Assembly (NCBI RefSeq): GCF_015207505.1
Contig: NZ_JADEWT010000069.1
Span: 1-33,872 of the forward strand
DNA: 33,872 nt
Direction of reading: 5' to 3'
Origin: Tychonema sp. LEGE 06208
Lineage (GTDB): Bacteria; Cyanobacteriota; Cyanobacteriia; Cyanobacteriales; Microcoleaceae
Part shown: positions 1 through 33,872 of the stretch, in pieces
How the letters are laid out: each line of letters starts with the position of its first letter
Numbering within the stretch: the stretch's first letter is position 1
Position numbers and translations under genes: made by a program
Notes under the pieces: model-generated
The model's input: the letters and a program-made list of their open reading frames with translations, nothing else
Database searches by the model: none
What the model was told of the DNA's origin: nothing

Positions 1-46
1 CTCCCCATCTCCCCATCTCCCCATCTCCCCATCTCCCCATCTCCCC
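1..46. repeat. 8-bp tandem repeat (CTCCCCAT)n
   Basis: Five full head-to-tail copies of CTCCCCAT and a partial sixth open the window, so the array probably continues to the left. It ends a few bases before the stop codon of the minus-strand gene that follows. Its role is unknown; slippage between strains is likely. Confidence 0.9.
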
Positions 47-52
47 TTCCGA

Positions 53-319
53 TTACCGAATAAGATGTGTTGTGGCTTTTGGTTCTGGATATTTGTACTC
101 AAGCATCGCCTCTTGTTGAGCTTTGATAATCCGCAGGGCGGTGAGCAAATGCTCTAAGGTTTCTAGGTGGGCTGGGGTGAAGTGGATGCTGAAGCCTTCG
201 CCATCCCGCGCGTAGCCCGGACAAACCAGTGAGGCTGAGCTTTGTTCTTCGTGGGTGGCGATGTATAGCCAGTCATCGTCTTCGAGCTTGTAATGCGTGT
301 CTGTCCAGGTTCTCAGCAT
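53..319 (-). CDS. small unknown protein, 88 aa
   Basis: I do not recognise this protein. I chose the ATG at 317-319 (MLRTWTDTHYK) over a longer in-frame start at 379 because an AAGGAGGA ribosome-binding site lies about 11 nt upstream of it (around 330-338). The product is soluble, acidic at the N-terminus and mostly helical near the C-terminus (a region rich in Leu, Glu and Ala), with no signal peptide or membrane segment. The single Cys and the Pro-Gly-Tyr in the middle do not form a motif I can name. It is transcribed away from the XRE/ImmA pair, so the 250 bp between holds promoters for both directions. Confidence 0.6.
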   Translation of the reverse strand: MLRTWTDTHYKLEDDDWLYIATHEEQSSASLVCPGYARDGEGFSIHFTPAHLETLEHLLTALRIIKAQQEAMLEYKYPEPKATTHLIR

Positions 320-457
320 TTGCGATCTGCTCCTCCTTATTTGCTGCGTACAAGCGTTTTGATGCCCAGCGCTTCTCACTCCTCTTAAGTTGATGGCGCT
401 ATATGTAGTTGTTTTTGCTGGGATTATTCCACTTTTAACCCTACCAGTGCTGGCAAG

Positions 458-537
458 GAGTTGATTAAACCGTCAACTCTCCTCATGGTAGCGCGGGTTG
501 ATTTTCCCGTCAAGTATTTTGTTGAAGTTTTCATCAA
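458..537. promoter_or_regulatory. three operator-like sites GTTGA-N8-TCAA before the XRE gene
   Basis: The motif GTTGA-N8-TCAA occurs three times in the same orientation: at 460-476, 497-513 and 521-537. The first copy is extended to a perfect GAGTTGA/TCAACTC inverted repeat (458-464 and 473-479). Copy-to-copy spacing is 37 and 24 bp. The third copy overlaps the predicted -35 box of the downstream regulator gene. XRE-family repressors commonly bind such short dyads and repress their own genes, so autoregulation is a reasonable inference. No binding data exist here. Confidence 0.6.
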
Positions 538-550
538 AACAGGCTAGAAT
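522..550 (+). promoter_or_regulatory. predicted sigma70-type promoter of the XRE gene
   Basis: TTGAAG at 522-527 and TAGAAT at 545-550 are separated by exactly 17 bp, matching the -35/-10 consensus. The implied start near 557 would give a very short leader that begins at the Shine-Dalgarno sequence (CAGGAGG, 557-563). That is tight but possible. The third operator-like copy sits on the -35 box. Confidence 0.5.
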
Positions 551-572
551 GCTTGTCAGGAGGCGAAAAACC

Positions 573-896
573 GTGGAACAAACATTTGGAAGACTGATCC
601 GTCAAGCTCGCAAGGATAAGGCTTACTCACAACGTGAGCTTGCTGCTATGCTAAGTGTGGATTTTACTTATTTGTCGAAGTTGGAGAACGATCGCGCCGA
701 TTATGCGCCAAAAGAGGACGTAATTCGAGCATTGGCGCGGAATCTCGATATTAACGAAGAGGAATTGATTTTTTTGGCGGGTAGGCTGCCTCAGCAGTAC
801 GAAGCGCTGCTGAAGCAAAATCCGAAGGAAATGCAGGCTCTTTTCCGCCGGATGCAAGAAAATCCAGATTGGCTCAAACAATCTTTTGAAGCGTAA
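573..896 (+). CDS. XRE-family HTH transcriptional regulator, 107 aa
   Basis: The N-terminal ~60 residues form a Cro/C1-type helix-turn-helix: helices around IRQARKDKAYSQRELAAML and the recognition stretch SVDFTYLSKLENDR are typical. The C-terminal ~45 residues are helical (dimerisation or protease-contact region). I start it at GTG 573, because CAGGAGG lies 9 nt upstream; an ATG at 498 would add 25 residues that precede the HTH and run through the predicted promoter. The next gene, an ImmA/IrrE peptidase, starts 16 bp after its stop, which is the classic repressor/anti-repressor-protease arrangement (ImmR/ImmA, DdrO/IrrE). No phage or conjugation genes lie beside it, so the pair may be a stand-alone stress switch. 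Confidence 0.85.
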   Translation: MEQTFGRLIRQARKDKAYSQRELAAMLSVDFTYLSKLENDRADYAPKEDVIRALARNLDINEEELIFLAGRLPQQYEALLKQNPKEMQALFRRMQENPDWLKQSFEA

Positions 897-912
897 GAGA
901 GGCCCCTGAAGC

Positions 913-1602
913 GTGAGTATTTTTAAACCGTATTGCTTCTATCCCAAAGAATCGATCGAGCGTTTGGCTTCGGACATCCTGATGCAGATGCAGAAAACGC
1001 AAAAGTTTGCTCCGAAATGGCCTTTTGAAGCGACGACGGTTGCTGATTTTCTGGATTTGGGCGTAGTTTGGGACTACATTGAGCCGGATGAAGAAGGTGC
1101 GATCGCCGCCAGGATTTTACCCCAGCAGCGGTTAATCGAAATCAACGAATTGATTCTCGAAAAACCGCCGGGGTTTATCGAATCGACGATCGCCCACGAA
1201 ATCGGCCACTGGGTGCTGCACGTCAATCAAGACGAAGCAGACGGTACTGTGGAACAGTTGGAACTCAATTTGGGCGATCGAGAAAAAACAGCGTCTGATG
1301 TCGAAGAACCGTTTGTTTGTCGGGGTGCGATCGCGAATACCAAAATTGCGTCGATCGAATGGCAAGCCCAATATTTTGCAAGCTGTTTGTTAATGCCCCG
1401 AGTTGTTTTGGAAGATAAAAGAAAGGGACGCGATTTAACAAAATGGTCGCACTTATATAAAATGAGAGATGAATTGGGAGTCAGTATTTCCAACTTGACA
1501 AACCGCTTGCAAGAATTCGATTGGATTTACATTCCCAAGGGAACGCGCGAGATTTATGCCGGGAAAGATGCGGCAAACGGGCAACAGCGGTTGTTTGGAT
1601 AA
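913..1602 (+). CDS. ImmA/IrrE-type zinc metallopeptidase (M78), 229 aa
   Basis: The zinc-binding motif HEIGH is at residues 95-99, with the catalytic Glu96. The downstream block IEWQAQYFASCLLMP (from about residue 148) is the family signature that brings the third zinc ligand, Glu149. These enzymes cleave the partner XRE repressor to relieve repression, for example after DNA damage in Deinococcus (IrrE/DdrO) or for ICEBs1 induction (ImmA/ImmR). It starts at GTG 913, 16 bp after the regulator's stop, so the two are probably one operon and its substrate is probably that regulator (inference from synteny). The C-terminal ~70 residues after the signature are of unknown function and may sense the inducing signal. 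Confidence 0.88.
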   Translation: MSIFKPYCFYPKESIERLASDILMQMQKTQKFAPKWPFEATTVADFLDLGVVWDYIEPDEEGAIAARILPQQRLIEINELILEKPPGFIESTIAHEIGHWVLHVNQDEADGTVEQLELNLGDREKTASDVEEPFVCRGAIANTKIASIEWQAQYFASCLLMPRVVLEDKRKGRDLTKWSHLYKMRDELGVSISNLTNRLQEFDWIYIPKGTREIYAGKDAANGQQRLFG

Positions 1603-1688
1603 AATTTGATTCAATTTGAGGTTTGAGATTTGGAAGCGATTCTCTAATCTCAAATCTTTAAAATTACTTTCTAATTCAGTTACATTTT

Positions 1689-2531
1689 ATGCTAACCAAT
1701 ATTGAAATCCTGCTGGCAGCTTGTGAGGAATTAAATATCCCTTGCGAAATCCTGCATCCTACCCAAAACTTGATTAGAATCAAACACGGCGGCGAAGAAT
1801 ATTATTTTGTCAATTACATGACGCCATTTAACAGCGCGTCAGCAGCAGAGATTTTTAAAGACAAAGAATATACCTATCAAATATTAAACGGCAAGATCAA
1901 TACTCCCAGAACTCTCGGTTTTGTCTCGCCTCACTGCGAGGAGAAGTATAAAAAATATTTAACTTTTCCAGATATTGAATCAATAGTGTTAGCCGCAAAC
2001 AAAAATTTCTCTTTTCCGGTGATTCTCAAAAGAAATCGCGGTGCTGGTGGCAACAATGTTTTTTTGTGTAAAACTATAGAGCAAATTAAAGCAGCCCTAG
2101 AAATTATATTTAACGTCAACAGCAAAGATTATGACTATGTGGCGCTAGCTCAAGAATATATCGAAATTGCCCGCGAATATCGGGCTGTCTTCTGCAAAGA
2201 AAAGCTAGTTTTGCTGTACGAAAAAGACAAATCTCAGGCTGAATTTGCGGGGAATTTAAGCCCGCTGCACTGGGAAGGTGCAAAAGCCAAACATATAATT
2301 AATCCTGCTCTCATGTCGGAGATTGAAGATTTTGTTAAACCTGTTTTTGATGAAATGGCGATTAATTATGCGGGGCTTGACATTGCGCTAGATAACAATG
2401 GAAAATATTGGTTGATTGAAATTAACTCAAGTCCCAATTACGATATTTTTGTGAGAGATAACGATCGCCAAATTGTCGTAACAATGTTTAAAGGTCTTCT
2501 GGAGAGCTTGATTGTTGACAAAAAGCCGTAA
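1689..2531 (+). CDS. orphan ATP-grasp ligase, 280 aa
   Basis: This is an ATP-grasp fold protein of the glutathione-synthetase/cyanophycin-synthetase/RimK type. Visible elements are the nucleotide Lys in FPVILKRNRGAGGNN (Lys114), a second ATP-site block around YVALAQEYIEIAREYR (residues 150-165), and the metal-binding EINSSPN (Glu244, Asn246). Such enzymes join a carboxylate to an amine or thiol through an acyl-phosphate. The N-terminal ~75 residues look like the substrate-recognition subdomain. The protein is shorter than GshB (~315 aa) and lacks a partner ligase or an obvious precursor peptide within 1 kb. It could make a peptide bond on a small molecule or modify a protein tail; the substrate cannot be read from the sequence. 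Confidence 0.8.
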   Translation: MLTNIEILLAACEELNIPCEILHPTQNLIRIKHGGEEYYFVNYMTPFNSASAAEIFKDKEYTYQILNGKINTPRTLGFVSPHCEEKYKKYLTFPDIESIVLAANKNFSFPVILKRNRGAGGNNVFLCKTIEQIKAALEIIFNVNSKDYDYVALAQEYIEIAREYRAVFCKEKLVLLYEKDKSQAEFAGNLSPLHWEGAKAKHIINPALMSEIEDFVKPVFDEMAINYAGLDIALDNNGKYWLIEINSSPNYDIFVRDNDRQIVVTMFKGLLESLIVDKKP

Positions 2532-2593
2532 ATGCTCGATTTGAGGAATGCGCTACAATTTACTAAATCCAACTCTTAAAAAAAGCAAAAGCA

Positions 2594-2812
2594 ATGACAG
2601 CACAATTGTTAGAAATAGAAGGTACGTGGGAAGAAATTCTAGCGCAAGCGGCAAACTTTGCTGGACGCAGAGTCCGCATCATCGTTCTTGCTAACGAAGA
2701 TGAAGAAGCACTCCCATCTCCAGAAGAAAGTTTTCGACAAGCATGGCTAGAAATAAAGACAGGAAAAACTAGACCTGTATCAGAACTGTGGGATGGAATT
2801 GATGCAGAGTAA
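2594..2812 (+). CDS. antitoxin of a type II toxin-antitoxin module, 72 aa
   Basis: This small acidic protein (MTAQLLEIEGTWEEILAQ...) ends in SELWDGIDAE, a tail seen in antitoxins that pair with RelE-like toxins. It overlaps the downstream toxin start by 11-20 bp, so the two are translationally coupled. A close paralogue lies at 3224. The first half (beta-rich, then VRIIVLA) probably dimerises or binds DNA, and the acidic C-terminal part probably neutralises the toxin; this is inferred from family behaviour. The upstream AAAGCAAAAGC offers only a weak ribosome-binding site. Confidence 0.75.
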   Translation: MTAQLLEIEGTWEEILAQAANFAGRRVRIIVLANEDEEALPSPEESFRQAWLEIKTGKTRPVSELWDGIDAE

Positions 2813-3206
2813 ATCTCCTTCAATTAATGTGTACTTTGCCGATGAATTTAAACGCAATTTACGCACACTTTCCAAAAAGTACCGCCACATTCGCTCTGAC
2901 GTTCAGCCGATTGTTGAACAACTTCAAGCGGGAGAATTGCCGGGAAATCGAATACCGGGAATTAATGATATTGTGTTTAAGGTGCGAGTCAAAAACACCG
3001 ATATCAAAAAGGGCAAAAGTGCTGGCTATCGACTGATATATTACGTTCAGATGCCTACGGCAATCTTCTTGATGAGTATTTATGCAAAATCAGAACAAGT
3101 GGATATTTCAGCAGAACAAATTATACAAATTATCAGTCAGTTGAATGATGCCATTATTCCTGAAAAAATACAAGATGAAGATGCTAACCATCGCCCTGAT
3201 GGTTAA
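2802..3206 (+). CDS. RelE/ParE-superfamily toxin, 134 aa
   Basis: The N-terminal motif VYFADEFKRNLRTLSKKYRHI and the later block VKNTDIKKGKSAGYRLIYYV followed by a hydrophobic strand (AIFLMSIYAKSEQVDIS) match cyanobacterial RelE-like toxins, which are ribosome-dependent mRNA interferases. Lys and Arg in the KKGKSAGYR stretch are the likely RNA-contact residues. I prefer ATG 2802 because GGATGG lies 5 nt upstream; ATG 2793 is a possible alternative three codons earlier. It overlaps the antitoxin stop. The last ~20 residues (EKIQDEDANHRPDG) extend past the fold and may be an added tail. Confidence 0.8.
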   Translation: MQSKSPSINVYFADEFKRNLRTLSKKYRHIRSDVQPIVEQLQAGELPGNRIPGINDIVFKVRVKNTDIKKGKSAGYRLIYYVQMPTAIFLMSIYAKSEQVDISAEQIIQIISQLNDAIIPEKIQDEDANHRPDG

Positions 3207-3223
3207 AAATCAAAATCCAAACT

Positions 3224-3451
3224 ATGACAACACAACTGCTAGAAATAGAGGGAACTTGGGAAGAAATTCTCGCCCAATCAGCCAAATTTGCAGGCTACCG
3301 AGTTCGTGTTATTGTTCTTGCTGAGGAACCGCTGAAGTCAGCCGAAGAGTGTTTTCGTCAAGGATGGCACGAAGCAATGACAGGGCACACTTTACCGCTT
3401 TCTGAACTGTGGGAGGGAATTGATTTCGATGAATCTGTCGATCGGATATAA
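3224..3451 (+). CDS. second, orphan antitoxin paralogue, 75 aa
   Basis: About two thirds of residues match the antitoxin at 2594 (shared LLEIEGTWEEILAQ, FAG-RVR-IVLA, SELW-GID). It starts 17 bp after the toxin stop. No toxin follows: an overlapping ATG at 3430 opens MNLSIGYN and then runs straight into a dispersed palindromic repeat. This suggests a duplicated module whose toxin was deleted or replaced by the repeat. It might still bind the neighbouring toxin and act as an extra antidote. Confidence 0.75.
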   Translation: MTTQLLEIEGTWEEILAQSAKFAGYRVRVIVLAEEPLKSAEECFRQGWHEAMTGHTLPLSELWEGIDFDESVDRI

Positions 3452-3460
3452 TCATCGAAA
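3430..3460 (+). pseudogene. possible remnant 5' end of a lost toxin gene
   Basis: The ATG at 3430 overlaps the orphan antitoxin by 22 bp, mimicking the overlap in the intact module. Only about five plausible codons (MNLSI) remain before the sequence becomes palindromic-repeat DNA. The remnant is too short to prove homology, so this is an inference from gene arrangement. Confidence 0.3.
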
Positions 3461-3473
3461 ACACGGCAACGGA

Positions 3474-3577
3474 GGACACGGCAGTGCCGTGTCCCTACCC
3501 CAAAATAATCATGAGCACTCGATGAGAGATGTCACCATTGCCAGATTAATTGTAGGGAAACGGCACTGCCGTGTCCT
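3474..3577. repeat. dispersed palindromic repeat element, copy A
   Basis: Two palindromes of the form GGACACGGCA-N-TGCCGTGTCC (3474-3494, and a slightly divergent one at 3556-3576) flank a spacer with CCCCAAAATAATC and GATTAATTGTAGGG. The same two-palindrome unit with the same spacer words recurs at 13764-13866, and single palindromes occur at 13880-13900 and 18497-18517. It is therefore a dispersed, probably mobile, non-coding repeat. Each palindrome can fold into a strong hairpin. Confidence 0.85.
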
Positions 3578-3590
3578 GATTTTGGGTAAT

Positions 3591-3620
3591 ATAACTTCCG
3601 GCTGCATAGGTATTGTTCAA
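3591..3620. repeat. dispersed 30-bp repeat word, copy 1
   Basis: A stretch containing CTTCCGGCTGCATAGG and TATTGTTCAA is nearly repeated at 12508-12539 (GTTTCCGGTTGCATCGG, TATTGTTCAA). Both are intergenic. It is probably a remnant of a common non-coding repeat family in this genome. Confidence 0.6.
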
Positions 3621-3628
3621 GATTTTGG

Positions 3629-3644
3629 AAGGACTAAAGTCCTT
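3629..3644 (-). terminator. hairpin after argS
   Basis: AAGGAC-TAAA-GTCCTT forms a 6-bp hairpin 16 bp past the argS stop. No strong T-tract follows in the argS direction, so termination is only a suggestion. The hairpin may also be part of a common repeat. Confidence 0.35.
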
Positions 3645-3659
3645 ACTACAAACTTTAGA

Positions 3660-5417
3660 TTACATCCTCTCCAATACCTTAATCCCCAACAATCCTAAGC
3701 CCAACTTCAAAGTCCTCGCCGTCAAATCGCACAAAATCAACCGCGAAGTCCGCAGCGGTTCCTCGGCTTTCAACACCGGACATTGCTCAAAAAATTGATT
3801 GAACTTTTGACTTAATTCAAACAAATACTGACAAATTCGATTCGGCAACAAGTCGCCGTCCACAGCATTGATAACTTCATTGAACTGCAATAAATGCTTT
3901 GCCAATACTAACTCGGCATCTGACTGCAAAATTACTTTTGCACCTGCATCTAAGTTATCAAAATTAATTTCTCCTTTGCGGCGAATTCCCTGCACGCGCG
4001 CGTAAGCATAGAGCATATAAGGAGCGGTATTTCCTTGCAATGCGAGCATTTTGTCGTAACTAAATACATAGTTGCTGGCGCGGTTTTGACTCAAATCTGC
4101 ATACTTAACTGCACTCAAACCAACTACGCGACCTACGTTAGCTATAAACTCTTTAGTTTCCTGTCTTTCTTCTCTGACTAATCTGTCTTCCAAATCTTGG
4201 GTGGCGCGGACAATTGCTTCGTCTAGCAAATCCTGCAAGCGCACAGCTTCTCCTGAACGGGTTTTTAATCTTTTGCCTTCTTCTCCTAAGACTAAACCAA
4301 AGGGAACGTGGACAATTTCGACATCTTCGGGAATCCAACAGGCTTTTCTGGCTACGGCAAATACTTGGGCGAAATGGTTGGCTTGTCCTGAATCTGTGAC
4401 GTAAATAATGCGCTTTGCATTATCGTTTTGGATGCGGTAGCGGATGGCTGCTAAATCTGTTGTGGCATAGTTGTAGCCGCCGTCGGTTTTCTGGACGATT
4501 AAAGGTAGTGGTTCGCCTTCTTTGTTGGTGAAACCGTCTACAAAAACGCATTTCGCGCCGTCGCTTTCTACTAACAAACCTAAGTTTGTTAAATCTTCGA
4601 CTACTGCGGGTAATAATGGATTGTAAAAGGATTCGCCGCGTTCGGTTAGTTTGATGTCTAGTAAGTCGTAGATTACTTGGAATTCGCGGCGGGATTGATC
4701 GCACAGCAGTTTCCAAGCGCGGCGGGTGTCTTCTGCGCCTGCTTGCAGTTTTACTACTTCTTGGCGGGCGGTTTCTTTGAAGGTTTCGTCTGCGTCGAAG
4801 CGCTGTTTTGCTTGGCGGTAAAATGCCACTAAATCGCCTAAATCTAGAGCGTCAGCGGTTGTTAATGCTTCGGGGTGAACTTCGCGCAAGTAGGCGATCA
4901 GCATCCCGAATTGGGTGCCCCAGTCGCCGATGTGGTTGATTCTGAGTACGTCGTGGCCTTGAAATTCGAGGATGCGGGCGATCGCATCTCCGATGATTGT
5001 CGATCGCAAATGTCCGACGTGCATTTCTTTGGCGATATTCGGACTGGAAAAGTCGATCGCCACTCTCTGAGGCGTTTTCGCCGGTTCAATCCCCAAACGG
5101 GTGTCGGCGGCGATCTCACTTATTTGCGCTTCCAAATACGCCGGTTTGAGCTTCAAATTGATAAAACCGGGCCCGGCGATTTCTGGGGTTTCGCAGATGT
5201 CGGCGATGTCGAGGTTTTCGATGATTGTAGAGGCGATCGCCCGCGGGGGCTTGCCTAACTTTTTGCCCAAACTCATCGCTGCATTGCACTGAAAGTCCCC
5301 AAACTTGGGGTTTCCCGCAGCGGCTAGCATCGGATCTGTACCCGCATAACTCTCGCCGAATGCGGAGGTGAAGGCTTTTTCAAATCTGGTTTTTAACTGT
5401 TGGGCGATCGAGTTCAT
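3660..5417 (-). CDS. argS: arginyl-tRNA synthetase, 585 aa
   Basis: This class I synthetase charges tRNA-Arg with arginine in the cytoplasm. The N-terminal additional domain (ArgS-specific tRNA-binding) covers about residues 1-110. The HIGH-type signature is HVGH at 133-136 in [14 protein letters not shown]. The KMSKS-like loop is degenerate ([10 protein letters not shown]), as usual for ArgS. The C-terminal anticodon-binding DALR domain is seen in [23 protein letters not shown] and onwards. Length matches the family (~580 aa), and both ends look intact. It starts at ATG 5417 with a modest TTAAAG upstream. It is monocistronic as far as visible. Confidence 0.97.
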
Positions 5418-5710
5418 CTTTAATATTTTGATTGGATATTTATTTTAAACGCTAGGGGTTGAGGTCGATCGCAACTTTTAGCTTTACTGCTGGGGGGATT
5501 TCCCCCTCGATAATATTTTCTATCCTGACCTCAATCACAGCGTTTCGTATCTTAGACTACAGATTATCACAATGCCGATCGCCAAACAAACCTGTCAAGA
5601 TCACATATAGTCAACGATCGCGATCGCTAAATAATTTTGTTAAATCGCTTACATTAAGGTATGTTAAAATTTTTTCAATGCTCCCAAAAATCCTACGAAA
5701 GGAAGTAGTT

Positions 5711-6106
5711 ATGTTATCTCAACCTGTTTTTGGCGATCGTTCTCTGACACAAGCCTTCGATCGAGCAGTAATCGATCGCTTCGATGAGCCTCTGAGTCTT
5801 TCAACTCAAGCACTATTAGAAGATTGCACCCTCGGCTTCGCCACTTGTCCCGAAGGAGTCAAAACCTTTTTCATCATCGCGCCGAGTCTGGATGTAGCAG
5901 ACGAACTAATTCAAAGAATCGACAGTATTTTAGATCGAGTTGTCGAACTCATGGCTGGAGTCAGACAAGTTGGCCTGTGCATCTTTCCCACCGACAGCGA
6001 AGACGAGCAACCTGTCGAACTCCCAAACTCCGAAAAAGTTCCCCCCGATTGTATTGCTTGCAAATTCTTTACTGTTATTTGTGCGGATGCTGCGAACGAT
6101 CGCTAA
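5711..6106 (+). CDS. unknown cyanobacterial protein, 131 aa
   Basis: I do not recognise the family. The ATG at 5711 (MLSQPVFGDRSL) is preceded by AAAGGAAG about 7 nt upstream, so the longer frame from 5459, which would add 84 residues of low-complexity translated intergenic DNA, is unlikely. The protein is soluble and acidic, with two long helices (around DVADELIQRIDSILDRVVELMAGV) and a C-terminal Cys-x-x-Cys (IACKFFTVICAD holds Cys-x6-Cys). Several in-gene HIP1-like CGATCG words indicate long residence. A plausible AT-rich promoter lies at about 5637-5680. Confidence 0.6.
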   Translation: MLSQPVFGDRSLTQAFDRAVIDRFDEPLSLSTQALLEDCTLGFATCPEGVKTFFIIAPSLDVADELIQRIDSILDRVVELMAGVRQVGLCIFPTDSEDEQPVELPNSEKVPPDCIACKFFTVICADAANDR

Positions 6107-6535
6107 AATTGACAGTTAGCAACCAGCAAATCGCTGCGATCTGCCCAAGCTGTGCAGCGTGCAGGCATCGCATAGATTGCTTGTTAGTTCAGTTGCTGGA
6201 ATCTAGAGGGCAAATCGTGCAGGTAATTCGATCGAAATCAACATTTCACTCGCTATAAAAGAGTGTTAAACAAGTCGGGAAAATTAATATATAAAAGGCT
6301 CGCTTGTCAGTCGCTCTGATTTTTACCTGCAGGCTCAAACAGCCGTGCATCTACTTTTTAGCTCCACCATCAAAGCCGCTAAAACGCCGCATAAAATTTC
6401 CGGGTGTCTCGCTTCAAAAGACAGTTGAGAGTTAGTAGAGCCTTTCGATCTCTCCTATGAGGTATAGGGCATAGGCCAAACCGGGCATAGGGCATAGGGC
6501 GTACCTCACCACGCGATATATCGTTAGTAGTTAGT
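6107..6535. other. intergenic region without a clear gene
   Basis: No convincing ORF with a ribosome-binding site is visible. The sequence has an AT-rich promoter-like stretch near 6255-6300 (TATAAAA at 6256 and TATATAAAAG near 6288), after which a GC-richer section (6300-6420) might be a small RNA. At 6462-6503 the word GGGCATAGGGCATAGG is repeated. Nothing can be named. Confidence 0.4.
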
Positions 6536-6607
6536 AGGGTGCGTCAGTCCCGATTTTTGACACAATTCAAACACTTTGAAACTGACGCACCTTACGGCGA
6601 TATATCG
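6536..6607. repeat. 72-bp inverted-repeat mini-element, copy 1
   Basis: The element begins AGGGTGCGTCAGT and closes with the inverse ACTGACGCACCTT, followed by ACGGCGATATATCG. A near-identical copy (about 69 of 72 bases) lies at 6736-6807. The 13-bp terminal inverted repeats and the absence of coding capacity fit a miniature inverted-repeat transposable element (MITE-like). Confidence 0.8.
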
Positions 6608-6735
6608 CTAGTAGTTCGTAAGCTGTTGTGCATTTAAATTGTAGATTTTGATGACAATCAAAAATTGTCAAATTCTCTCCCCCGATCCCCCTCTCCCCCT
6701 CAATTGCCATACACAATCTATATGAGCAACAGCTT

Positions 6736-6807
6736 AGGGTGCGTCAGTCCCGATTTTTGACACAATTCAAACAGGTTGAAACTGACGCACCCTACGGCGA
6801 TATATCG
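6736..6807. repeat. 72-bp inverted-repeat mini-element, copy 2
   Basis: This is the second copy, with perfect terminal inverted repeats AGGGTGCGTCAGT/ACTGACGCACCCT and an internal CCCGATTTTTGACACAATTC shared with copy 1. The flanking GATATATCG also precedes and follows both copies, so insertion may have used or duplicated that palindrome. It lies 130 bp upstream of the malic enzyme and could affect its promoter. Confidence 0.8.
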
Positions 6808-6936
6808 TGCGATCGCTCTGCCGCGATCGGAGAATTTGTTAAAAATTTAAGTTGAAAATTTTAATTATTAAATTTTATGTCTAACATGGGCGATAAAATC
6901 TAAGATTGAAATTCTCAAATCTCAAATTAAGCCATC

Positions 6937-8328
6937 ATGGTAAAACTGACACCGAACCCCAGCTTTAGTTTAACGATTCGCGTTGCTCTGCCGAACCAGC
7001 CGGGAATGCTCGCTAGCGTCACCAGCGCGATCGCCTCTGTCGGCGGCAACTTCGGAGAAATCGACTCGATCGAGCAAACCCGCGCCACTACAGTTCGCGA
7101 TATCACCGTCGATGCTTCGAGCACCGAGCACGCCGAAGAAATAGTCCAAGCCGTGAAAGCGCTACCGGATATCAAAGTGCTCGACGTGTACGATCGCACT
7201 TTCCACTTGCACCGAGGCGGAAAAATCAGCGTAGAAAGCAAAATTTCCCTCAAACGCCAGTCTGATTTGGCAATGGCCTACACCCCCGGAGTCGCCCGCA
7301 TTTGTACTGCGATCGCCAAGGATCCGCAACAAGTTTACAACCTCACAATCAAACAAAATACTGTTGCCATTGTTACCGACGGCAGCGCAGTTTTAGGACT
7401 GGGAAACCTGGGGCCAGAGGCCGCCCTGCCGGTCATGGAAGGCAAAGCTATGCTGTTTAAAGAATTTGCTGGAATTGATGCCTTTCCTATCTGTTTGAAT
7501 ACTCAAGATACCGAAGAAATTATTCGCACGGTGCAGAATATTGCCCCGGTTTTTGGGGGAGTGAATCTCGAAGATATTTCTTCTCCCCGCTGTTTTGAAA
7601 TCGAAGCAAGATTGCGGGAAACTTTAGATATTCCAATTTTTCACGACGACCAGCACGGCACTGCAATTGTCAGTTTGGCAGCACTAATTAATGCCTTGAA
7701 AATTGTCAAAAAAACCCTCGCCCAAGTGTGTATCGTGATTAACGGTGCCGGTGCGGCCGGAGTCGCGATCGCCCGCTTGCTGCGCCAAGCAGGTGCCGAA
7801 AATATCATCATGTGCGACTCCAAAGGTATCCTCTCCAAAGACCGCACGGACATGAACCCAGAAAAACTAGAATTTGCTGTGGCCAAGGGCGGTACTTTGG
7901 CAGATGCGATCGCCGGTGCGGATGTATTTTTAGGCGTTAGCGCCCCCGGCGTGCTGACGCGATCGATGGTGCAATCGATGGCCGAGAATCCGATTGTTTT
8001 TGCAATGGCAAATCCCATTCCCGAAATTCAGCCAGAATTAATTATGGAGGATGCGGCAATTATTGCTACCGGACGCAGCGACTACCCAAATCAAATTAAC
8101 AATGTTTTGGCATTTCCGGGGATATTTCGAGGTGCTTTGGACTGCAAAGCTAGCACGATTACGACGAGTATGTATTTGGGTGCAGCTTACGCGATCGCCT
8201 CTTTAGTCAGCCCTGAACAACTTGACAAAGAACATATTATACCATCTGTTTTTGACGAAAGAGTTGCGATAGCAGTCGCCGATGCAGTGCAGTTGGCCGC
8301 CCGCGCCGAAGGTATCGCCCGCGATTAA
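6937..8328 (+). CDS. NAD(P)-dependent malic enzyme with N-terminal ACT domain, 463 aa
   Basis: It oxidatively decarboxylates malate to pyruvate plus CO2. Residues ~9-85 form an ACT domain (VALPNQPGMLASVTSAIASVGGNFGEID), normally a small-ligand sensor. The catalytic region follows: AYTPGVARI with Tyr115, TDGSAVLGLGNLGPEAALPVMEGK with Lys170, the metal-binding FHDDQHGTAIV, and a Rossmann motif INGAGAAGVAIARLL near residue 266. ANPIPEI near the C-terminus is also typical. The ACT fusion is known in cyanobacteria and some other bacteria. The start at 6937 has no strong Shine-Dalgarno; the ACT fold begins right after it, so it is probably right. Confidence 0.93.
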   Translation: MVKLTPNPSFSLTIRVALPNQPGMLASVTSAIASVGGNFGEIDSIEQTRATTVRDITVDASSTEHAEEIVQAVKALPDIKVLDVYDRTFHLHRGGKISVESKISLKRQSDLAMAYTPGVARICTAIAKDPQQVYNLTIKQNTVAIVTDGSAVLGLGNLGPEAALPVMEGKAMLFKEFAGIDAFPICLNTQDTEEIIRTVQNIAPVFGGVNLEDISSPRCFEIEARLRETLDIPIFHDDQHGTAIVSLAALINALKIVKKTLAQVCIVINGAGAAGVAIARLLRQAGAENIIMCDSKGILSKDRTDMNPEKLEFAVAKGGTLADAIAGADVFLGVSAPGVLTRSMVQSMAENPIVFAMANPIPEIQPELIMEDAAIIATGRSDYPNQINNVLAFPGIFRGALDCKASTITTSMYLGAAYAIASLVSPEQLDKEHIIPSVFDERVAIAVADAVQLAARAEGIARD

Positions 8329-8385
8329 TTGAACGAAGTTCCGCAACGGATTCGATCGCAGATTTAACTGATGTAACCCATAGAG

Positions 8386-8414
8386 GGAAGTTCGGCTTCC
8401 TTAGTCGAACTTCC
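8386..8414 (+). terminator. hairpin after the malic enzyme
   Basis: GGAAGTTCG at 8386-8394 pairs with CGAACTTCC at 8406-8414 around an 11-nt loop, 58 bp after the stop codon. A T-tract is lacking, so it is a stem-loop of terminator type with moderate support. Confidence 0.45.
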
Positions 8415-8612
8415 TTACCGAGTTATAAAAGTTACAATAAACTAGATAATAAAGATATAATTGAATCGGAGCGTCTCTGTTTTACATTTAGAGTGCTGTC
8501 CCGGCTCGCGAGTTTTACAATGAATGCACGCGCGGAACACTCTCAATAAAAAAATGCTTTTTACAAAGCCCCATATGCTCCCAATTGAATCACCCAAGTC
8601 TAGCTAAGTCAG

Positions 8613-11600
8613 ATGCAAAGCCAGTTAGGAGAAGACCGGAGCGATCGCAGCAACCGCAACTTATTAGAACTAAGTCCTATCGGGCTAGCATTGTGCCGCG
8701 CGGACGGGACTTTTTTGGACGTAAATCCAGCTTTTGCAAGTACGATCGGGCGCACAGTTACAGAAACTCTCAAGCTCAACTACTGGGAAATTCTGCAAAC
8801 AGATTGCGCTGACACAAAAAAAAATCGAGAAAGTCTTACTAAAAATAGCTCCACGCGATCGTGCGCCGCAGCATACAAACATAAAAATAACTATCTCGTA
8901 CCCGTGCGAGTTTCCCAGCGGACAATTGAAACAGAAGGAGAGTCCGCGATTTGGCTGAGTGCGGAAGAAATTTTTAATATTCAGAATGACAATAGCGAGC
9001 CGCTGGAATCAACAGATCGCAGCAATTTAAATATAGAAAAATTGCTCGCAAAGCAGACTGCTGAACTGGCCAAAACTCAGGAACTACTCCAACAAAAAAA
9101 CGCCGAACTCAAAGTGACAAAATCGCAACTGCACCACCACAGTCAGATTTTAGACCAAATTCGAGAATCGGTGATTTGCACCGATATCGACGGGTATATT
9201 ACCAGTTGGAATCAAGCCTCCGAAAGGTTATACGGATATCAAGAAGATTGGGTAATCGGAAAGCATATTTCTATAATTTACCCTCCCCAACAGCAGGAAT
9301 TTTTATTAGATCAAGTCATCAAACCCCTAAAAGAAAAAGGTTCTCACGAAGTAGAAATTATTACCTGTCGCCAGTCTGGAGAACAATTTGAATCGCACCT
9401 GTCCCTTTCGCTGCTAAAAGACAAGACGGGAGAAGTTATTGGGATGGTTGGTTATTTGACAGATATTAGCGATCGCCAAGCTTTAGAACAAGAATTAGCA
9501 CAAAAAAAAGCACTGTTCGATAGTTTTTTGCAGGAGGCACCGGCGGGAATTTGCATTTTTGACTCGCAACTGCGGTACGTGCAAATCAATCAATTTTTAG
9601 CACAAATAAATTGCCTCACTGCCGCAGAACACCTCGGCAAGACTCTACGCGAAATAATGCCGCATATCGCTCCAATTCTAGAGCCTTTGTACGCCGAAAT
9701 ATTGAGAACGAAAACTCCCTTAATTAACATCGAGACGAGCGCTGAAAATCCCAGGCTGCCCGGGGTTGTGCTACACATGACAGGCTCTTATTTTCCTCTG
9801 TTAGACAAAGACGGTGAGGCGATCGGCATCGGTGCACTCGTCATTGACATTAGCGATCGCAAACAAGCAGAAGCAGCACTGGAAAAAAGCGAACAGCTTT
9901 ACCGCACGATGGCAAGCAACATTCCTAACGGTGCAGTAATGCTGTTTGACCAAGAAATGCGCTACACCCTGGTAGAAGGTACAGAATTAGCAGAAATGGG
10001 GCTTTCTAAAGAATTGATGGAAGGCAAGACAATCTGGGAAGTATTCGAGTCCGATTTTTGCCGTGCCATCGAACCGAATTATCGGGCGGCGCTAGCAGGA
10101 GAAACCGTTGTTTCAGAATTTACTTACTGCGATCGCATTTACCTCGGTTACACTTTGCCAGTCAGAAACAAGCGACAAGAAATCAGCGGCGGATTGTTAA
10201 TGGCTCAAAATATTACCGATCGCCATTTAGCAGAAGAAGCCCTCCGGGAAAGCGAGGAAAAATACAGGTGTATTGTCGAGACAGCCGATGAAGGAATTTG
10301 GACGATCGATGCGGAGGGTAAAACTACTTTTGTTAACCAAACAATGGTCGATATGCTCGCCTGTACGGTAGAGGAAATGCTCGGGCAGTCGCTATTTGCT
10401 TTCATGGATGCAGAAGGCATGGCGATCGCCGAAGCCAATCTCAACCGCCGCCGTGAAGGAATTAGCGAAAAGCACGATTTTAAGTTCCTTCGCCGAGACG
10501 GCAGCGACTTGTGGGCGATGGTTTCTACTAATGCCTTCTCAGACAAAGAAGGGCGCTATGTCGGGGCTTTGGCAATGGTTGCCGACATTACCGCTCGCAA
10601 GCAAACAGAAGCGGCATTGAAACAGTCGGAAGCCAAATTTCGAGCACTCTACGAATTAACCACTATAGCTGTTTTTATGTCCGATGAAAATAGTATTTAC
10701 GATGTCAATAACGCCACATTAAAACTATTTGGATATACTTGCAAAGAGCAGTTTATTGGCAATCATCCGGGTAAATTGTCGCCGCCTTTTCAACCCAATG
10801 GCAGAGATTCTTCGACATTGGCGAGCGAAATGATGGATCTCGCCTTTGAGCGCGGAAACCACCGTTTTGATTGGCTGCACCGGCGCTTAGACGGTACTGA
10901 GTTTCCTGCAGAAGTTGTGCTGACAGCCATCGAAGTGGGAAATCAAAAACATATCCAAGCAGTCGTCCAAGATTTAACCGATCGCAAAGTGGCCGAAGAA
11001 ACATTAGTGCGATCGGAACAATCCCTGAGACAGCAAGCTCAGCGAGAACAACTGTTGAATCAAATTGCCAACCAAATCCGCAATTCTTTGGATTTAGACA
11101 CAATTTTAGTAACCGCAGTTCAAGAAATTCGCAATCTTATCCAGCTAGATTGGTGCATCTTCATTTGGTATCGCCCCAACAGCAATCCTCCGTTTTGGGA
11201 AATAGTTTGCGAAGCGAAGAATGCAGATTTGCCGAGTTTGTTGGGTACTTATGCTGTAGATGACAAATCTAGTGCCGCAGTGCAGCAGATTTTGGGCAGA
11301 AAAATTATGCGAGTTGATGATGTTAGCTTGTTTGAAGATGTAGAAGTGCGCGCAATTTTTCAGTTATTTAAAATTAACTCAGTGCTGTCGCTGCCGGTTC
11401 ATACTGCTTCCGGCGATATAGGCACGATTAGCTGCTATCAGGCTGTGTCCGCGCGCCATTGGAGCGATTCGGAAGTCGAGCTGATGCAAGCGGTAACTGC
11501 TCAAATTGCGATCGCGATCGACCACGCAGAATTATACACCCAAACCCGTACAGCGGCTGAATTAGCTAGAGCTCAAACTCAACACCTAGAACAAACTTTG

Positions 11601-12452
11601 CACCAACTCCAACGCACCCAAACTAAATTAATTCAAAGTGAAAAAATGTCGAGTTTGGGACAGTTAGTAGCAGGTGTCGCCCACGAAATTAACAACCCGG
11701 TTAATTTTATCTACGGTAATCTCAGCTACACCAGTGAATACACTCAAAACTTGCTAAAAATGCTGCAACTTTACGAGCAGGAATACCCGCAGCCACCTGT
11801 CACAATTTTAGAGGCGAGAGAAGAGTTTGAAATTGATTATCTTATTGAAGATTTACCGAAAATGATATCATCTATGAAGGCCGGAGCCGATCGCATCCGC
11901 GACATTGTTTTGAGCCTGCGGACTTTCTCAAGACTTGACGAAGCTGAAATGAAACAAGTTGATATTCACGAAGGCATCGAAAGCACGCTGCTGATTTTGC
12001 AAAACCGCCTGAAAAATAAACCCGATCGCCCGCCTATTAATATTGTCAAAGAATACGGTAAATTGCCTTTAGTAGAATGTTATCCCGGTCAGTTAAATCA
12101 AGTATTTATGAATTTGTTGACAAATGCGATCGACGCTGTGGAAATGGAAATTGATAATTTCGCTCGCACGGGCAAAAATCTCACAATTACGATTCGTACC
12201 GAAGTAACGGAAAATAACTGCGTGGCGATGCGAATAACTGACAGCGGCCCAGGGATGAGCGAAGACGTGCAACAGCGCTTGTTTGACCCATTTTTTACCA
12301 CAAAACCAGTCGGCAAAGGCACGGGCTTAGGATTGGCAATTTCGCACTCTATTGTCGTAGAAAAACACGGCGGTCAGTTGTCGTGCAATTCTGTAGTGGG
12401 AGAAGGTGCCGAATTTGCGATCGAGATTCCGCTGCGGCAAAAAAGAAATTAA
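8613..12452 (+). CDS. multi-PAS/GAF sensor histidine kinase, 1279 aa
   Basis: This is a soluble sensor kinase with no membrane segment. In order: about six PAS domains (roughly residues 14-120, 178-290, 300-420, 428-545, 550-668, 672-795), most ending in the linker DIS/DIT-D-RK-AE-AL, then a GAF domain (~812-970), a short coiled coil, the HisKA H-box with His1024 in GVAHEINNPVNFIYGNL, and a HATPase with N-box NLLTNAIDAVE (~1162), DSGPGMSED and GKGTGLGLAIS (~1234). A cyanobacterial-type insertion follows the H-box (YPQPPVTILEAREEFEIDYL). There is no receiver domain and no response regulator beside it, so it is an orphan kinase. A coiled-coil stretch links PAS1 and PAS2. The ATG lacks a clear ribosome-binding site, so the start is uncertain. 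Confidence 0.93.
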   Translation: MQSQLGEDRSDRSNRNLLELSPIGLALCRADGTFLDVNPAFASTIGRTVTETLKLNYWEILQTDCADTKKNRESLTKNSSTRSCAAAYKHKNNYLVPVRVSQRTIETEGESAIWLSAEEIFNIQNDNSEPLESTDRSNLNIEKLLAKQTAELAKTQELLQQKNAELKVTKSQLHHHSQILDQIRESVICTDIDGYITSWNQASERLYGYQEDWVIGKHISIIYPPQQQEFLLDQVIKPLKEKGSHEVEIITCRQSGEQFESHLSLSLLKDKTGEVIGMVGYLTDISDRQALEQELAQKKALFDSFLQEAPAGICIFDSQLRYVQINQFLAQINCLTAAEHLGKTLREIMPHIAPILEPLYAEILRTKTPLINIETSAENPRLPGVVLHMTGSYFPLLDKDGEAIGIGALVIDISDRKQAEAALEKSEQLYRTMASNIPNGAVMLFDQEMRYTLVEGTELAEMGLSKELMEGKTIWEVFESDFCRAIEPNYRAALAGETVVSEFTYCDRIYLGYTLPVRNKRQEISGGLLMAQNITDRHLAEEALRESEEKYRCIVETADEGIWTIDAEGKTTFVNQTMVDMLACTVEEMLGQSLFAFMDAEGMAIAEANLNRRREGISEKHDFKFLRRDGSDLWAMVSTNAFSDKEGRYVGALAMVADITARKQTEAALKQSEAKFRALYELTTIAVFMSDENSIYDVNNATLKLFGYTCKEQFIGNHPGKLSPPFQPNGRDSSTLASEMMDLAFERGNHRFDWLHRRLDGTEFPAEVVLTAIEVGNQKHIQAVVQDLTDRKVAEETLVRSEQSLRQQAQREQLLNQIANQIRNSLDLDTILVTAVQEIRNLIQLDWCIFIWYRPNSNPPFWEIVCEAKNADLPSLLGTYAVDDKSSAAVQQILGRKIMRVDDVSLFEDVEVRAIFQLFKINSVLSLPVHTASGDIGTISCYQAVSARHWSDSEVELMQAVTAQIAIAIDHAELYTQTRTAAELARAQTQHLEQTLHQLQRTQTKLIQSEKMSSLGQLVAGVAHEINNPVNFIYGNLSYTSEYTQNLLKMLQLYEQEYPQPPVTILEAREEFEIDYLIEDLPKMISSMKAGADRIRDIVLSLRTFSRLDEAEMKQVDIHEGIESTLLILQNRLKNKPDRPPINIVKEYGKLPLVECYPGQLNQVFMNLLTNAIDAVEMEIDNFARTGKNLTITIRTEVTENNCVAMRITDSGPGMSEDVQQRLFDPFFTTKPVGKGTGLGLAISHSIVVEKHGGQLSCNSVVGEGAEFAIEIPLRQKRN

Positions 12453-12455
12453 CGA

Positions 12456-12509
12456 GTTATTTGTTATTTGTTATTTGTTATTTGTTATTTGTTATTTGTT
12501 ATTTGTTAT
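12456..12509. repeat. heptanucleotide tandem repeat (GTTATTT)7
   Basis: Seven full copies of GTTATTT and a partial one start three bases after the kinase stop codon. The 7-bp period gives TAA stops in the three minus-strand frames (CAAATAA). It belongs to the class of short tandemly repeated repetitive sequences known from filamentous cyanobacteria. Confidence 0.95.
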
Positions 12510-12539
12510 ATCGTTTCCGGTTGCATCGGTATTGTTCAA
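12508..12539. repeat. dispersed 30-bp repeat word, copy 2
   Basis: It matches 3591-3620 with a few substitutions (TTCCGGTTGCATCGG then TATTGTTCAA). It directly follows the heptamer array. Confidence 0.6.
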
Positions 12540-12627
12540 ACAGTCAACAGTCAACATCACCTGACGGTGCAACTGGAATTGATATTACATCTGTTAAATC
12601 CGTTACAAAATCCGTTGCCGAACTTCC

Positions 12628-13110
12628 TTATTTTATAATTTTTTTGTAAACCCGATCGCACCTTGGCGTTTCCACACCAGTCGTCGGTAAATATCCGCTA
12701 TTTTCGTACATCTTAACAGCTTCCTTGAGAACGCTAGCCGTTTCGATCCAGATTTCATCAAAGCCGCGAGCCATTATTGTACTTTCCAACTCTTGCAGTA
12801 AAAACTTTCCCAAACCTTTTCGCCTTACTGCCGGCAAAATATACATTTTGCGAATTTCTACAGCATTATTACCGCGTTCAATCGGATAATAAGCGGCCGT
12901 ACCCACGATTTCTTCTTGCCGTTCTACTACCCAAAATTCTCCACCATTTTTATGATAAAATAATTCGACATCATAGACATCTCGATCTGCCCCGCAAGGC
13001 TCACAGTTTAAACCGTACTCTGCTAAAATATTTTTAATTAAATTGAACGCATCCGCCCGATCGCGCGTTTCCCAGGAACGAATCAAAAAATCTAAATGTT
13101 GGGTTCTCAT
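12628..13110 (-). CDS. GNAT-family N-acetyltransferase, 160 aa
   Basis: This is a single-domain acetyl-CoA-dependent acyltransferase. The core strand and acetyl-CoA loop are visible in EIRKMYILPAVRRKGLGKFLLQELE (RRKGLG being the pyrophosphate-binding R/Q-x-x-G-x-G/A). A later helix and strand (DEIWIETASVLKEAVKMYENSGYLP) complete the fold. The substrate cannot be predicted. I start at ATG 13110 (MRTQHLDFLIRSW); a TTG at 13149 would add 13 residues (LLQQTNKYNFQQP) of no clear merit. The ribosome-binding site is weak for both. It lies downstream of, and in the same direction as, the decayed miaE. Confidence 0.85.
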   Translation of the reverse strand: MRTQHLDFLIRSWETRDRADAFNLIKNILAEYGLNCEPCGADRDVYDVELFYHKNGGEFWVVERQEEIVGTAAYYPIERGNNAVEIRKMYILPAVRRKGLGKFLLQELESTIMARGFDEIWIETASVLKEAVKMYENSGYLPTTGVETPRCDRVYKKIIK

Positions 13111-13201
13111 GGGTTGTTGAAAATTATACTTATTGGTTTGCTGTAGCAACCGTAAAACTACTGATTATTTTTGCTTTACAGTATAGAAATACACCCAACT
13201 T

Positions 13202-13691
13202 TTAACTGTGAATTCTCGGTTCAGGATAAAGACTTGCCAGCAACTGACTTTCTAACAATGATAATTCCTCCAGCCGTTCTATCACCAAAGGGCGATCGAA
13301 ATAAGTTGTTGCTAAAATCCAATATATCCCATAATGGCGCGCTTGCCTTCGCCATTAAACTGCGGTAAAACTTAGCTAATTCGATTTGGGCGGACAAACC
13401 GGCACCGTAGGGAGGCGCAGCCAAAGGCCCCAAAGCGATACCGCGCTGTTCCAACCGCTGGTTGACTTGCTCGAAATGCTCTAATTCTTCCCTGGCGATC
13501 GCTGTTAGCATCCTCACCAACTTTTCCCGCGCTGGGTAGCGAAACATTAAATTTAACGCTACTCCCGCCGCTTTCCGCTCGCAGTGAGAATGATCTAACA
13601 AAATTGTATCCAAATGGGCGATCGCCTGTTCCACCCAAGCTTCCGAAGTCGGCTGTTTCAAAAACTTAATAGTTGGCAGTGTTAAACTCAT
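13202..13691 (-). pseudogene. miaE: decayed tRNA-(ms2io6A) hydroxylase (miaE), internal deletion plus frameshift
   Basis: The first ~110 residues match MiaE, a di-iron tRNA hydroxylase (WVEQAIAHLDTILLDHSHCERKAAG, AREELEHFEQVNQRLEQRGI). After GLSAQI (near 13383) the sequence jumps to ELAKFYRSLMA, so about 35 residues, including the E-A-R-S-H-E-R iron-ligand segment, are missing in frame. Then at 13343-13349 one extra base shifts the frame: the correct C-terminus (QARHYGIYWILATTYFDRP through LYPEPRIHS and a stop at 13202) is readable only in the shifted frame. The intact-looking 156-aa frame therefore ends in nonsense. Loss of ligands means no activity. Both lesions were read directly; the comparison with full-length MiaE is from memory of the family. 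Confidence 0.88.
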
Positions 13692-13763
13692 ATTATTTTA
13701 GATTTTAGATTTGAGATGAGGAATGATATCGTTGACCTTTGCATCGCAAGGATAGGCAACCGA

Positions 13764-13900
13764 GGACACGGCAATGCCGTTTCCCTACCCAAAAATAATC
13801 CATCTTCCTTGATTAAAAATGTAACCATCGCCCGATTAATTGTAGGGACACGGCATTGCCGTGTCCTAGTCCCTGCGCCGGACACGGCACTGCCGTGTCC
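13764..13900. repeat. dispersed palindromic repeat element, copy B (three palindromes)
   Basis: Palindromes GGACACGGCA-N-TGCCGTGTCC lie at 13764-13784 (one mismatch), 13846-13866 and 13880-13900. The spacer of the first two shares CAAAAATAATCC, AACCATCGCCCGATTAATTG and TAGGG with copy A at 3474. The last palindrome abuts the stop codon of the glycosyltransferase, whose TAG lies in the GTAGGG edge of the repeat. Confidence 0.85.
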
Positions 13901-16090
13901 CTACTTTTCAAAATTGATTTTACACAGTTTTTCAAACACCCCATACATATCATCAGCAAACTTTTTAGGATTCCACAGCGGCGACAAATTAGCTGGGTCT
14001 TTAGACTTCATCAAATGCGCTTGAATGGCCTGTCTCAAATCACCATCTTTACCCAATTTTACACCCATATCCACATATTCCTCCCAAGATTGAGCCGCGC
14101 CAGTTTCCATCCCCAAAACCTGCAAAAACGAATAACCCATTCTCGACAAAAATTGCTCTCCGGTACGAGTCACCACAGGCAAATTAAACCACAAAGCCTC
14201 TAAAGTGTGAGTTCCTCCATTGTAAGGATAGGAATCCAACAAAACATCTGCCAGCAAATAGACAATTCTGTGCTCTTCCTCCGTAGCAAACCTCGGCAAA
14301 AACTTAATTCGGTGCTTGCTGACTCCTTCAGCTTCGCAAGCTTGATGATACGCAGCCTCAAACACCGCAGCATCGCCCAAAGCTTTGTGAATTAAAACGC
14401 TGTTCGGCACTTGTTTGAGAATCGCAACTTGTGCTTTTACTAAGTCGCGATTAAATTTTCGGCCCGGAGCGACGCACAGGTAAACTATCTGATCCAAACC
14501 GATCCGATTCGACCTTCTCAATGCCACCGGATCGACTCCGTACCTCTGAAAACCTGACACCGCTACAAAAGAATCTGGCATCCTAATTAGCTGTTCGTCA
14601 TAATATTTTTCGCGACCTTCTGGGTGCGAGTGCCAGTCTGTAAGAAAGTAATTTTCCGAGGATATGTAAGGTGCATCAAATCCCAACCAAGAAATACAAA
14701 CTGGTGCTGGTTTTTGGTAGAGAATGTCTGCGTGAATCGGTACGCTGAGAGAATCTAAATCGACTAAAACGTCTAATTCATCTTGCTGAATTTTGGCGAT
14801 AATTTCTGCAGAATTGGCAAGTCCGTTCGGGTAAGTTTTGGGGAAAGTCAGTTTGCCAATTTTTTCAAATTCCTGAGTGCGATCGTCTGGGACAATTCTT
14901 TCGGAAGCGTATAAATGCAAGTTGGGTGTGATGCCGGACAATTCGCGAATGATGTCAGTGCTGCACCAACCTACAGAATGGCGGCTGAAGTGATTGGATA
15001 AAAAGCCGATTTTTAACTTGCTACCTGGGGTTTTTGGTTGGTAACTGTAATTTGCAGGTTGAGGAAAATTAGGTTTGATACATTTGTCAACGTACTTTTT
15101 GGCAATTAATCTGTAAAGTTGAGAGTTGGCTGCCAAGTCATCTCGCAGATAGGGCGTGCTGAATAAGAAGTTTGCATAAAGCGATTTAATTTCTACCGAA
15201 CTTGCCGTTTGTAAGTTTTGCTGCAAGTAGGATTCTAATTCTAAAAATCGATCGCCTGCAATTTGATTCAATCCCGATACTTGATAGGTGCTGACGAAGT
15301 AAATCGCCGTCATAATCGGATCGGTTTCGGCGCACATTTGGCTGTATGCGTGCACGGCTTGCCGCGCGGCTGCTAAATTGCTAGTATCTCTGAGGATGCC
15401 GCACAAATGTTGGTGGGCTGAAATAAAATCGGGTTTAATTTCTAGGGCTTTTTGCAGGTTGGGTATGGCGTCTTTAAATTTGCCTTGGTGGCGCAAAATT
15501 ATGCCAATTTGACAGTATGCTTCGGGTAAATCGGGTTTTAATGCGATCGCCCGCTGCCATGCAGCCACAGCCTCATCTAGCTTTCCCTGCCGCGCTAATT
15601 TATCTCCCAAATTTATGTAAAAATCTACCTGAGCCAGATGGGGATTGAGTTCGAGAGCTTTTTGTTCGTAGGCTACAGCAGCATCAAACTGCCCTTGCTG
15701 CTTCATCGCCCCTGCCAAATTCCAGTAAGCAGCGGCCAAAGTTGGTTTGAGTTCGATCGCCTTTTGGTAGTTGACAGTCGCCTCCACCAAACGCCCTTGC
15801 TTGTAGAGCATACTGCCCAAATTAGCATAGGCCTCAGCAAAATCGGGATTCAGGGCGATCGCCTCCGAATAAAACCGCATCGCTTCCTCAATTTGGCCGC
15901 TGGCTTGCTGCACGTTACCCATTGTCACGTAAGCCGCCGCGCAATCCGGTTGCAATTCCAGAGCTTGGCGACAAGCAGCGACTGCTGCTGCTAAATCGCC
16001 TTGGGAGTAATAGGTTTCTGCAACGACTGTCAGCGATGCAGCATCTTCAAATTGGGGTGTTTCGGATTGGTTGCGAAAATCGGAATTCAT
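13901..16090 (-). CDS. TPR protein with GT41 (OGT/SPINDLY-like) glycosyltransferase domain, 729 aa
   Basis: The N-terminal ~300 residues are tandem tetratricopeptide repeats of 34 residues (for example AEAYANLGSMLYKQGRLVEATVNYQKAIELKP), which bind protein partners. The C-terminal part is the O-GlcNAc-transferase fold: KIGFLSNHFSRHSVGW (~363), the donor-site block YNGGTHTLEALWFNLPVVTRTGEQFLSRMGYSFLQVLGM. It probably transfers a sugar from a UDP-donor to Ser/Thr of a protein or to a glycan; the acceptor is unknown. The TPR-GT41 layout and length fit cyanobacterial homologues. I start at ATG 16090 (MNSDFRNQSETPQF); a start at 16219 would add 43 unconvincing residues and overlap the divergent gene. 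Confidence 0.92.
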   Translation of the reverse strand: MNSDFRNQSETPQFEDAASLTVVAETYYSQGDLAAAVAACRQALELQPDCAAAYVTMGNVQQASGQIEEAMRFYSEAIALNPDFAEAYANLGSMLYKQGRLVEATVNYQKAIELKPTLAAAYWNLAGAMKQQGQFDAAVAYEQKALELNPHLAQVDFYINLGDKLARQGKLDEAVAAWQRAIALKPDLPEAYCQIGIILRHQGKFKDAIPNLQKALEIKPDFISAHQHLCGILRDTSNLAAARQAVHAYSQMCAETDPIMTAIYFVSTYQVSGLNQIAGDRFLELESYLQQNLQTASSVEIKSLYANFLFSTPYLRDDLAANSQLYRLIAKKYVDKCIKPNFPQPANYSYQPKTPGSKLKIGFLSNHFSRHSVGWCSTDIIRELSGITPNLHLYASERIVPDDRTQEFEKIGKLTFPKTYPNGLANSAEIIAKIQQDELDVLVDLDSLSVPIHADILYQKPAPVCISWLGFDAPYISSENYFLTDWHSHPEGREKYYDEQLIRMPDSFVAVSGFQRYGVDPVALRRSNRIGLDQIVYLCVAPGRKFNRDLVKAQVAILKQVPNSVLIHKALGDAAVFEAAYHQACEAEGVSKHRIKFLPRFATEEEHRIVYLLADVLLDSYPYNGGTHTLEALWFNLPVVTRTGEQFLSRMGYSFLQVLGMETGAAQSWEEYVDMGVKLGKDGDLRQAIQAHLMKSKDPANLSPLWNPKKFADDMYGVFEKLCKINFEK

Positions 16091-16189
16091 TTGGCGGCCT
16101 ATCTGTGCTATCAAGTTAAAGGTTGAATCTATATTATTTTGCAGAGTACCAGTTTTACCGGAATTACGCGCGATCGTCACAGAGAATTT

Positions 16190-16852
16190 ATGAGCGACAA
16201 GCAAGCGACACAGCACCAACCTAACATCAAGTGGAAGCCAAACCTCCTGCTGGGGATACTCTTGTTAGCCTTAGCAATCCCCTTGCCTTTTGCCCAAAAG
16301 ACTCTCGCACAACAGCAAACAGCGAACTTTCGGCAGCGAGTATTTCAAACTGCTCTTTATTTCACCTTATATTTTGAGGGTGGATTCAGCAATCACCCAG
16401 CCGATAAAGGCGGCAGAACCTATCGGGGCATCCTGCAAACAGAATACAACTCGTACCGCTACAGTCGCGGGCTGCCGCCCCTTGACGTGACGCAAATGTC
16501 GGAAGCAGAGCTCCTAGAAATTTATAAATATTACTGGGATTCTAGTCTTTCGGGAACTATGCAGCCTGCTTTGGCGATCGTCATGTTTGACACCGCAGTT
16601 AATTTCGGTATTAACAATTCTATTACATTTTTGCAGCAAGCTTTAGGATTGCCCCAAACTGGTATTTTTGATTCGCGCACCAGGGAAGCATTGAAAGTCG
16701 CTAATAACAAAAATACAGCGCTACAAATGATTAACGAACGGATTATTTACCGTTACAAACGGGTGCAAGAAGATCCGAGTCAAATGGCTTTTTTTAGGGG
16801 TTGGCTGAGCCGCGATTACAGTTTGTGGGGCTACGTAAACAAGATTAAGTAG
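16190..16852 (+). CDS. secreted GH108-type muramidase-like protein, 220 aa
   Basis: A hydrophobic stretch at residues 17-36 ending in KTLA-QQQ looks like a signal peptide (or anchor). Then comes the GH108 catalytic signature YFEGGFSNHPADKGGRTYRGI with Glu63 as the likely acid catalyst, and a C-terminal peptidoglycan-binding domain (FLQQALGLPQTGIFDSRTREAL and the following helices; PG_binding_3 type). The family cleaves peptidoglycan between MurNAc and GlcNAc and is common in phage endolysins, but here the gene has an export signal and no phage neighbours, so a wall-remodelling or antibacterial role is more likely. I use ATG 16190 (MSDKQATQ); the longer start at 16139 gives an implausible N-terminus. 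It is divergent from the TPR-GT41 gene, 99 bp apart. Confidence 0.88.
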   Translation: MSDKQATQHQPNIKWKPNLLLGILLLALAIPLPFAQKTLAQQQTANFRQRVFQTALYFTLYFEGGFSNHPADKGGRTYRGILQTEYNSYRYSRGLPPLDVTQMSEAELLEIYKYYWDSSLSGTMQPALAIVMFDTAVNFGINNSITFLQQALGLPQTGIFDSRTREALKVANNKNTALQMINERIIYRYKRVQEDPSQMAFFRGWLSRDYSLWGYVNKIK

Positions 16853-16890
16853 TTGGCAGTTGGCAGTTGATTGTTGGCAGTTGGCAATTC
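16853..16890. repeat. GTTGGCA heptamer repeat after the muramidase gene
   Basis: AGTTGGCAGTTGGCAGTTG and a second GTTGGCAGTTGGCA follow the stop codon directly. It is another 7-bp tandem repeat at a gene end. Confidence 0.8.
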
Positions 16891-17281
16891 GGAATTACAA
16901 TCAACAAATAACAAATTGCTCGTTACTTTCGCTCTGCCTGGTAATGCAGGTGCGGAGGAAGAGCCTCCTTCTATCTCGCGGCTTCTGGAGAGAGGACTGT
17001 AGGAAGTGCTTAAGTTATACCATTTTTCTTTCATATGTGCTATAGATGAAGTCTTAGCCCCCCCGAAGTCGCGGGGGGGTTGGGGGGGTAATATCTAGCG
17101 CTACTTTATGAAATTGGTATTATTAAGTTTTCGATCCTTAGATAACAAAAGACTGTAGGAAGTGCTTAAGTTATTAAGTTTTCGATCCTAAAATGCTAGT
17201 CAATTGAACATAAACCGCCTATAACAGAAACATAAAAACAAAACCTATAGCGGCTGCACGAGTAACTTAAACCATGAAAAT
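16891..17281. other. intergenic region with direct duplications and a C/G hairpin
   Basis: No gene is visible. A hairpin of seven C and seven G (17058-17064 with 17073-17079) lies in the middle. GACTGTAGGAAGTGCTTAAG occurs at 16995 and again at 17151, and ATTAAGTTTTCGATCCT occurs near 17122 and again near 17173. These direct duplications suggest recent local rearrangement. Confidence 0.7.
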
Positions 17282-18418
17282 ATGACAGTAGAAGAAGCAA
17301 TAAATTTTTTAGACAATCTGGTGTACGAACAAACCCAAAAACGCCTAACTCGGTTGCAACAGTCGATCGTGCGAGGAGTTTTAGGGGGTTTGACATACCA
17401 AGAAATTCAGCAAAACGATCCGATCGCCCGTGGCTACACAGTGGGCTACCTGGCGCGGTATGTCGGCTACAACTTGTGGAAAGACCTCACCAAGGTACTG
17501 AAGCAAGCAGGAATTATTGAAGCAGAAGAAAGAGTAGTTGGAGCAAATCTTTGGGACTGCATCATCAGAGGTGTACAAAAAGGCACGCAACCAGCTCAAT
17601 CTCTCGATCCGATATTGGGACAACTGCTGCGGATGCGTTACCGAATCCGAGAACATTTAGTGAGCACGGAGTACAGCGACACCTATCTCGCTGAAGATGA
17701 AAACTTGCCCGATCGACCTTTTTGCCTTGTCAAGCGCCTGAAAAGCCAGTCAGAAAGAACCAGCCAGTTATTCGAGCGAGAAACGCGGGTTTTATATCGA
17801 TTGGGCCAACACGATCGGATACCAGAATTGTTAGCTCGCTTTGAAGAAGATGGATATTTTTATTTAGTCAATCAATTCATCGAAGGGCAACCCTTGTATC
17901 AAGAACTAATCGAAGGTAAACCCTGGGAAGAACATCAGGTTATCGCTTTGTTGAAAGATATCTTGGAAGTGCTTTTTTTTGTTCACAAACAAGATGTAAT
18001 TCACCGCGACGTTCACCCTCAAAACTTAATCAGGCGGGCATCAGATGGCAAGATTGTATTAATTGACTTTGGGGCAGTTAAAGAAATCAACACTTCACAA
18101 AACAGCACCGGTCAAACGAAATCGCGCGGCGGTACTCAGCAAGATTATATTCCCCCCGAACAAGCCATCGGTTCCCCGAAACAGTGCAGTGACATTTATG
18201 CTGTCGGGATCATCGGGATTCAAGCCTTGACAGGGATGCGCCCGAAACAACTCAGAGTTGATAATTTAGGCAATCTCATCTGGCCGAAAAATGCAACTGT
18301 CACCCCGGAGTTTGCTAGCATTTTAGACCAGATGGTGCTGTACGCTTTCTCCCAGCGTTACCCATCAGCAACCGAAGCAATGATCGCACTTCAAAAGTTG
18401 GGAGTCAGCAGTCATTAG
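17282..18418 (+). CDS. protein kinase (Ser/Thr type) with N-terminal HTH-like vMAP domain, 378 aa
   Basis: Residues 1-~85 (FLDNLVYEQTQKRLTRLQQS, LTYQEIQQ, GYLARYVGYNLWKDLTKVL) resemble the HTH-like domain seen at the N-terminus of vWA-MoxR-associated and NACHT/WD40 conflict-type proteins of cyanobacteria. A protein-kinase fold follows from about residue 120: the ATP Lys151 (FCLVKRLK), HRDVHPQN at 241-248 (Asp243, Asn248), and IDFGAVKEI with DFG 262-264. The usual Gly-rich loop is degenerate (LVSTEYSDTYLAED has no Gly) and the catalytic-loop Lys after HRD is His, so activity may be altered. It has no membrane segment. The stop codon lies inside a heptamer repeat. Substrate and signal are unknown. 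Confidence 0.88.
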   Translation: MTVEEAINFLDNLVYEQTQKRLTRLQQSIVRGVLGGLTYQEIQQNDPIARGYTVGYLARYVGYNLWKDLTKVLKQAGIIEAEERVVGANLWDCIIRGVQKGTQPAQSLDPILGQLLRMRYRIREHLVSTEYSDTYLAEDENLPDRPFCLVKRLKSQSERTSQLFERETRVLYRLGQHDRIPELLARFEEDGYFYLVNQFIEGQPLYQELIEGKPWEEHQVIALLKDILEVLFFVHKQDVIHRDVHPQNLIRRASDGKIVLIDFGAVKEINTSQNSTGQTKSRGGTQQDYIPPEQAIGSPKQCSDIYAVGIIGIQALTGMRPKQLRVDNLGNLIWPKNATVTPEFASILDQMVLYAFSQRYPSATEAMIALQKLGVSSH

Positions 18419-18440
18419 TCATTAGTCATTAGTAATCCGT
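18411..18440. repeat. GTCATTA heptamer repeat at the kinase stop codon
   Basis: GTCATTAGTCATTAGTCATTAG spans the TAG stop (18416-18418), followed by related words (GTCATCAGTAATTAG). The gene's last codons are therefore made of repeat sequence. Confidence 0.85.
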
Positions 18441-18496
18441 CATCAGTAATTAGTTGATAAACAAAACCCAACACGATTGGACGCGAGCATCTGTAG

Positions 18497-18517
18497 GGAC
18501 ACGGCAATGCCGTGTCC
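18497..18517. repeat. dispersed palindrome, single copy
   Basis: This is a perfect GGACACGGCA-N-TGCCGTGTCC palindrome preceded by TGTAG, identical in type to those at 3474 and 13764. Confidence 0.85.
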
Positions 18518-19050
18518 TTACCGGGATCGGGGAGTTTTAATAATTGCTATAAGATTGAGGATTCTAGCAATAGTTTTCAAGCTCGTAATCACAAGCAATT
18601 TAGTGCATATTGTCAAGTCTTTTAAAGAACTGTTTAGCCTAACTTTTGTGCCGGTCGCATTTCCCACAGCCGCATCAGCCGGTGTACAATGCGAGCGATT
18701 TTGTTGCAGAGTGATTCATCCGCTACAATTATCCCTCCATGTACTGAGTAAAAAAACTCGGTTTTGCCGATGAATCGGGCGCCAATTTCCGAGATCGAAG
18801 GGACAACGAACAAGGAACAAAGAATTTTTTTTAATTTACCATAAATAAAAATTGTTGAATTCTGCCGAATGGTTTCTACATAAGAGCCTTAAACCTTCAG
18901 TTGACTATATCTCTCAAGTTAGATAAAATAATTCATATTTTATGCTTGACAGTTTTAAGAAAATCTTAAGCAGCTTTGTATAGCGGGCAACAATATACCT
19001 ACAGTGTTTATTGTTACCTTGAATACGTAGAAACCCAAATAATTTGAGGG
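18518..19050. other. long leader/intergenic region before the second kinase
   Basis: No supported gene is seen. GAGT-AAAAAA-ACTC near 18743 is a small hairpin, and TTAAGA-AAA-TCTTAA near 18955 is a palindrome about 95 bp before the kinase start that could bind a regulator. The last 200 bp are AT-rich and probably hold the promoter, but no good -35/-10 pair stands out. Confidence 0.4.
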
Positions 19051-22000
19051 ATGGAGAAATTGGAACTTTTTGAAGGAGCACAACAAGTGCAAAGGCGATT
19101 AACCCCAATGGCGGCAGTCCAGTCTTTTTCCAAAAAAGCTAGTATTGCAGTAATCGCGATCGGCTGTACAGTCATTTTGGGTTGGATATTCGATCTGCAA
19201 CTCTTAAAGAGCATTCTGCCCGGACTCGTGACCATGAAAGCCAATACTGCGGTCTGCTTTATTTTGGGTGGGTTTTCTCTGTTCATCCAACAGATCCGGC
19301 GCGCCGAATCAACAGCAATAAAGCATCAAAAAATCACTAAATTTTTAATTTTTAGCTGCTCATTTTTTATTATATTAATTACCTTCTTAACCCTAGTTCA
19401 ATATAGCTTTAGTTTAGACTTAGGCATCGACCAACTGCTATTTAAAGAAAGTTACAAATTGACAAGCCCCGGAACACCTGGACGGATGGCACCAAATACT
19501 GCTACTGCTTTTTTATTACTGGGAACAGCCCTGCTGCTGCTGTCAGAACGCCGTCCTAAATATCTAGGGGTTCAAATCTTAAGCTGTTCAGCATTTTTTA
19601 TTGCATTTCTGGGTTTAATAGGCTACATCTATGGCAAAGCTTTATTTTACAGAATTGGCGATTATACAGGAATGGCTTTGCACACGTCCGCAGCATTTAT
19701 GTTGCTGAGCTTCGGTATTTTATTTACCAATCCAGAGCGAGGATTCATAGCAGTAATGGCGAGCGATCGCGCTGGCGGCATCATGGCGAGGCGCTTGTTG
19801 CCGCAGGCAATTATTATCCCGCCTTTAGTGGGTTATTTCATCCTCTCGGGAGAGCGCTTACAAGCCTACAGGTCGGAGGTCGGAATATCGCTGTTAAGCG
19901 TATTGAACGTGATTATTTTTACAGTTCTGATTTGGCAAAATGCAAAAATTCTCTGCACGGCCGACCGGAAGCGCTATCGAGCGGAACTCGGACTGAGGAA
20001 AGCTAAATCAGACTTAGAAAATAAAGTTGAGAAACGGACTCTCCAACTGCAAATCGCCAACGAACAATTGCAGCAGCAAATTTTCGACAATAGCAGTCTG
20101 GCAGCAATTCTGGAAGCAACGCCGGATTTTGTAGGTATCTGCGACCTCGAAGGATACGCCGTTTACATTAACAAAGCAGGCAGAAAAATGGTGGGTATAA
20201 ACGAAAACGAAGATATATCCAAGCGACAAGTTGCAGAATTCACGGCAGCCTCAGCCCGCAGCACTTGGAAACAAGCGATCGCCACCGCTGTTTCCGGGGG
20301 TGTTTGGAGCGGAGAAACAGCCTTTGTATCAGCATCAAAACTTGAAATTCCCATCAGCCAAGTCATCATCTCTCACTCCGCATCCGGTGGCAAACTCGCA
20401 TACATTTCGACGATCGCCCGCGACATCAGCGATCGCTTCCAAGCTGAACAAGCGCTGCAAGTGTCTCAAGCTCGTTTCGCCGGCATTGTAGAAATTGCCG
20501 ACGACGCGATTATTTCCGTGGATGCTGACCAAAAAATTATCCTGTTCAACCAAGGTGCAGAACGGATTTTCGGGTGGACAGCAGCGGAGGCGATCGGGCA
20601 ATCCCTTAACCTGCTGTTGCCCGAAGCTTTTGTCGCCCCTCACAGCCACCTCGTCAGCAATTTCGGCGACGGGGTTAAACAAGCCCGAAACATGGGCAAC
20701 CGCAAAGAAATTTTCGCCCGCCGCCGAGACGGTACGCAATTTCCCGCCGAAGCTTCTATTTCCAAACTTGAAGTGGCAGGCGAAATCATATTCACAGCTA
20801 TTTTGCGCGACGTGACAGCCAGCCGGCAAGCCGAAGAATTTGTGCGTCTGAGCGAGGAAAGATACCGATCGCTGGCTATGGCCACCGCACAGATGGTTTG
20901 GACAACCAACGCTAGCGGAATCTTCGACAGGCCTCAGCCTGATTGGATGGCTTATACGGGCATCAGCTTGGAAGAGAAGGACAACTCGATAGAAGCAGTA
21001 CACCCAGAAGACCGCGATCGCACCAGACAAGCTTGGAAGCGCGCCATAGAAACAAAAAGTCTCTACGAAGTCGAGCACCGCTTGCGGGCCGCAGACGGCA
21101 GCTACAGACACTTTTGGGTGCGGGGCGTCCCTCTTTTGGCAGCCGACGGCAGCATTCGCGAGTGGGTGGGAACTCACACCGACATTAGCGATCGAGTCCA
21201 AGTTTTGGAAGCACTCAAGCAATCCGAGGGACAGTATCGATCGCAAGCAGCCGAGCTCGAAAAAGCTGTCCGCGAGTTGCACCAAGCTCAAACTCAACTA
21301 ATCCAAACCGAAAAAATCTCTTCTCTCGGGCAGCTAGTCGCCGGCGTCGCCCACGAAATTAACAATCCGATTAACTTCATCTACGGCAACATCACCCACG
21401 CCAGCCAATACGCCACAGACTTGCTCAGTTTGCTCAACCTTTACCAGGAAAAATACCCAAATCCCGTCCCGGAAATTGTAGAAGCAGCCGAAGATATTGA
21501 AATTGACTTTTTAATGGAAGACTTTACAAAGATTTTGGAATCAATGAAAGTAGGAGCCGATCGCATCCGCGACTTAGTTGTATCCTTACGCAACTTTTCC
21601 AGACTCGACGAATCGCAGATGAAGCTAGTAGACATTCACGAAGGAATCGAAAGCACTTTGCTAATTTTGCAGCACCGGATCAAAGCTAATGTAGTTCGTC
21701 CGGCGATTGAGATTATCAAAGAATACGGCAATTTTCCACCAGTCGAGTGCTATGTAGGTCAGCTCAATCAAGTATTTATGAATCTTTTAGGAAATGCGCT
21801 AGACGCCCTCGAAGAATACAACAGCAGTCATTCTTCAAAAGAAATATATTCTCATCACAACAGAATTCGGATTAGCACCAGTGCGAATTCAGACACAGTA
21901 ACAATTCGGATTGCCGACAACGGGATGGGAATCAATCAAGAAGTTATTCACAAGTTGTTCGATCCATTTTTTACTACTAAACCCGTCGGCAAAGGCACAG

Positions 22001-22170
22001 GCTTGGGGCTGTCAATCAGCTATCAGATTATAGTTGAAAAACACCGAGGCAAATTGCAGTGTATTTCCGCCCCCGGCGAAGGTGCAGAGTTTGTCATCGA
22101 GATTCCCATTTGCCAGGAAGTATCAGCGCTGGCCGTGGAAAACACAAAGGAAATGGTCATTAGTCAGTAG
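19051..22170 (+). CDS. membrane-anchored PAS sensor histidine kinase, 1039 aa
   Basis: Residues ~30-300 hold about seven to eight hydrophobic helices in a MASE-like input module, followed by a coiled coil (~310-345, LENKVEKRTLQLQIANEQLQQQ). Three PAS domains follow (~350-460, 470-600, 603-730), then a HisKA with His768 in GVAHEINNPINFIYGNI, the cyanobacterial insertion (YPNPVPEIVEAAEDIEIDFL), and a HATPase with NLLGNALDALE (~910), ADNGMGINQE and GKGTGLGLSIS (~980). The H-box region is almost identical to that of the kinase at 8613, so the two are paralogues in their transmitter halves. No receiver or regulator gene is adjacent. The ATG at 19051 follows TTGAGGG. The C-terminal five residues (MVISQ) are encoded by heptamer-repeat sequence. 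Confidence 0.92.
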   Translation: MEKLELFEGAQQVQRRLTPMAAVQSFSKKASIAVIAIGCTVILGWIFDLQLLKSILPGLVTMKANTAVCFILGGFSLFIQQIRRAESTAIKHQKITKFLIFSCSFFIILITFLTLVQYSFSLDLGIDQLLFKESYKLTSPGTPGRMAPNTATAFLLLGTALLLLSERRPKYLGVQILSCSAFFIAFLGLIGYIYGKALFYRIGDYTGMALHTSAAFMLLSFGILFTNPERGFIAVMASDRAGGIMARRLLPQAIIIPPLVGYFILSGERLQAYRSEVGISLLSVLNVIIFTVLIWQNAKILCTADRKRYRAELGLRKAKSDLENKVEKRTLQLQIANEQLQQQIFDNSSLAAILEATPDFVGICDLEGYAVYINKAGRKMVGINENEDISKRQVAEFTAASARSTWKQAIATAVSGGVWSGETAFVSASKLEIPISQVIISHSASGGKLAYISTIARDISDRFQAEQALQVSQARFAGIVEIADDAIISVDADQKIILFNQGAERIFGWTAAEAIGQSLNLLLPEAFVAPHSHLVSNFGDGVKQARNMGNRKEIFARRRDGTQFPAEASISKLEVAGEIIFTAILRDVTASRQAEEFVRLSEERYRSLAMATAQMVWTTNASGIFDRPQPDWMAYTGISLEEKDNSIEAVHPEDRDRTRQAWKRAIETKSLYEVEHRLRAADGSYRHFWVRGVPLLAADGSIREWVGTHTDISDRVQVLEALKQSEGQYRSQAAELEKAVRELHQAQTQLIQTEKISSLGQLVAGVAHEINNPINFIYGNITHASQYATDLLSLLNLYQEKYPNPVPEIVEAAEDIEIDFLMEDFTKILESMKVGADRIRDLVVSLRNFSRLDESQMKLVDIHEGIESTLLILQHRIKANVVRPAIEIIKEYGNFPPVECYVGQLNQVFMNLLGNALDALEEYNSSHSSKEIYSHHNRIRISTSANSDTVTIRIADNGMGINQEVIHKLFDPFFTTKPVGKGTGLGLSISYQIIVEKHRGKLQCISAPGEGAEFVIEIPICQEVSALAVENTKEMVISQ

Positions 22171-22246
22171 TCATTAGTCAGTAGTCATTAGTCATCAGTC
22201 ATTAGTCAGTAGTCATTAGTCAGTAGTCATTAGTCATTAGTCATTA
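22154..22246. repeat. GTCATTA/GTCAGTA heptamer array at the kinase stop codon
   Basis: About 12 heptamers alternate between GTCATTA, GTCAGTA and GTCATCA. The first ones are translated as the end of the kinase, and the TAG stop (22168-22170) lies within the array. Confidence 0.92.
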
Positions 22247-22371
22247 TAGCGATCCTAAATCATTTCCATAATTCTTGTAGGGGCAATCCCCCCGTGGTTG
22301 CCCCTAAATACTGGGGTAGGCACGGGGGCACTACCCCTACAAATCCTCATGAATGATTTAGGATTGCTATA
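22245..22371. repeat. 127-bp MITE-like element with 20-bp inverted ends
   Basis: TATAGCGATCCTAAATCATT (22245-22264) and its inverse AATGATTTAGGATTGCTATA (22352-22371) differ at one base. Inside lies a second inverted pair, TTGTAGGGGCA and the inverse ACCCCTACAA. There is no coding capacity. The RNA or single strand could form one long hairpin. Confidence 0.85.
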
Positions 22372-22399
22372 GTTTCAGGGCTGACCCATCGGAGGGGCT

Positions 22400-22463
22400 A
22401 GAAACCTGGTTTCTACGAGTTTTGCGTTTAGTGAGGAGAAATATAGGAAGAAACCGGGTTTCT
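22400..22463. repeat. two AGAAACC-type palindromes
   Basis: AGAAACCTGGTTTCT (22400-22414) and AGAAACCGGGTTTCT (22449-22463) are near-perfect palindromes 34 bp apart between the kinase and the FAD hydroxylase. They are probably copies of another small dispersed repeat. Confidence 0.8.
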
Positions 22464-22625
22464 GAGGTAGCGAGTGCATCCAGGACTTGCATTTGGAGCT
22501 CGTAGTCTGAAAACCTTGATTTTCACGAATGCCGATACTCTCCTCTTCTCGATCGCCCTAAATCGAAATAATTCTTTACAATAAAAAAGTAACAATCCAA
22601 TTAACTTTGACAACATCCCTTGAAA

Positions 22626-23897
22626 ATGCCCGTAAACCAACTTTCTCCAACCACAGCCTCGACTCAAACACCAACACTCGACTTTGATATCGCGATCGTC
22701 GGAGGCGGCATAGTCGGCGCTACCTTAGCCTGTGCCCTCAAAGATTCCGGCTTAAAAATCGCCATAATTGAAACCCAACTCCCCGCAGCCGCAGCAGCCA
22801 AAAAACAAGCTTACGCCGTCACCCTGCTATCGGGAATGATCTTAGAAGGTATCGGCGTATGGCAACAAATATTGCCGCAAATCACCACCTTCGAGCAAAT
22901 TAGTCTCTGCGACGGCGACTATCCCGGTGTCGTCGAATTCCACCGCCCGGATTTGGGAAATACTGGCAAATTGCCGGTGCCAAAAACAGCTTTAGGTTAC
23001 GTTGGCGAGCACCGAGTCATGCTGTCAGCTTTGCAGGAATCTTTGGCAAAAAATCCGAATTTCAGTTGGGTTTGTCCGGCGGAAGTAATAGATGTAAAAT
23101 ATTTAAATAATAGCGCTGAAATTCAAATCAAACAAAACGGCGCAACTCGCACAATTCGTACTAAATTGTTAGTTGCCGCCGACGGTTCTAAATCTCGAAT
23201 CCGCACAGCAGCAAATATCGGCACTCGCGGCTGGAAATACTGGCAATCCTGCGTTGCGATTACTATTAAAGCCGAAAAGCCGCACAATGATATCGCTTTT
23301 GAGCGCTTTTGGCCGAGCGGGCCGATGGGAGTTTTGCCCTTACCTGGGAACCGCTGTCAAGTAGTTTGGACTGCACCCCACGCGGAAGCGAAAGCTTTGC
23401 AGTCAATGGACGAAAAAGAGTTTTTAGCTTTGTTAGAACAGCGCACGGGCGGGCTTTTAGGAAACTTGGCATTGGAGAGCGATCGCTTTTTGTTCCCGGT
23501 GCAGTTAATGCAGAGCGATCGCTACGTTTTGCCTAGATTAGCACTAATTGGGGACGCGGCCCACTGCTGCCATCCCGTGGGTGGCCAGGGATTAAATATG
23601 GGTATTCGAGACGCTGGGGCGATCGCCCAAATCTTGCAGCAAGCCCACCAAAAAGGCGAAGATATCGGCGATTTGCGAGTATTGAAAAGGTATCACAACT
23701 GGCGCAAAAAAGAAAATTTAATCGTGTTAGGATTTACCGATTTTCTAGACAGATTATTTTCCAATACTTGGCTGCCAATTGTAGCATTTCGCCGCTTCGG
23801 ATTGTGGTGTTTGCGGACAATTCCGCCAGTGAGGTTTTTAGCTTTGCGGCTGATGACCGGCTTAATGGGGCGACCGCCAGAATTAGGGCAAAATTAG
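22626..23897 (+). CDS. FAD-dependent hydroxylase, UbiH/Coq6 family, 423 aa
   Basis: This is a flavoprotein monooxygenase of the class that hydroxylates quinone rings and similar aromatics using NAD(P)H and O2. The FAD dinucleotide motif is DIAIVGGGIVGATLACAL (GGGIVG at 26-31); the second motif is VAADGSKSRIR (~183); the third is LIGDAAHCCHPVGGQGLNMGIRDA (~307). Length fits the family (~400-420). In cyanobacteria this family has been linked to quinone or tocopherol-type metabolism, but no pathway neighbour is present, so the substrate is open. I use ATG 22626; a TTG two codons earlier adds nothing. No strong ribosome-binding site is seen. Confidence 0.9.
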   Translation: MPVNQLSPTTASTQTPTLDFDIAIVGGGIVGATLACALKDSGLKIAIIETQLPAAAAAKKQAYAVTLLSGMILEGIGVWQQILPQITTFEQISLCDGDYPGVVEFHRPDLGNTGKLPVPKTALGYVGEHRVMLSALQESLAKNPNFSWVCPAEVIDVKYLNNSAEIQIKQNGATRTIRTKLLVAADGSKSRIRTAANIGTRGWKYWQSCVAITIKAEKPHNDIAFERFWPSGPMGVLPLPGNRCQVVWTAPHAEAKALQSMDEKEFLALLEQRTGGLLGNLALESDRFLFPVQLMQSDRYVLPRLALIGDAAHCCHPVGGQGLNMGIRDAGAIAQILQQAHQKGEDIGDLRVLKRYHNWRKKENLIVLGFTDFLDRLFSNTWLPIVAFRRFGLWCLRTIPPVRFLALRLMTGLMGRPPELGQN

Positions 23898-23900
23898 ATT

Positions 23901-24045
23901 AAGACGGCGGTTGAAACCGCGCCTACAAAAACGATGTCCACTCCAAGCGGACTGAAGAAATAATGTAATTTCACCCCCCCGGTCTTCAACCCGCGCACCA
24001 TCCGGGTTTTGTTTGTGTAGACGCGGTTTCAACCGCGAGCGTCTT
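23901..24045. repeat. 145-bp MITE-like inverted-repeat element
   Basis: AAGACGGCGGTTGAAACCGC at the left is matched in inverse order by GCGGTTTCAACCGC then GTCTT at the right, with inner CTACAAAAAC/GTTTGTGTAG also inverted. The core word GCGGTTGAAACCGC is itself a palindrome. The element ends 2 bp from the stop codon of the catalase-like gene. Confidence 0.8.
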
Positions 24046-24047
24046 CT

Positions 24048-25253
24048 TCAAAAGGTCTCGTTTCCAGTTGGATCTGGGATTGGGTCGCTCAGACCTAGCT
24101 TCTGATAGCGATAGGAAGCGACAACCGGGTAAACAATGCCACGCAGCCGATTTATTGCACCAACCGGACGATGGACTGCTAGACCGTTCCAAGGAGAAAA
24201 TCGCAGGTTTTCACAGAAATCGTATTGTTTCTCAAAATTAATGATTTGATGCTTGACGGTGAGACGACCGACTGTGAAAAACGGAGATTCGCTTTCCTTC
24301 CAGAGAATCGTGGTATCGTCGATCGACATCTTAGAGTTAGTTTGGAATTGAATGCCAAAGTCCCAACAAAATTGAGCATCAGGTTGGAGAAGGGCTTGAA
24401 TGATGTCATCCCGGTAGTAATTGTCGGGTTGACTCGGATCTAAACCGAGAGAAGAAGCGCGATCGCTAAAAGGAAGTTTAGGAATCCCAGGTCGAGACTG
24501 AGATAAAATCTTGTTGTGCGGCGGTTGGCCTGAAACCGGAGTAAACGCATATTTAATCACAGCCGGATATTCGACAGGAACTAAACTCGTTTTGGAAGCA
24601 TCAAAATCGGAATTGAGACCCAAAGCAGAGGCTGAACTGCTCCAATATCGTTCTGTTAGTAAACTTTTCGGAGTCGAACTCGTACCCTTGAGGAGTGCTA
24701 AAAATTGCCTCGGATGTTGATACAGCCACTTCTTTGTTGCCTCCTTCGACTCAACGACGGCAGAAAAAAAGCCGTAGTAATCTTTGATGTTTTTAACAAA
24801 GAAAAACGCTGAATTGTGAACAATCAGATCCTGGGTTTTCGACTCATAGCTTTGCACCAGCCGTTCCCCTTCAACTCCCATCACTTTCACTGCCATTGAG
24901 CGGGTGTCTGGTTCGCAATCATTTTTGGGTTGGAAAGCTCCGTTGGCAAATCGCAGCCAAACAGGATATTGTTTGGGCAAAGACAGCAAGCCTTGCTTAA
25001 GGGAAATAGCATTGAGTTGGGAAGAGGTCAACGAGGCGCGTTTGTTCAACTCGCGTTTAATCGCTTCCTCATCAAAGTCAAAGATTTCGAGAATTCCTTT
25101 AACAGCAGCGTGGCTTTTGGTGTGAGTATCTCGCAGCGCCCGTTCCTTGTCCTTATAAAGATTATCCATGCGGATCTTGGTTTGTTCGACCAGGCGATCG
25201 CAATATTCGCCTTCATTCTGTTCGGGATATTCTGTAAACAATTTATTGCTCAT
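24048..25253 (-). CDS. catalase-superfamily haem protein (y4iL-like), 401 aa
   Basis: The catalase-like fold is indicated by a distal-site RDTHTKSH (His44 as likely distal His), the block RFANGAF to DTRSMAVKVMGVEG, an Asn in VHNSAFFFV matching the distal Asn, and a C-terminal HRPVGAINRLRGIVY with the R-x-x-x-Y pattern of the proximal Tyr haem ligand. It is shorter than true catalases (~480+). Relatives of this superfamily convert fatty-acid hydroperoxides (allene oxide synthases). It starts 23 bp after the COX-like gene ends, with AAGG just before ATG 25253, so the two form an operon and its substrate may be the product of that enzyme (inference). A longer start at 25292 overlaps the upstream gene and is less likely. 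Confidence 0.85.
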   Translation of the reverse strand: MSNKLFTEYPEQNEGEYCDRLVEQTKIRMDNLYKDKERALRDTHTKSHAAVKGILEIFDFDEEAIKRELNKRASLTSSQLNAISLKQGLLSLPKQYPVWLRFANGAFQPKNDCEPDTRSMAVKVMGVEGERLVQSYESKTQDLIVHNSAFFFVKNIKDYYGFFSAVVESKEATKKWLYQHPRQFLALLKGTSSTPKSLLTERYWSSSASALGLNSDFDASKTSLVPVEYPAVIKYAFTPVSGQPPHNKILSQSRPGIPKLPFSDRASSLGLDPSQPDNYYRDDIIQALLQPDAQFCWDFGIQFQTNSKMSIDDTTILWKESESPFFTVGRLTVKHQIINFEKQYDFCENLRFSPWNGLAVHRPVGAINRLRGIVYPVVASYRYQKLGLSDPIPDPTGNETF

Positions 25254-25276
25254 ATTTACCTTGATGCGTTTGCTGA

Positions 25277-28063
25277 TTAAACGGGTTTCCAATTGTAGCG
25301 GTAAAACGAAATTCGATAATTTTGACCTTGAGGAATGTTGCGGTGCACTACCTCAGAAAGCGTTTTGGTATTGTGAATAATTTCCCAGCCCACAGGCGAA
25401 AAAGTTTCTGGATTGAAGATGTTTTCTGCTAATAAAGGATTGGTGAATGCTTGAGAAAACGCATCAATTCCGATTAATCGTCCCACTAAAGGAGGTAGGG
25501 CTGAGTTGGGACGCAAATCTTCGGCATAGAGTCCGACATAAAGCTCAATATTGTCTACGTGTCCGTACAAACTTTTTAGTTCTCGTTGAACTCTTTTATT
25601 GCCACTAATCTGGGCGAAATCGGTGACGCGGGGATACTTGCACAACTCACGATAATCGTTGTAGCTTCTCAGTTTTGATTGACGAGCCATGCGAATGCTG
25701 GCTAACTCGGTTGGTAACAGAAATTCAGGCGTATTGAATAAACTCAGTTGCGCGGCGGGTTGGGAACAACTTTCTTCAAATATGCCTCCTAACCCCTTGC
25801 TGATAATCATGTTGTTGTTCCACATAGAGGCAGGCATGGGTAGTGTCTGCTCGTTGTGAATGAGAGTATCAGGCAACATACTGTGCCAGCGGTATACCAA
25901 ACTAAATTCTACCGACATCCAATTATGGCGATACCATTTTTCATTAGTGAAGGCCTGTGGATCGGTGAAGAATTGGAAGTGATAGGGAGTAATGTGGTTG
26001 ATGTAATCTTCTAACACAATCCTGAGAAATTCAACCACTACAATGTTTCTGGCAGTTTGGAACAGACGTTCATCATCCCAGGCTGGATAGTGTTCTGCTA
26101 AGATGTCGCACACGCGATTGTGTTCTCTCAAGCAAAGAACGTTCAGCATGACATAGCCAATTTGCACGTTTGCCCGTTCTAATTCAATCCCCATCGCGAA
26201 TAATTTTTGTTTTTTTTCGGGAGAGAATGTCTCGGATTTTGGGATGGAATTTTCGGTGTAAAGATGAGGTAATTCTGCAAATTCTTCTTTAGCTCGTCCA
26301 TCCTCATCGTAGTAAAACGGAGGATATTCTTCGCCATTAATAAATTGGCTTTTCATCTTGCCGCCTTTGTGCGATCGCAGCATCTCTGTAATCTTTGGGT
26401 TCAGCCCATAGACATTACACAGATCGATATGGTGGTTGGAACTATTTTTACGGTGATCGTCGCGAGCTGTACGCAGAAAGCTATCAGTGAACCATTGGAC
26501 AAAATAGGGAAACATCAGTGAAGATTTGGGCGAGTATTGTGTCTCCCCGTCTTTGCGATACAAAATTTCCAAATCCTTAATCGGCGGCAGATTTTTCTCA
26601 AACTCTTCGGTAGGTGCTAAATTAATGCCGACGTAATTTTCATTAGTCAATGGTTTCCAATCTAAAGGCGGCAACTGGAGTCCAGAGTATGAGCGATCGA
26701 TCAATGAATCCCAAGATGTGTAGGGAGACATAGTGCTAAACTGATAGGGACGAACCGGAATCTTATTGATGGCATTGTTGATCAGCGTTTTATTGACTTT
26801 TTTCGCAAGACCTGAATTGTTTTGAATAAAGCTCCAAATTGGCTTTAAGCCAGTTAAAGCTGCCGTCTCCAGTTTGTTTTTAAATCCGTCCCGTGAAGTA
26901 TCTCTTTTGCTTGCCATGATGGTTTTTCTTTCTCGGTATTTGTCGGTTCTAGGTGGTGATGCTGCTAATTTTTCAGATTCTCGGTATTGCTCGGTTCTAG
27001 GTGGTGATGTTGCTAATTTTTCAGATTGTGATGCAGTCTTTTCAACCTGCTGGATGGAATCAAGTTTTGGGAGATGTCGTTGTAGATTTTTGGGGCGGTA
27101 GTCCTGGCGGGTTTGCAATCGCTTGATCGTGCTTTCATGGAGTTCTTCAATTGCATCGCTCACTTCACGCAACTTGATTCCTGCTAATTTGAAAACCCCT
27201 GGATCGTTCTTAAAGTCACACTCATAATTAGGATTGATACCTGTTGGAATGACACTAGGATCGAATTCTAGCCCAAGTCCCAGTTTACGGGTTGAATCCA
27301 ACATCCACTGCAAGGCGGCATCTGATAACCCACTGTATTCTTTCGTTCCACCGCCTACGCAGCTATGTCCGCCGGGAAACCAAACTTGAATTACGCGCTG
27401 GTTCTCAGTATCAGGATGCTTTTTCATGGGAGTTACGTCGAAAGCTTCGCGGATTTCGTCGATCGCCACGGCGTGCAAGGCATTCTGAATCCCTTTATTT
27501 AAAGTCGTGTCGTGAAATCTGTAGCGCTTGTTGAGTTGTTCGTGAACCTGCTTGAAGGCAGGTACACTAGGAATTCCTAGGGAACCGACGGTATCGAAAC
27601 AACCAATCAAGGTAATCGGGACGCGATCGCCATAGGTGTCGCGGTAATCGGCAGCCATTTTATCCCGCGGTTTAACTTCTCGATGACGGTAAAGCTCGTA
27701 AGCTTCGTGGGTTTTAGTCACGTGAGGGCGTGATAGAAGACCGGCGCAATAAATCATTCCCGCTAGACTTCTGACGGTGTAAGCACCGCGACTGAACCCG
27801 AATAGATAAATTTCGTCACCATCTACATAGTTGAGACTGAGGAACCGATAGGCATCCTCAATGTTGCGATCGATTCCGAGTCCCGTGGCTCCGCCTAAAA
27901 TCTTTTGACTCTCGGTGCCAATGCCTTCGTCATAAAATACGACCTGTGGAACTCCATCACTAGCGATCGGTTTCACAGATTGAGCCAGCTTAACTATATT
28001 GCTTGGGTAAGGACTCGATAGCTGTTGCCAAGTTCCATCACAGCAAATAACCAGACGTTTCAT
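25277..28063 (-). CDS. DUF2235 lipase-like hydrolase fused to a cyclooxygenase-like haem peroxidase, 928 aa
   Basis: Residues 1-~310 are a DUF2235/Tle1-like alpha/beta hydrolase: VICCDGTWQ at the start and the nucleophile elbow GFSRGA with Ser91. After a ~70-residue linker with a tandem repeat, residues ~383-928 follow the prostaglandin-endoperoxide-synthase fold: YTSWDSL (COX YISWESF), DLCNVYG, GEEYPPF, LREHNRVCDIL, and VYRWHSMLPD, where Tyr724 and His727 align with COX Tyr385 and the proximal haem ligand His388. AFSQAF aligns with COX Ser530, and LYGHVDNIELYVGL with the COX helix ending in YPGL. The distal Q-x-x-x-H is Gln523...Asp527, so the distal His is lost. The start is ATG 28063 after GAGGTGG. 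The likely role is to free a fatty acid and oxygenate it (inference). Confidence 0.88.
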   Translation of the reverse strand: MKRLVICCDGTWQQLSSPYPSNIVKLAQSVKPIASDGVPQVVFYDEGIGTESQKILGGATGLGIDRNIEDAYRFLSLNYVDGDEIYLFGFSRGAYTVRSLAGMIYCAGLLSRPHVTKTHEAYELYRHREVKPRDKMAADYRDTYGDRVPITLIGCFDTVGSLGIPSVPAFKQVHEQLNKRYRFHDTTLNKGIQNALHAVAIDEIREAFDVTPMKKHPDTENQRVIQVWFPGGHSCVGGGTKEYSGLSDAALQWMLDSTRKLGLGLEFDPSVIPTGINPNYECDFKNDPGVFKLAGIKLREVSDAIEELHESTIKRLQTRQDYRPKNLQRHLPKLDSIQQVEKTASQSEKLATSPPRTEQYRESEKLAASPPRTDKYRERKTIMASKRDTSRDGFKNKLETAALTGLKPIWSFIQNNSGLAKKVNKTLINNAINKIPVRPYQFSTMSPYTSWDSLIDRSYSGLQLPPLDWKPLTNENYVGINLAPTEEFEKNLPPIKDLEILYRKDGETQYSPKSSLMFPYFVQWFTDSFLRTARDDHRKNSSNHHIDLCNVYGLNPKITEMLRSHKGGKMKSQFINGEEYPPFYYDEDGRAKEEFAELPHLYTENSIPKSETFSPEKKQKLFAMGIELERANVQIGYVMLNVLCLREHNRVCDILAEHYPAWDDERLFQTARNIVVVEFLRIVLEDYINHITPYHFQFFTDPQAFTNEKWYRHNWMSVEFSLVYRWHSMLPDTLIHNEQTLPMPASMWNNNMIISKGLGGIFEESCSQPAAQLSLFNTPEFLLPTELASIRMARQSKLRSYNDYRELCKYPRVTDFAQISGNKRVQRELKSLYGHVDNIELYVGLYAEDLRPNSALPPLVGRLIGIDAFSQAFTNPLLAENIFNPETFSPVGWEIIHNTKTLSEVVHRNIPQGQNYRISFYRYNWKPV
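26931..27026. repeat. 48-bp in-frame tandem duplication in the hydrolase-peroxidase linker
   Basis: Two copies (26931-26978 and 26979-27026) differ at a few bases and encode SEKLATSPPRTEQYRE and SEKLAASPPRTDKYRE. The unit is 16 codons, so the frame is kept. It sits just before an internal ATG (26915-26917) that could be the old start of a separate peroxidase gene. Confidence 0.92.
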
Positions 28064-28090
28064 GTTCCACCTCAAAAGCTTTCACTCGGC

Positions 28091-29362
28091 CTAGCGTGCA
28101 TTGCAACGCATCTTATCAGTTGAGTAGCTGCTTGACACTCCTCGGTCTGAAGACGCGAGGATTCTTGGATCAATCAGTTGATTTGCTCGTTGATGCTGCC
28201 ACCAACGAGTAGAGATCGGTTTCCAAGCGTTAATTTCGGTGTGTCCCACCGTATTTAAAGTGATTCCTGCACGGGCTTTCAAACCTTTTCCCAAAATGTT
28301 AATTGTGGCGTTACGATCCCGATCCAATCTCGTACCGTAACCGCAAATATGGGTGCGAGTTGAAAGTATTTTTTTGAGAGTATTGCCACAGTTTGAACAG
28401 TCTTGAGAAGTGTACTGAGGTGCAACAGCAATTACTGTTCTGTCGTACAGTTTTCCAAAGCATTCTAACCATTGTGCAAATTGTGACCACGCTGCATCAC
28501 TAATTCGCAACGCAAGCTTATGGTTTTTCACCATATTCCGCACCTGAAGATCTTCGTTGGCTACAAAATCGCTAGATTTTACCACGCCGGACGCCGTCTT
28601 AATGGCGAAGTCTTTGCGCTGCCTGCTGACTTTCAGATGCTTTCTTCCTAACTTGTTGAGCGCTCTTCTTCGATTGCTAGAACCTTTCTTCTTTCGAGAA
28701 ATCCGCTTCTGCAATCTTTTCAAAGCTTTTTCACTTTTACGAAGATAGCGATGGTAAGACGGTTGCCAACCATCGCTATCTTCGTAAAAGTGGTTCAATC
28801 TCAGATCTATCCCCATAGCTTTACCATTGGGAATAGGCTCCTCTTTTCGCTCCACGTTAATACATAATTGGGCATAGTAGCCGTCGGCACGACGCACAAC
28901 TCTGATTCGTTTGATCTCGTCAGGTGCCGAGAAATGCAAATCCCGATTACCGATCAACTTAAACTTCCCAGCAGCAAAACCGTCTTTAAATGTCAGACAT
29001 CTTTTGTCGGTAGAAAGTAGCCATCCTGACGTTTTGTATTCGACCGAACGAGTGTGTTTCTTGAAAGGCGGGTATCCCTTTTTTCCTGGTTTCTTGGCTT
29101 TGCAATTAGCCAAAAAACGTTGGATAGCAAAAATGGCACGTGCGGCAGAAGCCTGACGTGCAATCGAATTAGGCTTACCTGCCCCTTCAAACTCTTTTGC
29201 CATAATGGCGCATTGTTTGTACAGGTAAAATAACTTAACCCCTTGATTCTCTGTCCAATACCTAAGAGTTTTATTTCGGACAAATTGAGCCGTCCTAATC
29301 ATCTCGTCAATGACTCGGTATTGCTTCGCTTTGGCTTTCAACTTAAACTCTAATGCGATCAT
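28091..29362 (-). CDS. tnpB: TnpB RNA-guided endonuclease (IS200/IS605 OrfB type), 423 aa
   Basis: The N-terminal half has typical TnpB blocks (QASAARAIFAIQRFLANCK, PGKKGYPPFKKH). The RuvC residues are Asp186 (AMGIDLRLNHF), Glu270 (VANEDLQVRNMVKNHKLA) and the Asp in LDRDRNATINIL (~349). The zinc finger has CSNC (322-325) but its second half reads ICGYGTRLD with only one Cys (340), so one ligand appears lost. No TnpA is present, so it is a solo element. The frame runs through the predicted right end (TCAA at 28132-28135) into flanking DNA, so the last ~13 residues are host sequence. TnpB proteins cut DNA guided by the omega-RNA from the element's right end. Start ATG 29362. Confidence 0.9.
   Translation of the reverse strand: MIALEFKLKAKAKQYRVIDEMIRTAQFVRNKTLRYWTENQGVKLFYLYKQCAIMAKEFEGAGKPNSIARQASAARAIFAIQRFLANCKAKKPGKKGYPPFKKHTRSVEYKTSGWLLSTDKRCLTFKDGFAAGKFKLIGNRDLHFSAPDEIKRIRVVRRADGYYAQLCINVERKEEPIPNGKAMGIDLRLNHFYEDSDGWQPSYHRYLRKSEKALKRLQKRISRKKKGSSNRRRALNKLGRKHLKVSRQRKDFAIKTASGVVKSSDFVANEDLQVRNMVKNHKLALRISDAAWSQFAQWLECFGKLYDRTVIAVAPQYTSQDCSNCGNTLKKILSTRTHICGYGTRLDRDRNATINILGKGLKARAGITLNTVGHTEINAWKPISTRWWQHQRANQLIDPRILASSDRGVSSSYSTDKMRCNAR
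28112..28260 (-). ncRNA. predicted omega-RNA (reRNA) scaffold and guide at the tnpB right end
   Basis: In TnpB elements the 3' end of the gene and right end form a scaffold whose last hairpin is followed by ~16-20 nt of flanking DNA acting as guide. Here the hairpin near 28139-28158 is followed by TCAA and then GCAGCTACTCAACTGATAAG (28131 down to 28112). The 5' limit is arbitrary. Confidence 0.45.
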
Positions 29363-29467
29363 TCAAGTATCTTACCGTACTACGAAACACTATGTTTACA
29401 AAATGCGTATGTTTAATCATTCTTTACACTTTGTAGAAACTAAAGCCGTCCTATAAGGACAGGGCTT
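28132..29467 (-). mobile_element. solo-tnpB IS200/IS605-type element, predicted limits
   Basis: The left end (high coordinates) has the sub-terminal hairpin AAAGCC-GTCC-loop-GGAC-AG-GGCTTT (29442-29468), preceded on the minus strand by GGGTTGA, a plausible target motif. The right end has a hairpin CCTCGCGTC-TTCA-GACCGAGG (about 28139-28158), then GTGTCAA. These are the single-strand hairpins expected for this family. Exact cleavage sites are inferred. Confidence 0.65.
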
Positions 29468-29500
29468 TCAACCCAATTTTTCTGGTAAGCCTATTTTATC

Positions 29501-30330
29501 GGCGCTGCTGAATCAGGGTATGATACGGGCAAAAATACGAGAGGGGAGCCGAAAATGATTTCTGGAATTTTGGTGGGTAATTGGAACATCTCCAAATTTT
29601 AGATAATGAATTAGTAATTTGATTGAATACCCTAGCATTTTTTTATAAGCGAAAATAACAAAAAAAACTTTTTTGCCTAGCTAAGTAATGTCTAAATCTT
29701 GTATTTTACCCTCAATTTTTGTCACATAGGTTTTGCTAACAACCTGGTCTCCTTCCGGGATGAAATTTGGGTAAAATTTCCACTCACCTGTTACAGAAAA
29801 GTAGCATTTTCATTTACTAACCTCCGCCCATAGTGGTTCAAAAGTTTTGGCGCTATGGTCGCCTAAAACCAATTCTAAAATACCTGGCTTAAAATGATCT
29901 ACCGCTTTCCACAGCGAGGCTTTATTCGTTTTAACCCACAGATTTTTGTAATTCATCTAATTCTCCCACTTCGGGATTTTTTTTTGATTCGTCAAAATCT
30001 GGTAAGATTTTCCTGGCTGATTTTACCCAATTAATGATTGTAGTATGATGTACATTTTTGACTCTTTGAATTGCTCTAAATCCCATGCCATTATCATACA
30101 TTTTTAGGCATTCACATTTAACTTATTCCGAATATCCTCTTTGAGGCTTATAGTCATTGATCAATTGTCTTTTGCATTGATTACAAATATAATTCTGTTT
30201 ACCTTTTTTGTGACCATTTTTATTGATATGAGTTGAATTGCATTCTGGGCATTGCATAATATTTATTTTAAATGTGTGTTATTTTTGGCGCTCGGAGGAC
30301 AACTTCATCATACCCTGGTTCAGCAACGCC
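29501..30330 (-). mobile_element. decayed IS1-family insertion sequence, 830 bp
   Basis: The ends are inverted repeats of 24 bp with 22 matches: GGCGCTGCTGAATCAGGG-TATGAT at 29501-29524 and the inverse at 30307-30330 (GGCGTTGCTGAACCAGGG-TATGAT). They start GG-GNTGCTG like IS1. Inside lies a broken InsA/InsB transposase on the minus strand. No clear target duplication is seen. It lies 33 bp from the tnpB element and 64 bp from the tRNA-Leu. Confidence 0.85.
29570..30256 (-). pseudogene. IS1-family transposase InsA/InsB, multiply broken
   Basis: Reading the minus strand from ATG 30256: MQCPECNSTHINKNGHKK and ICNQCKRQ give the InsA zinc-finger (CPEC...CNQC), then KPQRGYSE followed by a stop, VKCECLKMYDNGMGFRAI, an HTH-like VHHTTIINWVK, and VGELDELQ. 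After a frameshift, LWKAVDHFKPGILELVLGD and AKTFEPLW (InsB catalytic region), a stop, then GDQVVSKTYVTKIEGK, another stop and shift, and MLGYSIKLLIHYLKF at the C-terminus. At least three in-frame stops and two frameshifts make it dead. Confidence 0.88.
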
Positions 30331-30394
30331 TCAAAATCAAATGTAAAACAACTGCCAACAGCCAAAACTGTCAACAGTTGTTTTACATATTCAA

Positions 30395-30478
30395 TGCGGA
30401 TGGCGAGACTCGAACTCGCAAGGACATAATGCCACACGCACCTCAAGCGTGCGCGTATACCAATTCCGCCACATCCGC
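30395..30478 (-). tRNA. tRNA-Leu (anticodon GAG)
   Basis: The acceptor stem is GCGGATG/CATCCGC with discriminator A. The anticodon stem CACGC/GCGTG encloses the loop TTGAGGT, giving anticodon GAG, and a long variable arm (class II) precedes the T arm (GCGAG-TTCGAGT-CTCGC). CCA is not encoded. It reads CUC/CUU codons. Confidence 0.95.
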
Positions 30479-30705
30479 TTTTTCTGGCACTCAGGGATTT
30501 TTTGCGTTACCAGTTAAAGATTCACAGGTTGAGGTTCCTGACATTTAACTTGTGACTTGCCCTTTTGCGCCGCCGATTTAGAATCATAGCACCACTACGC
30601 GCAAAATGTAAAATAAATTTTTATGAACAATTTCTGCAAAAGCATTGTCCAGAACATACCGAAAGGCATTATTGTACAGAATATTGAGTGAATTAAGCAG
30701 CGAAG
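30479..30705. other. intergenic region between tRNA-Leu and accC
   Basis: It must contain the tRNA promoter (minus) and the accC promoter (plus). AT-rich sequence at 30605-30635 (GTAAAATAAATTTTTATG) is the likely accC promoter zone. Nothing else is seen. Confidence 0.4.
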
Positions 30706-32061
30706 ATGGGGTTCTCAAAAATTTTAATCGCTAATCGGGGGGAAATAGCCCTCCGCATACTTCGCACCTGCGAGGAAATGGGGATTGCCACGGTCGCCGT
30801 TCACTCCACCGTAGATAAACACGCCCTGCACGTCCAGTTAGCAGACGAAGCCGTTTGCATCGGCCCCCCCACCAGCAGTAAAAGTTATTTAAACATCCCT
30901 AACATCATCTCGGCGGCCCTGACGCGCAACGCGGCAGCGATTCATCCGGGGTACGGCTTCCTCGCGGAAAACGCCCGATTTGCCGAAATTTGTGCTGACC
31001 ATCAAATTACCTTCATCGGCCCGTCTCCGGCAGCAATGCGGGCGATGGGCGACAAATCCACGGCAAAAGAAACTATGCAGCGGGTGAAAGTTCCGACTGT
31101 TCCCGGTAGCGGCGGATTGCTGATAGATGAACACGAGGCTTTGTCGGTAGCCCGCGACATCGGCTATCCTGTGATGATTAAAGCTACCGCCGGCGGGGGA
31201 GGCCGGGGTATGAGGCTAGTCAGAGAAGCGTCGGAACTTCCCAAACTTTTCCATGCAGCCCAAGGTGAAGCCGATGCAGCTTTTGGTAATCCGGGACTTT
31301 ACTTGGAAAAATTCATCGAAAAGCCCCGACATATCGAAATCCAAATTCTCGCGGATAACTACGGTAATGTCATCCACCTCGGTGAGAGAGATTGTTCGAT
31401 TCAGCGGCGGCACCAAAAACTCCTGGAAGAAGCGCCCAGTCCAGCCCTCAGCCAGAAACTCCGAGATCAAATGGGTCACGCGGCGGTGGCTGCTGCAAAA
31501 GCTATCAACTACACCGGTGCGGGTACTGTCGAATTTCTGCTTGACAAATCGGGCAAGTTCTATTTCATGGAAATGAACACCCGGATTCAAGTGGAACATC
31601 CTGTCACGGAGATGATTACGGGCCTGGATTTGATTGCCGAACAAATTCGCATCGCCCAAGGTGAAAAACTGCAAATCAAGCAAAATCAAGTAATTCTCAG
31701 CGGCCACGCCATCGAGTGCCGGATCAATGCTGAAGATCCCGATCGCAATTTCCGGCCTCACCCCGGCATCATCAGCGGTTATTTGCCTCCCGGCGGCCCC
31801 GGCGTGCGGATGGACTCTCACGTTTACACCGATTACGAAATACCTGCTTACTACGATTCTTTAATCGGTAAAGTAATTGTATGGGGGCGCGATCGACCTT
31901 CAGCCATCAGCAGGATGAAACGGGCCTTGCGGGAATGTGCCATCACCGGAGTTCCTACCACCCTCAGCTTCCACCAAAAAATCCTCGATAGCCCCGAATT
32001 TCTCAGCGGCGAAGTTTATACGAATTTTGTCGAACAGTTCATGAACCAAAATGGTCAGTAG
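30706..32061 (+). CDS. accC: acetyl-CoA carboxylase, biotin carboxylase subunit, 451 aa
   Basis: It carboxylates biotin on AccB using ATP and bicarbonate, the first half-reaction of fatty-acid synthesis. The start [20 protein letters not shown], the ATP-grasp loop [14 protein letters not shown] (~159), [35 protein letters not shown] and the catalytic [15 protein letters not shown] (~289) are all intact. Length matches the family (~447). The end (EQFMNQNGQ) has a tail partly encoded by a heptamer repeat: the TAG stop is in GGTCAGTAGTCC. No accB lies nearby, as is common in cyanobacteria. Confidence 0.97.
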
Positions 32062-32104
32062 TCCTTAGTCAGTAGTCCTTAGTCAGTAGTCATTAGTCAT
32101 TAGT
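32054..32104. repeat. GTCAGTA/GTCCTTA/GTCATTA heptamer array at the accC stop codon
   Basis: Seven or so heptamers follow one another; the first supplies the accC stop. A related inverse array (TAATGAC/TACTGAC types) lies at about 32204-32243 and 32279-32338. Confidence 0.92.
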
Positions 32105-32335
32105 GGGATTAAGGTGGGCAATGCCTGCGCGGCCCGCTTCAATCTGGTGAAGAATATCCTTAAGAACTCGAAATTTCCTTTCTGGCAGTAGTCAAGACTC
32201 CTGCTAAGGACTAATGACTACTGCTAAGGACTACTGACGACTAAGAGGGCGGGCCCGCACCATCCACCGCCCCTACCAAGTGACGACTAACTACTAACTA
32301 CTAACTAATGACTACTGACTAATGACTACTGACTA
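32105..32335. repeat. intergenic region with inverse heptamer arrays
   Basis: Between accC and yggT there is no gene. GACTAATGACTACTGC- and AACTACTAACTACTAAC-type words (32204-32243, 32279-32338) are the inverse complement of the array at 32054, so the region can fold into a large cruciform or hairpin. The last array touches the yggT stop codon. In between, GGTGGGCAATGCCTGCGCGG and GGGCGGGCCCGCACCATCC are GC-rich. Confidence 0.8.
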
Positions 32336-32620
32336 TTACATCATCATCGTCAGAATTCCTTGCTGGCCGAGAATCATTTCCCTGAGCAAGCTACAGATAC
32401 CGACCCAAATAATCGGCGTAATGTCCACTCCGCCGATCGGCGGTACAATCTTTCTAGTTACGGCTAAAAACGGTTCCGTCGGCCAAGCAATCAGGCTCAA
32501 CGGCAATTTGCTCAGATTTACTTCGGGATACCAAGTCAGGACGATGCGAAAAATAAATAGCAAAGTCATCACCACTAGGACAGAGCCCAGAATCCAACTT
32601 GCAACGGTAATACCAGTCAT
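32336..32620 (-). CDS. YggT/Ycf19 family membrane protein, 94 aa
   Basis: Two hydrophobic segments (about residues 5-30, and 65-85) flank the family signature WPTEPFLAVTRKIVPPIGGVDITPIIWV. Homologues (YlmG, Ycf19, CCB3) lie in the plasma or thylakoid membrane and have been tied to cell or nucleoid division and cytochrome b6 assembly in plastids. It starts at ATG 32620. Its final residues LTMMM and stop abut a heptamer array. Confidence 0.92.
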   Translation of the reverse strand: MTGITVASWILGSVLVVMTLLFIFRIVLTWYPEVNLSKLPLSLIAWPTEPFLAVTRKIVPPIGGVDITPIIWVGICSLLREMILGQQGILTMMM

Positions 32621-32917
32621 GGGTCTTATCTCGAAATCTTAAGTTTTGTTAAGTCAGCTTTTCATAATTTTAACCGTTTCACAGGTGCGATCGAACAAAA
32701 ACGGCATATTTTTTCCGCTCTTATACCTTCAAAGCGACAGAGTGCTAGACTTTGAGGGTGCGAGGGTTCGAGTTTGCCAGAGGGAAAATATTGCTTCTGC
32801 CCTAGATCCGCGACATCCCTACATCCATTGCAACATCCTTGGCCGAACTTCCCGGTAAGAACTGAGTGCTGATAAAATTAATAAAAATCAAACTCTTGTA
32901 ACAAAGGTCTTGAATCT
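32621..32917. other. divergent intergenic region between yggT and psbX
   Basis: It should hold promoters for both genes. No ORF of merit is present. AT-rich stretches near 32640-32720 (yggT side) and 32870-32905 (psbX side, AAAATTAATAAAAATC) are likely promoter regions. Confidence 0.5.
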
Positions 32918-33037
32918 ATGACTCCTTCACTCGCGAACTTTTTGTACAGCCTGCTGGTGGGCGTGGCGGTAGTAGTGATTCCAACAACGATCGCCCTGAT
33001 CTTCATCAGCCAAAAAGACAAAATCAAGCGCACCTAA
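32918..33037 (+). CDS. psbX: photosystem II protein PsbX, 39 aa
   Basis: The short peptide MTPSLANFLYSLLVGVAVVV then IPTTIALIFISQKDKIKRT has one transmembrane helix (about residues 11-32) and a basic stromal/cytoplasmic tail, exactly the PsbX pattern. PsbX is a low-mass subunit of photosystem II near cytochrome b559 that affects plastoquinone turnover. A ribosome-binding AAAGGT lies 12 nt upstream. It is followed by a terminator and then ycf66, a gene order often seen in cyanobacteria. Confidence 0.96.
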   Translation: MTPSLANFLYSLLVGVAVVVIPTTIALIFISQKDKIKRT

Positions 33038-33110
33038 AAAGTCTGGGGGTTTCTAAGTCTGGCGTGAAAGTCAATTTTCGACTACACGTCGGGCATTTCC
33101 CCGATCCAAG

Positions 33111-33176
33111 AAACCTCGGCTACCAGCAACTGTGAAGGCAAAACCTTCGGTTGAGGGCTTTCGCTGAGGTTTTTTC
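33111..33176 (+). terminator. strong terminator after psbX
   Basis: AAACCTCGGC (33111-33120) pairs over 10 bp (one G-U) with GCTGAGGTTT (33163-33172), followed by a T-tract. An inner hairpin GAAGG/CCTTC (33134-33149) stacks in the loop. It fits a Rho-independent terminator. Confidence 0.8.
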
Positions 33177-33322
33177 CCGTTAAACTCATTACTATAAGGT
33201 TCCCGAACCAAGCTGAAAGCCTAGGTGGGTGCTGCCATTTAAAAGTACAGTCGGGATAACAGACTTATTGATAGATTTAAAATCTAACTCGTTAACATAG
33301 GAAAGACATAGGAGATAGGCTA

Positions 33323-33872
33323 ATGGTCAATTTAGGATTGAACTGGAGCAGCCTGTTAGGGATCATCCTAGCAGTAGCAGGGGCAGGACTGTACTTTCTG
33401 CGATCGTGGCGTCCCAAACTAGCCCGAGACCACGATATTTTTTTTGCAGCAGTCGGCCTGCTGTGCGGCGGTATTCTGTTATTTCAAGGATGGCGGCTCG
33501 ATCCAATTCTGGCCTTCGGTCAGTTCTTGCTGACCGGTTCGGCAATATTTTTTGCAGCCGAAAGCATAAAGCTGCGGGGAGCAACCACAGCCCAAGCCAA
33601 AAGTCGCGCCCAATACGTAGATGAAGAACGACCAGTCAGCAACGCCTACGCTTACGACGGCTACGATAGCGACATGGACCAGCTAGAACCGGAAGAAGAC
33701 TACCCGCAGCGTCCCCGGATTAGGGGCAGCCAAGACTACCGTTCTTCGCGGGAAGCCTACGACGACGAGCCACGCCGTCGTCCTTCGAGTCGCAACGGCA
33801 GCATTAATACATCCAAGCCAGACTCGATGGTCGATCGACCATCGCGCAAACGTCCTTCCCGCCCTGAAACCC
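33323..33872 (+). CDS. ycf66: Ycf66 family protein, 5' 183 codons (runs off the window)
   Basis: ATG 33323 follows TAGGAG at good distance. Residues ~8-28 (LLGIILAVAGAGLYFLRSW) and ~38-80 give two to three membrane helices, followed by a long hydrophilic, Arg/Asp/Tyr-rich tail (YDGYDSDMDQLEPEEDYPQR, EPRRRPSSRN). Membrane N-terminus plus disordered charged tail is typical for Ycf66 of cyanobacteria and some plastids; its role is unknown. The end is outside the window. Confidence 0.9.
   Translation, partial: MVNLGLNWSSLLGIILAVAGAGLYFLRSWRPKLARDHDIFFAAVGLLCGGILLFQGWRLDPILAFGQFLLTGSAIFFAAESIKLRGATTAQAKSRAQYVDEERPVSNAYAYDGYDSDMDQLEPEEDYPQRPRIRGSQDYRSSREAYDDEPRRRPSSRNGSINTSKPDSMVDRPSRKRPSRPET

Follow-up and report, generated by a model that had tools for sequence, protein, structure and literature searches.

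A putative lipase-dioxygenase fusion beside a catalase-related gene in Tychonema: a candidate three-step route from membrane lipids to a C8 compound

Two genes on the minus strand of the window analysed here (the whole 33,872-nucleotide stretch of DNA from Tychonema sp. LEGE 06208), one a fusion and the other catalase-related, probably specify three successive enzymes, a lipase, a 10S-dioxygenase and a hydroperoxide lyase, that turn membrane lipid into a C8 volatile, a reading to which we give about two chances in three. A Tle1-like hydrolase domain would first release oleic and linoleic acid, the C18 fatty acids, from the glycerolipids of the membrane. The fused haem dioxygenase would then use a tyrosyl radical on Tyr724 to insert O2, giving a 10S-hydroperoxide, and the catalase-related protein would cleave this product to 1-octen-3-ol and a C10 oxo-acid, both steps being predicted from characterised homologues. 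In many cyanobacteria three adjacent genes in the same order would provide these activities, the first two being joined in some Microcoleus-type lineages, and joining may place substrate release beside the oxygenase.

The dioxygenase-catalase pair itself is already known. The dioxygenase of Nostoc punctiforme (NpDOX) forms 10S-hydroperoxides that a catalase-like protein cleaves to 1-octen-3-ol, as passages in PMC9579011 and PMC13049297 state with reference to Brash et al. 2014. Since the published partner of NpDOX is a catalase-related 10S-hydroperoxide lyase yielding 1-octen-3-ol, steps two and three are those of a known route to mushroom alcohol, of which the attached lipase appears to supply the missing first step. 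No report tying a lipase to the pathway was found among the papers listed (5 to 20 of up to 372 per search), judged by title and start of abstract, a scope outside which Brash et al. 2014 falls. To a further reading we give slightly less than even odds: that one polypeptide, arisen by fusion more than once in cyanobacteria, both liberates fatty acids from membrane lipid and oxygenates them on the spot, a lyase encoded next door finishing the pathway. The candidate oxylipin operon of the initial annotation is retained in its hydrolase, oxygenase and hydroperoxide-processing enzyme, and given up in its cyclooxygenase and allene oxide synthase activities on the evidence of site residues and of the Nostoc pair.

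The fusion gene (928 aa) runs from an ATG at 28063 to a TAA at 25277, and is separated by 23 nt (25254..25276, minus strand) from the catalase-related gene, which encodes a predicted fatty-acid hydroperoxide lyase of 401 aa and runs from an ATG at 25253 to 24048 (24048..25253, minus strand). These limits, with start and stop positions confirmed, agree with the earlier placing of two genes 23 bp apart at 24048..28063, and the hydrolase-peroxidase fusion with a catalase-superfamily neighbour 23 nt on that was described there is real, its domains being matched by Pfam. The N-terminal alpha/beta hydrolase part (aa 1 to about 334; 27062..28063, minus strand) is followed by a linker (about aa 335-383, ending at Met383; 26915..27061, minus strand), delimited by the ends and starts of unfused homologues and by dN/dS, and by the C-terminal haem dioxygenase part (aa 384-928 and stop; 25277..26914, minus strand). 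The linker contains a tandem duplication (26930..27027) of 48 bp in 2.0 copies with 94% matches. An AlphaFold2 model of the whole fusion had a pLDDT of 49.

The fused frame of 2787 nt is identical in length in two relatives from other assemblies (loci L068 and L069). Over the three pairs formed by the window and these two, the hydrolase part has dN/dS values of 0.08-0.23 and the peroxidase part of 0.06-0.08, compared with 0.3-2.0, on few changes, in the linker (aa 331-383). Among these three closest fused loci all three parts are under purifying selection. Conservation of the same frame at low dN/dS argues that it is not accidental. Comparison with homologues places Met383 at the start codon of unfused dioxygenase genes, and since this old start codon survives, internal initiation could occur. 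That the dioxygenase is also, or only, produced separately from Met383 despite the continuous frame is nevertheless unlikely: the methionine is retained in the window and in L068, L069, L087 and L088, but L083 is fused although it has TSSKRD, without a methionine, at that site.

The hydrolase domain of the fusion matches the Pfam family T6SS_Tle1-like_cat (PF09994) at E 2.9e-81 and carries the Ser, Asp and His motifs of a catalytic triad. The triad residues Ser91 (27793-27791), Asp157 (27595-27593) and His233 (27367-27365, all minus strand) are invariant in 45 of 45 aligned hydrolases; Ser91 lies in GFSRGA as first annotated, and the full triad, on which the pathway idea had been made to depend, is thus present. 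Weak alignments with PDB chains 9j3f and 4o5p (whole-sequence E 0.0033 and 0.028) cover the Asp and His motifs together and the Ser motif on its own, and a single-sequence search with the hydrolase reached 9j3f at E 0.048. A role of this domain as a type VI effector was considered and rejected, because no match to the type VI sheath (PF05943) was found in this genome, a draft in 232 contigs with a stated completeness of 100; among 14 controls the same search was positive in E. coli.

The dioxygenase part (PF03098) matches An_peroxidase at E 3e-51, and among solved structures COX-2 is closest to the fusion by sequence (E 3.6e-64; E 1.1e-64 for the dioxygenase part alone), in keeping with the cyclooxygenase-like kinship first noticed. 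It is 59.4% identical over 520 positions to the 543-aa homologue at locus L128 of N. punctiforme NIES-2108, NpDOX itself presumably coming from strain PCC 73102. Three residues that define prostaglandin G/H synthases, namely Ser530, the distal His207 and an arginine that we take to be Arg120, are all absent, their positions being occupied by Ala868, Asp527 and Ala (the last two by alignment with COX-2). The Ser530 site had earlier been located in AFSQAF; by the correspondence given in a passage of PMC13049297 the residue concerned is Ala868, not the serine of that motif. NpDOX has a length of 542 aa according to the same source, at whose residue numbers L128 carries F143, Y305, I306, T310, Y342, G469, I483, A487 and Q490, F147 and H345 being assigned by spacing. 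Ten of the 11 mapped site residues are identical in the window, including the equivalents of Ile483 and Ala487, the exception being Leu850 in place of G469. The previously proposed Tyr724 (25894-25892) and His727 (25885-25883, minus strand) are correctly positioned, and together with Tyr687 they align with Y342, H345 and Y305 of L128 as catalytic Tyr, proximal His and central Tyr. Judged by these residues, the window oxygenase belongs with the NpDOX-type linoleate 10S-dioxygenases and is no prostaglandin cyclooxygenase.

Regiospecificity could differ, since identity to the N. punctiforme type is only 59%. An enzyme that acts on another carbon or another fatty acid, with a catalase partner whose lyase or allene oxide synthase reaction yields something else, would fit this divergence, the replacement of Gly469 by Leu, the 65% identity of the catalase-related protein to its L128 counterpart, and the occurrence of both dioxygenase types beside related hydrolases and catalases within one genus. 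Conservation of ten of the 11 site residues speaks against such a shift, which we consider unlikely.

The second protein has a catalase fold. Its match to Pfam Catalase (E 1.5e-05) lies 0.3 bit below the Pfam cut-off, and a search of the genome with that family missed the window gene and picked up the ordinary catalase encoded on contig C34. A phmmer search with the protein alone returned only a chance match to Caveolin (E 0.041), a profile being needed to find relatives, and none of five proteins searched against NCBIfam at E 0.01 received a name. The profile finds its best PDB match in coral allene oxide synthase (cAOS, 1u5u), whose Tyr353, Arg360 and Arg102 correspond to Tyr375, Arg382 and Arg101 of the window protein in conserved columns of the profile alignment; the distal Arg64, Thr66, His67 and Asn137 were matched by eye, on motif and position only, to R41-D-T43-H44 (Arg41, Thr43-His44) and Asn147. 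Haem residues alone do not separate the protein from catalase, because those of cAOS are, according to a passage of PMC5617202, identical in catalase. We infer, from the Nostoc pair only, that the protein is a lyase and neither an allene oxide synthase nor a catalase. The sequence of events favoured by the initial annotation, in which a cyclooxygenase-like step precedes the formation of an allene oxide, draws on the COX-2 and cAOS matches and is very improbable in view of Ala, Asp and Ala at the three cyclooxygenase positions and of a characterised homologous pair that consists of a 10S-dioxygenase and a 10S-hydroperoxide lyase (passages of PMC9579011 and PMC13049297).

Linkage in relatives was assessed in the best 80 of 162 confirmed loci, of which two may come from one genome. 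At 34 of these 80 loci dioxygenase and catalase are directly preceded by a separate Tle1-like gene; one of the 34 is that of N. punctiforme NIES-2108, where the three genes stand in the order hydrolase-dioxygenase-catalase on one strand; hydrolase and dioxygenase are fused in 5 of the 80. Homologues, whose complete lack of linkage would have spoken against the initial proposal, are thus adjacent with catalase or fused at 39 of 80 loci, hydrolases counted as present including frames shortened at L071 (contig end), L115 and L135. A close catalase homologue follows the dioxygenase at 48 of the 80 (in the window on the same strand), with gaps of up to 648 nt. In a passage of PMC11719350 the cyanobacterial pair is described as a fusion protein from 2012; at the L128 locus dioxygenase and catalase are separate genes 248 nt apart. 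No adjacent hydrolase was found at 40 of the 80 loci and neither partner at 25, some of these genes having been cut by contig ends.

An order sample of 388 genomes was surveyed as well. The dioxygenase was detected at E 1e-60 in 56 genomes (among them weak, partial matches in G603 and G606, a fragment in G584 and an interrupted gene in G099), and a close catalase homologue in 45 at E <1e-100 (97 at E 0.001). By our tally both occur in 42 genomes (Fisher p 1.9e-40, uncorrected for kinship), two of which carry them on different contigs, and 14 of the 56 dioxygenase genomes have no close catalase. At least 33 of the 56 have the hydrolase next to the dioxygenase or fused to it, tallied by hand from coordinates as 6 fused, 11 adjacent with stops between and 16 adjacent as separate matches; this is a lower bound, since the whole-fusion search scored at most two candidates per genome, for which reason the dioxygenase count was taken from a separate search. 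Given the loci with one or both partners missing and the 14 genomes without a close catalase, neither partner is obligatory.

A single origin of the fusions is rejected in both the dioxygenase tree (AU p 2.3e-41) and the hydrolase tree (AU p 3.6e-05): they did not arise once. In Microcoleus-type lineages the simplest route would be loss of the hydrolase stop codon, the former intergenic stretch then being read in frame. Gaps between separate hydrolase and dioxygenase genes reach 304 nt but are below 110 nt in 28 of 35 cases (best 80 of 162 loci), so that a frame-keeping stop loss should be easy. Because adjacent genes fuse easily, a fusion taken by itself is weak evidence for channelling. The hydrolase might be merely co-regulated, for instance for membrane turnover under stress, and supply no substrate, the fusions being near-neutral stop-codon losses and dioxygenase and lyase acting as in Nostoc. 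Short gaps, a linker under little constraint and the 40 loci without an adjacent hydrolase are compatible with this; yet order and strand are kept across Nostoc, Anabaena, Tolypothrix, Oscillatoria, Argonema and Microcoleus, among others, the fused frame is also maintained in another group, 71-76% identical to the window, and at one Frankia locus (L145, a single case) an unrelated patatin-like lipase is encoded some 2 kb upstream of the dioxygenase, from which a frame on the opposite strand separates it. Mere co-regulation seems rather improbable to us, and a lipase that feeds the dioxygenase remains the preferred reading.

The literature passages on which we draw do not say where the cyanobacterial 10S-dioxygenase pathway obtains its free fatty acid, and a conserved, repeatedly fused lipase is a direct candidate, whose gene offers a clean genetic test of fatty-acid supply. 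If confirmed, the pathway would be a one-operon prokaryotic counterpart of the lipase, oxygenase and hydroperoxide lyase cascades that produce wound volatiles in plants, diatoms and mushrooms, a compact enzyme set for 1-octen-3-ol production, and a simple model for the release of oxylipin volatiles upon cell damage. Comparison of COX-like enzymes also gains a group with an attached lipase.

Among known systems, NpDOX (UniProt B2J5P4) and the catalase-related lyase that cleaves its 10S-hydroperoxide (Brash et al. 2014, J Biol Chem 289:13101, as cited in the above sources) represent the same protein families as in the window, and all but one of the NpDOX-type site residues are shared; the window dioxygenase differs in its fused hydrolase and, compared by sequence alone, at about 40% of positions. 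Mammalian COX-1 and COX-2 belong to the same sequence family, with Tyr724 and His727 equivalent to their Tyr385 and His388, and differ at the Ser530, distal His207 and Arg120 positions. The Tle1 type VI phospholipase effectors (PF09994) have the catalytic domain and triad motifs in common with the window hydrolase; unlike them, the latter occurs in a genome without a sheath match, and its relatives are encoded by a stand-alone gene of about 335 aa beside the dioxygenase. Fungal CcDOX1, which acts in 1-octen-3-ol synthesis, also yields a 10S-hydroperoxide, as predicted for the window enzyme, but is fused to a P450-related domain, and the lyase of that mushroom is unknown according to a passage of PMC9579011. 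In the coral fusions of allene oxide synthase or hydroperoxide lyase with lipoxygenase, a catalase-related haem enzyme is likewise coupled to an enzyme that makes hydroperoxides (a passage of PMC5617202); in those proteins a lipoxygenase is the oxygenating partner and the join lies between steps two and three, whereas in the window it would lie between steps one and two.

The two genes lie on the minus strand and, as the initial annotation had it, 23 nt apart: a fusion gene of 928 codons (28063-25277) followed by a catalase-related gene of 401 codons (25253-24048). The N-terminal third of the fusion protein matches the Pfam family T6SS_Tle1-like_cat (E 2.9e-81) and its C-terminal half the family An_peroxidase (E 3e-51); each of these families has a single match in the 6.55 Mb genome, within this gene (contig G000:C198). 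The 401-codon protein is a weak match to Pfam Catalase (24.7 bits, cut-off 25), and a search of the genome with this family picked up an ordinary catalase from a different contig without detecting the catalase-related gene. An IS605-type OrfB gene (28091-29362, minus strand; PF01385 and PF07282 in Pfam) ends 27 nt ahead of the fusion ATG. Nucleotide similarity to the two closest fused relatives, L068 and L069, ends at 28131, so that only 68 nt of leader (28064-28131) are common to them, and the operon promoter may therefore have been replaced.

The hydrolase part, in which Ser91 (GFSRGA) had been recognised at the outset, carries a full catalytic triad with Asp157 (FDTVG) and His233 (GxHxCVGGG), invariant in 45 of 45 homologues. 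These motifs align weakly with PDB chains 9j3f (E 0.0033), a Tle1 phospholipase domain protein, and 4o5p (E 0.028), whose entry is marked uncharacterised and which we take to be a Tle1. A search of the genome for a type VI sheath gene gave no match.

The likeness of the dioxygenase part to cyclooxygenases, also proposed initially, holds for the sequence family (COX-2, E 1.1e-64) but not for the activity. The positions of the COX distal His and Ser530 are occupied by Asp and Ala, as they are in the homologue of Nostoc punctiforme NIES-2108 (locus L128), and COX Arg120 aligns with Ala; "cyclooxygenase" is thus a family name here. Tyr724 and His727 are the predicted tyrosyl residue and haem ligand. 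The nearest characterised relative known to us is the linoleate 10S-dioxygenase of N. punctiforme (NpDOX). The NpDOX site residues printed with numbers in PMC13049297 occur at the same numbers in the 543 aa NIES-2108 homologue. The window domain, 59.4% identical to the latter over 520 aligned positions, retains 10 of the 11 site residues mapped, the sole change being Gly469 to Leu. In the catalase-related proteins of L128 (8626-9807) and L072 (8528-9709), RDTHSKTN replaces the RDTHTKSH of the window, whose second His is thus not conserved.

Linkage was counted in 80 named loci with a dioxygenase, the best 80 of 162, of which the nearest are from Lyngbya sp. CCAP 1446/10 and a cyanobacterial MAG. 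The expected linkage of homologues was borne out, the dioxygenase being adjoined by or fused with a hydrolase in 40 of the 80: as three separate genes with a catalase (34), as a fusion (5, four with the catalase next) or without catalase (1). The others have a catalase only (10), a more divergent catalase (5) or neither partner (25). The divergent proteins, 25-30% identical to that of the window, follow the dioxygenase in L096, L104, L105, L111 and L134; in L095 (8584-9747) and L098 (7352-8044) the catalase-related gene seems broken or shortened beside a long dioxygenase frame. In 388 genomes drawn evenly from the order, the dioxygenase (E at most 1e-60) occurs in 56 and a close catalase homologue (E under 1e-100) in 45, with both in 42, dioxygenase only in 14 and catalase only in 3 (Fisher p 1.9e-40, kinship ignored). 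By match coordinates, a hydrolase is adjacent or fused in at least 33 of these 56. The three-gene cluster of NIES-2108 suggests that the characterised Nostoc pair may also lie beside a hydrolase. The lipase-like hydrolase would act first, ahead of the dioxygenase and catalase-related steps, which would account for its gene staying upstream; against this order, half of the named loci (best 80 of 162) lack an adjacent hydrolase. In L035 (7005-10207) and L036 (8411-12508) the dioxygenase has neither a hydrolase nor a catalase beside it; the genes that follow encode a DUF4331 protein and a GMC oxidoreductase, perhaps another oxylipin pathway. L145 (3445-4686), from a record titled Candidatus Frankia californiensis, has a gene for a patatin-like phospholipase some 2 kb upstream of its dioxygenase homologue.

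Within the genus, whose matched contigs are from Microcoleus vaginatus HSN003 and other Microcoleus, the single-frame fusion is present in 6 of 29 genomes, own genome included. Four carry the hydrolase and the other type of dioxygenase as adjacent separate genes, one (G099) separate genes of which the dioxygenase is disrupted by an insertion, one the hydrolase alone, and 17 no match. The insertion (G099:C1, L045, about 7029 to 8509) carries a frame of some 415 aa resembling, by eye, a transposase. The two dioxygenase types of the genus are 77% or about 55% identical to that of the window (L063-L066 compared with the window and L061). The hydrolases (67-82%) and catalases (72-74%) beside them split differently, and the middle gene may for this reason have been exchanged. 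The dioxygenase tree places the window, L068 and L069 beside unfused loci of Hassallia and Nostoc, and the remaining three fused sequences beside unfused Argonema and an uncultured relative; a single clade of all six is rejected (AU p 2.3e-41). The hydrolase tree requires three changes and likewise rejects a single fused clade (p 3.6e-05). The linkers of the two groups are unlike, that of the second resembling by eye the leader ahead of the unfused Argonema start codon. Since the trees reject one clade and the linkers differ, the fusion has at least two origins. Comparisons between the three closest fused loci gave dN/dS values of 0.08-0.23 in the hydrolase and 0.06-0.08 in the dioxygenase; the two pairs computed for the catalase gave 0.14-0.18, and the linker, with few changes to count, 0.3-2.0.

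Literature searches, their scope being work other than the original 2014 paper (Brash et al. 2014), found no report of a lipase-like gene in this pathway. The second and third steps are those of the known pathway, of which the window holds a divergent member; what is added is a lipase-like gene that is conserved and has undergone fusion on more than one occasion. An order with the lipase first is that of the volatile pathways of plants and mushrooms.
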